Assembly: GCA_022797935.1 (NCBI GenBank)
Contig: JAAWLO010000005.1
Location: 1 to 63,576, forward strand
Length of the DNA: 63,576 nt
Source of the DNA: Oscillibacter sp.
GTDB taxonomy: Bacteria > Bacillota > Clostridia > Oscillospirales > Oscillospiraceae
Direction: 5' to 3'
Part shown: one piece after another, positions 1 to 63,576 of the stretch
Numbering within the stretch: position 1 is the stretch's first letter
Layout: each line of letters opens with the position of its first letter
Notes under the pieces: generated by a model
Database searches by the model: none
What the model saw: the letters and a program-made list of their open reading frames with translations, nothing else
Told to the model about the DNA's origin: nothing
Position numbers and translations under genes: made by a program

Positions 1-456
1 GTGTCCGCCAGCTTCACCACGGACCTCCACTCCATCGGCCAGTTTATTCAGGATGGGTCCCGGACCCTCTTTGAGACGGTTCTTTGGGTCGAGCAGGCCC
101 AACGGAAAATCACGGTGCCCCCCGGGCCGGGAAATGTGGATGGCCTGGACTTCGCGGCAGGGATGACCTTGCAGACGATGAATGAAAAGGCCATGAAAGG
201 AACCCTCCTGGCCCACGTGGACGGCGGCGCACCCAACCTGGTCATTACCCTGAACGAGCTGAGCGACTACACCTTCGGCGAGCTGGTGTACTTCTTCTGG
301 AAGAGCCTTGCCGTTTCCGGCTACATGATCGGCGTGAATCCCTTTGACCAACCGGGGGTGGAGGCGTACAAGAAAAATATGTTTGCGCTTCTGGGCAAAC
401 CGGGGTATGATGGAGCCCGGGAAGCGTTGAAACAGCGGCTGGAGAGCCTGCAATAA
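1..456 (+). CDS. pgi: Glucose-6-phosphate isomerase, C-terminal part
   Basis: This is the 3' portion of glucose-6-phosphate isomerase, the cytoplasmic enzyme that interconverts glucose 6-phosphate and fructose 6-phosphate in glycolysis. The gene runs off the left edge, so the true start is not visible and the first GTG is only an in-frame codon. About 151 residues remain. The family's C-terminal signature is clear: [18 protein letters not shown] followed by a Leu-Gly-Lys-Pro-Gly segment. The stop lies 18 bases before the next gene, so it probably shares a transcript with the HAD phosphatase and HPr genes, which also belong to sugar metabolism. Confidence 0.93.
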
Positions 457-474
457 GAATAAGGGGGGACGCCG

Positions 475-1122
475 GTGAAACGGGGAGCGATTTTCGACAT
501 GGACGGTCTGCTGCTGGATACGGAGCGGCTGTATCAGGAGAGCTGGGTGGAGATGGCCCGAATCTTCGGCCAGCTTCCTGACCCGGCGTTTCCCTCCGCC
601 GTCAGCGGCACCAGCGGCGAGGGGATGCGGGAGGTCATCCGCCGGTATTATCCGGCGGCAGACCCGTATGCCTTTCAGGCAGGATGTCTCGCCCGGGTGG
701 ACGCTATTCTGGACCAACAGGGCCCCCCGGTAAAGCCTGGAGCCGGGGAACTGCTGGAGTATCTCAGCGCACAAGGTGTGAACATCGCGGTAGCCAGCAG
801 CAGCGGCCGGAAGCGGATTTTGTCAAACCTCCGCGCCACGGGGCTGGAGCGCTTTTTCGACGCCGTGGCCAGCGGCCAGCAGGTGGAGCGCGGGAAGCCG
901 GAGCCGGACATCTTTCTCCTGGCCGCGAAAAAAATCGGGCTGCCGCCGGAGGACTGCTATGTCTTTGAGGACAGTCTCAACGGCGTCCGGGCCGGTATGG
1001 CGGCGGGATGCCTCACCGTAATGGTGCCGGATTTGGTTCCGCCGCCGGACGGCCTGCCAGTCAGCAGAGTCTGCGCCAGTTTGCATGAAGCCAAGGAGCT
1101 AATGGAACAGGGTCTCCTTTAA
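475..1122 (+). CDS. HAD-superfamily phosphatase, beta-phosphoglucomutase-like
   Basis: This 215-residue protein is a HAD hydrolase with an alpha-helical cap, of the type that includes beta-phosphoglucomutase and small sugar-phosphate phosphatases. Motif I is FDMDGLLLDTE near residue 8, with both Asp residues. Motif II is the ASSSGRK stretch near residue 107, the motif III Lys is in GKPEPD near residue 142, and motif IV is FEDSLNGVRAG near residue 162. Translation starts at a GTG preceded by a strong GGGGGG-type ribosome site. The neighbours pgi and ptsH suggest a sugar-phosphate substrate, but the sequence alone does not fix which one. Confidence 0.85.
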   Translation: MKRGAIFDMDGLLLDTERLYQESWVEMARIFGQLPDPAFPSAVSGTSGEGMREVIRRYYPAADPYAFQAGCLARVDAILDQQGPPVKPGAGELLEYLSAQGVNIAVASSSGRKRILSNLRATGLERFFDAVASGQQVERGKPEPDIFLLAAKKIGLPPEDCYVFEDSLNGVRAGMAAGCLTVMVPDLVPPPDGLPVSRVCASLHEAKELMEQGLL

Positions 1123-1154
1123 CAAAGAAGATACAGAAGCAGGAGTTGAACGCC

Positions 1155-1415
1155 ATGAAACAGTTTACCTACACCATTCAGGACAACGTGGGAATACACG
1201 CCCGCCCGGCGGGGATGCTGGCCAAAGCGGCCAAGGCGCTGGACAGCGCGGTGACGGTCGAAAAAGCGGATGGCAAATCTGCCGCCGCCACAAAGCTGAT
1301 GGCCGTGATGGGTCTGGGTGTCAAATGCGGCGATACGGTCACAGTCAAGGTAGAGGGCGGCGACGAGGCCGCAAACGCCGCCGCACTGGAAGCGTTTTTC
1401 AAAGAAAACTTATAA
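1155..1415 (+). CDS. ptsH: Phosphocarrier protein HPr
   Basis: HPr is the small cytoplasmic carrier that takes phosphate from enzyme I and passes it to the sugar-specific PTS IIA domains; several such transporters are encoded further along the window. The protein has 86 residues, the normal length. The active-site His lies in GIHARPAG near residue 12, and the regulatory Ser region near residue 46 reads SAAATKLMAVMGLG, where the usual KSIMGVM motif is altered. I chose the ATG at 1155 because an AGGAG site lies 9 bases upstream; an in-frame TTG at 1146 overlaps that site. It follows the HAD gene after 32 bases and is probably in the same operon. Confidence 0.93.
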   Translation: MKQFTYTIQDNVGIHARPAGMLAKAAKALDSAVTVEKADGKSAAATKLMAVMGLGVKCGDTVTVKVEGGDEAANAAALEAFFKENL

Positions 1416-1434
1416 ATCTATGCAGGAGCAGGGC

Positions 1435-1599
1435 TAGGCCTTGTTTGGAAATTGGCGGAATGCTGGATTGGGGCAGATTTTTTTGCCAGGCAAGGCGATT
1501 GGACGCAGGAATCCTGACGGATTTCAAGTCCAATCAACGCAGTTCTGGCAGAAAAAGATGCCCTAAAACGGCGTTTTGCCATTTTTCAAACAAGGCCTA
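1435..1599. repeat. Palindromic dispersed repeat, copy A (165 bp)
   Basis: This element starts TAGGCCTTGTTTGGAAA and ends TTTTTCAAACAAGGCCTA, so the ends are inverted repeats bounded by TA. The complementarity continues inward for about 70 bases per arm and includes GATTGGAC facing GTCCAATC, so it could fold as one long hairpin. Near-identical copies lie at 7650-7814 and 56061-56224, with end fragments near 30080 and 39142. It carries no plausible gene. The TA borders and size resemble a MITE of the IS630/mariner type (inference). Here it sits between the arms of a flanking inverted repeat, GCAGGAGCAGG and CCTGCTCCTG, possibly a split terminator of ptsH. Confidence 0.85.
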
Positions 1600-1619
1600 A
1601 AACCGGTCCTGCTCCTGTG

Positions 1620-1973
1620 TATTGACAAGGGAAAGGCTATATGCTTGCGGATGCCCGCAAAGAGATAGCCCAGGCCGTTGGCAGCAGGGAACATGTGGGC
1701 AGGTCTTCGCCCCGCCGGAATATAGACGTCAATCACCGGCCGTCCCGTCTCTTCAGAAGGGCCGTCTTCTTTTGAAAATCACTTCACCAAGGAACACCTC
1801 TGGTCCACCGCCATTTCGAAAGAGAAAAGGCTGGACCATCGTCCCAGGAGCCGCTGGAGCGCAGAACAGGAAGTACAGACGGTCCCTCCGAAAGCGCCTG
1901 CTCACACAGAAATGAATCTCACGATGAGACGCGATTCCTGCTTGGAATCAGATCCCACCGTGAGATTTATTTT
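1620..1973 (+). ncRNA. Candidate structured non-coding RNA or long structured 3' UTR
   Basis: No protein is recognisable in this stretch, but it holds a chain of hairpins. At 1635-1670 two 6-bp stems (GGCTAT/ATAGCC and TTGCGG/CCGCAA) flank a 4x4 internal loop and an ATGC tetraloop. GGCCG at 1673 can pair with CGGCC at 1737, enclosing a GGGC/GCCC stem. At 1801-1838 TGGTCCA pairs with TGGACCA around an inner GCC/GGC. The stretch ends in an intrinsic terminator at 1915-1973. It matches no RNA family I recognise: tmRNA, RNase P, SRP and T-box signatures are absent. Whether it is a separate RNA or the tail of the ptsH transcript cannot be decided here. Confidence 0.35.
1915..1973 (+). terminator. 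Two-storey intrinsic terminator
   Basis: AATCTCACGATG at 1915 pairs with CACCGTGAGATT at 1956. An inner GATTCC/GGAATC hairpin sits inside, and the run TTTATTTTTA follows on the plus strand. It would end transcripts coming from the ptsH side. A hairpin of the same plan and partly the same sequence lies at 5002-5061. Confidence 0.75.
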
Positions 1974-2051
1974 TAAGTAATCCAGTGGATGAACAGGGAC
2001 AGCATTCTAAATGATCATTCCGCCATACAAAAGCAGAAAACCTCTTCTGAT

Positions 2052-2495
2052 TCACTTTCCACCATAAGCACGAGCATCCATCGGAGCTTGCTCGATCATG
2101 GTATCAACTACATCCTTTGGAACTTCAATTACAGATTCTATCACCAAAACCGTATCTTTGTTAAAGTAAAGTGATTGGCGATATCTCCAATACAAAAAAG
2201 CCGATAGAAGAACAAGTACAGCTAAAACTGCCGCATATACGCCCCGGCGAACCCAAAGGCGTCTTTTTTGGATGGCCTCAAATTTTGATTCCCCCAAACT
2301 CGAAAGCAGTTCCGCGGCACATGCCGCAGGCTCGCCAAAGGTAGCCGCATACTCGGCGTAATCCGCTTCCGGTCCTGCCTGCTGAAAGTCATCCAGCATC
2401 TCCGCGAGCCGGCCAAGAAGACGGTCCCTGTCGGCTTTGCCGCAGAAAAGAGAGCGTTTCACACGCAATTGATACTGTTCAGCCGCTTTCATCAT
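2052..2495 (-). CDS. HAAS-like membrane partner of a PadR regulator
   Basis: This 147-residue protein has a soluble helical N-terminal half with Asp/Glu-rich segments (residues about 20-65), then a basic stretch and one transmembrane helix near residues 87-106, then a short extracytoplasmic tail. Small proteins of this plan (HTH-associated atypical sensor, DUF1700- or DUF6120-like) are typically encoded directly after PadR-family regulators. Its ATG overlaps the PadR stop by four bases (ATGA), so the two are translationally coupled. By analogy it may tether or modulate the regulator at the membrane; no enzymatic motif is visible. Confidence 0.6.
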   Translation of the reverse strand: MMKAAEQYQLRVKRSLFCGKADRDRLLGRLAEMLDDFQQAGPEADYAEYAATFGEPAACAAELLSSLGESKFEAIQKRRLWVRRGVYAAVLAVLVLLSAFLYWRYRQSLYFNKDTVLVIESVIEVPKDVVDTMIEQAPMDARAYGGK

Positions 2496-2812
2496 GGTTC
2501 ACTCTCCCCTTCCTTCAACAGTAATGTGACCCCTTCAATAAAGTCGTTGTAACGCGCAATCAAGTCCTCCAAATAGCGCCGTCCCTCGTCGGTGATTTGA
2601 TAATACTGCCGCCTCCGCCCATCCGGGGCGGTTGATTTATGCAGGTCCTGAACATAGTTGTTTTCCATAAGCCGGTAGAGAAGCATGTATGGAGGTACGA
2701 TGTTCAGCCTGTTCCCAGAGCCTTTGCAGAGGTTTTCCGCAATCTGATGGGCGTACATATCCTCCCTGCTCAGCATGGCAAGAACGAGCATTTCCGCAAC
2801 GGCCCGTTTCAA
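2492..2812 (-). CDS. PadR-family transcriptional regulator
   Basis: This 106-residue winged-helix protein has the PadR layout: an N-terminal helix (AEMLVLAMLSRE), a recognition region with YRLMENNYVQDL, and the wing RRQYYQITDEGRRYLE followed by a C-terminal dimerisation helix. The first codon appears to be TTG at 2812, next to a GAGGAG ribosome site with short spacing. The next in-frame Met, seven residues in, has no comparable site. It forms an operon with the downstream HAAS-like membrane protein. The target genes are unknown; autoregulation is usual for the family. Confidence 0.85.
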   Translation of the reverse strand: MKRAVAEMLVLAMLSREDMYAHQIAENLCKGSGNRLNIVPPYMLLYRLMENNYVQDLHKSTAPDGRRRQYYQITDEGRRYLEDLIARYNDFIEGVTLLLKEGESEP

Positions 2813-2991
2813 ATTCTCCTCTATGCCCTGGGCAGAATTGTTTTTAGACAGAGGTAATCACATCCTCCCTAAAAAATGAAAAAAGCCTCAAAAAAACCTA
2901 TAGGAATTATAATAGCATTTTCCATTTTCGTCAATACGCGCCCGCCAAAAAATAATTGATATTTAATTTTTAATGTCATTGAAAATTTTAG

Positions 2992-3020
2992 TTGACAAAA
3001 TATTAGCGCGGTGATACCAT
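2992..3020 (+). promoter_or_regulatory. Sigma-A-type promoter of the three-gene unknown operon
   Basis: TTGACA at 2992-2997 is followed by a 17-base spacer and TACCAT at 3015-3020, within AT-rich DNA upstream of the gene at 3144. The untranslated leader would be about 115 bases. The rest of the gap from 2813 to 3143 holds only AT-rich sequence in which I see no gene. Confidence 0.65.
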
Positions 3021-3143
3021 TAAAACTAGTAAAGGAATACAAATCGAAAACGTAAAGGCGTACGAGTTTCAAGGGGGATGGATCTATCGATGCGCTTGTA
3101 TGGACGCCAGGCATAACTTGAAACAAGAAAAGAGGATATGCGC

Positions 3144-3740
3144 ATGAACATTCCAAGTAACCTTATGACCCGTGTTGCTTCGCCCTATTCCAGGATGGGG
3201 AACCGGCAAACAGCACAGGGGGACGGTCAAAAATCCGCTTTTGACATGTATCTGGATGTGGACCGCCAGCGGCAGAAGATGCGGGAACTTCCGCCGGGCC
3301 GGATGCTGGACTCCGTGTATATGCAGTTCAGGGACGATTACCGAGCCTGGAAAGCGCAACGCCCGGAGGCGGTTCTTCCAGACTCCCAGGGCCGGAGTGA
3401 GGAAAACCTGGCGTTTCTGCGGAAGCGTTACGCCGGGGACCTGTCTGCCTTTGAGATTTACGACGCGCTGGATACCATGAAAGAGATGGGTATTCTCAGT
3501 GAAAAGGGGCTGCGCTGCGCCGAGGGCATTACGATGATCCGGCTGGACATAAAAGGCGGAGTCTTTCAGACCTCTGTGGACCCGGATTCCGACGCCGCGT
3601 GGCTCCATGGCTTCGACGAGGCCCCCATGGTGGGGTTCCGCAGTTTGGACGACATCCTCTCCTGGGCAAAGGATTTCCGGGAGGACGATTGGCCGGACTT
3701 TATCACCGGAGCAGAGGCGATGGCCCGGGGCTGGATTTAA
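3144..3740 (+). CDS. Hypothetical protein, first gene of an unrecognised operon
   Basis: I do not recognise this 198-residue protein. It has no signal peptide or membrane helix and is rich in charged residues. A helical segment near residues 102-122 (SAFEIYDALDTMKEMGILSE) resembles a segment in the next gene (residues about 66-92, LMHELNAMGAIS), so the two may be distant paralogues. I chose the ATG at 3144 over the one at 3138 because AGAGGA lies at normal distance from the former. The gene is followed after 27 bases by the second member. Composition matches neighbouring chromosome genes, so recent transfer is not indicated. Confidence 0.7.
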   Translation: MNIPSNLMTRVASPYSRMGNRQTAQGDGQKSAFDMYLDVDRQRQKMRELPPGRMLDSVYMQFRDDYRAWKAQRPEAVLPDSQGRSEENLAFLRKRYAGDLSAFEIYDALDTMKEMGILSEKGLRCAEGITMIRLDIKGGVFQTSVDPDSDAAWLHGFDEAPMVGFRSLDDILSWAKDFREDDWPDFITGAEAMARGWI

Positions 3741-3767
3741 ATACATATTTGTAAAGGAGAACGCAGC

Positions 3768-4364
3768 ATGGACAGTGGAGTCAATTACATAGTCAACAAC
3801 ACAGGCATTCCCACCTCGGAGTGGGGAAAATACAAGCCCGCAGGCGTTAACCCAGACGGTCCCTCAGTGGACTTTTCGGAACTTCTCTCCGGCAAGAACC
3901 AGGAAATCACCGGCAAACTCACCGACGGGGCGAAAAAAACCTTGCAGCGACTGAAGGCCAACCCCAATTCCATCTCCAAGCGGGACTGGATGGACCTGAT
4001 GCACGAGTTGAACGCCATGGGTGCCATCAGCGATCTGGACTACGGCTGGACGAGAGTGGATTTCCATTTTGTACCCTTGGGGGACATGGACAACCCCTAT
4101 TCCATCTCGCCGGACCTGCAAAACACCCTGGACCGGATCAACCAGTGGCCAGGAAGCCCCTTGGACTACCTGGATCAGTGGGCTTTTTCTCTGAAGAAAT
4201 GGGGCGCGGAGCTGTCCCGGGAACGGAATTCCGATGGTACGCCCAAGTACAAGGACGTTTCCCCGGTCTACGAGCAGGCGTCCGCCTGCGGCCGGGTGTC
4301 CAATCTGATTAAGAGCCTTCTGCCGGCGGACCTGTTTGCCGAGAAGCAGGGAGGCCGCGCATGA
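3768..4364 (+). CDS. Hypothetical protein, second gene of an unrecognised operon
   Basis: This 198-residue soluble protein has no family I recognise. It starts at an ATG preceded by AAAGGAG. A predicted helical region near residues 45-85 carries the same DxMxxLxxMGxIS-like pattern as the upstream protein, and the length is the same, supporting a duplication origin (inference). A Trp-rich middle (residues about 120-145) is unusual. Its stop overlaps the ATG of the third gene (ATGA), so translation of the last two genes is coupled. Confidence 0.7.
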   Translation: MDSGVNYIVNNTGIPTSEWGKYKPAGVNPDGPSVDFSELLSGKNQEITGKLTDGAKKTLQRLKANPNSISKRDWMDLMHELNAMGAISDLDYGWTRVDFHFVPLGDMDNPYSISPDLQNTLDRINQWPGSPLDYLDQWAFSLKKWGAELSRERNSDGTPKYKDVSPVYEQASACGRVSNLIKSLLPADLFAEKQGGRA

Positions 4365-4963
4365 ACATTGGGGCACTTCTCCATTTTGCAATACCGGATG
4401 CTGCCGCGCTGCCGCAGCGGTCCCACCCGGTCTCCGGTTTCTCTGCCTTCGCGGAGAGTCTGATGGCGAAACGGGAAAAGCCTGTGCATCGTTTTATTCA
4501 AGGGCCAGATTTTTTTCTGCGAATGGGGAAAAATATCCTTTGCAGCGGCGGCGTGGGCAGTTCGACCCCGCAGACCTACGAAGCGGAATTTACCGCCGGT
4601 TCCACGGACGAGGCCCCTGTCGTCCGTATCCGGGGCACGTCCAGCAGCGGGGAATTTGGCTTTACCTGCCGTATCCGTGACATTGACCCCTCCAATACTT
4701 CCTACGCAGAGTTGGCGGTGCTGAACCGCTGGCTCTGCCGTATTGGGGCGTATCAGACGAAGTTCCCCGGCCAGGCCGGGGGCGTGCTGCCCTGCGGGAT
4801 GGACTGTGGAGACATCTCAAAAAAGCAGGATTTTATCAGCGGAATCCAAATCTTTATCGCTTCTGCCTCCAACTCCTCTCACTTCCCGAAGTACGGACCG
4901 AGCATTTACGCCTATGCCCGTGAGCTGCTGGGGGTGTATCAGGCGTTCGGGCAAAGCTCTTAA
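4361..4963 (+). CDS. Hypothetical protein, third gene of an unrecognised operon
   Basis: This 200-residue protein is not recognisable from sequence. It has scattered Cys residues (about positions 61, 102, 130 and two near 145-149), a Gly/Ser-rich beta-like middle, and a C-terminal helix (YAYARELLGVYQAF). There is no signal peptide. It begins inside the stop of the second gene (ATGA overlap) and ends about 40 bases before a large hairpin that probably terminates the operon. The three proteins are likely to act together, but neither motifs nor neighbours reveal the process. Confidence 0.68.
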   Translation: MNIGALLHFAIPDAAALPQRSHPVSGFSAFAESLMAKREKPVHRFIQGPDFFLRMGKNILCSGGVGSSTPQTYEAEFTAGSTDEAPVVRIRGTSSSGEFGFTCRIRDIDPSNTSYAELAVLNRWLCRIGAYQTKFPGQAGGVLPCGMDCGDISKKQDFISGIQIFIASASNSSHFPKYGPSIYAYARELLGVYQAFGQSS

Positions 4964-5001
4964 TGGGGCTGTGGACGCTCTTGTCTCCCCATCAACCATC
5001 A

Positions 5002-5061
5002 GTCCCACGGTGAGACACTATCCATAGGAAACAGAAGTTCCTATAAAGCTCACCGTGGGAC
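5002..5061. terminator. Nested perfect hairpin between convergent genes
   Basis: GTCCCACGGTGAG at 5002 pairs perfectly with CTCACCGTGGGAC at 5049, and an inner ATAGGAA/TTCCTAT stem is enclosed. It lies between the convergent genes ending at 4963 and 5158. There is no strong T-run on the plus strand, so a terminator role is inferred from position. Its arms share the CACGRTGAGAC core with the terminator at 1915-1973. Confidence 0.55.
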
Positions 5062-5157
5062 ACGAATGCAAAAATGGATATTTTGCCGCCAGCTGTGTCA
5101 CTGTTTTTTCATACACACATGGTCTTGCTTTCTGATAATTGTGAAAGGCGAAGCAGT

Positions 5158-5766
5158 TCATCGTCTGCTTCGCCTCAAGGTATTCATCTCGTATTTTACC
5201 AGCCCGTGCCGGACACAGTACAAACAGAGGCTTCCGCCTCCGCCCATCTGGGGCATCCGGAAAGCGGGGGACTGTTCCGGATACAGGCGGCTGAGCCAGA
5301 CCCGATCATCCTTCACCCAGGCCGCGAAAAGCAGGTAATGCTCCTTTTCCATGGGATGCTCCACCGTGATATAGAGCTCATCCTCCACCTCCGCCTCCGA
5401 CACCGTCAAGGGTTCCGGCGGCTCAGCGGGAACCAGAGGCGGCAGCTGTCTTCCACAGCAGGAGACCGAGGCATGGCTTGTGCTGGTAAGCAGATTGCTG
5501 CAGACCGGGCAGACGTAAAACCTCGTCCGGTCCAGCTTCCCCACGTCCGGGCAGTTGGGCCGCAGTTCCCCCTGCATCAGCTCCCGCAGATCCGCTCCCA
5601 ACAGGCTGGAAAGAGGCTCCCAGAGGGAGACATCCGGACAGCCCCGCCCGCACTCCCATTTGGACACCGTTTTATTGCTCACATGCAAGGCGTCCGCCAG
5701 CTGCTGCGTCAGTTCCTTTTCCCGGCGGAGCCGCAGAATCAATTCGCCGATTTTTTTGCAGTCCAT
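5158..5766 (-). CDS. HTH regulator fused to a desulfoferrodoxin-like domain
   Basis: The N-terminal 65 residues are a Cro/C1-type helix-turn-helix ending in the common SKWECGRGCPDVSLWEPLS stretch. Residues about 80-110 then carry CPVC...SCCGRQL, the four-cysteine pattern of a desulforedoxin iron centre. The C-terminal part has EHPMEKEHY and CLYCVRHGL, matching the HPMxxxH and CxxH iron ligands of superoxide reductase. The usual first His (the KHVP element) is missing, replaced near PPLVPAE, so catalysis is doubtful and a redox- or iron-sensing role is more likely (inference). One codon is absent from HTH helix 2 (LTQQLAD where LTQxQLA is usual). Targets are unknown. Confidence 0.8.
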   Translation of the reverse strand: MDCKKIGELILRLRREKELTQQLADALHVSNKTVSKWECGRGCPDVSLWEPLSSLLGADLRELMQGELRPNCPDVGKLDRTRFYVCPVCSNLLTSTSHASVSCCGRQLPPLVPAEPPEPLTVSEAEVEDELYITVEHPMEKEHYLLFAAWVKDDRVWLSRLYPEQSPAFRMPQMGGGGSLCLYCVRHGLVKYEMNTLRRSRR

Positions 5767-5806
5767 AGTCCCTCCCCCTTCCTTCTCCCGAACATTATAT
5801 CAGTCT

Positions 5807-6145
5807 TCAGAGACGTTCCGCCCCGGGGTTCTCCAAAAGGCACAGTTCACACAGCATTTCCAATTCCTCTGTGTGGTCCTCCGCCGGATCTTCGTACTCC
5901 AAGCGCTTGAGAACCTCCAGGGCAACCGCCTCCTGACCGTACCGGTTCCAGAGCGCCTGCAGCTTCCGGTTGCCGCAGTTTCCGGCGGAAAGCTGGAAGC
6001 GAAGACGGTTCAGCCGGGCCGGGATATCCTGCACCGGGGCCAGAAACAGCGCTCCCGCCGGGACACACCGGGCGGCTATGACTCCCATTTCCGGATGGCG
6101 GTTCTTATAAGCCTCCCGGAGCTCTCGTTTTCGGTTGTTGTCCAT
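5807..6145 (-). CDS. Small GIY-YIG-nuclease-like protein
   Basis: This 112-residue protein resembles the short proteins annotated in Firmicutes as GIY-YIG nuclease family. It has an N-terminal RELREAYKNRHPEMGVI segment, a central FLAPVQDI...RFQLSAGNCGNRKLQALWNRYG block, and the acidic C-terminal EDPAEDHTEELEMLCELCLLE. The classical GIY and YIG tripeptides are not clearly present, so nuclease activity is uncertain. It starts at an ATG behind GGAGG and appears monocistronic. The assignment rests on remembered family resemblance. Confidence 0.6.
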   Translation of the reverse strand: MDNNRKRELREAYKNRHPEMGVIAARCVPAGALFLAPVQDIPARLNRLRFQLSAGNCGNRKLQALWNRYGQEAVALEVLKRLEYEDPAEDHTEELEMLCELCLLENPGAERL

Positions 6146-6295
6146 GGGTACACCTCCTCTCTCCGTGAACGGGTTCTATAACATTTGTATTATAGCAGAC
6201 CTTCGTCCAAAAGGCAATCCACGTTCCGCAGACTCGCTTTTTGAAGCAGCCGCTCCCCCCCCTCCTAACAAACGCGAGTCCGGAAAAGCAAATGG

Positions 6296-6325
6296 AAAAA
6301 GCACGATTCGAAAATCGTGCTTTTT
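6296..6325. terminator. Bidirectional intrinsic terminator
   Basis: AAAAAGCACGATT (6296-6308) and AATCGTGCTTTTT (6313-6325) form a perfect 13-bp stem with a 4-base loop and T-runs in both directions. It ends the minus-strand sigma/anti-sigma operon. Confidence 0.9.
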
Positions 6326-6405
6326 CAGCCGCATCAGCCGGGCGGCACCTTCACGGCGGCCGCCCCGGCGATGCGCCTCACCGGTTGCCGGTCTCTCCGG
6401 CCGCC

Positions 6406-7056
6406 TTACTCCTCTACGTCAGAGGCAGGTCTGGACTCGGTGGAAATCTGGACCTCCTCGGTTCCCTGCAGACCCGCCTTTGCGCTGTCCAGCGCGCCCA
6501 TGTTCTGGCCAGAGCCGCTGGTGGTGACATAGTACATGTTGGAATCCTCCGCAGAGGAGAGAATCATGTGGTCCTCCACCGTGCCCTGGACGGTGATGAT
6601 GGTCGTGACATCGCCATCCTCCACCTCCATGGTATACTCGCCGTTCTGGGTCAGGGCATCGGTGATGTCGGTCTCTTCCCCGTTGATCTTGAGGTACAGA
6701 CGGCCATCCCGCTCCTCCGTAACGGCAGAGCCTTGCTCGGAGAACAAGCCCTGAATGGTGCCGTCGGGGACGCCGTCGGAGACGTTCACCGTAAAGGTCT
6801 CGTCACCATTCGTGGTGGTCAGCGTGATCGCAAAGGACCGGTAAATGCTTTCCAGCAGCTCTCCGCCGCTGGCCGCGTTGGCGCTGACCGCCAGAGCCAC
6901 GGTAAGCATAGCAGCCAATCCCGCTGCCCGCAGGGCCTTCCAGGGCCGCCGGGTGCTCTTCTTCGTCTCGTTCATTTTCAAAAGGACCTCCTTCTTCGCC
7001 TCGCCGGAGGCCCGGAGCCGGGAAAAGGTTTCGCGATACAGATTCTCGTCAATCAT
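6406..7056 (-). CDS. Membrane-anchored anti-sigma-like protein
   Basis: This 216-residue protein overlaps the ECF sigma factor gene by eight bases and is encoded directly after it, the normal place for a cognate anti-sigma factor. The N-terminal 45 residues are charged and cytoplasmic. One transmembrane helix (AGLAAMLTVALAVSANA) follows near residues 45-61. The rest is an extracytoplasmic, Thr/Gly/Asp-rich beta-type domain. No zinc-binding HxxxCxxC anti-sigma motif is visible, so the mechanism may differ from ZAS-type factors. The inferred role is to hold the sigma factor inactive until an envelope signal arrives. Confidence 0.65.
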   Translation of the reverse strand: MIDENLYRETFSRLRASGEAKKEVLLKMNETKKSTRRPWKALRAAGLAAMLTVALAVSANAASGGELLESIYRSFAITLTTTNGDETFTVNVSDGVPDGTIQGLFSEQGSAVTEERDGRLYLKINGEETDITDALTQNGEYTMEVEDGDVTTIITVQGTVEDHMILSSAEDSNMYYVTTSGSGQNMGALDSAKAGLQGTEEVQISTESRPASDVEE

Positions 7057-7531
7057 AGGCTTCTGCCTCCTTCAGTTTGATTTTCAGCTGTCCCCTGGCC
7101 CGCAGGAGCCAGGTCTGGACGGTGGACGCTTTGGCCCCCAGGGCGGAGGCAATTTCCTTGACGGCGTAGCCCTCGTAATAGTGGAGGTATATGGCCGCCC
7201 GGTACTTGGGGGGCAGGGCCATCACCTGCCGGAACAGTTCTGTCTGAACAGGCTGGTCAAATGCCGCAGCCTCTTCCGCCTCGTCCAGGGGACCGGTCCT
7301 CCGCCGCCAGGGAGAGCGGAGCAGTTTCCGGCACTCGTTGGCCGCCACGCGGAACAGCCAGTGCTTCTCATGGTCCGCCGACTCGAAGTCCTTGGGCTCC
7401 ACGTAGAGCTTCAGCAGAGCTTCCTGCATCACGTCCTCCGCGTCCGCCCGGTTCTTCAGGTAGCTGTAGGCCAAGCGGAACACCGTGTCGGCGTATGCCT
7501 CCACCAGTTCCTCAAACCGCTGGTCTGTCAA
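7049..7531 (-). CDS. ECF-type RNA polymerase sigma factor
   Basis: This 160-residue protein is a group IV (ECF) sigma factor. Region 2 is clear in YADTVFRLAYSYLKNRADAEDVMQEALLKLY (the quoted family core is AEDVMQEALLKLY). Region 4 is LPPKYRAAIYLHYYEGYAVKEIA followed by the HTH segment ALGAKASTVQTWLLRARGQLK. It redirects RNA polymerase to a small regulon, probably including its own operon with the overlapping anti-sigma gene. Translation begins at an ATG near a GGAGGTGAG site. The upstream 120 bases hold short inverted repeats (GAAGGGCCCTTC) before repeat copy B. Confidence 0.9.
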   Translation of the reverse strand: MTDQRFEELVEAYADTVFRLAYSYLKNRADAEDVMQEALLKLYVEPKDFESADHEKHWLFRVAANECRKLLRSPWRRRTGPLDEAEEAAAFDQPVQTELFRQVMALPPKYRAAIYLHYYEGYAVKEIASALGAKASTVQTWLLRARGQLKIKLKEAEAYD

Positions 7532-7649
7532 TGCGTCTCACCTCCTTTGGAATTGGTTTGGAAGGGCCCTTCTGTAGGGTATATCCCTCAGCGGCGGAAA
7601 AAATCCCAGCGCTTCGGCTTTTTGGAAAAAATTTTTTCCGGACAGGACT

Positions 7650-7814
7650 TAGAGTTTATTTGAAAACCGGCGGAATGCCGGATTGGGGCAGGTTTTTTTG
7701 TCAGGCAAGGCAATTGGACGCAGGAATCCTGGCGGATTTCAAGTCCAATCAACGCAGTCCTGGCGAAAAAAGATGCTCTAAGACGGCGTTTTGACAGTTT
7801 TCAAACAGACTCTA
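7650..7814. repeat. Palindromic dispersed repeat, copy B (165 bp)
   Basis: This copy starts TAGAGTTTATTTGAAAA and ends TTTTCAAACAGACTCTA, the same length as copy A with the same internal blocks (GGAATGCCGGATTGGGGCA, CAATTGGACGCAGGAATCC). The terminal bases differ from copies A and C, but the two ends have kept partial complementarity with each other. Its right end supplies the TAG stop codon of the minus-strand DUF2178-like gene. Confidence 0.85.
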
Positions 7815-8255
7815 GAACTGCTTTTTCAGCCTCCGGTAGAACCAGAGGCCCGCCAGCCACTGCAGCAGCACATAGAACCCCAGGAAGACCACGGCCCATC
7901 GGGTCTGGGCGAGGCCGAACACCTCCAGTCCGGACAGCACCAGCAGGGCCAGCACCCCTACCGCCAGGCCGAAGAGGTAGGCATAGCGCCCGGAGCGGTC
8001 CCGGAGCCGGATGTTCCGCTCGTCGTGAAACTCGATTTGTTCCAGTTCTCTCCGCTCGGCATAGGCGGCGGCGTTTTCCGGGCGGGTCCATTTCCAATAT
8101 TGGAACAGCTGCACCAAGCCGTTGAGCAGCAGGCCGAAGCCCATGCCCCACAGCACGCCCACAGGCCGGGAAGCCGGCAGAAGCCAGCCTCCCAGGAAGC
8201 AGAGAAGACCCAGGGCCATCGTCCCCAGACTCCACCAGAGGTTACTTTTTTTCAT
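7812..8255 (-). CDS. Four-helix membrane protein, DUF2178-like
   Basis: This 147-residue protein has four predicted transmembrane helices, at roughly residues 8-26, 33-50, 91-108 and 115-135. A conserved soluble loop in the middle (ELEQIEFHDERNIRLRDRSGRYAY) is typical of the small membrane proteins usually paired with a YozG-type XRE regulator. Its start overlaps the XRE gene by 14 bases, so the two are co-transcribed. The stop codon TAG is formed by the terminal bases of repeat copy B. The function of the family is not established. Confidence 0.7.
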   Translation of the reverse strand: MKKSNLWWSLGTMALGLLCFLGGWLLPASRPVGVLWGMGFGLLLNGLVQLFQYWKWTRPENAAAYAERRELEQIEFHDERNIRLRDRSGRYAYLFGLAVGVLALLVLSGLEVFGLAQTRWAVVFLGFYVLLQWLAGLWFYRRLKKQF

Positions 8256-8457
8256 CGGAATCGCTCCTTTCCCAGATAAAAATATCTTCGATGTTCAGAC
8301 CGAAAAAGTCTGAGATGACGAAAGCCAGCTCCAGCGATGGGCTGTAGCGCCCGGTCTCTATGGAGCTCACGGTCTGCCGGGACACCCGGATGGCCCGGGC
8401 AAATTCCTCCTGCCGGAGGCCCCGGCTCTTTCGCAGTTCTTCCACGCGGTTCTTCAT
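8242..8457 (-). CDS. Small XRE-family regulator, YozG-like
   Basis: This 71-residue protein is essentially one Cro/C1 helix-turn-helix: LRKSRGLRQEEFARAIRVSR then QTVSSIETGRYSPSLELA and FFGLNIEDIFIWE. Such stand-alone regulators control an adjacent membrane protein gene, here the DUF2178-like gene it overlaps by 14 bases. Two matching 16-bp palindromes flank its promoter, strongly suggesting autorepression. No ligand domain is present. Confidence 0.85.
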   Translation of the reverse strand: MKNRVEELRKSRGLRQEEFARAIRVSRQTVSSIETGRYSPSLELAFVISDFFGLNIEDIFIWERSDSDEKK

Positions 8458-8530
8458 AACGCCTCCTTCGCGCCGTCTGCATGGTGGGGAGAATGGGAAG
8501 GCCTTTCCGCCGGAGCGGCCGTCTCCGCTT

Positions 8531-8590
8531 GTAAAGGTTCCTTTACGTACAGCATAGCACTGCCCAAAACGTTTGTCAAGGGTCCTTTAC
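8531..8590 (-). promoter_or_regulatory. XRE/DUF2178 promoter with two flanking operators
   Basis: On the minus strand TTGACA (8574-8579) and TATGCT (8551-8556) are 17 bases apart. GTAAAGGTTCCTTTAC at 8531-8546 is a perfect palindrome just downstream of the -10. The related GTCAAGGGTCCTTTAC at 8575-8590 overlaps the -35. The sites are 44 bp apart, about four helical turns, which would suit cooperative binding by the XRE repressor. Confidence 0.7.
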
Positions 8591-8607
8591 AAAAAACCAC
8601 AAAAAAC

Positions 8608-8635
8608 GTCCCGAAACCGCTGCCGGTCTCGGGAC
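8608..8635 (-). terminator. Terminator of the maltose operon
   Basis: On the minus strand GTCCCGAGACCGG pairs with CGGTTTCGGGAC around a short loop, followed by GTTTTTTG. It lies 25 bases beyond the malQ stop codon. Confidence 0.85.
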
Positions 8636-8659
8636 ACCTTTGTCTGGGTTGGGGCGGGC

Positions 8660-10180
8660 TCAGGGTACTTCCGTCTCCCCGGCGGGGTTCAGCCGGCCAT
8701 ACCGTGCCGTCAGGGTGCGGATCTCCTCCTGGAGCTCCGGCGTCAGGTCTTCCTCTTGAACCCGCCAGAGCCAGTTGGTCCCCACGGTGGAGGGCTTGTT
8801 CATCCGGCAGCGGTTATCCAGACCCAAATAGTCCTGCAAGGGGATGACGCAGGCCCTGGCGGCGCTCCGGAACAGAAGGGAAATGAAGGATTTATGCAGC
8901 TCCTTTTGGGGCGTGTGGTGGTCGCAGAGGTAATCCCGGGCGGCCTGGCGCTCCTCCGGCGTGATGCTGCGGAACCAGCCAGCCAGGGTCTCATTGTCGT
9001 GGGTACCGGTATAAGCCACGCTGTTTTCCGGATAGTTGTGGGGCAGGTAGTCGTTGGCGGAACCGGTATCCCGGGCGTCGAAGGCGAATTCCAGCACCTT
9101 CATGCCGGGGAATCCGCTGTCCCGGACCAGCTGCCGCACGGAATCGGTGACATAGCCCAGGTCCTCGGCTATGACTTCGTGCCAGCCCAGGACCTCCTCC
9201 ACCCGGCGGAAGAGGTCTATGCCCGGTCCCTTCTCCCAATGGCCGTTGACCGCCGTGGTCTCGCCGCAGGGGACGGCATAGTATTCGTCAAAGCCCCGGA
9301 AGTGGTCAATCCGGGTGACGTCGTAGAGCTGGAAGCAGTGCGCCAGGCGGGACAGCCACCAGGCGTAGCCCGTCTCCTGATGGTAGTCCCAACGGTAGAG
9401 GGGGTTGCCCCACAGCTGGCCGCTGGCGGAGAATCCGTCCGGCGGAACGCCCGCCACCGCCGTGGGAAGATTTTCCCCGTCCAGCTGGAAGAGCTCCGGG
9501 TGGGCCCAGGCGTCGGCGCTGTCCATAGCCACATAGATGGGGATATCGCCAATCATCCGAATGCCCCGGCGGTTGGCGTAGTCCTTCAGGGCCCGCCACT
9601 GCCGGAAGAACTGAAACTGAAGATACTGCTGGAATTCTATGTCAAAATACAGTTCCCGGCGGTAGTAGTCCAAGGCGTTGTCCCAGCGCAGGCGGATGTC
9701 CTCCGCCCATTCCGTCCAGGGTGCGCCGCCGAAGCGGTCTTTTACGGCCATGAACAGGGCATAGTCGGGAAGCCACTGGCGCTGTTCTTCCAAAAAGGCC
9801 TGATACTCCGGATTCTCCGCAATCCGGCTGCGGGCATAGGCCTTTCGCAGAAGGGGATACCGGGCCTTGTACAGCTTCTCGTAGTCCACCCGGCCAGGGT
9901 CACGGCCAAAGTCCGCCGCCGCGCACTCCTCCTCCGTCAAAACGCCTTCTTTCACCAGAGCTTCCAGACTGATGAAGTAGGGATTTCCGGCAAAGGTGGA
10001 GAAGGACTGATAGGGCGAATCGCCATAGCTGGTCGGGCACAGAGGCAGAATCTGCCAATCGGTCTGCCCGGCTTCCCGGAGCCAGTCCACGAAGGCATAG
10101 GCGCTTTGGGAAAAGCAGCCAATGCCGTACCGGGACGGCAGGCTGGAGATGGGAAGCAGAATTCCTGCGGTTCTGTTCAT
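8660..10180 (-). CDS. malQ: 4-alpha-glucanotransferase (amylomaltase)
   Basis: MalQ is a cytoplasmic GH77 enzyme that transfers glucan chains between maltodextrins and releases glucose. The 506-residue length is normal. The N-terminus MNRTAGILLPISSLPSRYGIG and the following SYGDSPYQSFSTFAGNPYFIS are diagnostic. RIDHFRGF, EDLG and GTHDNETL are present, containing the catalytic Asp, the Glu and the transition-state Asp. I chose the ATG at 10180, behind GGAGG, over longer in-frame starts. The ATG overlaps the stop of the MapP-like gene (ATGA), and a strong terminator follows. In this operon it would process the maltose released by MapP. Confidence 0.95.
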   Translation of the reverse strand: MNRTAGILLPISSLPSRYGIGCFSQSAYAFVDWLREAGQTDWQILPLCPTSYGDSPYQSFSTFAGNPYFISLEALVKEGVLTEEECAAADFGRDPGRVDYEKLYKARYPLLRKAYARSRIAENPEYQAFLEEQRQWLPDYALFMAVKDRFGGAPWTEWAEDIRLRWDNALDYYRRELYFDIEFQQYLQFQFFRQWRALKDYANRRGIRMIGDIPIYVAMDSADAWAHPELFQLDGENLPTAVAGVPPDGFSASGQLWGNPLYRWDYHQETGYAWWLSRLAHCFQLYDVTRIDHFRGFDEYYAVPCGETTAVNGHWEKGPGIDLFRRVEEVLGWHEVIAEDLGYVTDSVRQLVRDSGFPGMKVLEFAFDARDTGSANDYLPHNYPENSVAYTGTHDNETLAGWFRSITPEERQAARDYLCDHHTPQKELHKSFISLLFRSAARACVIPLQDYLGLDNRCRMNKPSTVGTNWLWRVQEEDLTPELQEEIRTLTARYGRLNPAGETEVP

Positions 10181-11016
10181 AGTTCCTCCGTTTCCGCCAG
10201 GACGCCAAAATGGTCCGAGACTTTGGGGCGGTTTTTGCCGTTGAAGAGGACCTGGGAGCGCCGGACCCGGGGAGCGGCGCTGCACCAGATGTAATCCATG
10301 CGCATCATTTCCGGAGACGCACACGCATCCCGCCAGCCGTCAATAGGACCTTGTACGGTTCCGCCGCCGTCCCGCGTCTCCGCCAACTGATAAGTATCCT
10401 GCCAGCCGGAGGCCGCAATCCGGTCATAGCCCTGGCCCCGAATGTGGGCGGGGGCGTTGAAGTCCCCCAGCAGCCACACCGGACCTTGGGCCCGCTGCTC
10501 CGCCACGCCGCTTTCCAGACGGCTCCACTGATGGGCGAAGGGGTCCGCGTCTTCCCACCAGCCCAGATGGACCGAGTAAAACCAGTCCGGGCGGCCCTCC
10601 AGACGGGCGCCCAGGATTTTTCGGGTCCGCCAGTCCGCGTAGTCGTCCCGGGCGCTGGCCAGCAGGGCGCGGGTCTGGACCAAGGGCGCCGAGAGGCTGA
10701 GGAGGGCAAGACCCTCGTCGTATCGCTCATAGCCCCGCTTGACCGCCAGCCAGGTCCAGGAACAGGGGATACCGGCGGCGTGGAGGAGGCGGGCGGCGCC
10801 TGCGGCGTAGTTATCCCGGCGGAGGGGAATTCCGTGTCCGGGCGTAGAGAGGTATCCCGCCCGTCCCTGGGCGTCTATGGGCGGAGCGGTCCGGGTCTGG
10901 TTTACCTCCTGCAGGGCCACCAGGTCCGGACGCTCCTCCAGAAGTCCCTGGACAAAGGTCTCCAGGGCGGAAGCCTCTCCCTGGAGGCTGTGGGCGTTAA
11001 GGGTAAGCAGTTTCAT
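10177..11016 (-). CDS. mapP: Endonuclease/exonuclease/phosphatase-fold protein, probable maltose 6'-phosphate phosphatase
   Basis: This 279-residue protein has the metal-dependent EEP fold: NAHS near the start, LQEVNQ (catalytic Glu), SVHLGWW, GDFNAP, DYIW and SDHFGV, in that order. It lies between a maltose/glucose-type PTS gene and malQ. In Enterococcus the maltose 6'-phosphate phosphatase MapP is encoded beside the malT PTS (recalled from literature, fold class not checked). That makes dephosphorylation of imported maltose 6'-phosphate the most likely job (inference). I chose the ATG at 11016, which has a GAGGT site, over the GTG at 11025. It overlaps malQ by four bases. Confidence 0.72.
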   Translation of the reverse strand: MKLLTLNAHSLQGEASALETFVQGLLEERPDLVALQEVNQTRTAPPIDAQGRAGYLSTPGHGIPLRRDNYAAGAARLLHAAGIPCSWTWLAVKRGYERYDEGLALLSLSAPLVQTRALLASARDDYADWRTRKILGARLEGRPDWFYSVHLGWWEDADPFAHQWSRLESGVAEQRAQGPVWLLGDFNAPAHIRGQGYDRIAASGWQDTYQLAETRDGGGTVQGPIDGWRDACASPEMMRMDYIWCSAAPRVRRSQVLFNGKNRPKVSDHFGVLAETEEL

Positions 11017-11046
11017 TGCGGTCACCTCAAACGGGGCGGTCCCCGG

Positions 11047-13209
11047 TCAAAGAATGTCGTTGATATCGGATTTCAGCACGTCGGCTTTGGGGCCGTAGAT
11101 GGCCTGGATACCGTTGTCCTTCTTCACCAGGCCCAAAGCACCCTCGGCCTTCCACTCCGGCAGTTCGGCCACCTTGGCCGGGTCCTTCACCGTCACACGC
11201 AGGCGCGTCATGCAGGCGTCCACCAGGGTGATGTTCTCCCGGCCGCCCAGCAGGGCAATGATGCGCTCTGCCTGCCCGCCGCCGGACTTGCCGCCGGAGG
11301 CCTTTTCCGGCTCCTCGCCGCCTTCCTCCGTGTAATTGCCCAGGCGGCCCGGTGTGGCAAACTGAAATTTACCGATCATGAAGTAAGCCGCCAGATAGCC
11401 GATTGCCAGAAAAGCCGCGCAGCAGAGGACAAAGTTGAGAATGTCGCCGCCTAAGCCCGCTTTCAGGGACATGGGCACCCGGGTAAGGAATTCCAGGTTG
11501 CCGAAGGAGTGCAGCCGCAGGTCGATCACGCCGGCCATAGCAAAGGCACATCCCTGGAGCACAGCATAGACCACATAGAGCGGCAGGGCGCAGAACATAA
11601 ACATGAACTCCAGGGGCTCGGTCACACCGGTGAGGAATACCGCCAAAGCCGTGGAGAGAAACATGGAGCGGTAGTTCCGCCGCTTGCCGGGCTCCACCCG
11701 GCGGTACATGGCCAGAGTGATGCCCATCAGCAGGCCCGTAGCGCCGATCATCTGTCCCACCTTAAACCGGGCGGGAATTACCGTGGCCATCAGATTTTCG
11801 TAGGCGGCCAGATCACCGGCATCCTGGAAGTTGATAAGGTCCGTGACCCAGGCCAGCCACAGGGGGTCCTGGCCGAAGACTTCGGAACCCGCGTTAACGC
11901 CGGTTTGAATCAGGTACGTGCCGCCGAAGGAGGTGTAGTTCATGGGGATGGTCAGCATGTGGTGCAGGCCGAATGGCAGGAGGAGACGCTCCAGCGTGCC
12001 GTAAATGAAGGGCGCCAGCACCGGGGAGGTATCGGAGGAATTGGCAATCCAGATGCCAAAGGCGTTGATGCCGGACTGGACCATGGGCCACACCACCGCC
12101 ATCACCAGGGAGATGACAACTGAATAGGCGATAACCGCCAGGGGAACAAAGCGTTTGCCGTTAAAGAAGGCCAGGGCGTCCGGGAGCTTGCGGAAGTTGT
12201 AATATTTATTATACACCACTCCGCCTACAAATCCAGCGATAATTCCCACAAAAACGCCCATATTCAGCGCCGGGGCTCCCAGGACAGAGGTGAAGTAGTT
12301 TTCCACCAGCATTTCCTGGCCGAAAAACGAGCGGACCACCGCGCCCTCTTCCGCCAGCATGGCGCTGTTGACGCCGAAGACCGCGCCTGTGATGCAGTTG
12401 ATGAGAATGAAGGAAATGATGGCCGCAAACGCGCCGCCCGCCCGCTCTTTGGCCCAGGAACCGCCAATGGCAGCGGCGAAGAGGATGTGCAGGTTGTTGA
12501 TGATGGCCCAGCCTATGTTTTCCATCGTGCTGCCTATGGTCATCAGAACACGCAGGTCCGCGCCGCCCATCTGAAGCAGCTTGCCGAGACTGAGCATGAG
12601 TCCGGCGGCGGGCATGACGGCAATGACCGTCATCAGCACTTTGCCCAATTTCTGCAGGAAATCGAAGTTTATCCCCAGGCGCTTGCCAGTGTCCGCAGGC
12701 TTTCCGCTTTCCGCGGGGGCGGGTTCCGACGGCGCTTCCGGTGTGAGCGTGAGGAGGAGGTCACCCTGCCGGACCGTGCCGGAAGCCATTTCCAGAACCA
12801 TGCCCTCCGCGCCGTCACAGACCAGCACCGGAGTAATGGGGTTGATGGAGGCGTTCTCCAGCAGAGCCATGTCCACTTCCGCTACCAGATCACCGGCTTT
12901 GACCCTGTCGCCCTCCTTTACGTAGGATGTGAAGCCCTGGCCCTTCAGGCCCACCGTCTCCAGGCCGAAGTGGACCAGAATTTCCAGCCCGCTGTCGGAG
13001 GTGAAGCCATAGGCGTGTTTCGTCTCTGCTATGGAGGAAACTTCACCGTCTACGGGGCTGTAGATTTTTCCCTCCGAAGGGATCATTGCCAGACCGTCTC
13101 CCAGCACTTTCTGGGAGAACACCTCGTCCGGAACCTGCTCCAGGGGAACCGTTTGTCCGTTCATGGGAGCCAATACGGACCGTTTTGCGCTGCTGCTGAC
13201 CGCTTCCAT
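11047..13209 (-). CDS. malT: PTS transporter, glucose/maltose family, fused IIA-IIC-IIB
   Basis: This 720-residue membrane protein imports and phosphorylates a sugar. Residues about 15-150 are a Crr-type IIA domain (active His in LVHFGLETV). Residues about 180-590 are a glucose-superfamily IIC domain with around ten membrane helices (VMPAAGLMLSLGK, GVTEPLEFMFMF). The C-terminal 85 residues are IIB (phosphorylated Cys in VDACMTRLRV). The order IIA-IIC-IIB differs from the common IICBA and IIBCA. The companions mapP, malQ, malP and a MalR-like repressor point to maltose, though glucose remains possible. I chose the ATG at 13209 because AAAGGAG lies upstream of it. Confidence 0.82.
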   Translation of the reverse strand: MEAVSSSAKRSVLAPMNGQTVPLEQVPDEVFSQKVLGDGLAMIPSEGKIYSPVDGEVSSIAETKHAYGFTSDSGLEILVHFGLETVGLKGQGFTSYVKEGDRVKAGDLVAEVDMALLENASINPITPVLVCDGAEGMVLEMASGTVRQGDLLLTLTPEAPSEPAPAESGKPADTGKRLGINFDFLQKLGKVLMTVIAVMPAAGLMLSLGKLLQMGGADLRVLMTIGSTMENIGWAIINNLHILFAAAIGGSWAKERAGGAFAAIISFILINCITGAVFGVNSAMLAEEGAVVRSFFGQEMLVENYFTSVLGAPALNMGVFVGIIAGFVGGVVYNKYYNFRKLPDALAFFNGKRFVPLAVIAYSVVISLVMAVVWPMVQSGINAFGIWIANSSDTSPVLAPFIYGTLERLLLPFGLHHMLTIPMNYTSFGGTYLIQTGVNAGSEVFGQDPLWLAWVTDLINFQDAGDLAAYENLMATVIPARFKVGQMIGATGLLMGITLAMYRRVEPGKRRNYRSMFLSTALAVFLTGVTEPLEFMFMFCALPLYVVYAVLQGCAFAMAGVIDLRLHSFGNLEFLTRVPMSLKAGLGGDILNFVLCCAAFLAIGYLAAYFMIGKFQFATPGRLGNYTEEGGEEPEKASGGKSGGGQAERIIALLGGRENITLVDACMTRLRVTVKDPAKVAELPEWKAEGALGLVKKDNGIQAIYGPKADVLKSDINDIL

Positions 13210-13283
13210 TGTCTGAACTCCTTTCTGTTTGGGCGCTCCCGCGCAAATGCTGTGCAAATAGATGAAGTTTATTGCAGAAATCA

Positions 13284-13322
13284 TTGTGCAATTATATTAA
13301 CCTGTTTGCACAAACAATGCAA
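13284..13322 (-). promoter_or_regulatory. Operator-rich promoter region of the malT operon
   Basis: On the minus strand a TATAAT -10 (13291-13296) is bracketed by TTGTGCAA (13284-13291) and GTTTGCACAAAC (13304-13315), inverted forms of one half-site. The -35 is weak. A repressor bound here would cover the -10 and upstream region. The divergent MalR-like protein is the likely binder. Confidence 0.55.
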
Positions 13323-13444
13323 GACTCAAATGCGGTATCCCAGCAGTTTCTGTATTTCGCATAATTTTATACAGCAAAAATTGGTGATAATCACCGTTTT
13401 TAAAAGATTTTTTTTGGTGTTCCTGGGAGATTTACTGGTTTTGG

Positions 13445-13473
13445 TTGACGGGCCGCCGGAAATCCTGTATAAT
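13445..13473 (+). promoter_or_regulatory. Promoter of the MalR-like gene
   Basis: TTGACG at 13445-13450 is followed by a 17-base spacer and a perfect TATAAT at 13468-13473, about 55 bases before the ATG. Confidence 0.8.
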
Positions 13474-13527
13474 AAAATGCAATTATTCCTAAAATATTTC
13501 TTTCATTTTCTGAAAGGAAGTACCGTT

Positions 13528-14541
13528 ATGGCTATAACCATCAAAGAGGTGGCCGCCTTGGCCGGGGTGTCGCCCTCCACGGTCTCCCGGGTCTGCAACG
13601 ACCATCCCTCCATCAGCCAGGAGACCCGGGAACGAGTGCGGCAGGCCATGGCCCAGCTGAACTATGAGCCCTCGCCCTCTGCCGGCGCACCGGCCGGCCA
13701 GAGGCCGCGTCTGATTGGAACCATTCTGCCCCCGTCGCCCCGGATGACCTTCGAAAACCCCTTCTATCTGGAGACCCTGCGGGGCATCAGCCAATTCTGC
13801 AACCAGCGGCAGTATGTCCCCGCCGTCCTGACCGGCCAAGATGATGAGGAACTGCTCCGGGTCCTGCAAAACATGGCCCGCAGCGGCCAGATGGAGGGGG
13901 CCGTCGTGCTGTACTCCCGGACGGAAGACCATATTGTGGACTACCTCTGCGAGGCGGGGATTCTCTATGTGCTCATTGGAAAACCGCATCAGCTGGCGGC
14001 GCAGACCATCTGCATTGACAACGACAACCTTTTGGCCGGACGGGAAGCCACGGATTATCTCTACAGCCTGGGCCACCGGAAAATCGCCTATCTGGGCTGC
14101 GACGGCTCCTTCCTCTTCTCGGCGGACCGGAAATCCGGGTATCAGCTGGCGCTGCTCCAGCACGGTCTTCCGGCCAGACCGGAGTACTGCGTGGAAATGG
14201 AGGAGGACTCTGCGGTTCTGCGGCGGCTGCTGGAGCTGGAGGACCGTCCCACCGCCGCAGTGGTCAGCGACGATATTTTGGCCGCCGCCCTGGAGCGGGC
14301 CTGCATCCAGATGGGCCTGTCGGTGCCGGAGGACCTGTCCATCATCTCTTTCAACAACTCTCCCTTTGCACAGCTCACCTCTTTCCAGCTGACGTCTGTG
14401 GATGTCAACTCCTTCCAACTGGGTTTTGAGGCCGCCTCACAGCTCATCAACCATGTGGAAAATCCCAATCTGCGGGCGGCGAAAATCATTGTGCCCCACA
14501 GCATCGTGGAGCGAAACAGCTGCCGGAGGCTGGATTCTTGA
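13528..14541 (+). CDS. malR: LacI-family repressor, MalR-like
   Basis: This 337-residue LacI-family regulator has the N-terminal headpiece ITIKEVAALAGVSPSTVSRV (residues 3-22) with the hinge region before residue 65. A periplasmic-binding-protein-like ligand domain follows (GTILPPSPRMTFENPFYLETLRGIS, of which NPFYLETLRGIS is the MalR-like core; SDDILAAALE; LSIISFNNSPFAQL). It is transcribed divergently from the malT operon and convergently with malP, so both are plausible targets. AAGGAAG lies eight bases before the ATG. Assignment to maltose control rests on context and on resemblance to MalR proteins. Confidence 0.82.
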   Translation: MAITIKEVAALAGVSPSTVSRVCNDHPSISQETRERVRQAMAQLNYEPSPSAGAPAGQRPRLIGTILPPSPRMTFENPFYLETLRGISQFCNQRQYVPAVLTGQDDEELLRVLQNMARSGQMEGAVVLYSRTEDHIVDYLCEAGILYVLIGKPHQLAAQTICIDNDNLLAGREATDYLYSLGHRKIAYLGCDGSFLFSADRKSGYQLALLQHGLPARPEYCVEMEEDSAVLRRLLELEDRPTAAVVSDDILAAALERACIQMGLSVPEDLSIISFNNSPFAQLTSFQLTSVDVNSFQLGFEAASQLINHVENPNLRAAKIIVPHSIVERNSCRRLDS

Positions 14542-14544
14542 AAT

Positions 14545-14580
14545 AAACGCGCTGCGGAATGCCTCTTCCGCAGCGCGTTT
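14545..14580. terminator. Bidirectional terminator between malR and malP
   Basis: AAACGCGCTGCGGAA and TTCCGCAGCGCGTTT form a perfect 15-bp stem with a 6-base loop, followed by GTTTTTG on the plus strand. It separates two convergent genes. Confidence 0.92.
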
Positions 14581-14592
14581 GTTTTTGCGTCC

Positions 14593-16872
14593 TCATCCCA
14601 GACGCCAGATTTCCTCGTTGTATTGCCGGATTGTCCGGTCTGAGGAAAAATACCCGGATTTGGCAATGTTGACCAGCATCTTCCTAGCCCAGGCCTGGCG
14701 GTCCTGGTAGTCCCGCAGACAGCGGTCCTTGGCGGCGAGATAGTCCTCCACATCCAGCAGGGCCATGAACCAATCCTTGGATTTCATATCCTTCCAAAGG
14801 GCCGACAGCTCTGCCGGGACACCGGTGGAAAGCAGCTCCGGCGAAACCAAAAAGTCTGCCAATTCCTCCACCGCCGGGCGATGATAATACGCCAAGGGAC
14901 GGTAACTCCGTCCGTCGGGTTCCTCCCCGCGGTAGAGACGGAGGACCTCCTCACTATGCGCGCCGAAGGTGTAGATGTTTTCCGCGCCCACCAGCTGGGC
15001 AATCTCCACATTGGCCCCGTCCAGAGTGCCCAGGGTAACCGCGCCGTTGGCCATGAACTTCATATTGCTGGTACCGCTGGCCTCCTTGGACGCCAGGGAA
15101 ATCTGTTCCGAGACGTCACAGGCGGGAATCAGCCGTTCCGCCCAGGTGACGTTATAGTTTTCCACCATGACCACCCGCAGCCAGGGCCGGACCTGGGGAT
15201 TTTCCGCAATGAGCCGCTGAAGGCAGAGAATCAGATGGATGATGCGCTTGGCCATGTGATAAGCGGGGGCCGCCTTTGCGCCGAAGAGAACGGTGATGGG
15301 CCGCTCCGGCAGCCTGCCCGCCTGGATGTCCAGGTATTTGCGGATAACATACAAGGCGTTCATCTGCTGGCGCTTATACTCGTGGAGGCGCTTTACCTGA
15401 ATGTCAAAGACGGATTCCGGGTCCAGCAGCACACCCTGTTCCGCCTGAAGCACGGCGCACAGCCGTTTCTTGTTGGCCTGTTTGACCTCCAGGAGGCGGT
15501 CCAGCACAGTATGGTCCCCGGCAAAATCCAGCAGTTTTTCCAGCTCCCGGGCGTCCTTGCGCCATGCGGGCCCAATGCACTGGTCAATCAGTTCCGCAAG
15601 CGCCGGGTTGCAGGCCTCCAGCCAGCGGCGGAAGGTGACGCCATTGGTTTTGTTGTTGAACTTTTCGGGATAGAGCTCGTAAAAGGGCTTCAGCTCCGCG
15701 TTTTTTAAGATGTCCGTGTGGAGCGCCGCCACACCGTTGACAGAGAAGCCCCAGTGGATATCCATGTGGGCCATATGGACCCGGTCCTGGCTGTCAATGA
15801 TGGCCGTTTCCGGGGCGGCAGAGACGGCTTTGGCCCGCCGGTCCAGCTCCTGGATGATGGGCGCCAGCTGCGGGGCCGCTTTTTCCAGGAAGGCCAGAGG
15901 CCATTTCTCCAGGGCCTCGGCCAGGATGGTGTGATTGGTATAGGCACAGGTCCGACGGACTTGGTCCAGAGCGGCGTCGAAGGGCAGTCCCCGTTCCGTC
16001 AGCAGGCGGATGAGCTCCGGGATAACCATGGAAGGATGGGTATCGTTAATCTGTACCACCACATGGTCCGCCAAGGTATCCGGGGAAAAGCCCCGTTCTT
16101 CCAGTTCCTGCAAAATCAGCTGAGCCCCGGCGGAAACCAAGAAATATTGCTGATACACCCGCAGCATCTGCCCGGCTTCGCCGCTGTCGTCGGGATAGAG
16201 GAAGGCGGTGATCTGGTGGGCAATGTCTCCCTTGTCGAAGGAAATCCCCTCCGCCGGCGGGGGAGCAGGCTGGGTCACATCGAAGAGGTGGAGGCGGTTG
16301 GCGCAGCCGCTGTTGGCTCCGGGGATGGCGATGTCATAGAGCACGGCCTCCAGTTCGAAGCCGCCGAAGGGAACGGAAAAGCGCTTCCCGGTGGGAGTCA
16401 GCCAGCTGTCCGCCTCGATCCAGGGGTCCGGGAGCTCCGTCTGGCGGTTCCCGGCAAAGCGCTGGCGAAACAGGCCGTAATGGTAGTTCAGCCCCACGCC
16501 GTCCCCCGGCAGGCCCAGGGCGGCAATGGAGTCCAGAAAACAGGCGGCCAGCCGCCCCAAGCCCCCGTTGCCCAGGGAGGGTTCCGGCTCCAGGGCCTCC
16601 ACGTCCCCCAAGTCCCGGCCCCATGCCGCCAGCAAGCTCCGGGCCTCCTCATGGAGTCCTAGGGCCAGGAGGTTGTTGCTCAGCAGCTTGCCGGTGAGAA
16701 ATTCAGCGGAGAAATAGTACAGCTTCCGCGCCCCTGCCGGAGCGGGACGGTCCCGAGCCGCCTGCCGGGTGAGAAGGAGCAGGGCTTCATAAAGCTGGCG
16801 GCTGCTGCACTGGTCCGGCGCACAGGCAAAGCGGTCCCGGATGATCTGAGAAAGCTGCTGGTTCATCTGCAT
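14593..16872 (-). CDS. malP: Glycogen/maltodextrin phosphorylase
   Basis: This cytoplasmic GT35 enzyme cleaves alpha-1,4-glucans with phosphate to give glucose 1-phosphate. It has about 759 residues. Recognisable blocks are YFSAEFLTGKLL, PSLGNGGLGRLAACFLDS, INDTHPSMVIPEL, VKRLHEYKRQQMNAL and the pyridoxal-phosphate Lys segment ASKEASGTSNMKFMANGA near residue 640. I chose the ATG at 16872, ten bases after AAGGA. Companions malQ and malT suggest maltodextrin use, but glgP is an equally valid name. Two 16-bp palindromes lie just upstream of its promoter. Confidence 0.93.
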   Translation of the reverse strand: MQMNQQLSQIIRDRFACAPDQCSSRQLYEALLLLTRQAARDRPAPAGARKLYYFSAEFLTGKLLSNNLLALGLHEEARSLLAAWGRDLGDVEALEPEPSLGNGGLGRLAACFLDSIAALGLPGDGVGLNYHYGLFRQRFAGNRQTELPDPWIEADSWLTPTGKRFSVPFGGFELEAVLYDIAIPGANSGCANRLHLFDVTQPAPPPAEGISFDKGDIAHQITAFLYPDDSGEAGQMLRVYQQYFLVSAGAQLILQELEERGFSPDTLADHVVVQINDTHPSMVIPELIRLLTERGLPFDAALDQVRRTCAYTNHTILAEALEKWPLAFLEKAAPQLAPIIQELDRRAKAVSAAPETAIIDSQDRVHMAHMDIHWGFSVNGVAALHTDILKNAELKPFYELYPEKFNNKTNGVTFRRWLEACNPALAELIDQCIGPAWRKDARELEKLLDFAGDHTVLDRLLEVKQANKKRLCAVLQAEQGVLLDPESVFDIQVKRLHEYKRQQMNALYVIRKYLDIQAGRLPERPITVLFGAKAAPAYHMAKRIIHLILCLQRLIAENPQVRPWLRVVMVENYNVTWAERLIPACDVSEQISLASKEASGTSNMKFMANGAVTLGTLDGANVEIAQLVGAENIYTFGAHSEEVLRLYRGEEPDGRSYRPLAYYHRPAVEELADFLVSPELLSTGVPAELSALWKDMKSKDWFMALLDVEDYLAAKDRCLRDYQDRQAWARKMLVNIAKSGYFSSDRTIRQYNEEIWRLG

Positions 16873-17017
16873 AAAAAACACATCCTTATTGACAGTTCAG
16901 ACGCCAGGAATGGCGCTGGTATGGGTTTCCTTTTCTTCGTGATACCCATATCGTTGAAATTCTAATCCGTGGCGGCGGGAGGATATTCCTAAGCAGAAAA
17001 AATTCCCGTTCCCCCTG

Positions 17018-17046
17018 ATTATGCCAGGAGAAACGGGATATGACAA
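17018..17046 (-). promoter_or_regulatory. Promoter of the phosphorylase gene
   Basis: On the minus strand TTGTCA (17041-17046) and CATAAT (17018-17023) are 17 bases apart. The leader to the ATG at 16872 is about 140 bases. Confidence 0.7.
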
Positions 17047-17048
17047 CT

Positions 17049-17088
17049 GGTTAATCGCATAACCTACCGGGTTAATCACATAACCCGG
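17049..17088. promoter_or_regulatory. Tandem palindromic operators, 21-bp spacing
   Basis: GGTTAATCGCATAACC (17049-17064) and GGTTAATCACATAACC (17070-17085) are near-identical palindromes of the form GGTTA-N6-TAACC. The second is extended by CCG/CGG flanks. Their centres are 21 bp apart, two helical turns. They sit immediately upstream of the phosphorylase -35 box, and the second contains the stop codon of the upstream LacI gene. Confidence 0.65.
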
Positions 17089-18083
17089 CAGGTACTGTCC
17101 CGCGCAATCAGCTGGACAGCGGTCCGGAAATCCCCGGAAAACCCCGGTTCCTGCCGCATCTGCTTCAAAAGTGTCAGCGCCATGCGGGCCCGGCCGGCTC
17201 CGTCCTGCCGGACAGAGGTGAGGGCGGGGACCACCTGCTCACAGACGCCGCCGTCATCAAAACCGGCAATGGAAAGCTCCTCCGGCAGCCGGAAGCCGGA
17301 CTTTTGCAGAAAGCGCATCAAGTCCACGGCGTAGTAATCCGACGCGGCGAACACCGCGCTGTACCGCCGGAACTGGTCCAGCCGGTCCTGATAAAACAGC
17401 TCCCGCTCCTGCCTGTGCATGGGAATCAGAAGAAAATCCGCCGGGAAGCCCAACCCTTCACAGAGGCCCTCGTAGCGCCGCAAATCCATACACGACCGGT
17501 TGTCCGCCGCGAAGAGCACCGACCGGTGTCCCAGCCGGCGCAGATGGTCTCCCACCTGGCGGCCTCCATCCCGATCGTCAATCTGGAGGTTGCAGATTCT
17601 GCCTGTGTTTTCAAAATAGCCGTCGTAGACCACGAAGGGGATGTGAACCCGGTCCCGCAGCTCCTGGTACTCATTCTCGCCAAAACCCAGAATCACCATA
17701 CCGTCCATATTCCACATGGAGGCGAAGCGGACCGCGTCGGTGATGTCCCTGGCCTTTTTGAGCATCATGAAATAATGGTTTTTCTCAATTTCGTCCGCCA
17801 GGGCATTCAGGGACGCGGCGATAAAGGGGTCCATCAGCAGGCGGCCCTCGTACTTTTCATGGTCCCGAACCACAACGCCAATAATGCGCGAGTCATTCTG
17901 GGCCAGGAGGGTGGCCGCCATGTTGGGAATGTAGCCCCGCTCCTCCAGCTTCTCCTGGACCCGTTTCACCGTCCGGGCAGAAATTTTGGCCGTCTTGCCA
18001 TGGATGACGTTGGACACCGTCGCCGTGCTGACGCCCAGCTCGTTGGCAATGTCAAGAATCCGAACTTTTCCTTCCGCCCACAT
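17076..18083 (-). CDS. LacI-family transcriptional regulator
   Basis: This 335-residue regulator has the LacI headpiece VRILDIANELGVSTATVSNVIHGKTAKIS (core GVSTATVSNVIHGK, residues about 17-30) and a sugar-binding C-terminal domain (IIGVVVRDHEKYEG, NMDGMVILGFGENEY, FAASDYYAVDLMRFL). Its stop codon lies inside the second of two palindromes that sit upstream of the phosphorylase promoter, so it may regulate that gene. It follows nagD on the same strand after 63 bases. The ligand is not evident. Confidence 0.82.
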   Translation of the reverse strand: MWAEGKVRILDIANELGVSTATVSNVIHGKTAKISARTVKRVQEKLEERGYIPNMAATLLAQNDSRIIGVVVRDHEKYEGRLLMDPFIAASLNALADEIEKNHYFMMLKKARDITDAVRFASMWNMDGMVILGFGENEYQELRDRVHIPFVVYDGYFENTGRICNLQIDDRDGGRQVGDHLRRLGHRSVLFAADNRSCMDLRRYEGLCEGLGFPADFLLIPMHRQERELFYQDRLDQFRRYSAVFAASDYYAVDLMRFLQKSGFRLPEELSIAGFDDGGVCEQVVPALTSVRQDGAGRARMALTLLKQMRQEPGFSGDFRTAVQLIARDSTCRVM

Positions 18084-18146
18084 AGCGCCTCCCAGAAAAA
18101 TAAACCCGCTCGAGATATCTGTGTCCGCCTTCCGGAAGAGGTCCCC

Positions 18147-18923
18147 TTACTTCCCGGGGATTTCGCCCACACCCTTAAGCAGGAACCGGGGCCGGTATGG
18201 ATACTGCTGGCAGGTCTCCTTTGTGGACACGCCGGACAGAACCAGAACCGTGTCCAGGCCCGTCTCAATGCCGGCAATGATATCCGTATCCATGCGGTCG
18301 CCGATCATCACGGCGTTTTCCGAGTGCACCCCCAGCATACGAAGGCCGGTGCGCATCATCAGCGGGTTGGGCTTGCCCACAAAATAGGCCTTCTTTCCCG
18401 TAGCCAGCTCAATGGGGGCAATGAGGGCCCGGCAGGCGGGGACAATGCCGGATTCTGTGGGAGCTGTCAGGTCAAAGTTGGTGCCGATCAGCTTCGCGCC
18501 GCCGTTTACCAGGCGGATGGCCTTCGTGATCTGCTCCAGATTGTAGGCGGAGGATTCCCCTACCACCACGTAATCCGGGTTCACATCGTTATAGGTGATG
18601 CCCTTGTCGTAAAGGGCGTTCAGGACGCCGTGCTCCCCCACCACATAGGCGCTGCATCCCGGGGCCTGGCTGTCCAGGAAGCAGGCCGTGGCCAAGGCGC
18701 TGGTATAAAAGTGGGACTCGTCCACATCCAGGCCCATCCGGGCCAGCTTCTGCTGGAGCTCCTTGGGGGTGTGCTGGCTGGAGTTGGTCAGGAACAGGTA
18801 GTTCTTTTTCTCCTTCGTCAGCCAGCTGACGAATTTTTCCACCCCCGGCAGCAGCTGATTGCCATGGTAAATTACCCCGTCCATGTCGCAGATGAAACCC
18901 TTTTTCTTGCGCAGTTGCTCCAT
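18147..18923 (-). CDS. NagD-like HAD-IIA sugar-phosphate phosphatase
   Basis: This 258-residue protein belongs to HAD subfamily IIA. Motif I is CDMDGVIYHGNQ near residue 12 with both Asp residues. Motif II is FLTNSSQHTPKEL near residue 43. The Lys in VGKPNPLMM near residue 180 and the IGDRMDTDIIAG motif IV follow. NagD- and AraL-type enzymes dephosphorylate nucleotides or sugar phosphates with broad specificity. I chose the ATG at 18923, near GGGAGAG, over a longer in-frame start. A promoter with three phased repeats lies upstream. Whether it is linked to the downstream LacI gene is an inference from position. Confidence 0.85.
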   Translation of the reverse strand: MEQLRKKKGFICDMDGVIYHGNQLLPGVEKFVSWLTKEKKNYLFLTNSSQHTPKELQQKLARMGLDVDESHFYTSALATACFLDSQAPGCSAYVVGEHGVLNALYDKGITYNDVNPDYVVVGESSAYNLEQITKAIRLVNGGAKLIGTNFDLTAPTESGIVPACRALIAPIELATGKKAYFVGKPNPLMMRTGLRMLGVHSENAVMIGDRMDTDIIAGIETGLDTVLVLSGVSTKETCQQYPYRPRFLLKGVGEIPGK

Positions 18924-18978
18924 AAATACTCTCCCGTTTCTTCCGGGACGCGGGGTCCCGGAGTATTTGCCTCCGCTC

Positions 18979-19055
18979 TCCGGCGGCGTTTTTCTTCGCA
19001 TCCCGCCCTCCGGCGGTGTCAGTTTTAGTATCCCACATTCCGTCGGATTTGTCAA
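18979..19055 (-). promoter_or_regulatory. nagD promoter overlapped by three 30-bp-phased repeats
   Basis: On the minus strand TTGACA (19050-19055) and GATACT (19027-19032) are 17 bases apart. The plus strand carries TCCGGCGGCG at 18979, TCCGGCGGTG at 19009 and TCCGTCGGAT at 19039, exactly 30 bp apart. Each unit continues in related sequence (ATCCCGCCC, ATCCCACAT). The TCCGNCGGA cores are small palindromes, so they may be operators; the regulator is unknown. Confidence 0.5.
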
Positions 19056-19070
19056 AGTGAACCGCCGGAC

Positions 19071-20261
19071 TCAATTCACAAAGGAATATCCTTTGCTCCG
19101 CAGGGCCTGCTTGATCTGGCGCACGTGGGTGATGTCCCGCGTTTCCAGGGAGAGGTAGACAATGCAGTCGTCCACGTCGGCTTGCTCGTCGTCCCGGTCG
19201 TGACTGATGCTGACAATATTGGCCCCGGTCTCGGAAACCACCTGGAGCAGCCGCAGCAGGCTTCCGGGCTTGTCCGCCACCTTGGCGGAGATGTCTGCCA
19301 GCCGTCCGGACTTTACCAGACCCTTGGTGATGACCCGGGACAGGGTGGTCACGTCCACATTGCCGCCGGAGACCACGCAGGCCGTTTTCTTCTCTGCGGT
19401 ATCCACCTTACCGAACATGCAGGCCGCTACCGTGGTGGCGCCCGCGCCTTCCGCCACCGTCTTCTGGCCCTCCATCAGCGCCAGGATGGCCGCGCAGATT
19501 TCGTCCTCCGTCACGGTGACGATTTCGTCCACATACTGCCGGCACAGCTCGAAGGTCAGGTCGCCGGGGGTCAGCACATGGATGCCGTCGGCAATGGTAT
19601 CACTGTCCTTCACCGTAACCAGCTCGCCGGCGGTCCAGGACTCGTACATGGAGGCCACCGCCGCCGCCTGAACGCCGATGACCCGGCAGGAGGGCTTCAG
19701 GCTCTTGATGGCGAAGGCAATGCCGCTGATCAGTCCGCCGCCGCCAATGGGCACCACCACCTGGTCCACCTGGGGCAGCTGCTCCAGAATTTCCAGGCCA
19801 ATGCTGCCCTGGCCCGCAATGACCAGGGGGTCGTTAAACGGATGGGCGAAGGTATACCCCTGCTCCTGGGCGAGGCGGGCGGCCTCCTGGGCGGCGTCGT
19901 CGTACACGCCTGGCACCAGAACCACCTCCGCGCCATAGCCCTTGGTTGCCTCCACCTTGCTGATGGGCGCGCCGGCGGGCATGCAGATGATGGACCGGAT
20001 GCCCAGCTTGGCGGCGGAGAGGGCAATGCCCTGGGCATGGTTTCCGGCGGAGCAGGCAATGACGCCCTTCGCGGCCTCCTCCGGGGAGAGACAGCGGATT
20101 TTATTATACGCCCCCCGCAGCTTGAACGCGCCGGTGAGCTGTAAATTCTCCGCTTTGATATACAGGTTTTTGCCGATTCGCGGCGCGGGCTCCAGGGGCG
20201 TCCGCTGGGCAACGCCCCGCAGGGCGTTCTGTGCGTCCCAAATCATCTCCAGCGTCAACAT
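19071..20261 (-). CDS. ilvA: Threonine ammonia-lyase with ACT domain
   Basis: This cytoplasmic PLP enzyme converts threonine to 2-oxobutanoate and ammonia. The 396-residue protein has the PLP Lys in AFKLRGAYNKI near residue 48, the phosphate-binding PIGGGGLISGIA loop near residue 174, and a C-terminal ACT domain (GSLLRLLQVVSETGANIVSIS) from about residue 330. This is the short single-ACT form, often used in fermentative breakdown (tdcB-like) as well as isoleucine synthesis; the sequence does not settle which. GGAGG precedes the ATG at 20261. It appears to be a single-gene unit with its own promoter. Confidence 0.93.
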   Translation of the reverse strand: MLTLEMIWDAQNALRGVAQRTPLEPAPRIGKNLYIKAENLQLTGAFKLRGAYNKIRCLSPEEAAKGVIACSAGNHAQGIALSAAKLGIRSIICMPAGAPISKVEATKGYGAEVVLVPGVYDDAAQEAARLAQEQGYTFAHPFNDPLVIAGQGSIGLEILEQLPQVDQVVVPIGGGGLISGIAFAIKSLKPSCRVIGVQAAAVASMYESWTAGELVTVKDSDTIADGIHVLTPGDLTFELCRQYVDEIVTVTEDEICAAILALMEGQKTVAEGAGATTVAACMFGKVDTAEKKTACVVSGGNVDVTTLSRVITKGLVKSGRLADISAKVADKPGSLLRLLQVVSETGANIVSISHDRDDEQADVDDCIVYLSLETRDITHVRQIKQALRSKGYSFVN

Positions 20262-20341
20262 GGGAAATCCTCCTTTAACAGCCGTCCGCTGGTTCCCGGT
20301 GCGCTCAGGAAAGGAGAAGCGGCGGCGTTCTTCCTGGGAAA

Positions 20342-20370
20342 ATTATAACGGGTAAAATCGGAAAAGGCAA
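20342..20370 (-). promoter_or_regulatory. Promoter of the threonine ammonia-lyase gene
   Basis: On the minus strand TTGCCT (20365-20370) and TATAAT (20342-20347) are 17 bases apart. A perfect TGTATATACA palindrome lies upstream at 20397-20406. Confidence 0.75.
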
Positions 20371-20476
20371 TGTACAATTCCACCGAAGTCTTCAGTGTAT
20401 ATACAATTATATGTAGAAATGATTTTCATATGAGGACAACCGGCGTCGAACACGGCGGCAGCGGATAAAAAAACGT

Positions 20477-20513
20477 CTGCTCCATCCAACGTTCCTTCCA
20501 TTGGGCGGAGCAG
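20477..20513 (-). terminator. Minus-strand terminator upstream of the DUF434 gene
   Basis: On the minus strand CTGCTCCGCCCAA pairs with TTGGATGGAGCAG and is followed by ACGTTTTTTT. The only minus-strand genes feeding it are scrA-scrB, whose transcript would have to cross the plus-strand DUF434 gene as antisense. Confidence 0.7.
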
Positions 20514-20547
20514 TCTTCTGTCAAAGCGGAGCCGGTCTGATCCGGGA

Positions 20548-20576
20548 TTGCGGCGCAGCGTTCATTGTGCTAAACT
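20548..20576 (+). promoter_or_regulatory. Promoter of the DUF434 gene
   Basis: TTGCGG (20548-20553) and TAAACT (20571-20576) are 17 bases apart, about 27 bases before the ATG. Confidence 0.6.
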
Positions 20577-20602
20577 GAACAGCAGGAAAGGAGAGGACGC
20601 CT

Positions 20603-21310
20603 ATGGAAATCGTCAGGCGAGGCTACGAGCCGAAAGACGCAGTTGAATTTGGTCCCAAAGCGGCAAAGAAGCTGCAGGCCGCCGCAGAGGAACTGGTATT
20701 TTTAAGGAACCGGGGCTATGATACCAAACCCGCCTCCACCTTCGTTGGAAATCACCACCTGCTCTCTGAGCGCCAGCGGCTGGCCCTGGCCCGCATCACG
20801 GCGGCAGACACGGCTTTGGCGGCGCGGAAGCAGAAGGAGCTTCCGCAAGCGCCGGAATCCCTGGTGCTGGACGGCTTCAACACCCTCATCACTCTGGAGG
20901 TGGCCCTGTCCGGCTCCCTGCTGATCGAAGGGATGGACGGCGCCATTCGGGATTTGGCGGGGCTGCGGGGCAGTTACCGTCTGGTCGACAAAACGTATCA
21001 AGCGGCAACGCTGCTGCTGGACCATCTGGAGGCGCTGAGTGTCCGAAACGCCCTGTTTTATCTGGACCAGCCGGTGTCCAACTCCGGCCGCCTCCGGGCG
21101 CTGCTGCTGGAACTGGGCGCGGGCCGGTCCGTTCAGGTTCAGGCGGAGCTGCATCCCTGTGTGGACGGCGTGCTCTCCCGCATGGACCGCGTAGTCTCCT
21201 CGGACGCCATCATCCTGGATCAATGCGGCAGCTGGTACAACCTGAACCGCAGTCTGATTGCCCAGGCTATTCCGGACGCCTGGATTTTCCGTCTGGATCC
21301 CACCTTGTAA
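20603..21310 (+). CDS. DUF434 domain protein
   Basis: This 235-residue soluble protein fits the COG2454-type DUF434 family. The N-terminal part has LVFLRNRGYDTKPASTFVGN and QRLALARITAADTALA. The C-terminal part has LVLDGFNTLITLEVALSGSL and a conserved GSYRLVDKTYQAATLLLDHL block, then DAIILDQCGSWYNLNR. The acidic and Asn-rich motifs hint at a nucleic-acid or nucleotide-binding role, but the family has no settled function. Its 3' end overlaps the convergent scrB gene by 44 bases. Confidence 0.75.
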   Translation: MEIVRRGYEPKDAVEFGPKAAKKLQAAAEELVFLRNRGYDTKPASTFVGNHHLLSERQRLALARITAADTALAARKQKELPQAPESLVLDGFNTLITLEVALSGSLLIEGMDGAIRDLAGLRGSYRLVDKTYQAATLLLDHLEALSVRNALFYLDQPVSNSGRLRALLLELGAGRSVQVQAELHPCVDGVLSRMDRVVSSDAIILDQCGSWYNLNRSLIAQAIPDAWIFRLDPTL

Positions 21311-22703
21311 CCTCCAGGGCCTTCATCTCATAGACGGCAGCCCGGCCAGTCCCTCTCAGCACCAGTTCGCGGCGGCGGTCCTCCGGATACCAGCGGGTAC
21401 TCAGCACCGTCTCGCCGTCGTTGACAAAGATCTCCAGAGCGCTGACATCCGCCAGTATCCGCAGATTGCGCAGCGTTCCCACCGGAGCGGTCCGAACGGT
21501 CCGGCCATAGCCGCCCTCCGGAAGCGTCAGGGTCAGCATTCCCGGTTCCGCCCGCAGGCAGGCCCCGGAGAGGTCCAGGGACAAACTACCCTCACAGGTA
21601 ATCAGGATGTCGCTGGCGGCGGGCGCCTCCCGCGTTTCCTCGCCGGAAAAGGTCCACTCCTGCCGTTCGCCCCGCAGAGCCTCCAGCTCTGCCGCCGGCT
21701 GCATCTGCAGGCGGTCCCCAGCGCAGGTCACCTCCCGGGGAACCGTCAGGCAGTGCTGCCAGCCATAGGCCGTTGTTGGGTTCGTATATTCCGCGTCCGG
21801 CATTCCCAGCCAGCCGGTCAGCAAACAGCGCTTCCCGTCCAGAAAGGTCTGCGGCGCGTAAAAGTCAAATCCCCAGTCCAGAGGAACCAATTCCCCCAGA
21901 CTGCATTCGCCCCGGAAGTCGCCGGAGAGGGGAAAATATCCGCAGGCATAGGGATTCTCAAAGCCCGGTCCCTGTTTTGCCGCCCCCTGGGGACAGGCCA
22001 GCAGAAACTGCCGTCCGTTCAGCTCCACCAAGTCCGGACACTCCCACATATAGCCGAAGGGCTCCTCCGTCCGAAGGGTGTTGATGTGCTCCCAGTGAAG
22101 CCGGTCCCCGGAGGCAAACACCAGGGCCACCCCCTCCTCTTCCTCCGTGCGGGCTCCCTGGAGCATGTAATACCGTCCTTCCTGCTTCCAGACCTTCGGG
22201 TCCCGCACATGCCGGGTCAGTCCCGCCGGATAGTCCTCGTTCCGCAGCAGGAGGCGCTTCCATTCCAGGTGTATGCCGTCCGGGGAATAGGCCAGCAGCG
22301 TGTTGCTCTCCCGCCCGGAGCGGATGTAATCATAAGGGCCGTCGTGCTTGACGTTGCCGGTATAGTAGAGATACAGGCCGTCCTCTTCGCACAGGGCTGA
22401 GCCGGAATAGACCCCGTGGAGGTCAAAGGGCGTGTCCGGACAGAGCATCACCGGGCACTGTTCCCAGCGAAGCAGGTCCTGCGACTTGACGTGGCCCCAG
22501 AACTTGAGGCCGCAATTGGCCTCAAAGGGCGTGTACTGGAAGAACACATGGTACTCGCCCCGGAACCGGCAAAGGCCGTTGGGGTCGTTCAGCCAGCCCA
22601 CCGGCGGCACGAGATGGAAATCCGGCTGCCAGGGTCCCTTCGGCCCGGCGGCCTGTTCCGCCGCCGCGGCCAGGGTATGCAGCGTTTTTCGCAGACTGTT
22701 CAT
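21267..22703 (-). CDS. scrB: Sucrose-6-phosphate hydrolase (GH32)
   Basis: This 478-residue cytoplasmic enzyme splits sucrose 6-phosphate into glucose 6-phosphate and fructose. The GH32 motifs are in order: WLNDPNG near residue 37 (nucleophile Asp), FWGHVKS, SGSALCEEDG, TRHVRDPKVW near residue 165 (RDP) and MWECPDLVEL near residue 215 (acid/base Glu). A beta-sandwich C-terminal domain follows. It lies 73 bases after scrA, on the same strand and under the same operators. The last 44 bases overlap the convergent DUF434 gene, which is unusual. Confidence 0.93.
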   Translation of the reverse strand: MNSLRKTLHTLAAAAEQAAGPKGPWQPDFHLVPPVGWLNDPNGLCRFRGEYHVFFQYTPFEANCGLKFWGHVKSQDLLRWEQCPVMLCPDTPFDLHGVYSGSALCEEDGLYLYYTGNVKHDGPYDYIRSGRESNTLLAYSPDGIHLEWKRLLLRNEDYPAGLTRHVRDPKVWKQEGRYYMLQGARTEEEEGVALVFASGDRLHWEHINTLRTEEPFGYMWECPDLVELNGRQFLLACPQGAAKQGPGFENPYACGYFPLSGDFRGECSLGELVPLDWGFDFYAPQTFLDGKRCLLTGWLGMPDAEYTNPTTAYGWQHCLTVPREVTCAGDRLQMQPAAELEALRGERQEWTFSGEETREAPAASDILITCEGSLSLDLSGACLRAEPGMLTLTLPEGGYGRTVRTAPVGTLRNLRILADVSALEIFVNDGETVLSTRWYPEDRRRELVLRGTGRAAVYEMKALEVTRWDPDGKSRRPE

Positions 22704-22776
22704 AGGAAACCTCCCTAAAGGCAGAAATAAAAGGGTCTTCCCGCGCCCGGGACATCCAGGCGCGGGAACCGTTTTT

Positions 22777-24675
22777 TCAGCGGACGCGGATGACCTCCTC
22801 CAGCGCCCGGCATTCGCCGGTCCGAATGGTCAGGTCCTCGTAATCGTCGGAATTGGTCACCAGCACTACCACGCAGTCCGGATGCCCGGCGGCGGCAATT
22901 TTGGCCCGGTCAAAGGTGAGAAGGGGTTCTCCCGCCCGAACCTTCTGCCCCTCCTGCACCAGGGCGGCAAAGCCGTCGCCGTTCATGGCCACGGTATCCA
23001 CCCCCACGTGAATCAAAAGCTCCATGCCGTCGGGGGAAGAGAGGCCCACCGCGTGCCTGGTCTCCGCCACGGTGGTGATCTCCCCGTCAAAGGGCGCCCG
23101 GACAACGCCCTCACTGGGCTGGACGCCCACACCCCGCCCCAGAACACCGGCGGCAAAGGTCTCGTCGGGAATTTCTGCAAAGGGGATCACCGTACCGGCC
23201 ACCGGGGCGTAGACCACGCCGGGGGCGCAGTCCACGGCCGCCTGTTCAGGAACCGGAGCAGGCGCTTCCGTTCCGGCAGTTTCCGGAGCCGCGTCCTGAT
23301 AGCCGAAGAGCCAGGTCAGCACAAAGGCCACGGCAATGGAAATGGCGGCCATCACCACGTAATGAAGCGGATTATGGAGGCAGAGGAGAAGGCCGAACAG
23401 ACCCGTGACGCCGGTTCCGCTGGCCCCCAGACCCACCAGGGAGGCGTACATAGCGCCTGCCGCGCCGCCCAGCGCACCGCAGACAAAGGGCTTGAAATGC
23501 CGCAGGTTCACACCGAAGATGGCGGGCTCGGTGATGCCCATGAAGCAGGACAGGGACGCCGGCAGGGCCATGGATTTCAGCTTGCCGTTCCGGGTCTTCA
23601 GGGCCACGGCCAGCGCTGCCGCGCCCTGGGCCATATTGGCGGCAGAGGCCAGGGGAAGCCAGTACGTAAAGCCATACTGGGAGAGCTGGCCCATGTCAAT
23701 GACGGTGTACATGTGGTGAATGCCCGCCACCACGGTGGTGGAGTAAAGGCCGCCCATGATGAGGCTTCCCACGCCGAAGGGCAGGGTCAGCAGGGTCTGA
23801 ATCCCGCCGATAATGCCGTGCTCCACCGTGGAGAAAATGGGTCCAATGATGGAATAGGTCAGATAGCCGGTGGCGAAGACGCTGACCAGGGGCGTGACAA
23901 ACAGGTCCAACATGGCGGGAACGATTTTATGAAGCCGCTTTTCCATCAGGCACATCACCCATACGGCAATGATGACCGGAATGACGCTGCCCTGATAGCC
24001 CACCAGATTCACCTCGTACAGGCCAAACCACACCCGCTGTGTCCGCAGAACGCCCTCCGTCGCCACGGTCCAGGCATTCTGCAGGTCCGGGTGAATCATC
24101 AGCATGCCGATGACCGCCCCGAGATAGGGATTCCCGCCGAAGGCTTTGGCGGCGCTGTAGGCAATGAGAATGGGCAGGAACACGTAGGCGGTATTGGCGA
24201 AGAGATTGGCGAACACATAGATGGAGCCGGAGGTATCAATCTGGAGGAACCCGTTGTTCACCATGAAGTTCAGCGCCTCCATGATACCCATGAGGAAGCC
24301 GCTGGCCACAATGGCCGGGATGATGGGAACGAAAATATCTCCCAGACACTTGATGGCCCGCTTGAACCAGGGCTGCTTCGCGGCGGCGGCGGCTTTCACC
24401 TCATCCTTTGTGGCGGCCGACATGCCGCTGACCTTCAGGAACTCGTCGTAAACCTTGTTCACCGTGCCGGTGCCCAGAATGAGCTGGAGCTGGCCGTTGG
24501 AGCTGAACACCCCCTTCACGCCCTCCACCTGTTCCAGGGCCTTGACGTCGATGCTGCCGTTGTCCACCGTCACCAGCCGCAGCCGGGTGGCGCAGTGGGC
24601 CGCGCTGACCAGGTTCTCCCGCCCGCCGAGAAGTCCGAAAATCTCTTGGGCGCACTTTGCGTAATCCAATGCCAT
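22777..24675 (-). CDS. scrA: Sucrose-specific PTS transporter, fused IIB-IIC-IIA
   Basis: This membrane protein of about 632 residues takes up sucrose and phosphorylates it. Residues 1-85 are IIB, with the phosphorylated Cys in SAAHCATRLRL near residue 27. Residues about 105-460 are a beta-glucoside/sucrose-type IIC domain with around ten helices and the GITEPAIFGVN motif. After a Pro/Ala-rich linker, residues about 490-632 are IIA with the His in LLIHVGVDTVAMNG. I chose the ATG at 24675 behind GGAGG rather than a longer in-frame start. scrB, scrR and the shared operators support sucrose; the IIC family also includes trehalose carriers. Confidence 0.9.
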   Translation of the reverse strand: MALDYAKCAQEIFGLLGGRENLVSAAHCATRLRLVTVDNGSIDVKALEQVEGVKGVFSSNGQLQLILGTGTVNKVYDEFLKVSGMSAATKDEVKAAAAAKQPWFKRAIKCLGDIFVPIIPAIVASGFLMGIMEALNFMVNNGFLQIDTSGSIYVFANLFANTAYVFLPILIAYSAAKAFGGNPYLGAVIGMLMIHPDLQNAWTVATEGVLRTQRVWFGLYEVNLVGYQGSVIPVIIAVWVMCLMEKRLHKIVPAMLDLFVTPLVSVFATGYLTYSIIGPIFSTVEHGIIGGIQTLLTLPFGVGSLIMGGLYSTTVVAGIHHMYTVIDMGQLSQYGFTYWLPLASAANMAQGAAALAVALKTRNGKLKSMALPASLSCFMGITEPAIFGVNLRHFKPFVCGALGGAAGAMYASLVGLGASGTGVTGLFGLLLCLHNPLHYVVMAAISIAVAFVLTWLFGYQDAAPETAGTEAPAPVPEQAAVDCAPGVVYAPVAGTVIPFAEIPDETFAAGVLGRGVGVQPSEGVVRAPFDGEITTVAETRHAVGLSSPDGMELLIHVGVDTVAMNGDGFAALVQEGQKVRAGEPLLTFDRAKIAAAGHPDCVVVLVTNSDDYEDLTIRTGECRALEEVIRVR

Positions 24676-24711
24676 AACCGTTTCCTCCCACTTGATTTGA
24701 AATTGACGATA

Positions 24712-24766
24712 TGAAATCAATTTCATATGTTGGCTTTATTATACGGCGGGAGAATTTATTTGTAAA
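24712..24766 (-). promoter_or_regulatory. scrA promoter with downstream ScrR operator
   Basis: On the minus strand TTTACA (24761-24766) and TATAAT (24738-24743) are 17 bases apart. The perfect palindrome TGAAATCAATTTCA at 24712-24725 lies just downstream of the -10, placed to block transcription. Confidence 0.85.
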
Positions 24767-24811
24767 TTGACAGGGAGGCTAAACTTTCCCCGTCTTCTTT
24801 ATGCAAAATAC

Positions 24812-24825
24812 TGAAATCAATTTCA
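24812..24825. promoter_or_regulatory. Second ScrR operator upstream of scrA
   Basis: TGAAATCAATTTCA, identical to the scrA site, lies 100 bp upstream of it. Its end supplies the TGA stop codon of the Cof-type phosphatase gene. The pair could support DNA looping (inference). Confidence 0.75.
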
Positions 24826-25650
24826 GTCCAAAAATCCGTACTGGGCAAAGGCACGGTAGAGGCCGTCCTTCTGCACCGGCGGGCAGACGGCCCTGGCGGC
24901 CTTCCGCAGCGACTGACAGGCATTTCCCATCGCGACCCCCAGCCCCGCCGTCTGAATCATCTCCAAATCGTTCATGCTGTCGCCAAAGGCCACCGTATCC
25001 GCCAGAGGAACCTGCAGATACCGGCACAGCCGCTCTATGGCCGCCCCCTTGTTGAACTTTCGGTTGATGAGCTCTCCATGGATGATGCCAAGGGCATCCG
25101 GCTCCTGAAGGCAAAACTGAAATGCGTCCTCCAGCGCTTTCCGGGGGCCTTGCAGGCTCGCCGCATGAGGGGCCATGAAGACGATTTTGTAGATGGGCTC
25201 TCCTTGATACTCCGACATGGAGCGAATCCCCAAATCCTGTTCCAGCTGTTCTCTCCAGCGGAGAAATTCGCTGTTTTTCCCCGCTTTTTCCAGCAGGAAC
25301 TTTTTGAATCCCGGGTCGGCATAGCTTCGGCTGAAGCTCTCCGCCGTGCGGAAAACGCCATGCTCCTCCAGCACGGACAGCGCTTTTTCCTGCTGCTCCG
25401 GGGTCATGGGGCAATCATAGATCCTCTGGCCGCCATACTGAATGCAGCCCCCCGCAGAACTGATTACGCCATCAAACCCGTATGGCAGCAGCGGCGAGAG
25501 CATCCCGTAATTCCGTCCGGAGCATAAAAACACCTGGTGTCCGGCGGCCCGGGCACGGCGTATGGCCTCCTGGGCGGAGGCGGGCGGCGTGTTGGAACCC
25601 GGCTCCGTCAGGGTTCCGTCAATGTCCAGAAAAATCAACCTTCGGTGCAT
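24823..25650 (-). CDS. Cof-type HAD-IIB phosphatase in the sucrose locus
   Basis: This 275-residue protein is a HAD-IIB (Cof-like) hydrolase. Motif I is FLDIDGTLTEPGS near residue 7, motif II is FLCSGRNYGM near residue 42, the Lys is in FNKGAAIERL near residue 198, and motif IV is AFGDSMNDLEMI near residue 222. Such enzymes dephosphorylate sugar phosphates or phosphorylated cofactors. Its own promoter carries the same operator as scrA and scrR, so it belongs to the sucrose regulon; a role in controlling sugar-phosphate levels is inferred. I chose the ATG at 25650 (AAGGAGG upstream). Confidence 0.85.
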   Translation of the reverse strand: MHRRLIFLDIDGTLTEPGSNTPPASAQEAIRRARAAGHQVFLCSGRNYGMLSPLLPYGFDGVISSAGGCIQYGGQRIYDCPMTPEQQEKALSVLEEHGVFRTAESFSRSYADPGFKKFLLEKAGKNSEFLRWREQLEQDLGIRSMSEYQGEPIYKIVFMAPHAASLQGPRKALEDAFQFCLQEPDALGIIHGELINRKFNKGAAIERLCRYLQVPLADTVAFGDSMNDLEMIQTAGLGVAMGNACQSLRKAARAVCPPVQKDGLYRAFAQYGFLD

Positions 25651-25692
25651 AGCGGCCTCCTTTTCGTTTCTCATGTTCTGACGCCATTGGGA

Positions 25693-25741
25693 TGAAATCA
25701 ATTTCATATGACATCATAACAGAAAACCACTCCGGCCGCAA
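25693..25741 (-). promoter_or_regulatory. Promoter and ScrR operator of the Cof-type phosphatase
   Basis: On the minus strand TTGCGG (25736-25741) and TATGAT (25713-25718) are 17 bases apart. TGAAATCAATTTCA at 25693-25706 follows the -10. Confidence 0.8.
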
Positions 25742-25833
25742 GAGCTGAAAGCATAGACGTTTTCGACAAAGTGGACCCATAAAAATCAGAGGATTTCACA
25801 ACGGCCTTTTTTACCCACTTTTCGGAAAACGGG

Positions 25834-25878
25834 TTGGAACGCGCATATTTTTATGATATAATTCTGAAATGGATTTCA
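25834..25878 (+). promoter_or_regulatory. scrR promoter and autoregulatory operator
   Basis: TTGGAA (25834-25839) and TATAAT (25857-25862) are 17 bases apart. TGAAATGGATTTCA (25865-25878), a variant of the sucrose operator with a changed centre, follows immediately and suggests weaker autorepression. Confidence 0.8.
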
Positions 25879-25897
25879 AACTGCCAGGAGATACGTT

Positions 25898-26875
25898 ATG
25901 AACATATCCGAAATTGCGAAGCTGGCCGGTGTCTCGCCCTCCGCCGTGTCTCGCTATCTGAACAGCGGCTACCTCTCCGCAGAAAAAAAAGAGGCCATCC
26001 GCAAGGTCATCGAAGAAACCGGCTACCGCCCTCTGGTGCAGGCCCAGGTTCTCCGCACCAGAAAGACCAAGACCATCGGCGTCATTCTGCCAAAAATCGA
26101 CTCCTTCTCCATCGGCAATGTGGTGGCGGGGATTGACTCCGTCCTGGAGCGGAAGGGATTCCAGATTCTGCTGGCGGATACCCACAACTGCTCGGAGAAG
26201 GAGCTGGATTATCTGGATACCTTTGACGACCAGCGGGTGGACGGCGTCATTCTCATTGGAACCATCTTCACCCCCAGGCACCTGGCCCTTCTGCGGAAGA
26301 GCCGGGTTCCAGTGGTTCTGGCCGGGCAGCAGCTGGACGGTTTTTCCTGTGTCTGCCACGATGACTATCACGCCTTCTATGACATCACCAGGCTGGTACT
26401 AAACAAGGGGTGCCGGCGGACTGGCTACATCGGCGCGCTGCCCCAGGACAAGGCCGTGGGCCAGGACCGGAGCCGCGCTTACCGCGACGCCCTGCAGGAT
26501 GCCGGTCTGGAGCCGGGCCCTATGGCTGTGGCGGACTTTACCATTGCCTCCGGCCGGGAAACGGCGCAGTCGCTTTGGGACGCCCACGGCCCGCTGGACG
26601 CCCTGGTCTGCGCCACAGACAGCATGGCGGTGGGCGCGCTGCAATTCCTCAAAAGCCGGGGCATCCAGGTTCCCCAACAGGTATGCCTCACCGGTCACGG
26701 CGCTTCCAACCTCTGCGCTGTAACGACGCCCACCATCACCACCATCCGCTACTTTTATGAGGAGAGCGGCGCCAATGCCGCAGCCCTTCTCCTGGAGCAG
26801 CTGAAAGATCCCTCCCTCCCCGCTAAAGAAATCAAATTGGGATATACCATTGTAGAACAGGAATCCACTGGCTGA
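25898..26875 (+). CDS. scrR: Sucrose operon repressor (LacI family)
   Basis: This 325-residue LacI-family protein has the headpiece ISEIAKLAGVSPSAVSRYLN (residues 3-22) followed by the hinge and a ligand domain with GVILPKIDSFSIGNVVAGID, DGVILIGTIF and CATDSMAVGALQFL. Its gene diverges from the Cof-type phosphatase and scrAB, and four TGAAATNNATTTCA operators lie before itself and those genes. The inferred role is repression of sucrose uptake and hydrolysis until a sugar inducer binds. The headpiece and NSGYLSAEKKEAIRKVIEETGYRP-like hinge resemble ScrR of other Firmicutes. Confidence 0.88.
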   Translation: MNISEIAKLAGVSPSAVSRYLNSGYLSAEKKEAIRKVIEETGYRPLVQAQVLRTRKTKTIGVILPKIDSFSIGNVVAGIDSVLERKGFQILLADTHNCSEKELDYLDTFDDQRVDGVILIGTIFTPRHLALLRKSRVPVVLAGQQLDGFSCVCHDDYHAFYDITRLVLNKGCRRTGYIGALPQDKAVGQDRSRAYRDALQDAGLEPGPMAVADFTIASGRETAQSLWDAHGPLDALVCATDSMAVGALQFLKSRGIQVPQQVCLTGHGASNLCAVTTPTITTIRYFYEESGANAAALLLEQLKDPSLPAKEIKLGYTIVEQESTG

Positions 26876-26914
26876 CCGGGAACGGAATTTTTTGTCGTAA
26901 GCCACAAGTTTCGG

Positions 26915-26943
26915 TTGCTTTTTCAATCATTTTGTCGTATACT
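26915..26943 (+). promoter_or_regulatory. Promoter of the toxin-antitoxin pair
   Basis: TTGCTT (26915-26920) and TATACT (26938-26943) are 17 bases apart. Two TTTTGTCGTA copies (near 26889 and 26930) flank the -35 region and may be antitoxin binding sites. Confidence 0.65.
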
Positions 26944-26988
26944 ACAGAAGTAAGGAAAGTAAGAACTTGTTGGAAAGGAGTGGTCCCC

Positions 26989-27246
26989 ATGGAGCTAGCC
27001 AAAGTCACGTCGAAGGGTCAGATTACGATTCCCATTGAGATCCGGAAGAAATTAGGCATCAAGGAGGGCGATAAAATCCTGTTGGTTGAAGATCAGGGCC
27101 GCGTCATCATGATGAATTCCTCTATGGAAGCTCTCTGGGAAGCGCAGACCGCGTTCGAGGCAGAGGCGGAACGGCTCGGGATCAAAGACGAACAGGATGT
27201 TACCGATCTCATTCGGGATCTGCGCCGGGAACGAATGGAGGATTAA
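26989..27246 (+). CDS. AbrB/MazE-type antitoxin
   Basis: This 85-residue protein begins with a swapped-hairpin AbrB fold: LAKVTSKGQITIPIEIRKKLGIKEGDKI, whose core TSKGQITIPIEIRKKLGIKEG is diagnostic. The C-terminal acidic helices probably wrap around the toxin. It starts at the ATG behind GGAAAGGAG. One base separates its stop from the PIN-domain gene, a normal antitoxin-toxin order. It should bind the toxin and repress the shared promoter. Confidence 0.88.
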   Translation: MELAKVTSKGQITIPIEIRKKLGIKEGDKILLVEDQGRVIMMNSSMEALWEAQTAFEAEAERLGIKDEQDVTDLIRDLRRERMED

Positions 27247-27247
27247 C

Positions 27248-27652
27248 ATGCGGGTCATGCTGGACACGAATGTCCTTCTCTCTGCGCTGCTGTTTCCAAA
27301 CAACCGGATGAACGGGATGATGCGGTGTATTTTTGAGGAACACCGTCTGGTCCTTTCTTCTCTCTCCGTAGATGAATTGATCTTGGTTGTAAAGAAGAAC
27401 TTTCCGGCGAAGGCAGCGATTGTAGACCATATGTTGTCCGCAATGAGCTATGAATTTATTTATACGTCTCGCGCCATGGAGCAAGACTGCTCCGGCATTG
27501 CAAACCCCAGAAACTATCCCCTCTTGCCGGTCGCACTTCAGGAAAACGTGGACCTCTTGATTACAAACGACAAAGAGTTTGCGGAAATTGCCATTGACCG
27601 TCCGGAAATCCTGACTCCGGCAGAATTTATCAGACAATACCTCATCCGCTGA
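27248..27652 (+). CDS. PIN-domain toxin (COG1569-like)
   Basis: This 134-residue protein has a PIN ribonuclease fold. The first catalytic Asp is in MLDTNVLLSALLFPNN (residues 4-19), an acidic pair is in SSLSVDELILVVKK near residue 41, and the later acid is in NVDLLITNDKEFAEI near residue 105. These proteins cleave RNA in a metal-dependent way when freed from the antitoxin. GGAGG ends four bases before the ATG, and it is coupled to the AbrB-type antitoxin. An inverted repeat (CAGGGACG/CGTCCCTG, 27665-27685) follows and may end the transcript. Confidence 0.85.
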   Translation: MRVMLDTNVLLSALLFPNNRMNGMMRCIFEEHRLVLSSLSVDELILVVKKNFPAKAAIVDHMLSAMSYEFIYTSRAMEQDCSGIANPRNYPLLPVALQENVDLLITNDKEFAEIAIDRPEILTPAEFIRQYLIR

Positions 27653-27817
27653 ACAGCGGACGGACAGGGACGGGCCTCGTCCCTGCCGGTTTCACCGCGC
27701 GAGGACCGCCGGTTTCGTGAGAGGATTTTTCCTCTTCGGACCAGCGGTCTTTTTCTGCGCCGCCGTCTTCCAGCCGGAACCGGCTCTTGCTTCCGGACCG
27801 GCGTCCGCTCCACGCGC

Positions 27818-27856
27818 GGATGCGCCGGCAGCTGCTTCACAGCCGCCGGCGCATCC
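27818..27856. terminator. Strong hairpin downstream of the YkvI-like gene
   Basis: GGATGCGCCGGC and GCCGGCGCATCC form a perfect 12-bp stem. No T-run follows on either strand, so termination is only likely. The gap 27653-27899 otherwise contains no gene I can support. Confidence 0.5.
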
Positions 27857-27899
27857 AGAAGAAAGAAAGGAAATATATCTCAAAGCCAACCGGCCTTGA

Positions 27900-28984
27900 T
27901 TATGAAATCTGCCTCCAAAAACGGACTGCCTCTTTGCGCACCACCATGATACAAAGCACCGCGCCAATGTACCCACTGACGCCGTATACTGCATGGACCA
28001 GCGTCCGAAAGGGAACCAGCAGGGAGATGACCGCGCCGCAGGCCGCTGTCAGAAAAACACCGCACTGGTATCCGGCGCTTCCCTCCGCCGCGAATCTGGA
28101 GGGCACCTGCCACAGCAGCGGAACCGCCGCCGTATAAATCCCCAGAAAAATGGCCGGGGATAACAGATTCGCAAGGGCAGGCGCCGTATGCGCCGCCAAA
28201 ACCAGAGCCGGAATTTCCGTCTCTATCACCTCCGGCAGCAAGGCCAGCATTCCCGCCGCCATAGCCGCGCAGCTCACGGAAAACCCTGCCGCCCCCAGGA
28301 GTACCCCGCGGACAGCTGTCCCCGGTTCCCGGCCCTGCCTGCCTATGGCCGTCAAAAAATTCGCCAGCCACAGGATGCAGAAGCCCACATAGGAGCCCAC
28401 GGCGGAAAACCACCCGTTTCCCACCCGGGTTACCTGAAAAACAGCCACGTCTTCCGCGTTCTCCCAAAACTCCGCCGGATCAGCGGCAAAGGAACCCGCC
28501 CCCAGGAGCACCGCCAGCCCCGCAATGAGCAGTCCTATGACGCCCAGGGTCTTGAGATGCGTTCAAAGCCGCAGAGGGCCGTGACAGCGGTCAGAACCGC
28601 CAGAACCACGCAGCCACCAGCCGCCGGCATGCCGAACTGCTGGCGCAGGGCCGCGCCCGCTCCGGCCACCATAACCACATAGGACAGGAACACAAACAGC
28701 AGGGTAAAACCGTCGAAAAAAGCCCCCGCGTACGGTCCGCCGTAATAGCGGAAAAGCTCCGCGTTTCGGGTAAATCCCTCCCGCCTTCCGGCCAGAACCA
28801 GACAGCTGCCAATCCCGGCAAACAGGCCGAACATCACCGCAATGGCTCCGAACCCGGCCAGTCCGTAAGCCGTGAAATACTGCAGAATCTCCTGCCCGGT
28901 GGCAAAGCCCGACCCGGTCAGACAGGCTATGAAGGCCCCCGCGTACCGCAGGCTCTCCCGGTTTGCACCCGCGCGTTTCTCCAT
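27900..28984 (-). pseudogene. YkvI-like LeuT-fold membrane protein, frameshifted
   Basis: Two overlapping reading frames together make one full-length membrane protein of about 360 residues. The N-terminal part (28984 down to about 28556) has FIACLTGSGFATGQEILQYF, GYVVMVAGAG-like helices and ends CGFERIS. The C-terminal part (about 28555 down to 27900) continues LGVIGLL-AGLAVLLGAGSFAADP and has five more helices. One base is missing in the ATCTCAAGACC region near 28551-28556; restoring it joins the frames. The family (COG3949) is related to amino-acid/cation symporters. Either the gene is inactive or this is a sequencing error. Confidence 0.78.
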
Positions 28985-28995
28985 ATCCGCGCCTC

Positions 28996-29481
28996 TTAAA
29001 ACAGCTTCCGCATTTCCATCTCGTGGGTAACCTTCCAGGTCCCCTCCTCTTTGGCAATGTAGAACATGGACAGGGTCAGATTCTGCTCTCCCAGTGACCG
29101 GAAGGTGGCCGGGCCCTTCCAGCTGGGGCCGGTGTTGGTACCGGACAGGTACATTCTCCGGAAGACCCTCCAGCCCCCCGCCTGCCCCGGCGCCACAATC
29201 ACATGCTCCACCCGGGTCTTCAGGTCCGGGAAGGCCGCCAGCAGCGCCTGCCGGTCCACAACGACCTCCTCCACGCCGTGAAGCCGCCGGGCATTCTCCC
29301 GCAGCACCTCCACGTCATAGGAATAGTAGTCGTACAGCAGGCCGAACATGCAGTGGTCATAGGTCAGCTTCGTCAGCGCCCGCACAAAGCGCTCCACATC
29401 GTCCCGGGTCTGGAGGTCCAGGCCCTCCAGCTCCCCGCACAGGGCCAAAATCTCATCATGATACAAATCCGCTTGCAGCAT
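28996..29481 (-). CDS. SnoaL/NTF2-like protein
   Basis: This 161-residue protein looks like a SnoaL-like (NTF2-fold) domain: an N-terminal helical region followed by FGLLYDYYSYDVEVLRENARR, VDRQALLAAFPDLKTRVEHVI, and strands ending GTWKVTHEMEMRKLF. This fold forms a cone-shaped pocket used by ketosteroid isomerases and polyketide cyclases, but no catalytic residues can be assigned. It is a paralogue of the next gene upstream (shared AAFPDLK and GWSKYGP/GPSWKGP blocks). The pair belongs to the symporter/dipeptidase cluster. Confidence 0.7.
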   Translation of the reverse strand: MLQADLYHDEILALCGELEGLDLQTRDDVERFVRALTKLTYDHCMFGLLYDYYSYDVEVLRENARRLHGVEEVVVDRQALLAAFPDLKTRVEHVIVAPGQAGGWRVFRRMYLSGTNTGPSWKGPATFRSLGEQNLTLSMFYIAKEEGTWKVTHEMEMRKLF

Positions 29482-29485
29482 AGCC

Positions 29486-30040
29486 TCACACCTCCTTCGG
29501 TTCCCGTTCCGCGTCTTCCGGAAGCGTCATAGCTGCTTCGATCAGCTCGCTGCTGCGGGTCACCCACTCCTCCACGATTTTCCATCTTCCGTCCACTTTT
29601 TCCACCCGGCACTCGCACAGGCCCAGGCAGATATCCTCCTCACAGAGGCGCTTTCCCGTGGGCGGGCCGTATTTGCTCCAGCCCAGGTTGGCGCCGTCGA
29701 AGTAAATTGCCTGACCGAAGCTGTATCCGCTCTCCTCGTCGCCCTCGGCGAAAATGTCGAGAAAGCGGAGCTTCAAATCCGGAAAAGCCGCCATCAGCTG
29801 TAAGGTGTCGTTCACCACATCCTTGGAGCCCTTGAGGTCGTTTCCGCCCTCCCGGTTGATGGTAATGCTGTCGCTGTAAAAGTCGTGAATCCGGCCCACC
29901 AGCTTGAAATCCCACAGCGTGCGGGTGAAGCTCTCAAACAGCCGCGCCACTTCCTCCGGCGTTTTCAGCTGGCAGGTATTGACATCGTTGACGCACTGGC
30001 GGCGGTCCTCAAAGTACATCTGTTTTTGCCGGTCGTCCAA
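29486..30040 (-). CDS. SnoaL/NTF2-like protein, paralogue
   Basis: This protein of about 184 residues is a SnoaL-like domain with FESFTRTLWDFKLVGRIHDFYSD, LMAAFPDLKLRFLDIF and a C-terminal KVDGRWKIVEEWVTRSSELIE. The start is probably TTG at 30040 behind AGGAGA; no ATG has a comparable site before codon 8. It precedes the second SnoaL-like gene by four bases. Substrate unknown; the operon context suggests handling of a peptide or small organic molecule (inference). Confidence 0.68.
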   Translation of the reverse strand: MDDRQKQMYFEDRRQCVNDVNTCQLKTPEEVARLFESFTRTLWDFKLVGRIHDFYSDSITINREGGNDLKGSKDVVNDTLQLMAAFPDLKLRFLDIFAEGDEESGYSFGQAIYFDGANLGWSKYGPPTGKRLCEEDICLGLCECRVEKVDGRWKIVEEWVTRSSELIEAAMTLPEDAEREPKEV

Positions 30041-30079
30041 TGCTCCGCATCTCCTTTTTTTAAATATTCCTTTTCCGAA

Positions 30080-30131
30080 GGCGCGTTCTGCGGCCTTTCG
30101 GAAAACTGGGCCATTTTTCAAACAAAGCCTA
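30080..30131. repeat. Palindromic dispersed repeat, right-end fragment D
   Basis: GCCATTTTTCAAACAAAGCCTA at 30110-30131 (quoted core CCATTTTTCAAACAAAGCC) matches the right end of copies A and C. The sequence inward to about 30080 is diverged. It lies directly beyond the stop codon of the symporter's true C-terminal frame. Confidence 0.65.
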
Positions 30132-30132
30132 A

Positions 30133-31741
30133 TCAGAAGCTCTGAATCCAAGCCAGGAATCCCACCAGGCCCGCAAAGATGACAACCGGCCACACAAAAT
30201 AGCGGTCAAACTTCAGGGGGCGGATTTCGTAGCCATCCGCGTCCGTCAAGCCCTGCATAGCCTCGTTGGCGCCCTTCAGCGTATAGGGATAAGGCTCTCG
30301 CTCTGGCTTCCGGGTCCTGGAAAAAGAGGCTGAACAGGCAGGAGAACAGAATGGCAAAGGCGGTGGAATAGACATAGCACCACAGCCAGTTGATGTTCAG
30401 GCCGCTCTCCAGGCTCTTTACCAGCAAAGACAGCACAAAACCGGCGACGCAGCCCAGAGAACAGCTCTTGTCGTTAACAAAGGGCATGAACAGAATCATC
30501 AGCAGTACGCCGGTCAGGGTTCCCTGCATGGGCGCGCTCATGGCACCGATGGACTGCATGATGGAGCGGTTGGACCCGCTGAGGTACAGGTACACGAAGA
30601 TGACCGCCACTACGGCAATGGCGCAGGTGAAGAGCATGGACTGCTTCATGGTGGCCTTCTTGCCCTTGGCCAGGTAGGGTTCGTACACGTCCTTCACGAA
30701 GGCGGCCGTGGCGGAGTTGAGGATAGAGTCCAGGGAGGACATGGCCGCCGCGAAGACCCCTGCCACCATCAGGCCCACCATTCCGCTGGGCATATAGCGG
30801 ATGATGAAGTCTACAAAGACATTGTTGGAATTGGCAAAGTCCAGGGTGCTGGCGTTGTTCTGGTAGAACACAAAAAGAATCAGGCCCAGTATGTAGGTCA
30901 TCCAATAGATTCCCACCATCAGCACCGTGGAGAGGATGCCGGTTTTCTTGACGTCACGGATGCTGCGGGAGGTGACATAGCGCTGAATCTGCTCCTGATT
31001 GAAGCCGAAATAGGAAACCCACATCACAAAGCTGCCAAGCAGGCAGAGATAGATGTTATAGTTGTCCAGCCGGAGGTCAAAATCAAAAGAGACCGTCTTT
31101 CCGGCTTCCCCGGCAATGGACAGCACCTCCCCAAAGGGCATACCCATGTGGCGGAAGGCCACAATCAGCGCAATCACCGCGCCAATGGCCAGGAGGATTC
31201 CCTGCAGCGTATCCGTCCAGATCACCGCTTTGATGCCGCCGGAAACCGTATAGGCAATGGCCAGAATCATAATCAGCGGCACCCAGACGTCCAGGGAAAC
31301 CCCTGTGATGCTCTCCAGCACCAGAGACGGCGTATACACAAAGCCGCCGGTCAGCACAAAGGAATTCAGCAGCCACAACAGCAGCGTAATCATCCCCGTC
31401 CGGCCGCCGAAGCGCAGGTTGACAAATTGCCCCATTGTAGTCACTTTGGTATGATACAGAATGGGCAGAATGGTGCAGGTGCAGAACACAATGCAAAGGG
31501 GCAGGGTGAGATTGGACGCGCCCGCCAGCAGTCCGTCATAGTAAATCCAGCCCGGGTTGCTGATAAACGCGCCGGCGCTGAGCATGGTCATGCCAACCGA
31601 AATGGCCACCGCGTACCAGGGCAGGCTCCGGCCGCCCTGAAAATAGTCCGTGTCACTGCGGTTGCTTCTGCCGGTCACCACGCCGATCAGCAGAACAACC
31701 AGCATATACGCTCCCAGTATCGTCCAGTCAAATACAGTCAT
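30133..31741 (-). pseudogene. Sodium:solute symporter (SSS family), frameshifted near the C-terminus
   Basis: The long frame from 31741 encodes an SSS-type transporter with about 13 membrane helices. It includes YFQGGRSLPWYAVAISVGMT, GGIKAVIWTDTLQGILL and GVFAAAMSSLDSILNSATAAF. After LFFQDPE near 30320 the frame turns to unrelated Arg-rich sequence ending at 30206. An overlapping frame continues with REPYPYTLKGANEAMQGL and a last membrane helix ending at 30133, which is the family-typical tail. An indel in the GAGCGAGAGCC region (30296-30325) explains this. A sodium-coupled importer in the dipeptidase operon is inferred; loss of the last helix may or may not abolish function. Confidence 0.8.
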
Positions 31742-31827
31742 ACGTTCCTCCTTTTCCTTGTGCCATCCGTCATCTCGCGTCTCGCCATAAAGGGTGCAAC
31801 GGCTGTTTCTTTCCCCTGTCTCTCTTT

Positions 31828-32973
31828 TTATTTCAGCACGGTCCGGTACAGCCGCAGAAGGTTCTGCCCCAGCAGCTTGGCACAGTCCTCCTCCTGGTAG
31901 CCGTGACAGCGCAGTGCATCAATCACTTCCGGAAACCGCTCCCGGCAGGAGGGCCCGGAAATAAAATCGTCCTTCCGGATTCCGTACCACACGCTTTCCA
32001 GATAGCCCGGGTATTTCTCGCTCTGATAGGGCGTCTGATAGTCACTCTCCACAAAACCCAGGTTGGCCAGCCCCCGCAGAGTCTGCCGGTCCTTGGGCGT
32101 CTTAAAGCCGCAGTAGTCCGGGCCCAGTGCCACGTGGTCAATGCCCGCCGTCTCCACCGCGTAATCAATCTGCCGCAGAAGATCGGAAATGTCCGCCTGC
32201 TCCTTCTCCGTCGCCACCAGCGCCGTTCGAAAGCTCAGAGCCACCACGCCGCCGCTGCGGCCAATGGCCTCCATCCGCTCCCGGCCAATGTTCTGAGGAT
32301 GATCGCTCAGCTCCCGGGCGCAGGTGTGGGAATCCAGCAGCGGACTGTCCGTCTGCTCCGCCAGGTCGAAAAAGCCCGCGTCGTTCAGCTGCGCCGTGTC
32401 CAGCACCATCCCAAGCCGGTCCGCTTCCCGCACCACCGCCACGCCGTAATCCGTCAGGCGACCCTGGGTCCGGTGCTGGCCGCAGCCATCCCCCAGGCGG
32501 TTGCGGCCATTGCCCGTCAGCTGGAGGGCCCGGAGGCCCGCGCGGTACAGGGTGCGGAGATTCGCCAGGGTCTGGTAGTTGGATTTTCCCTCCAGGGCCC
32601 GCCCTCCGGCCAAAGCCGCCACTATGGCAATCTTTCCCTCCCGGACGGCCCGGTCCAAGTCCTCCGCCCGGCGGCAAAGGATGAACTGACCGGTTCCCCG
32701 TTCCTCCTCGCACAGCAGCATGTCCAAATTCCGGTGAACATCCCAGAAAAAGTGCTTGTCCGTGGCTCCGTACATCACCTGAGCCGCATGTCCGCCCCCA
32801 ACGCAGAGGTGCAGCAGCCCTACGCCCTGCCGCCGCAATACCGGCAGATACGCCTGGTCAAAGGCGGAGTAGGTCCCCCGGACAATCTCCCCCTCGTGGT
32901 CGTGAAAATCGAAAACATACTCGTCCAGCAGGTTGGCAAAGCCGTCCGCCAGAAAATACTTCGTTCCTTCCAT
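31828..32973 (-). CDS. M19 dipeptidase paralogue with altered metal site
   Basis: This protein of about 381 residues has the M19 (renal dipeptidase) fold. HDHEG near residue 24, DRLGMVLD near residue 185, SPLLDSHTCARELSDHPQNI near residue 210 and HVALGPDYCGF near residue 290 are in family order. Compared with the adjacent paralogue, the bridging Glu (AFEGA) is replaced in ALAGG near residue 120, and the zinc His (DLAH) is DTAQ near residue 192. It may therefore be inactive or act on a different substrate (inference). I chose the ATG at 32973. It follows the intact paralogue after 14 bases. Confidence 0.78.
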   Translation of the reverse strand: MEGTKYFLADGFANLLDEYVFDFHDHEGEIVRGTYSAFDQAYLPVLRRQGVGLLHLCVGGGHAAQVMYGATDKHFFWDVHRNLDMLLCEEERGTGQFILCRRAEDLDRAVREGKIAIVAALAGGRALEGKSNYQTLANLRTLYRAGLRALQLTGNGRNRLGDGCGQHRTQGRLTDYGVAVVREADRLGMVLDTAQLNDAGFFDLAEQTDSPLLDSHTCARELSDHPQNIGRERMEAIGRSGGVVALSFRTALVATEKEQADISDLLRQIDYAVETAGIDHVALGPDYCGFKTPKDRQTLRGLANLGFVESDYQTPYQSEKYPGYLESVWYGIRKDDFISGPSCRERFPEVIDALRCHGYQEEDCAKLLGQNLLRLYRTVLK

Positions 32974-32987
32974 AGCGCTCCTCCCGC

Positions 32988-34115
32988 TTATTCTCCCAGC
33001 ACCTGTTCCAGTATGCGGTAAGCGTTTTCGCCCAGAATGCCGAGAATCTCTTTGTCGCTGTAGCCCCGCCGGCAAAGGTACTCGCTGATGACATAGGCCT
33101 CCCCCACATTAGAGGGCTCGTTCAGCATGTGGTCGCCCTTGGGAATGCCGGTGTGGAAGCCCTCAATGGAGCCCGGCGCGGGGCTCATGGCCCGGAAGAC
33201 ATTGTGCACCAGGGGGAAGTTGTCAAAATCCAGCCCCAGACAGATGTGCTCCACCCCAATCAGGTCCGCAATGTGGTCGATATGGTCCACCACCCGGTCA
33301 TAGGTCACCAGTTCGCCGGTTTCCTCTGCGCCCTTCTGGATTTCCGTCTTGACGATTTCCATGCCTATCAGGCCGCCGTTCTTCCCGATTGCCCGGATGC
33401 GCTCGCCGCTGAGGTTGGCGTCCACCGGACAGACCGCCTGCACCCCCACGTGGGACACCACCACGGGACTGCCGGTCACCTCCATGACGTCGAAAAAGCT
33501 GCGGTCCGTCATGTGGGCCAGGTCAATCACCATGCCCAGGCGGTTCATCTCCTCCACCAGCTTGACACCGAAGGTGGTCAGCCCGGCGGCGGCCCGGATA
33601 TCGCCCACGCCGTCGGCAAACACCGTGCGGGCCCCGCCGGCAATGCAGTTCAGCCGCAGGCCCAGTTCGTAGAAGGTCCGGAGCATAACCAGACTTTCTT
33701 CACCTTCCCGGCCCTCCAGGGCCCGGGCCCCCTCGAACGCCAGAATCAGGGCAATTTTTCCCGCCTCGTGAGCCGCCCGGATATCCCGCAGATTCCGGCA
33801 GATCCGGAAGGACGCCCCCTCCGCTTCCTCCTGCCGGAGCATGTCAATCTGTTCGAAGCAGCCGAAGGCCAGATGGTCGGACAGATTGCACGTACAGGGG
33901 GAATTGGCCCCCACGGTGGTGACCACGGTCTGAAAGCCTCCCTGCCGGAGGGCCGGCAGATAGCGGGTATCGAAGACCTTGGTCTCCCCCAGAGCCCGGC
34001 GGATTGCGAACTCAAACATCAGGTGGTCGTGCAGATTGACGCCGGCGGAACGGCAGTTCAGCTCCCTGGCCCGAGGGGACAGGTCCTCCGGTTTCATTTT
34101 TTGGAATGTCTCCAT
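32988..34115 (-). CDS. M19-family membrane dipeptidase
   Basis: This 375-residue metallopeptidase has the M19 motifs: NLHDHL near residue 28 (an HDH variant of the usual HND), AFEGARALEG near residue 127 with the bridging Glu, MVIDLAHM near residue 197 with a zinc His, VVVSHVGV near residue 219 with the second His, and LGLDFDNF for the catalytic Asp. It probably cleaves dipeptides in the cytoplasm, as no signal peptide is seen. I chose the ATG at 34115 behind GAGGTG. It heads an operon with its paralogue and a sodium symporter, downstream of an AraC regulator. Confidence 0.88.
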   Translation of the reverse strand: METFQKMKPEDLSPRARELNCRSAGVNLHDHLMFEFAIRRALGETKVFDTRYLPALRQGGFQTVVTTVGANSPCTCNLSDHLAFGCFEQIDMLRQEEAEGASFRICRNLRDIRAAHEAGKIALILAFEGARALEGREGEESLVMLRTFYELGLRLNCIAGGARTVFADGVGDIRAAAGLTTFGVKLVEEMNRLGMVIDLAHMTDRSFFDVMEVTGSPVVVSHVGVQAVCPVDANLSGERIRAIGKNGGLIGMEIVKTEIQKGAEETGELVTYDRVVDHIDHIADLIGVEHICLGLDFDNFPLVHNVFRAMSPAPGSIEGFHTGIPKGDHMLNEPSNVGEAYVISEYLCRRGYSDKEILGILGENAYRILEQVLGE

Positions 34116-34144
34116 GTCGTTCACCTCACCTTTCATCTGTCTCC

Positions 34145-34150
34145 ATTATA
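34145..34150 (-). promoter_or_regulatory. -10 box of the dipeptidase operon without a good -35
   Basis: A minus-strand TATAAT lies 30 bases before the dipeptidase ATG, but no acceptable -35 is found at 16-18 bases. That pattern fits a promoter needing an activator, and the AraC-type gene upstream is the natural candidate (inference). Confidence 0.45.
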
Positions 34151-34295
34151 GCCGGACGCCGCACCGGCAGCCTTATCCGGCGTGCCAGATTTCTCCGCGT
34201 ATCAGACATGTTTCGCTGCCCAGGCAGCTCCTGGATTTCCTGTCACTTTTCTGCGAATCCGTCCCTTTCTGCCGCAAATTTTTGCCAAAAAAAGA

Positions 34296-34343
34296 CCATG
34301 CCCCAGGAAAAACGAAGAATTTTCGTTCTCCCTTGGGGCATGG
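34296..34343 (-). terminator. Terminator of the AraC-family gene
   Basis: On the minus strand CCATGCCCCA pairs with TGGGGCATGG around an inner AACGAAA/TTTCGTT-like stem, followed by TCTTTTTTT. It begins a few bases beyond the AraC stop. Confidence 0.88.
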
Positions 34344-34349
34344 CTTCCA

Positions 34350-35255
34350 TCAGATTTTATCTTTTTTCGGACGGCGCCTTTTTAAATCGGACATTTTTGT
34401 TCCTTCCACCCAAGTCCGCCGGTACACCGTGGGCGTCATGCCGCAAGCTTTGCGGAAGCAGGTGGAAAAATAGTTAACGTCTCCAAAACCGCACTCCATC
34501 GCCACCTCTGTAACCGGCAGTCCGCTCTCCTCCAGCAGAACCCGGGCACGGCCAAGCCGCAGGCCCAGGAGGTACTGCGACGGCGGCATGGCGTACTTCT
34601 CCTTGAAGCGCCGGTTAAACTGCCGTTCGGAGACATGAGCTATGACAGCCAAATCGGAGATTTTCAGCTCCTGATGATAGTTGCCCTGCATATAGGCCAC
34701 CGCCTTGGCGAAGCTGTCCCACACGCTGGCGGGATTGCAGTTTTCGCCGGCGGCAAAGGCCCGGGAAATCAAGGTAATCAGGATGAAAAAAGAAGAGTTC
34801 AGCACCTGCTCAAAGCCTGGCTCCATCAGCTTCTGTTCCCGAATCATCCTATCCACCAGAGCAGACAGCTCCTCCAGCAAATCCGCATCCGCCAGCAAAC
34901 GGTCCTCCGGTTCATAAGCCGCCGCCAAGGCATTTTCGATAAACAGCTTCTGATATCCCTCCAGACAGCGGAAGGTTCCTGCCAGACGCTGGATGTGCTC
35001 ATCCCTATAATAGATGGAGCACATCCGCATCCGGTCCGCTTTGGGGATTTCCTTGGTGTAGTCGCCGTGCAGCACAAAAATGTCCCCTTGGGAGACCGAA
35101 AATTCCGTTTCGTTTACCCGGTAGCGGCCATTGCCCTCAAAGATGATGACAATTTCGTTTCCCCAGTCGGCAGCGTCATGAAAAATCCTTTTCAACCGCC
35201 CTTGAATATACTGCATGGATACATCATAAGGAATAATTACTGGACGTATTTCCAT
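34350..35255 (-). CDS. AraC-family transcriptional regulator
   Basis: This 301-residue regulator has an N-terminal cupin-like sensing domain (residues about 15-100, with GNGRYRVNETEFSVSQGDIF). Two C-terminal helix-turn-helix units follow: LKISDLAVIAHVSERQFNRRFKEKY (core HVSERQFNRRFKEKY) and LPVTEVAMECGFGDVNYFSTCFRK. A charged tail MSDLKRRRPKKDKI ends the protein. It lies just upstream of, and on the same strand as, the dipeptidase/symporter operon and probably activates it. A terminator follows, so it is transcribed separately. Confidence 0.88.
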   Translation of the reverse strand: MEIRPVIIPYDVSMQYIQGRLKRIFHDAADWGNEIVIIFEGNGRYRVNETEFSVSQGDIFVLHGDYTKEIPKADRMRMCSIYYRDEHIQRLAGTFRCLEGYQKLFIENALAAAYEPEDRLLADADLLEELSALVDRMIREQKLMEPGFEQVLNSSFFILITLISRAFAAGENCNPASVWDSFAKAVAYMQGNYHQELKISDLAVIAHVSERQFNRRFKEKYAMPPSQYLLGLRLGRARVLLEESGLPVTEVAMECGFGDVNYFSTCFRKACGMTPTVYRRTWVEGTKMSDLKRRRPKKDKI

Positions 35256-35659
35256 TCTGCCTACCTCCGCTTCTGTTCTGGGTCCATTTTATCCCACGGC
35301 CGTTCAGACTGCAAGCGCGCTTTGCGCTTCCGCCCTTGAAGTGTCAGCTTGTTCGGAGGGAGCGTCCAGAACAAAGATGTAATGGTGTAAGCAGTGCAGA
35401 CCCCAGACAGAAACCAGGGAAACCGTCTGCATTATGACCATGGTGCGCTGCAAACCGCGCACATTATGGGTCATAGGGATAAATCATTCAAGATAATCCA
35501 AAGGATGGCGGTTGCTGCTCCTGAGACAGATTATTCCTGCATGGATGGATAGCAGGCTGAGCAGAACACCAGCCGTTTTCGCCCCGTTTTCCTCCCTATG
35601 TAATTTCTACATGTTGCACAAAGGAACCTGCTCTCTTGGGAGGATTTTTGCCTCTCTTT
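35256..35659. other. Gene-free 400-bp stretch at the left edge of the accessory island
   Basis: I find no supportable gene or RNA here. The only structure is an imperfect inverted repeat near 35434-35473 (ATGACCAT-GGTGCGC facing GCGCAC-ATTATGGGTCAT). It may mark the boundary between the AraC cluster and the accessory island. Confidence 0.4.
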
Positions 35660-36037
35660 TCACTCTTGCTGCTCTAAATGCTTCAAATGGATCAGAAAGC
35701 CCTCCGCAAACAGCTCTGCCGCAAGCGGGTTCCCGCTGATCCACCAGACCGGGTCCGGCAGCGTGCGGTAAATGGCGTCGTATTGCAGGCAGACCAGAAG
35801 GGATTTTTGCTTTCCTTCCGCTGCGGATTCCAACAGGTGTTCAATCAGCTCCCGGACGTCCTCATAACTCTCAAAGTAATCGCAGAGGTCGTCGAAGAAC
35901 TGCCCGGCAAAAACGCGGCTGCATATTGCCAGGGCATCCCGGTCTGGTTTCCCGGCTTCATCCGTCAGGCCCATTCGCCGCAGACGGCCGGCGGCGGAAT
36001 CGTCGAAAGGACTCTGCGCCCTTCGGCCTTCGTACAT
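35660..36037 (-). CDS. Hypothetical protein
   Basis: I do not recognise this 125-residue, acidic, mostly helical protein. It starts at an ATG behind a very strong GGAGGAGGTGA site, so translation is likely. Notable segments are SRVFAGQFFDDLCDYFESYEDVRELIEHLL (core FFDDLCDYFESYEDV) and YRTLPDPVWWISGNPLAAELFAEGF. It lies 75 bases after the BRO-family gene on the same strand, with a terminator between. It may belong to the mobile element. Confidence 0.55.
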   Translation of the reverse strand: MYEGRRAQSPFDDSAAGRLRRMGLTDEAGKPDRDALAICSRVFAGQFFDDLCDYFESYEDVRELIEHLLESAAEGKQKSLLVCLQYDAIYRTLPDPVWWISGNPLAAELFAEGFLIHLKHLEQQE

Positions 36038-36072
36038 GGTTTGTCACCTCCTCCAGGGCATAAAAATAGCCC

Positions 36073-36092
36073 GGCGCCGCAGACGCGGCGCC
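36073..36092 (-). terminator. Terminator of the ParB-BRO unit
   Basis: GGCGCCGC and GCGGCGCC form a perfect 8-bp stem with a 4-base loop. On the minus strand it is followed by GGGCTATTTTTATG. Confidence 0.75.
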
Positions 36093-36112
36093 AAGCTGCA
36101 AATATGTGCTGT

Positions 36113-36994
36113 TCAGTTTTGATTGTCCTCCGGCTTCTCCGGCTCTGGAGCGGCGATGGCCTCAATAAGCTCTGTGACCACTCCGTTGAGCTGAGCGGCG
36201 TTCTGGGTGCTGACCACCGGCTTGCCTGTCCGGCGCTCAATGGCCTTCCGGGTATCCCCGGCAATCTCTCCGCCGGAACGGGCGACCTCCAGATTCTCCG
36301 CGAAGCCCTCCGGCTGCTCCTTCTTGGAAATCTCCGTCGCGGTGGCCTCTGACAGCATGGTCAGGACCAGCTCCAGATCTGTCATGTTGTCCCGGAGATT
36401 CTCTTTTTTCAGGCCCTTGAGGTTCTTGTACTGCCGGGTGGACATCCCAGACCAGGCCCGGGTGATTTCATCGATGAGGATGGCGAACTCCCGGCCCCGC
36501 TCCACGCCCCGGGCCTGCCACTCGGCGGTGAGGTCGTTGCGGATGCGGATGGAGAGCAACCGCTGGTGAATCCACTCCTCCGAGTAGCCCTTTCGCAGAT
36601 AGGTCTGCATGGCCCGGTCAATGGCCTGTTCCGGGTCTATGGTTTCCTCAATGCGCTCCCGGCCCACCTGGGCCAGCCAGAGCTTGAAAGGCTCAGCCTT
36701 GGGGGAGGGGATGGACTGGATAATGCGCAGAAGTCCTTCCACCGCAGCCGCTTGGATTTTTCGTTTTTTCCCATCCGCCGCAATCATTTCAACCGGGGTA
36801 CAAATTGTACCCCACTTGGAACCAAGCTCCGGGTCACGGCTCCGCATTTTCTTGATGTACTGTTTCGGGTCCGAGCTGTCCGTCAACACCTGCACAACAT
36901 CGGCAACGGAAAAATACCATTCCTCCGCCTCAGCATCCCAGGCGGTGCGGATTTTCTGATTTTCAAAAAGCTGAATCTTGTCCTGCTCACTCAT
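36113..36994 (-). CDS. BRO-family phage antirepressor-like protein
   Basis: This 293-residue protein has an N-terminal BRO (Bro-N) DNA-binding domain. It reads IRTAWDAEAEEWYFSVADVVQVLTDS (core EEWYFSVADVVQVLTDS, residues about 22-40), followed by DPKQYIKKMRSRDPEL and AEPFKLWLAQVGRERIEE, all typical of the family. The C-terminal part, with DEITRAWSGMSTRQYKNLKGLKKENLRD-like helices, matches proteins annotated as phage antirepressor or damage-inducible DinD-like. It overlaps the ParB gene by four bases (ATGA). This is a marker of phage or integrative elements. Confidence 0.82.
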   Translation of the reverse strand: MSEQDKIQLFENQKIRTAWDAEAEEWYFSVADVVQVLTDSSDPKQYIKKMRSRDPELGSKWGTICTPVEMIAADGKKRKIQAAAVEGLLRIIQSIPSPKAEPFKLWLAQVGRERIEETIDPEQAIDRAMQTYLRKGYSEEWIHQRLLSIRIRNDLTAEWQARGVERGREFAILIDEITRAWSGMSTRQYKNLKGLKKENLRDNMTDLELVLTMLSEATATEISKKEQPEGFAENLEVARSGGEIAGDTRKAIERRTGKPVVSTQNAAQLNGVVTELIEAIAAPEPEKPEDNQN

Positions 36995-38076
36995 ACGTCC
37001 ACCTCATTTCTCTTGCTTTCGTCCATTATACGCCGGTTTCTGCGTTCCTGCAAGAACTCCAGAAACAGCGCCTCAACGCCCCGGTCGCTGCCCAAGTCAT
37101 CCAGATACGGAGCGAACGCCTTGCGGTTAAACGTGATTTTCTTGGGCGGAGCCGTCATGCGCTTGATAGCTTTGTCCCGGGCTTCCCGCCAGGCTGCGTA
37201 AAGGGACTGCCGGTCAGCACGCGGAGGGGGACATTTGCGAACAATGTGCTGCATCATAGCCTTGGTGATTTGAAAGCCTTCGATGCTGCACATCTCTATA
37301 AACGCTTCCTGGGCTTCCGGGTCATAGTCTGCCATGAGGCTGGCGCAAGCCAAGTTCAGACGTTTGGGAGCGGTTTCCAGAATATCCAGCAGGGGAGGGA
37401 TTAACTGCGTCAGTTTGACAGCCTTGCGAATCTCATATTCTGTGACGCCAAAGAACTCTGCCACCAGTTTACGGGCGTTGTATCTCTGCCGGCCACGTTC
37501 CAAGAAGACTTCCTTTTCCGTGCTTTGAAACTCTTGGCGATTATCGCCAAAAGTTTCGTGGTCCTGTTCAATATACCACTGACCATGGCGGTTCTTGGCA
37601 TCCAACAAGGCCCTGTACGTCTTGCCGCGTTCAACGATAGAGAGATTTTGCCGCTGAATCAGGTTCGTAGAAGTCGCGATCACAATAGCCCGCGCATCGT
37701 CCGCTTCCACGATCTCGGCTGGAATGACATCCCATCCGGCCCGCCTTGCCGCGTTTGCCCGGTTATGCCCTGCCAGAATTTCGTAGCTGTCCTTTGCGGC
37801 CATAGGGCGGACGATAATCCGCACCAACAATCCCTCCTCATTCAGCTGCTCCGCAAAGGCCCTGAGCTGCTCAGGCGAATACGGCCGGAAACCGATATCC
37901 GTCGTGAAGAAGGGAACCAGCTTGTCCAGCGGCAGAGAGCAAATCTGCACCCCTCCGGGAGGCAGAGCCTCCCGGAAAAGTTTTTCATACGCCTGATTAC
38001 TGGTGTGCAGCTCGGACGCCTGCTGGCTGGCCGTCATCCGCCTTTTCAGCAGATCATTCATAGCCGCTTTAGCCAA
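36991..38076 (-). CDS. ParB/Spo0J-like DNA-binding protein
   Basis: This protein of about 361 residues has a ParB N-terminal domain (PLDKLVPFF, FRPYSPEQLRAFAEQLNEEG, YEILAGHNRANAARRAGW; the GHNRANAAR box is the CTP-binding ParB motif). A helix-turn-helix region with LVAEFFGVTEYEIRKAVKL follows, then a basic C-terminus. The start is taken as TTG at 38076, giving MAKAAMNDLLKRR, because GGAGG lies nine bases upstream; the ATG at 38061 is the alternative. It overlaps the broken parA by eight bases and would segregate or maintain the mobile element. Confidence 0.83.
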   Translation of the reverse strand: MAKAAMNDLLKRRMTASQQASELHTSNQAYEKLFREALPPGGVQICSLPLDKLVPFFTTDIGFRPYSPEQLRAFAEQLNEEGLLVRIIVRPMAAKDSYEILAGHNRANAARRAGWDVIPAEIVEADDARAIVIATSTNLIQRQNLSIVERGKTYRALLDAKNRHGQWYIEQDHETFGDNRQEFQSTEKEVFLERGRQRYNARKLVAEFFGVTEYEIRKAVKLTQLIPPLLDILETAPKRLNLACASLMADYDPEAQEAFIEMCSIEGFQITKAMMQHIVRKCPPPRADRQSLYAAWREARDKAIKRMTAPPKKITFNRKAFAPYLDDLGSDRGVEALFLEFLQERRNRRIMDESKRNEVDV

Positions 38077-38894
38077 GCTCCAGCACCTCCTCCGCAAGAC
38101 TCCGGTAGCTGAGGGCGGCGGCGTTTCTCGGGGAGTAGTCGAAAATACTTTGACCAGCGGCAGGACACTCCGCCACTTTGATGGAGTATTCAATGGGCTG
38201 ATTGAAAACGTGGACGGTATCACTGTATACGTCTCCCACGCTTTCCCGCACACTGCGGCAGAGCTGGGGGCGGGACTGATACATGGTCAGCAGGATGCCG
38301 GCGATCTGGAGGGCCGGATTAAACTTGCCTTGTACAGACTTCACCAGCTCCAGCACCTCCGGGATACCTTCGCTGGCCAGGAAGTGGGCCTGGACCGGAA
38401 TGATGCAGTAGTCTGACGCCGCCAGAGCATTGACGGTCAGGAGTTCGTGCTTCAGCCGCAGTCAATGATGATGTAGTCATAGTCGGCTTTGAGCGGAGCC
38501 AGAAGACTATCCATCATTTTCTCGCAGGAGCGCCCTGCGTCACCCACGGCATTGTACTGTGAAAGCTGCATCACCTGAAGCCGGGCGGCGGCATCTGCGA
38601 GGCGGCGGTTGGCGGAAATCAGGTCCGGTCCGGTTTCGGTGTGGAGGACCGCATGCTTCAGATGCAGCACCAAATCTTCTGGGTAGTCAATAGCGGCCAG
38701 CCGCAAATTTGCCAGGGTACACCCGCCGGGGTGAAGCCCAAGGCGGCAGTCAGATTCCCCTGGGGATCGTTATCGACCAGCAGGACTCGCTTGCCAGAAG
38801 CGGACAGCGCCGCAGCTAGATTCAACGCTGTGGTGGTCTTGCCTGCGCCGCCCTTTTGGTTGGTAACAGAAATCAGTTTGCAAATATCACTCAT
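38069..38894 (-). pseudogene. parA: parA ATPase, disrupted by two frame changes
   Basis: Three consecutive minus-strand frames make up one ParA protein. Frame one starts [22 protein letters not shown] with the deviant Walker A and runs to GFTPAGV near 38725. Frame two resumes at [20 protein letters not shown] and runs to YDYIIIDCG near 38455. Frame three continues LKHELLTVNALAASDYCIIP to the stop at 38069. The family expects PSL after IDCG, so a few bases are deleted there, and a small indel lies near 38720. The ATPase is probably non-functional, leaving parB orphaned, unless the assembly is wrong. Confidence 0.82.
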
Positions 38895-39081
38895 AGCCGT
38901 CTCCTATCTACGAAAGTTATGTGGAAATTCGGCGCATGTGCCTGTTCTGAACACAAGACTAATCCACCACAAATGTCCTCTTGCGAAATTTGTTGCAAAT
39001 CTTTTCTCCGTCAACACGCGAATCCATTGGCGCACAAGACTTCCGGAGCTTTCCTGCTTTCTGCCGTTTAAGCAGTGAGGC

Positions 39082-39109
39082 CGGGGTTCGAATCCCCGCC
39101 GGGTCACCA
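39082..39109 (+). pseudogene. 3' end of a tRNA gene, probable attachment-site remnant
   Basis: CGGGG-TTCGAAT-CCCCG is a complete T-arm. It is followed by the acceptor 3' strand CCGGGTC, discriminator A and CCA. The preceding 50 bases contain no matching GACCCGG or GGCCCGG acceptor strand and no D-arm, so this is not a functional tRNA. The acceptor and T-arm suggest a tRNA-Glu-like parent (inference). Such 3' ends are copied when integrases insert elements into tRNA genes, fitting the adjacent par/BRO remnant. Confidence 0.7.
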
Positions 39110-39141
39110 AACGATAAGGATTCTGGTCACAAGGGAGGAAA

Positions 39142-39156
39142 TTTCAAACAAGGCCT
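39142..39156. repeat. Palindromic dispersed repeat, short end fragment E
   Basis: TTTCAAACAAGGCCT matches the terminal 15 bases of copy A. It lies 33 bases after the tRNA 3' fragment. Confidence 0.5.
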
Positions 39157-39257
39157 GAATGGCATAACCAGATTTTTAATTTCAAGGACTTCCAGATCAG
39201 AGTGCCGTCTTCCTTTTGAGCCAGGAACGCTCCTATTTCTTTAACGGGCATTTTCCC

Positions 39258-39743
39258 TCACTTCGTTGCAAAACGGTTCATAAAGAAGTCGGCAAAAGCG
39301 GCCAGCTCCTCTTCCTGTGATACATAAACATACAGCTTTTCATCTTCCAGCCAGTCATAGGCATTGATGCCAATGTACCCTTTTTTGTCCGGGTAAATGA
39401 TGAAAGCATCGGTAGGGTACTTGTTGCGATAGGCTTTCAAAATTTCAGAGCGGCGATAGTAAGCAGGATTGCCGCAGCCAGAAAGATCGGGGACTGTAGG
39501 AACGGCCACAATCGTCTGGCTGGCTTCGTTCCAGCCGACAAGCAGATTGCCAATTTTGGTTTTGCTTCCATGAACAAATCCATAATTGAAACGGCTCACA
39601 TCCTCGGTATATCCGAAAATCAGCCTGTATTTGTCTCCATCTTCAACGGCCTGGTTAAACAGAGCACGCATTTTCTTCGCATTTGCATTGCTCTTTTCCA
39701 TGTTAATTTCAGGTCCCTTAAAGAACTTGCTGAAGAATCCCAT
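39258..39743 (-). CDS. Hypothetical protein on AT-richer DNA
   Basis: This 161-residue protein has no recognised family. Segments include FGYTEDVSRFNYGFVHGSKT, LLVGWNEASQTIVAVPTVPD and GYIGINAYDWLEDEKLYVYV, suggesting an alpha/beta soluble fold; there is no signal peptide. It begins at an ATG behind AGGAGG. Its base composition is clearly more AT-rich than the flanking chromosome, like the next gene (TetR), so the pair was probably acquired together. A long inverted repeat (39858-39899) lies upstream and may be its operator. Confidence 0.6.
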   Translation of the reverse strand: MGFFSKFFKGPEINMEKSNANAKKMRALFNQAVEDGDKYRLIFGYTEDVSRFNYGFVHGSKTKIGNLLVGWNEASQTIVAVPTVPDLSGCGNPAYYRRSEILKAYRNKYPTDAFIIYPDKKGYIGINAYDWLEDEKLYVYVSQEEELAAFADFFMNRFATK

Positions 39744-39857
39744 AATTTGTTCCTCCTAAATGTTTAGATGTTTTTATATGAAACTGAATAGGGCGGTACC
39801 CACAGCATCATAAGTGAATTGAGAGTTCTCCTTTGCGGTTTGTTTTGGCTTCCATTG

Positions 39858-39899
39858 GCTAAAATAAAAATAAACAATTAGATTTGTTTTTATTTTAGC
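39858..39899. promoter_or_regulatory. Long AT-rich inverted repeat, candidate TetR operator
   Basis: GCTAAAATAAAAATAAA (39858-39874) and TTTGTTTTTATTTTAGC (39883-39899) pair over 17 bp with one mismatch. It lies between the tetR stop and the hypothetical gene downstream. A related arm (AAATAAAAACAGCT) is part of the repeat at 40604-40645 before tetR. Confidence 0.5.
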
Positions 39900-39966
39900 T
39901 GAAGTGAAATCCGTCCGCATATAAGGTCAAAACTGATGTTCGGACGGATTTTCTCATTCCCATTAC

Positions 39967-40587
39967 TCAAGGTGCAGGAGCTGTTTTTAATTTCTCCAGA
40001 GCGTCTACAATCGCGTTTATTTGAAAGTCGACTGTTTCATCGGCAGCTTCGGGAACAAACAAAGGTAACGTGTCAGGGATCGCTTTGCGCACAACCATTA
40101 CGGTCAGACTCAAATTCGTGAATAAATTGATTCTTGCCGCGTCAGCCTTTATACCAAAGTTTTCTAAAATTTCTCCAAAAAGACGGAGCTGTTTTTGACG
40201 GAACATTTGATAGCGCTCCTTTGACAGACGTTTGAAAATAAGTTGTTGCTCTTCAATCGTTAAAATAGCGATTCCATTTTTCTCTCCGTAACAACAGGCA
40301 TAGAGAAATTGTTTCACGGCATCGCGCCAGCTTAAAGCAGGATCGGCCATCAGCCTTTGCACGTGCTCAATAATTTTAGGTTGCTGCAAGTACAGCGTTT
40401 CAACGATCAAATCTTCTTTCGCTGCAAAAAAAGAATAAAAGAAGGTTCGCGAAATACCAACTTTTTTATATATTTGTTCCACAGTAGTATGCTGTATGCC
40501 TTGCTTTGCCATCAGTTCAAGGCCAACTGTAATAAGTTCTGTTTTGATGCGCTCTCGATCCTCCTCAGAATAGGCTACCTTTGGCAT
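39967..40587 (-). CDS. TetR-family regulator on AT-richer DNA
   Basis: This protein of about 206 residues has a TetR HTH: ERIKTELITVGLELMAKQGIQ followed by TVEQIYKKVGISRTFFYSFFAAKEDLI (core VGISRTFFYSFFAAKEDL, residues about 38-55). A helical ligand-binding domain follows. I chose the ATG at 40587 behind AAGGAGGTGA. The DNA is AT-rich relative to its surroundings, with frequent A/T third positions, a sign of transfer. Two related AT-rich inverted repeats flank the gene and may be its operators. The regulated gene may be the hypothetical protein downstream. Confidence 0.83.
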   Translation of the reverse strand: MPKVAYSEEDRERIKTELITVGLELMAKQGIQHTTVEQIYKKVGISRTFFYSFFAAKEDLIVETLYLQQPKIIEHVQRLMADPALSWRDAVKQFLYACCYGEKNGIAILTIEEQQLIFKRLSKERYQMFRQKQLRLFGEILENFGIKADAARINLFTNLSLTVMVVRKAIPDTLPLFVPEAADETVDFQINAIVDALEKLKTAPAP

Positions 40588-40603
40588 CCCGTCACCTCCT
40601 TCC

Positions 40604-40645
40604 TTAAAAAATAAAAACAGCTTCAAAAAATCAGCTTTATTTTAA
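40604..40645. promoter_or_regulatory. AT-rich inverted repeat upstream of tetR
   Basis: TTAAAAAATAAAAACAGCT at 40604 faces AGCTTTATTTTAA at 40633, an imperfect inverted repeat at the likely tetR promoter. It shares its arm sequence with the repeat at 39858. Confidence 0.45.
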
Positions 40646-40688
40646 CACATCCCAATAGCATAATGCAAGCTTAAACGGAGGGAACTCT

Positions 40689-40710
40689 ATGGACAACATA
40701 TGGACAACAT
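40689..40710 (+). repeat. 11-bp tandem duplication at a start codon
   Basis: ATGGACAACAT occurs twice in direct tandem. The first ATG has the well-spaced GGAGGG site but leads into a different frame. The second ATG opens the Gp49-like gene. The duplication therefore separates ribosome site and gene by 11 bases. Confidence 0.8.
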
Positions 40711-41095
40711 CAAGGTTTATCAGCCGCCCGGCCAGGTCTCGCAGGTCGAGGCGTTTATTGAGGACCTGCATCCCAAACTTCGGGAGAAGCTGGTCTGGCA
40801 GATCTTCCGTCTGTCCCGTACCCCGCCTGCCGGGCTGAAAGAGCCTCATTACAAGCACTTCTCCATTGAGAAGTACCGGAGTTTCTACGAGCTGCGGGAG
40901 AAGAACCGTATTGTGATCCGGGTGATTTTCACAATGCTTCCCAGCGGAGAGTTTCTTCTTCTGCACGCCTTTCAGAAACGCCAGTCCCGGGACACCATGC
41001 GGGCACTGGAACAATCTCTGAGACTATTGTCGTTGCTCCGGGACCACCCGGAGTACACAGTAGAATATAAAGTGAAGGAGGAAGCCAAATCATGA
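40700..41095 (+). CDS. Gp49-like/RelE-type toxin-fold protein
   Basis: This 131-residue protein matches the phage-derived Gp49-like (HigB-type, DUF891) family: VEAFIEDLHPKLREKLVWQIFRL, PHYKHFSIEKYRSFYELREKNRIVIRVIF (core YRSFYELREKNRIVIRV) and LLLHAFQKRQSRDT. In toxin-antitoxin systems this fold is an mRNA interferase, but no antitoxin gene is visible beside it. Its ATG lies 18 bases from the ribosome site because of an 11-bp duplication, so expression may be reduced. Its stop overlaps the next start (ATGA), beginning a chain of four coupled genes. Confidence 0.75.
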   Translation: MDNIKVYQPPGQVSQVEAFIEDLHPKLREKLVWQIFRLSRTPPAGLKEPHYKHFSIEKYRSFYELREKNRIVIRVIFTMLPSGEFLLLHAFQKRQSRDTMRALEQSLRLLSLLRDHPEYTVEYKVKEEAKS

Positions 41096-41181
41096 AGCGC
41101 AGCCCCTACATCTCCCTCGCGGCCATGCTCGTTTTCGCGGGCATGGTATTTTTATGGAAAAGGAGGCCCAAACCCCAATGA
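41092..41181 (+). CDS. 29-residue single-helix membrane peptide
   Basis: A small reading frame encodes MKRSPYISLAAMLVFAGMVF, then LWKRRPKPQ: one transmembrane helix with positive residues at both ends. AAGGAGG lies upstream of its ATG. Its ATG overlaps the upstream stop by four bases, and its stop overlaps the next ATG by four bases, so it is locked into the operon. It is too short to assign to a family. A role as a small membrane subunit of the sortase module is inferred from position only. Confidence 0.65.
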   Translation: MKRSPYISLAAMLVFAGMVFLWKRRPKPQ

Positions 41182-42092
41182 AGAAATTCCTCATGTGCCT
41201 GCTGCTGGCGCTCACGCTGACCACCAGCGCCGCCGCTCTGGAGGTTCCCACGAACACCGTGGTCCAAAACCTCAACGGCAGCCAGCAGCTCATCAAAACC
41301 TACGTCCTTCCCCCGGAAACGGACCCGCAGACGTTGGTGGAGGAGCCCTTTGAACAGGAGGGCTATTTATACACCTTCGCGGAGATCGTCAAGGAGGAGA
41401 ACCTGATCTCGGACGCCAGCTATCACCGGGAGACTGTAACAGTAAACAGTGAAACCGATGATCTCTCCAGGATTCTGGAACAGCTAAAGCCGTCCATTGA
41501 CTATGACGACGGCACATACAAAGGGACGCTGGCCCTGGACCACACCAGCATCCACACGGAGGCCTCCGGATATGAAACCCGCAGCAGCACCGTGACCGCC
41601 ACCAAGACCATTGGCCCGGTGGACCGGAACGACATGTCCTATGTCCCCGCCACCACGGTCAAGAACGGCGTAACGCTGAAGCTGTCCGGTGTGGACTGGC
41701 AGGTAACGGGAACGGACCTGGTGGGGGACGCCCTGTCTCCGTCATCCTATCAGGCCGTGGCCTCCTACTCGGGCAAGTCCTATTATAAGGCGGCTACGGG
41801 TTATGTCACCACCGCCGACTATGTGGGGCAAATCTCTCAGAATGGCGTGGAGAGTGTCACGTATCAGGTGAAGTATCTGGGTACGGAAGGCGGTAAGCTG
41901 GAGCCCGGGGAATCCGGGATTGCCAAGGCCGCCGGAGGGCTATACTCAGTTTTGCCCTATGTACTGGGGGGTCTCGGTATCCTGGCTCTGATTGTGCTGG
42001 CGGTATTGCTTGTGCGGTCCCGGCGGGAGGCCCGAATGTATCAGAATGACGACCTGGCAAATCTCGAACATGAGGAGGAAGAGCACGAATGA
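41178..42092 (+). CDS. Secreted protein with C-terminal membrane anchor
   Basis: This protein of about 304 residues has a signal peptide (MKKFLMCLLLALTLTTSAAA) and a Thr/Ser-rich extracytoplasmic region of beta character. A C-terminal transmembrane helix follows near residues 258-280 (VLPYVLGGLGILALIVLAVLL), then an acidic cytoplasmic tail (LANLEHEEEEHE). I chose the ATG at 41178, which overlaps the stop of the small membrane peptide. There is no LPXTG motif, so it is not an obvious sortase substrate. It overlaps the sortase gene by four bases and probably works with it at the surface. I know no named family for it. Confidence 0.72.
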   Translation: MKKFLMCLLLALTLTTSAAALEVPTNTVVQNLNGSQQLIKTYVLPPETDPQTLVEEPFEQEGYLYTFAEIVKEENLISDASYHRETVTVNSETDDLSRILEQLKPSIDYDDGTYKGTLALDHTSIHTEASGYETRSSTVTATKTIGPVDRNDMSYVPATTVKNGVTLKLSGVDWQVTGTDLVGDALSPSSYQAVASYSGKSYYKAATGYVTTADYVGQISQNGVESVTYQVKYLGTEGGKLEPGESGIAKAAGGLYSVLPYVLGGLGILALIVLAVLLVRSRREARMYQNDDLANLEHEEEEHE

Positions 42093-42934
42093 AATGGAAC
42101 AAATGGATTGCAGGTTTAGCACTGTCGGCGTCGCTGCTGGCCCTGCCCGCTCAGGCGATGGACTACAATTTCAGTACCGCCGCACCCCAGGACTTCTACA
42201 AGAGCGGGTCCTATGAGGATGTCTACGGCTCTCAGCACAACTACGGCGGCAGGAACGTAGTGGACTATCAGGTCCCGGAACTGGAGTATGGCCAGTTCAG
42301 CACCACCCAGACCGGTGTGATGGAACGGACGACTCTGCCCGGCCTTCAGGCGGCGGTTGCCACCAGTGACGGAACCGACGGCGGCGGTTTCGGCATCAGC
42401 GGCGGTCCCATTACCGTTCTGACGGAAGTCGGGACATCCGCTGGAGGCGCGGAGAGCTTTCTGCCGCCCACTTCCATCAGCCAGCCGGGCGCCTCGCAGA
42501 ATGTGTCCCAAAGGCCGGTTTACACCAGTATTGAGGGCATGAAGCGGAGTGACGGCAGCATTGGAACGGTAAAAATCCCTTCCCTGGATATCAATATGAA
42601 AGTATGGGAGGGAGAAACCAACGAGAGCATGAAAAAGGGGCTGGGGCATTACAGCTCCACCTCGGCCTGGGACGGCAATGTGGGTATCTGTGGGCATAAC
42701 CGGGGGGCCAAGTATACGATTGGCTCCATCAAGGATCTGGAGTATGGGGATACCATCACCTATACCACGGTCCACGGCACCCGGACCTACTCGGTGGTCT
42801 CCGTTAAAACCATCTCCAATTCCGACTGGAGCTATTTGCAGGCCACCAGCGACAACCGCATCACGCTGACCACCTGTCTCGCCAATCAGCCCGAAAAAAG
42901 AATTTGCGTTCAGGCGGTGGAGAAAACCACCTGA
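42089..42934 (+). CDS. Class D-like sortase
   Basis: This 281-residue protein has a signal peptide or anchor (residues 5-23) and a long low-complexity linker. A sortase domain runs from about residue 145. The catalytic triad is visible: His203 in GICGHNRG, Cys263 in TLTTCLANQ and Arg271 in PEKRICVQ. TLTTC is the usual motif of classes B to D. Sortases join proteins to the cell wall or to each other outside the membrane. It ends a chain of four overlapping genes, and the neighbouring CAP-domain and thioester-adhesin genes encode surface proteins it could process, although no LPXTG-like substrate is complete here. Confidence 0.85.
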   Translation: MKWNKWIAGLALSASLLALPAQAMDYNFSTAAPQDFYKSGSYEDVYGSQHNYGGRNVVDYQVPELEYGQFSTTQTGVMERTTLPGLQAAVATSDGTDGGGFGISGGPITVLTEVGTSAGGAESFLPPTSISQPGASQNVSQRPVYTSIEGMKRSDGSIGTVKIPSLDINMKVWEGETNESMKKGLGHYSSTSAWDGNVGICGHNRGAKYTIGSIKDLEYGDTITYTTVHGTRTYSVVSVKTISNSDWSYLQATSDNRITLTTCLANQPEKRICVQAVEKTT

Positions 42935-43011
42935 AATGCGCAAAAGCGTCGTTTAGAGGAGGCTCAAAGTTGAAAAGACGTTTTTTCGGCGTTGAGAAAT
43001 AAAATAAACCT

Positions 43012-43040
43012 TTGACAGACCGGAAAAGGTGTATTATGCT
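43012..43040 (+). promoter_or_regulatory. Promoter of the CAP-domain gene
   Basis: TTGACA (43012-43017) and TATGCT (43035-43040) are 17 bases apart. It lies too far downstream for starts at 43012 or 43036 to be used, supporting the start at 43105. Confidence 0.8.
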
Positions 43041-43104
43041 CAAAATATCCCGGGAAACACAACGAAAAAGTGAGCGCGGCAGCGCTGTGGAAAAGAAGGG
43101 CTAT

Positions 43105-44076
43105 ATGAGACATTTGAAAAGGGATATGGGCATGATGCTCACCGGCATGGCGCTGGGCGTTTTGCTGACAGGCGGAGCGGTGGCCGCCGGAGTAATGGCG
43201 GAGCCGTCCTGGCAGAACATCTATGTGGACGGCCGGCAGGTTCAGATGGCGGCCTATAATATCGCAGGAAACAATTATGTCAAACTCCGGGACATTGGAA
43301 AGGAAGTTGGATTTAACGTCTATTGGCAGGATGGCGTTCAGGTGGACAGTTCCGCACCTTATACCGGAGAAGCTCCGGCAAAAGCCAATTCCCAGCCCAC
43401 GTCTCTTGCGGCAACTTCGCTCCAGATCAGCAGCATGAAAGGCACAGAGCTGACAGTGGGAGAGAGAAGCTCCCTCTTCATCAGCCCTGACGGAACGGGA
43501 TGCACGGCGGTATCCAGCAATCTGTCGGTTGCTTCGCTAGAGCAGGTCGCCGGATATTGGGTCGTTGTACCCAAAGCCCCGGGCTCCGCTACAGTTACCG
43601 TCACCAACGCTGCCGGAGAATCTGGTTCACTGGTCTTTACAGTGAAAACGGATACCTCCACTCCCGCTGAGATCGACCTGAATGCCAGCATGGATATCCG
43701 GCAGGAAATGGTACGGCTAATCAATGAGGTGCGACAGGAACACGGCCTCGCGGCCCTGCCCGTCAATGACGCGCTGATGAATGCCGCTCAGGACTGTGCA
43801 GCCCACCAAATGCGAAATCATAGCACATATGAATGGCAGGTTTTGCGGAATTACGGATGGGCCTATGGCGGAGGATTTAATCTAACCTGCTTCAATGCCA
43901 CCGGACCTACTTACGTAGCACAAACAGCCATTTTCAATTGGGGTAATTCCCCGGGGCACTTCCAGACCATAGTTCGAGAAACTGCCACCTGTCTTGGCAC
44001 TGGCGTCTACCTGTCCGACGGTATGGCTTACTGCTATATGGTAGTAGGTGATCCTAGCGGGCACAGCCCCCTATAA
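43105..44076 (+). CDS. Secreted CAP-domain protein with copper-amine-oxidase-like N-domain
   Basis: This protein of about 323 residues begins with a signal or anchor helix (MLTGMALGVLLTGGAVAAGV). A copper-amine-oxidase N-terminal-like domain follows (IYVDGRQVQMAAYNIAGNNYVKLRDIGKEVGF; core NNYVKLRDIGKEVGF), then a Big2-like stretch (LTVGERSSLFISPDG, GSATVTVTNAAG). A C-terminal CAP/SCP domain ends the protein (MVRLINEVRQEHGLAAL, AAQDCAAHQM, GNSPGHFQTIV, YCYMVVGD). CAP domains of bacteria are secreted and mostly of unknown activity. AGAAGG precedes the ATG at 43105. Confidence 0.82.
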   Translation: MRHLKRDMGMMLTGMALGVLLTGGAVAAGVMAEPSWQNIYVDGRQVQMAAYNIAGNNYVKLRDIGKEVGFNVYWQDGVQVDSSAPYTGEAPAKANSQPTSLAATSLQISSMKGTELTVGERSSLFISPDGTGCTAVSSNLSVASLEQVAGYWVVVPKAPGSATVTVTNAAGESGSLVFTVKTDTSTPAEIDLNASMDIRQEMVRLINEVRQEHGLAALPVNDALMNAAQDCAAHQMRNHSTYEWQVLRNYGWAYGGGFNLTCFNATGPTYVAQTAIFNWGNSPGHFQTIVRETATCLGTGVYLSDGMAYCYMVVGDPSGHSPL

Positions 44077-44100
44077 GACTAAAACAATCAACTCCTTTTG

Positions 44101-44134
44101 GGAAAGCCTTTCAACAGATGTTGAAGGGCTTTCC
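44101..44134 (+). terminator. Terminator after the CAP-domain gene
   Basis: GGAAAGCCTTTCAAC and GTTGAAGGGCTTTCC form an almost perfect 15-bp stem, followed by ATTTTG. The next gene starts 35 bases later. Confidence 0.75.
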
Positions 44135-44168
44135 ATTTTGAAAAAATGCATGAAAGGACATCGTTCTA

Positions 44169-44717
44169 ATGAAAAAACGAACTCAGTCCATATGGACACG
44201 AATGACAGCTATTTTGCTGGCATTCGTCTGTGTCGTTGGTCTATTTCCTCTCCAAGCTCTCGCTGCTACGGATACAATTAAGTTGGAGAGATTTGGTATG
44301 TCCGGCGTTTCCTATGAGTCCCCTGCCCTTGGCAAGTGCGATCTGCACCAAATGTATTACGCCAACGGAAACCAGACCACCGCAGGTTTCTGCGGCACAA
44401 AAGGCGGTGGCATGGGACAGTCTCTGCTGGGGCAGACCTGGGGAAACAAAAGGGGCCTCTCTGATCCTACGGTCTCCATGATGATGGCGTATTATTACGC
44501 TCATTCTACCGGTGTCTTTACAGATCAGGCCAAGGCGCTGGGTGTTGATATCATTTGGGGTGATGGGTATACTTGGTATATGAACGCCTGGGTCCAGGCG
44601 ATCATCTGGCGGTATCAACAGGGGAGCATGAGTGATCCTGTGGTTGCCTGCGCCGAAGAGTTGATGGCCGTTTTCAACTCCTTGGACGGAGCGAATTACA
44701 CAAGTATCTTGGTATGA
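44169..44717 (+). CDS. Truncated thioester-domain surface adhesin
   Basis: This 182-residue protein has a signal peptide (MTAILLAFVCVVGLFPLQALA) and then what looks like a thioester domain. Cys75 in AGFCGTKGGGMG and Gln143 in WVQAIIWRY are placed as in domains that form an internal Cys-Gln thioester for covalent attachment to host targets. Adhesins of this type continue for many hundred residues with Cna-B repeats and a sortase signal. Here the frame stops soon after AEELMAVFNSLDGANYTSILV, at a change of sequence context. It is therefore probably the remnant of a larger gene cut by recombination (inference). Confidence 0.68.
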   Translation: MKKRTQSIWTRMTAILLAFVCVVGLFPLQALAATDTIKLERFGMSGVSYESPALGKCDLHQMYYANGNQTTAGFCGTKGGGMGQSLLGQTWGNKRGLSDPTVSMMMAYYYAHSTGVFTDQAKALGVDIIWGDGYTWYMNAWVQAIIWRYQQGSMSDPVVACAEELMAVFNSLDGANYTSILV

Positions 44718-44730
44718 AAACATAACAAAA

Positions 44731-44765
44731 GCCATGGGCCCGTTGCAGCACAATGGGCCCATGGC
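44731..44765. terminator. Hairpin downstream of the truncated adhesin
   Basis: GCCATGGGCCC and GGGCCCATGGC form a perfect 11-bp stem. The T-rich side (TTTTGTTATG) is on the minus strand, so it is oriented against the adhesin gene. Two direct TTTACTACT copies follow at 44780-44800, as often seen at element ends. Confidence 0.5.
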
Positions 44766-44819
44766 CTGGAACTATTGACTTTACTACTAATTTACTACTT
44801 TTGCTGAAATCGTCTACTG

Positions 44820-45518
44820 ATGCGCGACAAACGGGCGCTTGCTGCGAATTTCCTAAAGCTCTACCTTCAGCCCGTTCACCGGAGCTTTTTCGTGGATGAT
44901 GTTTTTGGCATCCACGAAAGTTATCGTGATAACAGAATACAGATGTTGGAAGAACCTGGTCCTACTCAGGGGTATGGTTTCCATGTAATGCTGGTCGACA
45001 GCAGTACCGGGACTTTGGTGCATCAGCGACTGATAGGCTTGGAACACGATTTGTCTGTGCGTCTGCGTGATGCCATTATCCATCAGCCGATGATTCCGGA
45101 TTATGAGCAACGGCTTCAGCGCATCATGGCGCAATACCCTACGAGGGACCTCGTCACGTTGGCGAGCAGCCAGCCGGTCAGCACGGGACAGGGCAGCATG
45201 GTTACGACTATGCCGCAGCTCCGCCCGAGTCATAGGGGAATTACCGGGGTCAAAAAGGATAACTACCCTCTTCCCGAGGAACTGCGCAAGTTCAATTATA
45301 TCTATAATGATGGTACGGAGCATGTGGTGATGGCTGTCCCGGAATCGCTTCTCCCACAGGCAATCGAGTCCGGTAACTTCGATGATTTTGAGTGTCCCAT
45401 CCCTTGCCGGTATATCCTGGCGAAAGGGTACCGCATCCTTGATGGATATGTCATCTGCAACGTTCCGTATAACAACAGGCTTGGTGTGAACATTGATAAA
45501 TCCTGGTACGATGAGTAA
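44820..45518 (+). CDS. Hypothetical protein, possibly the remnant of a larger gene
   Basis: This reading frame of up to 232 residues has no family I recognise. Segments such as GYGFHVMLVDSSTGTLVHQRL, RLRDAIIHQPMIPDYEQRLQRI and FECPIPCRYILAKGYRILDGYVICNVPYNN (cores given) look like a real protein rather than a shadow frame. Neither the first ATG nor the one at 44943 has a convincing ribosome site. It may be the 3' part of a gene that lost its start when the island was rearranged. There is no signal peptide. Confidence 0.5.
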   Translation: MRDKRALAANFLKLYLQPVHRSFFVDDVFGIHESYRDNRIQMLEEPGPTQGYGFHVMLVDSSTGTLVHQRLIGLEHDLSVRLRDAIIHQPMIPDYEQRLQRIMAQYPTRDLVTLASSQPVSTGQGSMVTTMPQLRPSHRGITGVKKDNYPLPEELRKFNYIYNDGTEHVVMAVPESLLPQAIESGNFDDFECPIPCRYILAKGYRILDGYVICNVPYNNRLGVNIDKSWYDE

Positions 45519-45683
45519 ACGAATAAGCAGTCTTTGGCATACCTGGAATTTTTAACTTCGACTACAAAAGAACTTTAAATGTTTGCGGAAGCGTACTAAG
45601 AATTTACAATATACATGAAAGTAGCCCCGCATTGTGAAGACGCAGGGCCGCTTCTCATTCTGGGCACCCCCGCATTCTCTGGC

Positions 45684-45737
45684 AGCTTACCCCAAAACAG
45701 GAAAATCCCCTGTAAGGGGTATTTCAAGGGGTAAGCT
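45684..45737. other. Nested inverted repeat near the island edge
   Basis: AGCTTACCCC and GGGGTAAGCT form a perfect outer stem enclosing CCCCT/AGGGG. It lies between the last island gene and tRNA-Arg. Its role (terminator or recombination site) is unclear. The rest of 45519-45795 shows no gene. Confidence 0.5.
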
Positions 45738-45795
45738 TATTTGAGCCGCTAAATATCAGAACTTTCTAACATAAAATGTGCCGATAAATCAGGAA

Positions 45796-45826
45796 AATCC
45801 CCGTATTCACTAAGAATACGGGGATT
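45796..45826 (-). terminator. Terminator of tRNA-Arg
   Basis: On the minus strand AATCCCCGTATTC pairs with GAATACGGGGATT, followed by TTTTCC. It starts six bases beyond the tRNA CCA end. Confidence 0.88.
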
Positions 45827-45831
45827 ACCGC

Positions 45832-45908
45832 TGGTACGCCCTGAGGGATTCGAACCCCCGGCCTTCTGGTCCGTAGCCAGACGCTCTATCCAGCTGAGCT
45901 AAGGGCGC
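45832..45908 (-). tRNA. tRNA-Arg(ACG)
   Basis: The complete 77-base cloverleaf is on the minus strand. The acceptor GCGCCCT pairs with AGGGCGT (one G-U), the D-arm contains AGCTCAGCTGGATAGAGC, the anticodon loop is CTACGGA with anticodon ACG, and the T-arm is CCGGGGGTTCGAATCCC. CCA is encoded. Its 3' end faces the accessory island, the side normally used by integrases. Confidence 0.97.
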
Positions 45909-45936
45909 GTGCGCTTTCCTTCCGGACAGCTTCCTC

Positions 45937-45965
45937 ATAATAGCACAGTCTATTTTAAATTGCAA
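45937..45965 (-). promoter_or_regulatory. Promoter of tRNA-Arg
   Basis: On the minus strand TTGCAA (45960-45965) and TATTAT (45937-45942) are 17 bases apart, 29 bases before the mature 5' end. Confidence 0.75.
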
Positions 45966-46070
45966 GCCCTTTTTCAAAATTTCTGCACTTTTTTTCCGCT
46001 CCCGCAGCCTCTTGCTGGCTCACGCTGTTTCCCCAAATCAAAACTCCGTCTTCCGCAAATAGACGCCCCT

Positions 46071-46979
46071 TTATAAAAACAGGCACCACAACGGAATCGC
46101 CGCCAAAGAAAGCACGGTGGACACCGTGACGCAGGTGGCTGCAAACTCCGCATTGCCGCCGTGACGCGCCGCGACAATGGCTGTGGTTCCGCCGGCGGGC
46201 ATCGCCGCCAACAGTACGGAAATCGCCTGCGTCAGGCCTCCAATCCCCATCACACGGCAGCCCAGCAGCACCAGCGCCGGAATAACCACCAGCCGAATTC
46301 CCGTAAAATACAGCACTTCCCAATCCAGAAAATCCCGCCAGCGCAGATTTGACATAATCATACCGATCAGAAACATAGACAGCGCTGTGTTGCAATTCCC
46401 CACGGCCCGCACGGTCTTATCCAGCACCGCCGGAAGCGAAATCTGGGCCATCATCAAAACCATACCCATCAAGACCGCTAAAATACAGGGATGAGTCAGC
46501 ACCTTCTTCCAGACCGACTTTCCGCCGCGTCCTGTAAAAAACGAGACGCCCAAGGACCACATAGCCGCCCTCTGGGGAATCAAGTAAACGGCTGACAGCA
46601 ACGCCCCTTCCGGCCCGAAAAGCCCTTCTGTCAACGGTGTGCCCAAAAATCCCGCGTTAGAACAGAGAACCGCGTACTGCAAAACCGGGCGCCGGTCCTT
46701 CGGGCTCCGGCAAAAGGCAGCCAATGCCAACAGCCAGCAGCCAAGCTGAACAATCAGGGACACTACCAGAATGGTTCCGGTCTGCTGCGGCGCCCCGCTG
46801 TCCATCCGCACCTGAAAGGAACAGATGATATTACAAGGCAGCACCAAGTCTATGACCAGCGCGGTCAGCCCCTTTTGAAAACCAGCGTCCACAATACCCA
46901 AACGCCGGAAAAACAGTCCCAGCGCCAACAGCATAAACAGCTCTCCCTGTAATGTCCACAGCTCCTGCAGGTCGATCAT
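46071..46979 (-). CDS. AEC-family (auxin-efflux-carrier-like) transporter
   Basis: This 302-residue membrane protein has about ten transmembrane helices in two halves separated by a short cytoplasmic loop (TGRGGKSVWKKVLTHP). Family features are the N-terminal LFMLLALGLFFRRLGIVD, the Asn-containing break LCSNAGFLGTPL in helix 4, and TALSMFLIGMIMS plus AAMPAGGTTAIVAARHGG in the second half. Bacterial members export or import small organic acids such as malate. AAAGGAG precedes the ATG at 46979. It seems to be a single-gene unit; the substrate cannot be read from sequence. Confidence 0.88.
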   Translation of the reverse strand: MIDLQELWTLQGELFMLLALGLFFRRLGIVDAGFQKGLTALVIDLVLPCNIICSFQVRMDSGAPQQTGTILVVSLIVQLGCWLLALAAFCRSPKDRRPVLQYAVLCSNAGFLGTPLTEGLFGPEGALLSAVYLIPQRAAMWSLGVSFFTGRGGKSVWKKVLTHPCILAVLMGMVLMMAQISLPAVLDKTVRAVGNCNTALSMFLIGMIMSNLRWRDFLDWEVLYFTGIRLVVIPALVLLGCRVMGIGGLTQAISVLLAAMPAGGTTAIVAARHGGNAEFAATCVTVSTVLSLAAIPLWCLFL

Positions 46980-47273
46980 GCCCGATCTCCTTTCTTCTCT
47001 TTATCTTTCGGGGGCAGCGCAGTCCCTCTTATCCCTAGCAGTATAAGCCCTGTGCCGCACTCCGTCAATGGTGGATTGGGATGCAGCCTTATTTTCTCGC
47101 TTCTTTCAGGGTCTGTTCACCGGAGTCCAAACCGCCGCCGTTTCGGGCTGCCGCCGGACGAAGAAGCACGCTTCCAAAATCCTCTCCATTTTTTACAGCA
47201 ATCTGCCTTTGCGGAAACCGCCAAAGCTGTCCCCCACAGCACCTTTCTCAAAAGAGACGCCGGGCGGTGCCTC

Positions 47274-47302
47274 TTGACAGGGCGGGCGTTTTGGAATAGA
47301 AT
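47274..47302 (+). promoter_or_regulatory. Promoter of the M-box/mgtE transcript
   Basis: TTGACA (47274-47279) and TAGAAT (47297-47302) are 17 bases apart, just before the M-box. Between 46980 and 47270 I see no gene. Confidence 0.85.
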
Positions 47303-47324
47303 GAAAAAAACAGGGAAAAGTGCA

Positions 47325-47475
47325 TAAGTTCCGGTAGGTAAGGCTGCCACAAGGATATGGGTCGCTGCCGCGAAATGATGGAGACATCATGAGTTGGTTT
47401 GAACAGGCGATATCGAACACGAAGGTATCATCTAACGCGATTTCACCGCCTTGTGAGGCTAAAGCTTGAACGGCG
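47325..47475 (+). promoter_or_regulatory. M-box (ykoK) magnesium riboswitch
   Basis: The leader carries the conserved M-box blocks in order: GGTAGGTAAGGCTGCC, AAGGATATGGGTCGCTGCC, GCGAAATGATGGAGACATCA, GAACAGG, and the 3' GAGGCTAAAGCTTGAACGG. Mg2+ binding folds this aptamer. It lies between a strong promoter and an intrinsic terminator ahead of mgtE, so high magnesium should stop transcription. The exact ends are estimated from memory of the family consensus. Confidence 0.88.
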
Positions 47476-47508
47476 TGGGGCGGACGGTTCCGCCTGTCAG
47501 TGAGGGAT

Positions 47509-47546
47509 TCTCCAGTCGTACCGGCACGGGACGATTGGAGATTTTT
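47509..47546 (+). terminator. Riboswitch expression-platform terminator
   Basis: TCTCCAGTCGT and ACGATTGGAGA form an 11-bp stem with one mismatch, followed by TTTTT. It lies 34 bases before the mgtE ATG, as expected for an off-switch. Confidence 0.88.
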
Positions 47547-47579
47547 GCTTTTGAGCACCTGGAAAGGAGGTCCCAGGCT

Positions 47580-48962
47580 ATGTTTGAATTGGAGAACAGA
47601 CGAACGGAGCTGCTGGAAAAAATCGAGGACTATATCCAGCGAAAACAATACGCACAGCTGCGGGACCTGCTGCTGCCCATGGAGGCGGCAGACATTGCCG
47701 CCCTGTGCGCCCAGTTGGATGAGAAGGTGCCCCTGGTGTTCCGCCTGCTGCCCAAGGAGCTGGCAGCGGAGGTCTTCGTGGAGCTGGACAGCGATGAGCA
47801 GGAGCTGCTGATTCAGAGCTTTTCCAACACGGAGCTCAAGGAGGTTCTGGACGAGCTGTATCTGGACGACACGGTGGACATTGTGGAAGAGATGCCCGCC
47901 AACGTGGTCAAGCGCATCCTCCGCCACTGTGACCCGGACATGCGCAAGAGCATCAACGAAATTCTCAAATATCCGGAAGACTCCACTGGCAGCATCATGA
48001 CCACGGAGTTCGTGGACCTGAAAGAAACCATGACCGTAGAAGACGCCCTGAAGCGCATCCGCCGCACGGGGCCCGACAAAGAGACCATCAACATCTGCTA
48101 CGTCATTGACGACGGACGGCACCTCATTGGCCTGCTGACCATCCGCACCATCCTCCTGGCGGAAGAAGACGATGTCATCGGCGACATCATGGAGCGCAAT
48201 CTCATCTCCGTTCACACGCTGGACGACCAGGAGACCACCGCTCGGGCCTTGGGAAAATACGACTTCCTGGCTCTGCCCGTAGTGGATAAGGAAAACCGAC
48301 TGGTAGGCATCGTCACCGTAGACGACGCCATTGACGTTCTCCAAGAGGAGGTCACCGAGGACATTGAGAAGATGGCCGCCATTCTCCCCGGCGACAAGCC
48401 CTACCTGAAAACGGGCGTCTTCGAAACCTGGAAGGCCCGGACCCCCTGGCTGATGCTGCTGATGCTCTCCGCCACGTTCACGGGCATCATCCTTACCCAC
48501 TTTGAGCGCTCACTCATGGCCTGCGCCATTCTTACCTCCTTCATCCCCATGCTCTCCGGCACCGGCGGCAACAGCGGCACCCAGGCCTCTACCGCCGTCA
48601 TTCGGGCCCTATCCCTGGGTGAAGTGCGGTTCTCCGACCTGCTCCAGGTGCTGTGGAAGGAATTCTGGGTCTCCATCTGCTGCGGCATCTGTCTGGCCGC
48701 CGCCAACTTCGCCAAGATGATGCTGGTGGACCGTTGGCTGCTCCGCAATCCCACGGTAACGCCTCAGGTGGCCCTGGTGGTCTGCGCCACATTGGTGGGA
48801 ACGGTGCTTTGCGCCAAATTGGTGGGCTGTTCTCTGCCCCTGCTGGCCAAGCGCATTGGCTTCGACCCGGCCGTCATGGCCTCGCCTTTTATCACCACCA
48901 TTGTGGACGCCCTGTCCCTGCTGATTTATTTCCGCTTCGCCTCTCTGATTTTGCACCTGTGA
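47580..48962 (+). CDS. mgtE: Magnesium transporter MgtE
   Basis: MgtE is a Mg2+ channel gated by its own cytoplasmic domains. The 460-residue protein has an N-domain (residues 1-125 with superhelical repeats, DLLLPMEAADIAALCAQL) and two CBS domains (about 130-255, GSIMTTEFVDLKETMTVEDA and FLALPVVDKENRLVGIVTVDD). A plug helix and five C-terminal membrane helices follow, containing PMLSGTGGNSGTQASTAVIRAL, the pore motif. I chose the ATG at 47580, behind AAAGGAGG and after the riboswitch terminator, over a longer in-frame start that would read through the leader. Confidence 0.96.
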   Translation: MFELENRRTELLEKIEDYIQRKQYAQLRDLLLPMEAADIAALCAQLDEKVPLVFRLLPKELAAEVFVELDSDEQELLIQSFSNTELKEVLDELYLDDTVDIVEEMPANVVKRILRHCDPDMRKSINEILKYPEDSTGSIMTTEFVDLKETMTVEDALKRIRRTGPDKETINICYVIDDGRHLIGLLTIRTILLAEEDDVIGDIMERNLISVHTLDDQETTARALGKYDFLALPVVDKENRLVGIVTVDDAIDVLQEEVTEDIEKMAAILPGDKPYLKTGVFETWKARTPWLMLLMLSATFTGIILTHFERSLMACAILTSFIPMLSGTGGNSGTQASTAVIRALSLGEVRFSDLLQVLWKEFWVSICCGICLAAANFAKMMLVDRWLLRNPTVTPQVALVVCATLVGTVLCAKLVGCSLPLLAKRIGFDPAVMASPFITTIVDALSLLIYFRFASLILHL

Positions 48963-48977
48963 GGCGGGAACGCTCAG

Positions 48978-49019
48978 AACGCGCACCCTGTACGTGCAAA
49001 ACCGCGTACGGGGTGCGTT
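48978..49019 (+). terminator. Terminator of mgtE
   Basis: AACGCGCACCCTGTACG pairs with CGTACGGGGTGCGTT with small bulges, followed by TTTTCCC. Confidence 0.85.
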
Positions 49020-49144
49020 TTCCCTTTCACCCGCAGGTCCACCGGAAACTGCCGGACCGCGCGTCTTATCGCCAGCGCAGTTGAAAAAAATCCCATGGGA
49101 TTCTTTTCAACGAACCGCAAAGCGGCTGTCTGCGCATGGCTTCC

Positions 49145-49174
49145 TTGGAAACGCAACTGCGTTGACTATATGAT
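49145..49174 (+). promoter_or_regulatory. Candidate promoter of the VanR/VanS-like operon
   Basis: TTGGAA (49145-49150) and TATGAT (49169-49174) are 18 bases apart. An AACGCAACTGCGTT inverted repeat lies between them and may be a response-regulator or repressor site. Confidence 0.45.
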
Positions 49175-49251
49175 ACAAAAATGATGGAAACGGCCTGTAC
49201 ACTGAACCCGTGTTTTCCGGTGGATGGTACAGCCGGAAGAAGGAGGCACAG

Positions 49252-49908
49252 ATGAACAAAATTCTCATTGCGGAGGACGAGGCTCCCATCGCGAACCTGC
49301 TGCAAACGGCGCTCAGCAACGCGGGCTACCAGTGCGTCTGGGCGGCGGACGGCATGTCGGCGGCAGACCTGCTGGAGCGCCAGCCCTTCGACCTGGCCCT
49401 GCTGGACATCATGCTGCCTCGGGCCGACGGCTATGAGCTTCTCGCGTACTGCCAGACCCTGGAAGTTCCGGTCATCTTTCTGACCGCGAAGGGCGAGGTG
49501 GAGGACCGGGTGCGGGGCCTCCGTCTGGGCGCGGAGGACTACATCACCAAACCTTTTGAACTGATGGAGCTGCTGGCCCGGGTGGAAACCGTGCTCCGCC
49601 GCTGCGGGAAAACGGATCGGATTCTCGTTCTTCCGCCGGATATCGAGCTGGATACCGCCAGCCGCATCGTCCGCCGGAATGGGCAGCCGGTCGCTCTTAC
49701 CGCCAAGGAATATGACCTCCTGCTGCTGTTCCTGCAAAACAAAAATATCGCCCTCTACCGGGACCGGATTTATGAGCGGGTCTGGGGGGAGACGTTTCTG
49801 GGAGACAGCCGCACGGTGGACCTCCACATCCAGCGGATGCGGAAAAAGCTGGGACTGGAAAACCGTCTGGTTGCCGTCTACAAAGTCGGATACCGCCTGG
49901 AGGTCTGA
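49252..49908 (+). CDS. OmpR/PhoB-family response regulator, VanR-like
   Basis: This 218-residue regulator has a receiver domain with the acidic pair in LIAEDEAPI, the phosphoacceptor Asp52 in LALLDIMLPRADGYELL, Thr in FLTAKGE and the AEDYITKPFELMEL switch. A winged-helix DNA-binding domain follows (LTAKEYDLLLLFLQNKNIALYRDRIYERVWG, RTVDLHIQRMRKKLG). The cognate kinase follows after 32 bases and a VanY-like peptidase completes the operon. AAGGAGG precedes the ATG. It probably activates its own operon in response to a cell-wall signal (inference from context). Confidence 0.9.
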   Translation: MNKILIAEDEAPIANLLQTALSNAGYQCVWAADGMSAADLLERQPFDLALLDIMLPRADGYELLAYCQTLEVPVIFLTAKGEVEDRVRGLRLGAEDYITKPFELMELLARVETVLRRCGKTDRILVLPPDIELDTASRIVRRNGQPVALTAKEYDLLLLFLQNKNIALYRDRIYERVWGETFLGDSRTVDLHIQRMRKKLGLENRLVAVYKVGYRLEV

Positions 49909-49940
49909 CCTGCGGCGCCGTTCATTTCCACCAGGAAGAG

Positions 49941-51395
49941 GTGTTGATTTTGAAGCTGTTCTGGAAACTTTTCTGCAGCATGGTCCTGATTACCGCTTTG
50001 GCCTGTTCGGCTGGCGGCTATGCGCTGATTGACGCCCAGTTCCGCGCCTCTCTGGACCGGGAGGTCTCGGCCATTTACGAAGAAAACGATCTCCTTCGCT
50101 TTGCCCTGGCCCAAGAATTGGCCTTCAATCCCCTCTACAGCCGCAGTCAGCTGGCAAAAGCCTCTGAGGGCATCACCATCAGCACCAGCCGGGGAACCGT
50201 CTCCTTCCGGCTCAGCGACGAGGCGGGCCGCACGCTGGGCGGCAGCGGGGTTCTGCCGGTAAGCGCGGCCGGCCTCACCGCCGGTCTGCCCGCCGGCCAG
50301 CGGGGCTGGGTGATGCGGGCGCTGGACAACGGCTGCATCTACCTTCACGCCGCCAGTCCTCTGGCTTTGGAGGACGGCATCCTCTACCTGGAAAACTGCC
50401 GGGAAGTCAGCGGCCTCTTTCAGGACCGGTCCGAACAATATCAGAGTTTTTTCTCCCTGATGCTGGTTCTGGCCGGGGCGGTGGGGCTTCTTTCCCTGGC
50501 CGCAGCAGCCATGCTGCTGCGCCCCCTGAGCCGCCTGTCCGCCGCCACAAGACGGATGGCCGACGGGGACCTGGACCAGCGGGTTCTGGTGACCGGGGAT
50601 GATGAGATTGCGCAGCTCTCCGCCGACTTTAACCTCATGGCCCACCGCATTCAGCGGCAGATGGGGGAACTGCGGGCGGCGGCCCGCAGGCAGACGGATT
50701 TTATCGGCAGCTTTGCCCATGAGATTAAAACGCCTCTGACGTCCATTATCGGCTACGCCGACCTCCTCCGCTCCTGTCCGGCCACAGAGGAACAGGTCCG
50801 GGAGAGCGCCGGATACATCTTCGGCGAGGGACGCCGCCTGGAGGACCTGAGCCGAAAGCTGCTGGACCTTATCGTTCTGGAACGGCAGGACTTTCCCCTG
50901 CATCCGGTGCCGCTGGTGGCCTTTTTGCGCCGGGCAGCCGGGATTATGGAGCCGCTTTTCTCTCAAAAGGGCATCCGGCTGTCTCTGCGGGTCCAGCCCA
51001 TTACGGTGCGGATGGAGCCGGACCTAATGGAAACCGTCTGTATCAACCTGCTGGACAATGCCCGAAAAGCCATGGAGACCGGCGGAGAAATCCTGCTGGA
51101 GGGCTTCTCCGAGGGGACCGGCTGCTGCATCCAGGTGACAGACCAGGGCAAAGGCATTCCCCCCGAGGAGCTGGAGCGGGTAACAGAGGCCTTTTACATG
51201 GTGGACAAGTCCCGTGCCCGGGCGCAGGGCGGCACGGGACTGGGGCTGGCACTGTGCCGCCGCATTGTGGAGCTCCACGGCGGAACGCTGCGCATTGAGA
51301 GCCGCCTGGGCGAGGGAACCCGCGTCCGGGTGTACTTGAGCGGAGAGGAGAAGACGGCGTGCGAAACTGGAAAAACTGGCTGTTCCCCATCCTGA
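49941..51395 (+). CDS. Membrane sensor histidine kinase, VanS-like
   Basis: This protein of up to 484 residues has a first transmembrane helix near residues 8-28, an extracytoplasmic sensor of about 125 residues, and a second helix near residues 170-192. A HAMP domain (LSRLSAATRRMADGDLDQRV), a HisKA domain with the phosphorylated His in FAHEIKTPLTSIIGYADLL, and an HATPase domain (NLLDNARKAM, GKGIPPEEL, GGTGLGLALC) follow. The start is GTG 49941, TTG 49944 or TTG 49950; the last two have better ribosome spacing. It partners the response regulator immediately upstream. Confidence 0.9.
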   Translation: MLILKLFWKLFCSMVLITALACSAGGYALIDAQFRASLDREVSAIYEENDLLRFALAQELAFNPLYSRSQLAKASEGITISTSRGTVSFRLSDEAGRTLGGSGVLPVSAAGLTAGLPAGQRGWVMRALDNGCIYLHAASPLALEDGILYLENCREVSGLFQDRSEQYQSFFSLMLVLAGAVGLLSLAAAAMLLRPLSRLSAATRRMADGDLDQRVLVTGDDEIAQLSADFNLMAHRIQRQMGELRAAARRQTDFIGSFAHEIKTPLTSIIGYADLLRSCPATEEQVRESAGYIFGEGRRLEDLSRKLLDLIVLERQDFPLHPVPLVAFLRRAAGIMEPLFSQKGIRLSLRVQPITVRMEPDLMETVCINLLDNARKAMETGGEILLEGFSEGTGCCIQVTDQGKGIPPEELERVTEAFYMVDKSRARAQGGTGLGLALCRRIVELHGGTLRIESRLGEGTRVRVYLSGEEKTACETGKTGCSPS

Positions 51396-52180
51396 CAGGC
51401 CTGACGGTAACGGCCCTGGCCCTGCTGCCCCTGCGGCTGTCCACTCTGGAGGACGGCAAGCTTACCGGCGCCGTCCACACGGAGGCGCTTCCGGAAAACA
51501 GCAACTTCCCCTCCGCGCCTCCGGAGCTGCCGGGCCGCCTCTGGCTGTTGGTGCAATGTATCGAGAAGCCGGACACACTGACCATTATGGCCCAGATGCT
51601 GGAGGAGCCCGAGCTGGAGCGGGAAATCCAGCGGCTCCATGAGGCCTTGAACGCCTTAAACGAAATTCTGCCGCCTCAAGCGGCAGAAACTCTGGAGCAG
51701 ATCGATATGTTCTCCTGTGACCGTTATTACTTGAGGGACCAAACAGACCTGTCCAGCGCCAGCTTTTCCTTTTTCAATGGCTATGACAGACACACAAACG
51801 CCTATCTCTCCGCCCAACTAGACGGGGTAAGCGGACAGCTGGTGGGGCTGCATGTCTCCAACCTGCCGGAATCCTTTGCGTACCGCCTGAGCGCCCGGGA
51901 AACCGGAGAAAAACTGCTGGACCATCTGGGCTTGTCCTACGAGCCGGAGGAAACCGTTGACGGTGAGGGCCTGGAGGGAGCAGCGTCTTTTCGTTTGCCG
52001 GAGTGGAAAGGGCAGTTTCTTCTGTCACAGAACGCGCTGCATCTGGATTTCAACTTTTTGGTTGACTGGAGCGCCGTGGACCAGGATATTGCCGAAGCCT
52101 ACGGGTATGGCCCCACCGACTCAGATGCAAGTCAGATGCAAATTCCTTGGCAGAATGATGGGAAACGGCAGGTATTTTGA
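51359..52180 (+). CDS. Membrane-anchored extracytoplasmic protein of the VanRS-like operon
   Basis: This 273-residue protein has an N-terminal membrane helix (NWLFPILTGLTVTALALLPLRL) followed by a soluble extracytoplasmic domain with no recognised family. It starts at GTG 51359 behind GGAGAGGAG and overlaps the kinase gene by 37 bases, so it belongs to the same operon. Proteins of this plan often sit between a sensor kinase and an effector peptidase and may modulate the sensor (inference). FYRLSARETGEKLLDHLGLSYEPEETVDG-like stretches resemble YpeB/PepSY-type inhibitors weakly, which I do not rely on. Confidence 0.65.
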   Translation: MRNWKNWLFPILTGLTVTALALLPLRLSTLEDGKLTGAVHTEALPENSNFPSAPPELPGRLWLLVQCIEKPDTLTIMAQMLEEPELEREIQRLHEALNALNEILPPQAAETLEQIDMFSCDRYYLRDQTDLSSASFSFFNGYDRHTNAYLSAQLDGVSGQLVGLHVSNLPESFAYRLSARETGEKLLDHLGLSYEPEETVDGEGLEGAASFRLPEWKGQFLLSQNALHLDFNFLVDWSAVDQDIAEAYGYGPTDSDASQMQIPWQNDGKRQVF

Positions 52181-52234
52181 CGGAAACAGGCGTTAAACTG
52201 GAAACCGAATCCAATACTAAAGGAGTGGTTTCCT

Positions 52235-53161
52235 ATGTCTGCTGTCCGCAGCTGCATCATTCGTGAGCTGCCCATCCCTGAGCGGGAATACCGGGCCGCA
52301 CCGCCGGAGCGCTGGACAAAACCGGCCCCACCGCCTGCGCACCGCCGGACCTCCCGGGCCAAACACCGCCAGAGAAGTCTTCTTCCACTGGTTCTGGCGG
52401 GGCTGGCGCTGTTCCTCGGAGGCCTTCTGTTGGGGCGGGCCGGAGCGGCCAATCCTGTTGAGCCGTCTTCCCTTCAGGAGGATTCCCTCTCTTCAGAGCC
52501 GCTTTCAAGCGAAGGAGTCCGGATTCTCCGTGTTCCAGGGGCGGCAGTCGGGGAGCCGGAGCCTTCCGGGAGCGGGATGGGAGACGGAACGGAAGACGGC
52601 GGGTCCTGGAATCTCCGGCTGGTCAACTGGGAAAACCCGCTGCCGGAGGGCTTCCAGCCTCCGGAGCTGACCGCCCTTCGAAATGGACACTCCATTGACA
52701 GCCGGGCCTATCCAGCCCTCCAGCGGATGATGGACGCCGCCCGGGCAGAGGGGTTGGACCCGTTGATCTGCTCTTCTTTCCGCACGTGGGACAAGCAATC
52801 GGAACTGTTTCAGCGAAAGGTCCTATCCTTTTCCGGTCTCAGCCAACAGGAGGCGGAAGCAAAGGCGGCCCTGTGGGTAGCCCGTCCTGGAACCAGCGAG
52901 CATCAGGTGGGTCTGGCGGTGGATATCGTGGACAAGGGCTACCAGCTTCTGGACCAGGGCCAGGAGGAAACGCCCGTGCAGAAATGGCTCATGGCCCACT
53001 GTGGGGAGTACGGCTTCATTCTCCGTTATCCCACGGACAAAAGCGCCCTTACCGGCATAGGCTACGAGCCCTGGCATTACCGGTACGTAGGCGAAACTGC
53101 CGCCCGGGAAATCATGTCCCAGGGAATCTGTCTGGAGGAATATCTTTCGGCACAATCCTGA
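52235..53161 (+). CDS. D-alanyl-D-alanine carboxypeptidase, VanY/M15B type
   Basis: This 308-residue zinc peptidase trims the terminal D-Ala of peptidoglycan stem peptides. A short basic cytoplasmic segment precedes one membrane helix (residues about 48-70, LVLAGLALFLGGLLLGRAG), then a Ser/Glu-rich linker. The catalytic domain from about residue 125 has SSFRTWDKQSELF, the zinc motif SEHQVGLAVDIV, and EPWHYRYVG with the second His. AAAGGAG precedes the ATG. It closes the VanRS-like operon, but no vanH, vanA or vanX homologue is present, so glycopeptide resistance is not implied. Confidence 0.9.
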   Translation: MSAVRSCIIRELPIPEREYRAAPPERWTKPAPPPAHRRTSRAKHRQRSLLPLVLAGLALFLGGLLLGRAGAANPVEPSSLQEDSLSSEPLSSEGVRILRVPGAAVGEPEPSGSGMGDGTEDGGSWNLRLVNWENPLPEGFQPPELTALRNGHSIDSRAYPALQRMMDAARAEGLDPLICSSFRTWDKQSELFQRKVLSFSGLSQQEAEAKAALWVARPGTSEHQVGLAVDIVDKGYQLLDQGQEETPVQKWLMAHCGEYGFILRYPTDKSALTGIGYEPWHYRYVGETAAREIMSQGICLEEYLSAQS

Positions 53162-53180
53162 TCTTCCCGGGAACCATTCC

Positions 53181-53212
53181 GGCGAGGTGCATCCGGAGCG
53201 ATGCGCCTCGCC
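53181..53212 (+). terminator. Terminator after the VanY-like gene
   Basis: GGCGAGGTGCATC pairs with GATGCGCCTCGCC (12 of 13) around a 6-base loop, followed by GCTGTTTCTTC. Confidence 0.8.
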
Positions 53213-53245
53213 GCTGTTTCTTCGTGAAGTTCGTTTAAATTCCTC

Positions 53246-53274
53246 TTTACTTCCAAGAACGACCGTTCTATAAT
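53246..53274 (+). promoter_or_regulatory. Promoter with an embedded LexA-type box
   Basis: TTTACT (53246-53251) and TATAAT (53269-53274) are 17 bases apart. The spacer holds AGAACGACCGTTCT (53256-53269), which fits the Firmicute LexA core GAAC-N4-GTTC and is a palindrome apart from its centre. It would let LexA repress the SLOG-family gene and release it on DNA damage. Confidence 0.68.
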
Positions 53275-53313
53275 AGAGACAACCCTTTTTCACGGAAGCC
53301 AAAGGAGGCCTCT

Positions 53314-53868
53314 ATGCGGACCAATCATACCAGCTGCTGCTTTACAGGACACCGTCCCGCGAAGCTCCCCTGGCATTACCAGGAATCCGACCCCCAATGC
53401 CTGGCGCTGAAGCGGCGCATTGCCGCCGTGCTGGAAGTGCTTTATCAAAACGAGTATCGCCATTTTATCTGCGGCATGGCACTGGGCTGCGACCACTATT
53501 TCTGTGAATGCGCCCTGGCTCTTCGGACCTCTCACCCAGATATAACGGTGGAAGCCGCGGTTCCCTGTCCGGAACAGGCCAGCCGCTGGTCCCAGGAACA
53601 GCAAACACGATACGCCCGCCTGCTGGACGCCTGCGATTTTCAAACCATGGTTTCGCCGCAGTACACCCCCTTTTGTATGCAGAAACGGGACCGGTACATG
53701 GTTGACCGCGCCTCACTGCTGGTCGCCGTGTACGACGGCTCTTCGGGAGGAACGCAATATACCATTGCGTATGCCCTGCAGAAGGGTCTTTCCATTGTGG
53801 ACATCCCCGTAACCGTGGGAGGAACGCCTCGTTTTGCGGACTGGATTTCATCCTTGGAAACGCCTTGA
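53314..53868 (+). CDS. SLOG-family protein, YpsA/DUF1273-like
   Basis: This 184-residue protein resembles the DUF1273/YpsA branch of the SLOG superfamily, Rossmann-like domains thought to bind nucleotide-derived ligands. Family blocks are CCFTGHRPAKLPW near residue 8, FICGMALGCDHYFCECAL near residue 50, VEAAVPCPEQASRW near residue 77 and LLVAVYDGSSGGTQYTIAYALQKG near residue 132. The start ATG follows AAAGGAGG. A LexA-type box in its promoter suggests control by the SOS response. Neither YpsA nor this protein has an established enzymatic role; links to division or stress are reported for YpsA. Confidence 0.85.
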   Translation: MRTNHTSCCFTGHRPAKLPWHYQESDPQCLALKRRIAAVLEVLYQNEYRHFICGMALGCDHYFCECALALRTSHPDITVEAAVPCPEQASRWSQEQQTRYARLLDACDFQTMVSPQYTPFCMQKRDRYMVDRASLLVAVYDGSSGGTQYTIAYALQKGLSIVDIPVTVGGTPRFADWISSLETP

Positions 53869-54006
53869 ACCATTATAAGGTCAAACACACGATCTGTGGT
53901 ATGGACTAAGAACAGGATATCTCTCTAAAACCGAGTCGTTCTCCGCCTTTTCAAAAATTGTCACAGCGCTGGGAACGTGTTTCAAAGAAAACATGACCGG
54001 TTTCTC

Positions 54007-54061
54007 TTGACAGCGCGTCCCCTGCGTGCTATACTGCGTTAAACAGACCAGCGGTTTGTTT
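54007..54061 (+). promoter_or_regulatory. tetR promoter and operator
   Basis: TTGACA (54007-54012) and TATACT (54030-54035) are 17 bases apart. The imperfect palindrome AAACAGACC-AGC-GGTTTGTTT (54041-54061) follows, placed for autorepression. Confidence 0.8.
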
Positions 54062-54076
54062 GAAGGGAGGGATCCC

Positions 54077-54751
54077 ATGGCCCGGAACAAATATCCCGAG
54101 GAGACTGTGCGGAAAATTCTGGACAAGGCGGAGCAGCTGTTCATTGAAAAGGGTTATGACAAAACCTCTCTCCAGGAAATCCTTATGGAAACCGGCCTGT
54201 CCAAAGGGGCCATTTATCACCATTTCCCCTCCAAGGAGGACATTTTCTATTCCGTCTGCGACCGTATCGGCCAACGGAATGCCGAGGTTCTGTCCCAGGT
54301 CCGGGATGACCCCTCACTGAATGGCCTGGAAAAACTCCGGACGATTTTCAAAGTCTCCATGCAGCCGGAACGGCAGGCCAAAATGTTTTCCATGATGCCC
54401 TATCTGCTGGACAACGCCAAGTTTCTGGCTATGGAAATGCGCAGCATCTTCCAGGAGGTCGTACCAATCTTCATGGAACCGATTATCCGCCAGGGCATCG
54501 CCGACGGCTCCATCCGAACGGACCACCCCAAAGAGCTGGCAGAAATCGTAATTCTGCTGTCCGACATGTGGATCAACCCCGTTGTTCAGCCAACTTCGCC
54601 GGAGGATATCCGCGCCCGGTGTGCTGTTTACAACCGGTTGTTTCTGGACTTCGGCATTCCCGAGCTGATTGACCAGGAACTCCTTGACCTGCTGGTCAAA
54701 TACGCGGAAATGCCCCATCCCCCATCTCCGAACCAGGAAAACCGTGTCTGA
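54077..54751 (+). CDS. TetR-family repressor of the efflux pair
   Basis: This 224-residue TetR protein has the N-terminal HTH ETVRKILDKAEQLFIEKGYDKTSLQEILMETGLSKGAIYHHFPSKEDIF (core GLSKGAIYHHFPSKEDIF, residues about 38-55). A helical effector domain follows. AGGGAGGGAT precedes the ATG at 54077. Palindromic operators with AAAC-CGACC half-sites lie before this gene and before the downstream MFS gene, so it probably represses both until a toxic ligand binds. A terminator separates the two genes. Confidence 0.88.
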   Translation: MARNKYPEETVRKILDKAEQLFIEKGYDKTSLQEILMETGLSKGAIYHHFPSKEDIFYSVCDRIGQRNAEVLSQVRDDPSLNGLEKLRTIFKVSMQPERQAKMFSMMPYLLDNAKFLAMEMRSIFQEVVPIFMEPIIRQGIADGSIRTDHPKELAEIVILLSDMWINPVVQPTSPEDIRARCAVYNRLFLDFGIPELIDQELLDLLVKYAEMPHPPSPNQENRV

Positions 54752-54784
54752 AAAAGAACTGCCGCAGGTGCGCAGTTTCTTTTT
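54751..54784 (+). terminator. Terminator between tetR and the MFS gene
   Basis: AAAAAGAACTGC pairs with GCAGTTTCTTTTT with one bulged T, ending in TTTTT. The MFS gene must therefore use read-through or its own start. Confidence 0.7.
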
Positions 54785-54795
54785 GGGCAATATAA

Positions 54796-54812
54796 AAACC
54801 GACGGTCGGTTT
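54796..54812. promoter_or_regulatory. TetR operator of the MFS gene
   Basis: AAACCGACGGTCGGTTT is a perfect palindrome apart from its central base, 19 bases before the MFS ATG. It shares half-sites with the operator at 54041-54061. Confidence 0.75.
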
Positions 54813-54830
54813 ATAAAAAGGAGTGTCTTT

Positions 54831-56063
54831 ATGAACAGCAAACAAACCGCTCTCTTTCACCGGGATTTCACCCTGGTGGTCATTGGGCAAATCATCTCCC
54901 TCTTCGGCAGCGCCATCCTCCGCTTTGCCCTGCCGCTGTACCTCCTGCGGCAGACTGGCTCCGCCGGTCTCTTCGGTATCGTGGGGGCGGCCGCCTTTCT
55001 TCCCGCCGTGTTGTGTTCTCCCATTGGCGGCGTGGCGGCGGACCGGGTGAACAAACGGAATATCATGGCGGCCCTGGACTTCTTTACGGCGGGCCTGATC
55101 TTCCTGTTTGCGCTCCTGCTGGGACGTGTGCCTCTGGTCCCGCTGATGGTCATCTGCCTCATGCTGCTCTACGGCATTGCCGGGGCCTATCAGCCCGCCG
55201 TGCAGGCCAGCATTCCCCTTCTGGCGCAACCGGAACAGCTGACCCGCGCCAATGCCGTCATCAGCATGGTCAACACCCTGTCCGGCCTGCTGGGACCGGT
55301 GGTGGGCGGCGTACTGTTCGGCGCTTTCGGCATCCATCCCATTTTGTGGGTCAGCATTGCCTGCTTCTTTCTCTCCGCCGTGATGGAACTGTTTATCCAC
55401 ATGCCTCACCAGACCCGGGCGGCGGCGGGCAGCATCCTGTCCACAGTGCGGCAGGACCTGGGCGAGAGCTGGCGCTTTATCCGCCGGGAACGGCCGGTCT
55501 TTCTCTCCGTCATGCTGATCCTGGCGCTGTTCAACCTGGTGCTGTCTGCTGCCTTGATTATCGGCATTCCCGTGGCGGTGGTACAGGTGCTGGGATTAAG
55601 CGACAGCCGCCTGGGCTTCACCCAGGGCGCTATGGGTTTGGGCGGCTTGTCCGGCGGGCTTCTGGCCGCCTGTCTGGGCGCGCGCCTGCGTCTCCGGTCA
55701 GGAAGTGCCGTGCTGCTGTTTGCCAGTCTGACGGCGGCGGCCATGGGTGCGGTCCTGCTGCCGGGAATTTCGCCGGTTTTAGGCTGGTGGGGCGTGACCG
55801 CTATGAGCTTTGCCGTTATGGTCCTGTCCAGCCTGCTGATGGTGGTACTCAGCACCGCTGTTCAAGGGCAGACGCCTCCGGAACAGCTGGGGAAAGTAAT
55901 GGCCTTTATCATGGCGGTGTCCAACTGCGCGTCCCCTCTGGGGCAGGCGGTCTACGGGGCCTTGTTCGAGACCTGTCCTGCCTGGTCTGTCCTGCTGGGC
56001 GCGGCGGCGGCAGCGGCTTTAACGGCGCTTTACTCCCGAAAAGCCTTTCGCGCTTTGGGCTAG
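54831..56063 (+). CDS. MFS-family efflux transporter
   Basis: This 410-residue protein has twelve predicted membrane helices and the MFS motif A-type loop GGVAADRVNKRNIMAALD between helices 2 and 3. The N-terminus FTLVVIGQIISLFGSAILRFALPLYL and the overall plan match multidrug or macrolide exporters of the MefA/MdtG type. It is paired with a TetR repressor and preceded by a matching operator. AAAAAGGAG precedes the ATG. Its TAG stop codon is the first three bases of repeat copy C, so the original C-terminus may have been longer; all twelve helices are retained. Confidence 0.88.
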   Translation: MNSKQTALFHRDFTLVVIGQIISLFGSAILRFALPLYLLRQTGSAGLFGIVGAAAFLPAVLCSPIGGVAADRVNKRNIMAALDFFTAGLIFLFALLLGRVPLVPLMVICLMLLYGIAGAYQPAVQASIPLLAQPEQLTRANAVISMVNTLSGLLGPVVGGVLFGAFGIHPILWVSIACFFLSAVMELFIHMPHQTRAAAGSILSTVRQDLGESWRFIRRERPVFLSVMLILALFNLVLSAALIIGIPVAVVQVLGLSDSRLGFTQGAMGLGGLSGGLLAACLGARLRLRSGSAVLLFASLTAAAMGAVLLPGISPVLGWWGVTAMSFAVMVLSSLLMVVLSTAVQGQTPPEQLGKVMAFIMAVSNCASPLGQAVYGALFETCPAWSVLLGAAAAAALTALYSRKAFRALG

Positions 56064-56224
56064 GCCTTGTTTGGAACTTAGCGGAATGCCGGATTGGGGC
56101 AGACTTTTTGCCGGACAAGGCGATTGGATGCGGGAACTCTGACGGATTTCCAGTCCATTCAACGCAGTCCTGGCGGAAAAAGACGCCCCAAGACGGCGTT
56201 TTGCCATTTTTCAAACAAGGCATA
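56061..56224. repeat. Palindromic dispersed repeat, copy C (164 bp)
   Basis: This copy starts TAGGCCTTGTTTGGAAC and ends TTTTTCAAACAAGGCATA, with the same internal blocks as copies A and B (GGAATGCCGGATTGGGGCA, AACGCAGTCCTGGCGGAAAA). Its first three bases form the stop codon of the MFS gene. Confidence 0.85.
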
Positions 56225-56235
56225 AAGAAGACAAC

Positions 56236-56270
56236 ACGCGCCCGGCTCAGGAGGTCCAAGCCGGGCGCGT
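56236..56270. terminator. Hairpin terminator between MFS and PfkB genes
   Basis: ACGCGCCCGGC and GCCGGGCGCGT form a perfect 11-bp stem. The minus-strand side is followed by GTTGTCTTCTTTATG. It lies between convergent genes. Confidence 0.7.
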
Positions 56271-56327
56271 ATGGCGGCAGAATGGCGTCTGCCCTTATAA
56301 ACTGGGCAACGGCCTTCGGACTGCCGG

Positions 56328-57209
56328 TCAATAGAAGGCCTTGAGATAATCCTCCACATCCGCCCGTGTGCCCTGGAAGGGGCCTGGAGTCTCCATCTTC
56401 AGGGAGACCAGCGCCGTGGCGGTCCGCAGAGCGGTGGGGATGTCCTGGGTCAAGCGCTCGTTGATGTAACCAGCGAAGGTCGTGTCTCCCCGTCCCGTAC
56501 GCCCGGAGAGATTCCGCGCCTTGATGGGGCAGGTAAACATCTCCCTGCCATCGTAGACCAGCACCTCTGTGTTGTGGGTAATGAGAATTTCCTGGGCGCC
56601 CCAGCTGTGAAGGACCCTGGCGGCCTCGGCCCGGTCCGTAAAACCGGTGAGGATTTCCGCCTCAGCGGCGTCGGTCTTCAGGAAGCGGATGTACGGCAGC
56701 ATCTCCTTCTTGGCCGCCCAGTCATGGTAAACCATGCCGCCGTTTTCCGCCCAGCGAAGCATACACTGCACATCCACAGCCACCATGGCCCGTTTTGCGG
56801 CGAAGGGAATGAGTTCGTCGGGGATATCGCCCCCCACAAGGCCCGCCAGATGCCAGATTTTCGCGTCAATCTCCTCCGGAATTTCCTCCGGCCGGTAGGG
56901 GTCGATGACGCTGTCCACGGTGGAGGTCCGGCGCTCCCGGTCCGGGGTGTGGTAGACGTTCTTTGTGACAAAGGAGTGGGTGCTGTGCAGGGGAAATACC
57001 GTAACGTTGGGCGCGGCGGCAAAGGCGGCCGCCAGGTCCGTTTGCGCGGTGTCCGCCTTGGGCAGAACTGCGGTTTTGTGCCCCAGGTTGGCGGCGGCAA
57101 AGCCAGAGTAATACACCGCTCCTCCAACCGCCTGGACGGTCGTACCGTCAAAATCCACGTTGGTGTCCTGGGCCGTCTCGCCAATAATCAGGGTATGAAA
57201 GGTACTCAT
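56328..57209 (-). CDS. PfkB-family sugar kinase
   Basis: This 293-residue kinase has the ribokinase fold: GGAVYYSGFAAANLG near residue 29 (sugar-binding Gly motif) and SGRTGRGDTTFAGYINERL near residue 225, the PfkB signature containing the catalytic Asp and the anion hole. Members phosphorylate sugars, nucleosides or sugar phosphates with ATP. The gene overlaps the PHP gene by four bases and is downstream of a LacI regulator, facing a cluster of HAD phosphatases. The sequence does not identify the substrate; a sugar or sugar phosphate is likely. Confidence 0.87.
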   Translation of the reverse strand: MSTFHTLIIGETAQDTNVDFDGTTVQAVGGAVYYSGFAAANLGHKTAVLPKADTAQTDLAAAFAAAPNVTVFPLHSTHSFVTKNVYHTPDRERRTSTVDSVIDPYRPEEIPEEIDAKIWHLAGLVGGDIPDELIPFAAKRAMVAVDVQCMLRWAENGGMVYHDWAAKKEMLPYIRFLKTDAAEAEILTGFTDRAEAARVLHSWGAQEILITHNTEVLVYDGREMFTCPIKARNLSGRTGRGDTTFAGYINERLTQDIPTALRTATALVSLKMETPGPFQGTRADVEDYLKAFY

Positions 57210-57937
57210 TTGCCTGTCTCCTTCCGCAGAGCCTCGTCAGCCTCTACAAATTCCTGAAATGCCGGGCTCCAGAGTTGAAACCGGCGGGTTTCAATCATGC
57301 GCTTATACGCAAAGGAGTCCTGAACCCGCTCTGGAAGAAGGACGGCGGTACGGGCCTCGTCGCCATCCCGGTGGGTATCGGACCCAGCCAGACGGAGGTA
57401 TTCCGGATGCCGGCGGCAGAGGGCCAGGGCCTTGTCATTGTTGTTCTCGTGGCGGGGGTTGCCATTGATGATCTCCACGCCGTGGACAGCCGTCTCTTGA
57501 ACCGGGGCACTGCCTTTGCGGAAGGGATGGGCATGGATAATCAGAACCTGATTGTGGAACTTGTCGAAGAACTCTTGGGCGCTCATACAGCAGACGTAGG
57601 GGTTGGAGCGGAGCCACTGCTCGTCAATGCCGTAGACTAAATAGTCGTTGTCGTTCTCTGGGAAGCGGAGTTCCGCTCCCAGGATGACATCCAGCCCCAC
57701 CTCGCGGCCCCGTTTTTGGGAGGCGTGATAGCCGCTGAGGTAGTGGTCCATCACCTGGTCCCAGTTGTGTTCCTTGTCCACGCGGGAGAGATATTCCGGA
57801 TGAAGATGGTCCGTAACCACCAGACCGGCGAAGCCGCTGCGGGCATAGCGGTCCACTACGCCGGCCGCGTAGAGGTGGCCGCACTTACTGGTCTCGGCGG
57901 TGTGGGTGTGCGGGTCGTAACGGTAAGCAGTCATCAT
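57206..57937 (-). CDS. PHP-domain metal phosphoesterase
   Basis: This 243-residue protein has the PHP fold. The metal motif RYDPHTHTAETSKCGH is near residue 8, GLVVTDHLHPEY near residue 40 and GAELRF near residue 87. HNQVLIIHAHPFRKG is near residue 130, and RLAGSDTHRDGD near residue 183 ends the motif set. PHP proteins hydrolyse phosphate esters with two or three metals. It overlaps the LacI stop (ATGA) and the PfkB gene, so the three are co-transcribed. A sugar or nucleotide phosphate substrate is plausible. Confidence 0.85.
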   Translation of the reverse strand: MMTAYRYDPHTHTAETSKCGHLYAAGVVDRYARSGFAGLVVTDHLHPEYLSRVDKEHNWDQVMDHYLSGYHASQKRGREVGLDVILGAELRFPENDNDYLVYGIDEQWLRSNPYVCCMSAQEFFDKFHNQVLIIHAHPFRKGSAPVQETAVHGVEIINGNPRHENNNDKALALCRRHPEYLRLAGSDTHRDGDEARTAVLLPERVQDSFAYKRMIETRRFQLWSPAFQEFVEADEALRKETGK

Positions 57938-58962
57938 GATTCCCTCTTTCCATGCAGTTCGTGCAGCGCGCGGCAGGTGCTGCGTTTAATCAGCGTGGGC
58001 ATCAGGATTTGATGAACATAACCCTGGGTGCCGTTTTCAATTTTATCCCGGAGCATATCCACCGCCTGGACTGCCATTTCCCGCTTGGGCTGCTCCACCG
58101 TGGTCAGCTCAATGCGGGGCAGCGCGGTGGAGGAGATATTGTCGAAGCCAATAAGGCTCAGCTGGCCGGGGATGTCAATATGGGCTTCGTCCGCCGCCTT
58201 CAGCAGGCCCAGAGCGTTGGAATCTGTGGAGGCAAAGATGGCGGAACAGTCCACCGGCTGGGCAAACAGTTCCTTGGCCAGCTGGTAGCCGTTGTTGATG
58301 GAGGAACGGGTAAACTCGCTGTTGAAAAACCGGGGCGTCAGTCCCAATTCCTGACAGGCCCGGATATACCCCTCCGCCCGGAGCTGATGCGTGGCCGTGT
58401 GGCGGCGTCCAAAATAGAGGATGTCCCGATGGCCCAGGTCGAAGAGGTAGCGGGTGCCAATGTAAGTTCCCCGGCTGTTGTCCACAGCCACGTAGCTCTG
58501 GGGCTGGTCCCGGAGATTCTCGCTGAGGAAGACTGTGGGCACCTGGTCCGTGAAGGCCCGGATATTTTCGTAGGTTTTGGAGCTCTGGGGTACAATGAGG
58601 ATGCCGTCCACCTGACGGCTGAGGAGGAGCTTGACAACGGTTTTCTCCTGTTTCAGGTCCGGCCCGGAGTTGCAGAGCATGATGTTATACCCATGGCCCC
58701 GGGCGCACATCTCCGCGTAATAGGCCAGCTCCGACATGAACTGGTTGTCAATGGAGGGCACCACAAAACCAATCAGACCCGTGCGCTTGGTCACCATGGA
58801 GCGGGCCACATAATTGGTGGTATAACCCATCTCATCACAGAGCTTAATGATACGCTCCCGGGTGTCACTGCCAATCTGGTGGCTGCCGGACAGGGCCCGG
58901 GAGACCGTGGCGTAGGAGACGCCGGCCGCCTTGGCGACATCCTTCAGAGTAACACTTTTCAT
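57934..58962 (-). CDS. LacI-family regulator of the HAD/PfkB/PHP locus
   Basis: This 342-residue LacI-family protein has the headpiece VTLKDVAKAAGVSYATVSRALSG near residue 4 and a ligand domain with IGFVVPSIDNQFMSELAYYAE, DGILIVPQSSKTYE and IFASTDSNALGLLKA. It is divergent from the HAD operon. GCAAACGTTTCC and GTAAACGTTTAC, classical LacI/CcpA-type palindromes with a central CG, lie in the shared control region. It probably represses both directions until a sugar ligand binds. Confidence 0.88.
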   Translation of the reverse strand: MKSVTLKDVAKAAGVSYATVSRALSGSHQIGSDTRERIIKLCDEMGYTTNYVARSMVTKRTGLIGFVVPSIDNQFMSELAYYAEMCARGHGYNIMLCNSGPDLKQEKTVVKLLLSRQVDGILIVPQSSKTYENIRAFTDQVPTVFLSENLRDQPQSYVAVDNSRGTYIGTRYLFDLGHRDILYFGRRHTATHQLRAEGYIRACQELGLTPRFFNSEFTRSSINNGYQLAKELFAQPVDCSAIFASTDSNALGLLKAADEAHIDIPGQLSLIGFDNISSTALPRIELTTVEQPKREMAVQAVDMLRDKIENGTQGYVHQILMPTLIKRSTCRALHELHGKRES

Positions 58963-59010
58963 AGTTTTGTCCTTTCCGCCCGGATGGGGGCGACAGAGGC
59001 AACGGATGAA

Positions 59011-59028
59011 ACCGCAAACGTTTCCGCT
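59011..59028. promoter_or_regulatory. LacI-type operator near the LacI gene
   Basis: CCGCAAACGTTTCCG is a LacI-type imperfect palindrome with a central CG, 50 bases before the LacI ATG. Confidence 0.65.
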
Positions 59029-59189
59029 TCATTTTTTTGGAACCGGCCCAAAACGGACCCGTCCAGATTGTCAAGTATTGTCAAGTAAAGAATATCCGAT
59101 TTTTCCGGCAATGTCAATAACAATCTGGCCTTTTCCCCGCCTTTGGGCAGAAAAACGAAAATCAATGGAACTCTTTGGCGTTTGGCATA

Positions 59190-59246
59190 TTGACAAAGGA
59201 CTCGCATTTCCTTTAGAATAAACCTGAAAAGACCGTAAACGTTTAC
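59190..59246 (+). promoter_or_regulatory. Promoter and operator of the HAD operon
   Basis: TTGACA (59190-59195) and TAGAAT (59214-59219) are 18 bases apart. The perfect palindrome GTAAACGTTTAC (59235-59246) lies just downstream of the -10, positioned as a roadblock. A direct repeat TTGTCAAGTA occurs twice near 59069-59090. Confidence 0.75.
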
Positions 59247-59320
59247 AGGCGCGGCCCGCTGGCTGCTGAAGACCGGATACGGTTGCGAAAAGCCGTGAAT
59301 ACGCAGAAGGAGGAGTTCTC

Positions 59321-60055
59321 ATGACCCCCGATATCAAGACGATTTTCTTTGACGTTGGCAACACGCTGCGCATTGTACTGAAAGAACAGGACTTCATTGA
59401 CCAGGCCGAAGCCGGCCTGATGGAGCTGATTCAGACGAAGGAAACCCACGATGAGCTCTTTGCCAAACTGGAGAAGCGGTGGAAGAACTATCGCAAGCAG
59501 TCCAAGCAGATTCTGCTGGACGCCTCTGAGGGCGAGCTGTGGACTCAATACATGCTGCCGGATTATGACCCGAATTTGATCTTTGCCAACGCCGCCCGGC
59601 TCACCCGTCTTTGGCGGGACCATGATGGCCGCCGCGTTGCCCGGCCCGACGCCGTCTCCACCATCAAGGAACTCCACGCCAGAGGATATACGCTGGGCAT
59701 TATCGCCAACACCGTCACCGAGACGGAGATTCCCGACTGGATGGCCGCCGACGGCGTGGCCCAGTGTTTCAAGACCACCATCCTCTCCTCCAAGGTCCGC
59801 CTCCGCAAGCCCAATCCGGAAATCTATCATCTGGCCTGCCGCTGCATTGGCACCCCGGAGGCCAACTGCGCCTACGTGGGCGACAATCCGGTGCGGGACG
59901 TGGAGGGCACCCAGGCCGCAGGCTTCGGCATGATGATCCGGATTGATGAGCCGGATACCCTGAATACCGAACACGCTACCGGCAAGGAATTCACCCCGGA
60001 CCATGTGATCACCGCCCTGTCGGAGCTGCTGAACATCTTCCCGCCCCGCACTTAA
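59321..60055 (+). CDS. HAD-family hydrolase, first of three tandem paralogues
   Basis: This 244-residue HAD protein has motif I as FFDVGNTLRI near residue 9, lacking the second Asp that usually acts as acid/base. Motif II is GIIANTVTETEIPDW near residue 127, the Lys is in LRKPNPEIYHLA near residue 164, and motif IV is AYVGDNPVRDVEGTQAAG near residue 187. It shares its whole layout with the next two genes. GGAGGAG precedes the ATG. It is the first gene of the LacI-controlled operon. The substrate is probably a sugar phosphate; catalysis may be slow or different because of motif I. Confidence 0.83.
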   Translation: MTPDIKTIFFDVGNTLRIVLKEQDFIDQAEAGLMELIQTKETHDELFAKLEKRWKNYRKQSKQILLDASEGELWTQYMLPDYDPNLIFANAARLTRLWRDHDGRRVARPDAVSTIKELHARGYTLGIIANTVTETEIPDWMAADGVAQCFKTTILSSKVRLRKPNPEIYHLACRCIGTPEANCAYVGDNPVRDVEGTQAAGFGMMIRIDEPDTLNTEHATGKEFTPDHVITALSELLNIFPPRT

Positions 60056-60068
60056 AAGGAGGTCCGCT

Positions 60069-60806
60069 ATGGATACGACCAAACGCTACAAAGCCGTGTT
60101 CTTCGACTTGGGCGGCACCCTGCGCATCGCGCTCTTGGAAGAACCCTGGATGCGCCACGCCCGGCGGAAGCTGGGGGAAATTGCCGGTTCCCCTGTACCC
60201 TATGAGGAATTTTACCAGATGATTGAGGAGCGCTATGAGCCCTACCGCAAATGGGCCTTGGGCGAAAACAAGGAATCCAACGACGAAGAGCTGTGGTGCA
60301 AATGGCTGCTGCCGGATTATGACCAGACGCGGGTCCGGCAGGTCTGCCATGAGCTGAGCTTTCAGTACCGTCAGTGCAAGGGCCGCCGGATCGTGGTGGA
60401 TGGCGGCAGGGAGGTCATCCGGGGGCTCCATGAGCGGGGCTACAAGCTGGGTATCATCTCCAACCTCATTGGCGAGAACGAAGTTCCCGACTGGCTGGAG
60501 GAAGACGGTCTGGCTCAGTATTTTGATTCCGTCATTCTCTCCTCAGTCTGCGGCCTGCGCAAGCCCTGTTCCGAGATTTACCGCCTTGCCTGCCGGGATA
60601 TCGGAGCGGCGCCGGAGGACTGCGTGTCCATAGCGGACAATGTGAAGCGGGACATCACCGGTGCGAAAGCCGCCGGTATCGGGGCCAATATCATCTTTGC
60701 CTCTCCGGAGAAAAAACATCCGGTGACGTTTACAGAAGAAAACCGGCCCGACGCGGTGGTCCACGATTTCCGGGAGATTCTGGACCTGCTCCCCCGGCTG
60801 AATTGA
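60069..60806 (+). CDS. HAD-family hydrolase, second tandem paralogue
   Basis: This 245-residue paralogue has motif I FFDLGGTLRI near residue 12, again with Gly where the second Asp is expected. Motif II is GIISNLIGENEVPDW, the Lys is in GLRKPCSEIYRLA, and motif IV is VSIADNVKRDITGAKAAG, where the usual GD pair is AD. AAAAGGAGG precedes the ATG and only 13 bases separate it from the first paralogue. The three genes probably arose by tandem duplication and may act on related sugar phosphates or form a complex (inference). Confidence 0.82.
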   Translation: MDTTKRYKAVFFDLGGTLRIALLEEPWMRHARRKLGEIAGSPVPYEEFYQMIEERYEPYRKWALGENKESNDEELWCKWLLPDYDQTRVRQVCHELSFQYRQCKGRRIVVDGGREVIRGLHERGYKLGIISNLIGENEVPDWLEEDGLAQYFDSVILSSVCGLRKPCSEIYRLACRDIGAAPEDCVSIADNVKRDITGAKAAGIGANIIFASPEKKHPVTFTEENRPDAVVHDFREILDLLPRLN

Positions 60807-60931
60807 CAGCATTTTGTGAAGCCAGCCCTCCGGGCAGGCCTCATGCCGCTTCCTCCCTCCCTTTTCCAGCGGTACTGCTGATGCTGGGGCTATCCCAACG
60901 TATATATTTTGAATTAGGAGACTGATAGGGA

Positions 60932-61708
60932 ATGAATACCGATATCCGTTATATCTTCCTGGACCTGGGGGGCACCTTCCGGGTCATTGACGAGGATCCG
61001 GCGTATCTCGCCTCTGCCCGGGCCAAAATTGCCGGGCTCTGCGGCGTGGAGACGGAAAATCCCAGCCAGTGGTTTGAGGAAGTCATTAACAAGCGCTATG
61101 ACAAATACCGGGAGTGGGCTTTGAAGTTCATGTGCGAGGCCCCGGAGGAAATCCTCTGGACCCGCTGGCTGGCCTATGACATGGACCCGGCGCGGATTCG
61201 GGAAAACGCCGCCGAACTGACCTACCAGTACCGCCAGACCAAGGGCCGCCGCACGGTGGTAAAGGGCGGCGCAGAGACCGTCAAAGAGCTCTTTGCCCGC
61301 GGCTACACATTGGGCATCATCAGTGACCTGGTGGGCAGGCGGGAAGTGGACGAGTGGCTGGATGCCGACGGCCTCCGGCCCTATTTCAAAACCGTTCAGC
61401 AGTCCTCCATCACTTACATCCGCAAGCCCGGACCCGCCATCTATTACTACGCTCTGGAGGAAGTGGGCGCCCAGCCGGAGAACTGCTGCTACGTGGGCGA
61501 CAACCTGAACCGGGACATTGTGGGCGCCAAGGCCGTGGCGTTCGGCATGACGGTGGCGGTACAGTACAACCGGAACAAAGCCCTGAAGCTGACGGAGGAG
61601 AACATGCCTGACGGCAAAATTTACACCTTCCCGCAGCTGCTGGACATCTTTCCCCAGCGGGGCAAGGTTGATGCCGGCAAGCTCATTGCCCCGGACGACG
61701 GACAGTAA
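60932..61708 (+). CDS. HAD-family hydrolase, third tandem paralogue
   Basis: This 258-residue paralogue has motif I FLDLGGTFRVI near residue 9, also without the second Asp. Motif II is GIISDLVGRREVDEW, the Lys is in IRKPGPAIYYYA, and motif IV is YVGDNLNRDIVGAKAVAFG. It is closest to the second paralogue (YQYRQxKGRRxVV is shared). TTAGGAG precedes the ATG, after a 125-base gap without a gene. Its C-terminus is longer than that of its siblings. It is followed after 33 bases by the permuted phosphoglycerate-mutase-like gene. Confidence 0.82.
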   Translation: MNTDIRYIFLDLGGTFRVIDEDPAYLASARAKIAGLCGVETENPSQWFEEVINKRYDKYREWALKFMCEAPEEILWTRWLAYDMDPARIRENAAELTYQYRQTKGRRTVVKGGAETVKELFARGYTLGIISDLVGRREVDEWLDADGLRPYFKTVQQSSITYIRKPGPAIYYYALEEVGAQPENCCYVGDNLNRDIVGAKAVAFGMTVAVQYNRNKALKLTEENMPDGKIYTFPQLLDIFPQRGKVDAGKLIAPDDGQ

Positions 61709-61741
61709 ATTTCATCTTACGAACAGCAGGAGGTTTTTTCT

Positions 61742-63310
61742 ATGGCAGAAGTCAAACGCGGCGGCGCTCAACTGGCGGAGGCCGTCAAGAAGGCATACGA
61801 GCTTGGCCAGGACGACTACCACCTGGAACCCCTGGTCCTGGTGGAAAACGGAAAACCGGTGGGCAAGATCTCCGACGGCGACGCGGCTATTTTCTGCTGC
61901 CGCCGGGGCGAGCGGGAAATTGAGCTTACCGAGATGTTCACGGAGGAGGGCTTCGATAAAGCGGAGCGCCGGAAACTCCAGGATTTACACTTCGTCATCA
62001 TGACCATGTATCACGACAAATTCAAGGACCTGCCCATTGCCTTTGCCCCCGCCAAGGTGACGAAACCCTTGGCCCAGGTCCTCAGTGAGGCCGGAAAGAC
62101 CCAGTTCCACTGCGCCGAGAGCGAGAAATTTGCCCATGTGACCTTTTTCTTCAACGGCGGTGAAAACAATCCCTTCCCCGGGGAGGACGACGCCTGCATC
62201 CCCTCTCCCAAGGGCATTGACTTTGACCAGCAGCCGGAGCTGTCTCTGCCCAAAGTGGCGGACACGCTTATGGATGCCCTGGGCAAGTATGATTTTGTCG
62301 TCACCAACTTTGCCAACGGCGACGTCATTGGCCACACCCAGAACACGGAGGCCAAAATCAAGGCCTGCGGCTACGTGAGCCAGTACCTGGACAAGGTGGT
62401 AAACGACGCCCTGGGCAAGGGCTATGTGGTGGCCATCACCGCCGACCACGGCAACATTGAAAAGCTCTACACCGCCGCCGGGAAACCCGACGGGGCCCAC
62501 ACCACCAATCTGGTGCCCTTCATCCTGATAGACCCTGCCGATCCCAGCCCGATTGCCCTGCGGGACGGCTCCCTGGGTGATGTGTCCCCCACGGTGCTGG
62601 ATGTTCTGGGTATCCCGCAGCCCGCCGAGATGGACGGCAAATCCCTCTGCCCGGAAAAGGAGTGGGGGCAAAATCGGAAAATGCTTCTCATCATCTGTGA
62701 CGGATGGGGCCTGGGAACCGGAGACGGCGGCGACGCCATTCATCTGGCAGACACCCCCTATTGGGACGCTCTGCTGGCAAATCAGTCCTGGTCTAAGCTT
62801 CATGCCTCCGGCGAGTTCGTGGGTCTGGGCACAGGCAAGGCCGGAAACTCTGAGGCGGGCCACTCGAACTTGGGCGCAGGCCGCTGCGTGATGCAGGACG
62901 ACGTCCGTCTGGACGCCGCTGTGAAGGACGGCAGCTTTAAACAGAATCCCATCTTCCTCCAGGCCATTGAACACGCCAAGAAGAACGGTACAGCCCTGCA
63001 CCTGCTGGCCTATCTGACTTACAAGTCCTCTCACGGCTGCATCGACTATCCCCTGAACATCTGTGAGATGGCCCGAGACAACGGTCTGGACCGGGTATAT
63101 CTTCATATCATCTTCGACGGCCGGTCCACAGACCCCGGTTCCGCCCCCGCCCTGCTGGCGGAAACGGACGCCCGGCTGGAGGCCATCGGCGTGGGCCGTA
63201 TGGTAGACGGCGTGGGCCGGGGTGTGGTTTTGGACCGGGATAAAAACTACGACAAAGTAAAGCGTGCCTACGACGCCATGGTCGAGGGCGCAGGCACGCA
63301 GTACGAATAA
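61742..63310 (+). CDS. Circularly permuted phosphoglycerate-mutase-like protein (iPGM superfamily)
   Basis: This 522-residue protein contains every major block of cofactor-independent phosphoglycerate mutase in the wrong order. Residues 12-305 match the normal C-terminal part (AVKKAYELGQDDYHLEP, SEKFAHVTFFFNGG, NFANGDVIGHTQN, ITADHGN, AHTTNLVPF). Residues 312-516 match the normal N-terminal part (LLIICDGWGLG, GNSEAGHSNLGAGR, FDGRST, LDRDKNYDKV). The metal ligands are all present: Asp194, His198, His253, Asp320, Ser370 (nucleophile), Asp235 and His236. Substrate-site Lys129, His431, Arg461, Arg493 and Arg499 are kept, but the usual DGRD Asp is Ser462 and the FNFRxDR motif is FCCRRGER. GGAGG precedes the ATG. 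Its position in a LacI-controlled sugar-phosphate operon leaves open mutase activity on another substrate. Confidence 0.9.
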   Translation: MAEVKRGGAQLAEAVKKAYELGQDDYHLEPLVLVENGKPVGKISDGDAAIFCCRRGEREIELTEMFTEEGFDKAERRKLQDLHFVIMTMYHDKFKDLPIAFAPAKVTKPLAQVLSEAGKTQFHCAESEKFAHVTFFFNGGENNPFPGEDDACIPSPKGIDFDQQPELSLPKVADTLMDALGKYDFVVTNFANGDVIGHTQNTEAKIKACGYVSQYLDKVVNDALGKGYVVAITADHGNIEKLYTAAGKPDGAHTTNLVPFILIDPADPSPIALRDGSLGDVSPTVLDVLGIPQPAEMDGKSLCPEKEWGQNRKMLLIICDGWGLGTGDGGDAIHLADTPYWDALLANQSWSKLHASGEFVGLGTGKAGNSEAGHSNLGAGRCVMQDDVRLDAAVKDGSFKQNPIFLQAIEHAKKNGTALHLLAYLTYKSSHGCIDYPLNICEMARDNGLDRVYLHIIFDGRSTDPGSAPALLAETDARLEAIGVGRMVDGVGRGVVLDRDKNYDKVKRAYDAMVEGAGTQYE

Positions 63311-63360
63311 AGAATGGCATTGACGGATCCACGTTTCAAGGAGTAAAATGGGATGCAGAT

Positions 63361-63391
63361 GCAGGCCGGAAGGGATGGCCTTCCGGCCTGC
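63361..63391 (+). other. Perfect hairpin before the transketolase gene
   Basis: GCAGGCCGGAAGG and CCTTCCGGCCTGC form a perfect 13-bp stem with a 5-base loop and no following T-run. A small frame with AAGGAG (63348-63425, 25 codons) runs through it and ends just inside the transketolase start. It may be a leader, a processing site or a weak terminator. Confidence 0.5.
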
Positions 63392-63417
63392 AAAATCAGG
63401 AAAGGAAGTAACCGCTT

Positions 63418-63576
63418 ATGAATGAAAAGAAATGCCGGGAACTGGCGGCGGAAATCCGGCTGGAGACGCTGAAAGTGATCCACAGCCGGGGCTTTGGCCA
63501 CGTGGGCGGGTCCATGGACCTGGCGGACCTGATGGCGGTGCTGTACGGGGAGGTCATGAAGTTCGACCCGAAGAAC
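63418..63576 (+). CDS. Transketolase N-terminal subunit, 5' part
   Basis: The first 53 residues (LAAEIRLETLKVIHSRGFGHVGGSMDLADLMAVLYGEVMKFDP; cores RLETLKVIHSRG and GHVGGSMDLADLMAVLY) match the thiamine-diphosphate-binding half of split transketolases. The gene runs off the right edge. GGAAAGGAAG precedes the ATG. Split transketolases are two adjacent genes in many Clostridia. Its position after the phosphoglycerate-mutase-like gene suggests a pentose- or ketose-phosphate role for this locus. Confidence 0.88.
   Translation, partial: MNEKKCRELAAEIRLETLKVIHSRGFGHVGGSMDLADLMAVLYGEVMKFDPKN

Follow-up and report, generated by a model that had tools for sequence, protein, structure and literature searches.

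In canonical iPGM, the phosphoglycerate mutase (PGM) represented by the structures 1ejj, 1o98 and 1o99, the N-terminal half of the chain precedes the C-terminal half. Circular permutation has been described for other enzymes: human PGM3, one of the alpha-D-phosphohexomutases, is also permuted within its enzyme family, in a way that moves the phosphoserine loop (PMC5570346, available text), and eukaryotic glutathione synthetase is likewise a natural permutant, from a family unrelated to iPGM (PMC2876114, available text). A second group of described systems concerns cyclic 2,3-diphosphoglycerate, which the available text of PMC10690619 and PMC12136491 places in hyperthermophilic methanogens only. 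Its synthetase (cDPGS) is reversible in M. fervidus, where it could make ATP from cyclic diphosphoglycerate, ADP and phosphate, and appears irreversible in M. thermoautotrophicus (PMC1224877, available text). The accessible part of PMC12136491 states that the enzyme favours synthesis, which counts against a backward run.

Here we describe a protein, cpPGM, that is encoded in a stretch of 63,576 nucleotides from an Oscillibacter genome (the window, meaning the whole stretch analysed) and in which the order of the two iPGM halves is reversed. It belongs to a real, ancient, circularly permuted iPGM subfamily, which is a widespread variant of a known family. The earlier note on this DNA knew of no described permuted member, and we likewise found none in the available text of open-access papers, a body of literature that leaves aside subscription papers and preprints. 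In particular, no permuted iPGM is described in the available text of PMC2876114, PMC6957218, PMC9487903, PMC11046441 and PMC5570346, and the string 'permut' is absent from PMC2964296, a paper on bacterial PGM evolution, and from PMC12077085 and PMC5382265.

The permuted chain and its active site

The earlier note had reported a single uninterrupted frame of 522 residues that carries the C-terminal blocks of the family first and the N-terminal blocks second, and both statements were confirmed. The frame (Table 1) opens with an ATG that has AGGAGG 8 bases 5' of it. The iPGM profile TIGR01307 matched with 454 bits (cut-off 331), split into two stretches, with profile positions 213-503 falling on residues 11-302. 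A phmmer comparison with the PDB paired residues 13-303 with 1ejj 218-509 and residues 313-521 with 1ejj 5-213. Both iPGM domains scored above their cut-offs (PF01676, 191 against 24 bits; PF06415, 160 against 27 bits), and positions 133-216 of PF06415 precede its positions 2-133. A better fit of the normal order, which the earlier note had allowed for, was not found, as the profile matches are all split in the swapped order. We therefore regard circular permutation of the window protein as essentially certain and, because the domain order is reversed, file it as a permuted variant rather than as a canonical member of iPGM. Assignment to archaeal-type aPGM was not supported by profile searches, which gave no PF10143 match and only 33 bits for TIGR00306 (cut-off 320).

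Table 1 Features of the window and of the cDPGS loci, with positions, strand and basis of assignment.
Feature	Position	Strand	Basis or remark
PfkB-family sugar kinase	56328..57209	-	
PHP-domain protein	57206..57937	-	21.2 bits, below the Pfam cut-off of 26.4
LacI-family regulator, divergent	57934..58962	-	
HAD hydrolase	59321..60055	+	DVGNT
HAD hydrolase	60069..60806	+	DLGGT
HAD hydrolase directly upstream of cpPGM	60932..61708	+	DLGGT, Gly at D+2
cpPGM (circularly permuted iPGM), 522 aa	61742..63310	+	profile and PDB matches
First part, residues 11-303, canonical C-terminal half	61772..62650	+	TIGR01307, 1ejj
First-part active-site residues D194, H198, D235, H236, H253, K129, R55, R58	61772..62650	+	
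Linker, residues 304-312 (about 9), old C-terminus to old N-terminus	62651..62677	+	1ejj alignment
Second part, residues 313-521, canonical N-terminal half	62678..63304	+	1ejj 5-213
Second-part residues D320, S370 (nucleophile), H431, R461, S462 (replaces Asp154), R493, R499			
Split transketolase N subunit, start only, cut by the window end	63420..63576	+	homologue in L039 matches PF00456
cDPGS (cyclic 2,3-diphosphoglycerate synthetase)	L152:1916-3256; L153:2864-4207; also L185, L186, L189, L191, L202		

In the one pair compared, the linker was 44% identical and the halves were 85-87% identical. The chain opening sits near 1ejj residues 214-217, and in an AlphaFold2 model, built from an alignment of 58 permuted proteins (mean pLDDT 91.6, pTM 0.83), the N-terminus precedes helix 8-20 and the C-terminus follows helix 503-515. 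A short linker connects the old termini, and the new ends lie in the loop that separates the two parts of the transferase domain; going by the model, the two halves can probably still build one two-metal active site. All 22 Foldseek hits with E <= 0.001 were iPGMs. The best of them covered 297 columns at TM 0.50, about half of the chain, because the aligner is sequential and was given a permutant.

Alignment to 1ejj also bears out the earlier statement that all seven metal ligands survive. They correspond to D320, S370, D194, H198, D235, H236 and H253 of the window protein, positions whose role as ligands we assume. We further take H123, R153, D154, R185, R191, R261, R264 and K336 (1ejj numbering, counted along the phmmer alignment) to form the glycerate site. 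Each of the 85 permuted proteins retains the seven ligands and seven of these eight residues, all except D154, which makes 14 tested residues in total. Position 154 is Ser in 85/85 permuted proteins and Asp in all 64 normal rows of our alignment (60 distinct sequences and 4 duplicates; the partial L193 was omitted), the 30 permuted rows of which all have Ser as well. In the same 30 rows Asn259 is replaced by Cys and Phe260 by Arg, and position 262 is Gly. The change from DGRD to DGRS that had been noticed in the window is therefore invariant in the group. The second noticed change, from FNFRxDR to FCCRRGER, stands with regard to the three substitutions just named, but the two arginines of the motif (R261 and R264) are kept and one is gained. 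The hint at a changed substrate that had been drawn from these differences finds indirect backing in the invariant exchange of Asp154 and in the gene context described below.

One invariant active-site change might also be expected of a non-catalytic regulator or pseudo-enzyme. We consider this very improbable, given that the metal ligands including the nucleophile are invariant in 85/85 proteins, and in view of the dN/dS values reported in the next section.

Distribution and other phosphoglycerate mutases

A misassembly that joins two genes, which the earlier note had named as one possible refutation, is contradicted by the best 80 of 226 contig matches and by 12 further genomes from a phylum-wide sample of 398, all of which show the same order. 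All of these 80 loci are collinear in the permuted order, with best segments 62-93% identical. [Clostridium] asparagiforme is represented by its complete chromosome (CP102272.1), and the set further contains isolates of Oscillibacter valericigenes, Oscillibacter sp. 1-3 and entries whose titles name Chloroflexi, Erysipelotrichaceae and Christensenella. Full-length permuted genes (76-93% identity) were present in 13 of 36 other genomes of the same genus, and a 14th carries a partial gene at a contig end. Between the window gene and 11 of these 13 full-length copies, dN/dS was 0.06-0.12. The assembly of the window's genome is fragmented (2.69 Mb, 158 contigs, 84% complete), which would suit an artefact or a chance fusion of two iPGM fragments; the shared order, which extends to distant clades at 39% identity, and the dN/dS values reduce the probability of this to practically nil, and misassembly and pseudogene were ruled out on these grounds.

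Thirteen of the 398 genomes of the phylum (an even sample, own genome included) contained a match to profile A2 that spans the junction (E <= 8e-21), the next matches being half-hits at E >= 2.8e-14. A strict junction query (1e-18) recovered only G438 and the own genome among 391 genomes of the class; as it misses distant members, profile A2 was used in its place. No permuted gene was detected in 23 genomes from other families of the order. In a quick maximum likelihood tree (no bootstrap; permuted sequences rotated, L192 left out), 29 permuted and 64 normal rows were split by one branch with 100% SH-aLRT support, which fits a single origin of the permuted group. Viral contigs yielded six loci at 35-40% identity; the three of these that were placed in the tree have the normal order and group among normal iPGMs. 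Matches on plasmids comprised 44 records, all below 60% identity.

The normal gpmI that the earlier note had proposed to look for is present elsewhere in the window's genome, next to a gene recognised by eye as triosephosphate isomerase. Tests of 13 other carriers (12 from the 398-genome sample, and G438) revealed another PGM in every one: normal iPGM in 10 and aPGM in 4, with both in G438. G487, G568 and G818 contain no second iPGM but do contain aPGM. Matches to PF00300 in 14/14 genomes were discarded as evidence for dPGM, the family being too broad to count. The same-genus carriers G004, G011 and G014 (80, 71 and 91% complete) gave no match to a normal-order iPGM, which may reflect incomplete assemblies or another type of PGM. 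As every one of the 13 tested carriers, like the own genome, has another PGM, cpPGM is unlikely to be the sole housekeeping PGM, and we take it to be an accessory paralogue. The case for this is firmest for the window's genome and the deep clades, and weakest for G004, G011 and G014.

These data bear on a simpler explanation, namely that cpPGM is a plain isozyme that was permuted neutrally and interconverts 2-PG and 3-PG that its own pathway makes or imports. The retained Ser nucleophile and seven glycerate/phosphate-site residues, the TIGR01307 equivalog score above its cut-off and the three same-genus carriers with no normal iPGM match agree with it. Set against this are the strict division at position 154 (Asp in 64/64 normal rows, Ser in 30/30 permuted rows), the additional PGM in all carriers tested and the specialised operons. 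On balance we judge a plain isozyme unlikely.

Gene neighbourhoods and cDPGS operons

The neighbourhoods were compared by mechanical gene calls in the best 80 of the 226 loci, with clusters named from representatives and many contigs short. HAD genes of cluster 0 occur in 72 of these 80 loci, directly upstream of cpPGM in 64, together with a LacI regulator in 61, a PfkB kinase in 51 and parts of an ABC importer in 32. A total of 242 HADs (clusters 0 and 1, L034-L113) were counted upstream of permuted genes; the 232 with a recognisable motif always show DxGxT, with Gly at D+2 in place of the usual acid/base Asp. Searches of positions 55000-63576 of the window returned no Rfam family.

Several other genes recur among these best 80 loci. 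Oscillibacter-type operons continue with split transketolase and Fe-ADH genes in 16 loci (among L034-L056 and L100), five of which also contain a GFO/IDH/MocA oxidoreductase. A membrane pyrophosphatase (27/80) and an MgtC-family gene (25/80) often lie 3' of cpPGM in L059-L113. A variant operon in L057, L070, L097 and L103 has no cluster-0 HADs and encodes a beta-CASP protein of the metallo-beta-lactamase fold; its SBP matches PhnS2 below the cut-off.

A deep clade, whose cpPGM is about 39% identical, shows a different arrangement. In five loci (L152, L153, L185, L189 and L191) the gene order is GntR-cDPGS-SBP-permease-ATPase-cpPGM, and a sixth, L186, has the same order from cDPGS onwards, its contig beginning at that gene. 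L192 and L193 are truncated by contig ends and agree with this operon. The cDPGS of L153 was named by the PDB entries 8ork, 8oru and 9sxb (E about 1e-133), the others by homology to it. Of the 398 genomes in the phylum sample, 8 encode cDPGS, and 7 of these 8 also encode cpPGM. The eighth, G755, shows the end of GntR followed by cDPGS, SBP and permease, and its contig stops partway through the ATPase gene, short of the expected place of cpPGM. Fisher's test for co-occurrence gave p 4.6e-11, a value that overstates independence because the linkage is common to related genomes (four genera). Twelve genomes of one class, which overlap the earlier samples and add no independent count, contain cpPGM in five cases, cDPGS in five and both in four.

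The two arrangements share importer components. The ABC ATPase gene lies immediately before cpPGM in L070, L097 and L103, and of the SBPs compared, those of L057, L097 and L103 are homologous to SBPs of the cDPGS clade (E 1e-35 to 1e-47); the commoner cluster-5 SBPs match these weakly. For one SBP of the cDPGS operon the best PDB match was 4r72, deposited as an Fe3+ transport component, followed by a pyridoxal-phosphate binder. We take 4r72 to be AfuA, a binder of sugar phosphates. Most other named matches of this SBP are ferric-ion binders, which counts against import of a phosphoglycerate.

A third context, again fixed, is seen in four genomes that belong to a single genus: no such importer lies beside cpPGM, and in three of them it adjoins a 570-residue protein that resembles, by eye, a phospho-sugar mutase. 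No cDPGS was detected at E <= 1e-30 in these four genomes or in the window's genome (84% complete), and none in G665, which contains cpPGM on a contig that starts at the ATPase. All three results count against a route through cyclic 2,3-diphosphoglycerate.

The substrate might instead be a sugar phosphate or some other phosphorylated sugar acid, imported by the ABC system and processed with the HADs, PfkB and, in the Oscillibacter-type loci, transketolase. The frequencies of HAD, LacI, PfkB and split transketolase with Fe-ADH genes among the best 80 of 226 loci point in this direction, as do the SBP relatives, which include the pyridoxal-phosphate binder and 4r72. Against it stand the cDPGS linkage of the other deep clade, which suggests phosphoglycerates, and the retention of the arginines of the iPGM glycerate site, a role we assume. 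We consider such a substrate rather unlikely for the subfamily.

Proposed function and comparison with known systems

The observed order, residues, clade, selection and linkage are, as a whole, best explained by cpPGM being an accessory iPGM paralogue that belongs to regulated phosphate-ester uptake operons and acts on 2,3-diphosphoglycerate, to which we assign a probability of about 0.42. Tentatively, and judging from the sequences, it would be a phosphoserine-forming enzyme for imported phosphoglycerate or diphosphoglycerate, perhaps a 2,3-diphosphoglycerate phosphatase. As its counterpart does in iPGM, Ser370 would accept the phosphoryl group at the centre formed by the two metals. The exchange of Asp154 for Ser would remove a negative charge from the place where the canonical enzyme contacts phosphoglycerate at its free hydroxyl, and that of Phe260 for Arg would add a positive one; from the alignment, we propose that this shift in charge could allow a second phosphate to be held. 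cpPGM might then take one phosphate off 2,3-diphosphoglycerate, or isomerise it, to yield monophosphoglycerate for glycolysis. The proposed substrate is most doubtful for the clade to which the window gene belongs, in which cDPGS was not found; the window gene may act on another imported phosphate ester.

For the deep clade it may be speculated that cyclic 2,3-diphosphoglycerate or a relative is imported, that cDPGS runs backwards and makes ATP, and that 2,3-diphosphoglycerate is passed to cpPGM. cpPGM would thereby serve as the phosphatase of a bacterial route that scavenges cyclic 2,3-diphosphoglycerate, a solute of methanogens, or 2,3-diphosphoglycerate itself. An ABC importer would take the compound up, cDPGS would open its ring, and cpPGM would strip off one phosphate to supply glycolysis. 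In the gut clades the tandem HADs could open the ring instead, and the missing acid at D+2 would suit a phosphoanhydride. As a complete scheme this route is doubtful. The profile NF003259, which we take to represent 2-phosphoglycerate kinase, had no match above its cut-off in the eight cDPGS genomes (19.6 bits, below threshold, in G525); the known synthetic route thus looks absent, which fits breakdown better than synthesis.

An enzyme of central metabolism whose active site is drawn from both halves of the chain has survived natural circular permutation and become fixed in a range of anaerobes, with one active-site change in every copy examined. This makes cpPGM a natural test of joint change in permutation and specificity. 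Since the TIGR01307 equivalog scores cpPGM above its cut-off, the altered order and a possible altered role would be hidden in annotations. The subfamily may also offer a handle on how bacteria deal with a compound reported, in the available text of PMC10690619 and PMC12136491, from hyperthermophilic methanogens only.

Compared with canonical iPGM, each half of cpPGM is 43% identical to the gpmI of its own genome, and the two-metal ligands, Ser62, H123, R153, R185, R191, R261, R264 and K336 are shared. cpPGM differs in its swapped halves, in Asp154Ser, Asn259Cys, Phe260Arg and 262Gly, in its separate branch and in its specialised operons. PGM3 belongs to an unrelated family and swaps about 60 residues inside one domain (PMC5570346, available text), whereas cpPGM swaps halves of the whole chain. 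The importers of the AfuABC/PhnSTUV type provide a parallel for the SBP, fused permease and ATPase that likewise adjoin cpPGM, although the listed SBP, permease and ATPase scores of the cpPGM loci fall below the NCBIfam cut-offs. Finally, the methanogen cDPGS (8ork, 8oru, 9sxb) has its counterpart in a protein encoded in the same operon as cpPGM in one deep clade, and not in cpPGM itself. This bacterial homologue spans the full length and has a GTGKRIGKT P-loop. No open-access paper on cDPGS in Firmicutes was found, and in contrast to the methanogen gene, the gene described here is bacterial: its carriers belong to the same phylum as the window, and it neighbours the genes of an ABC importer.
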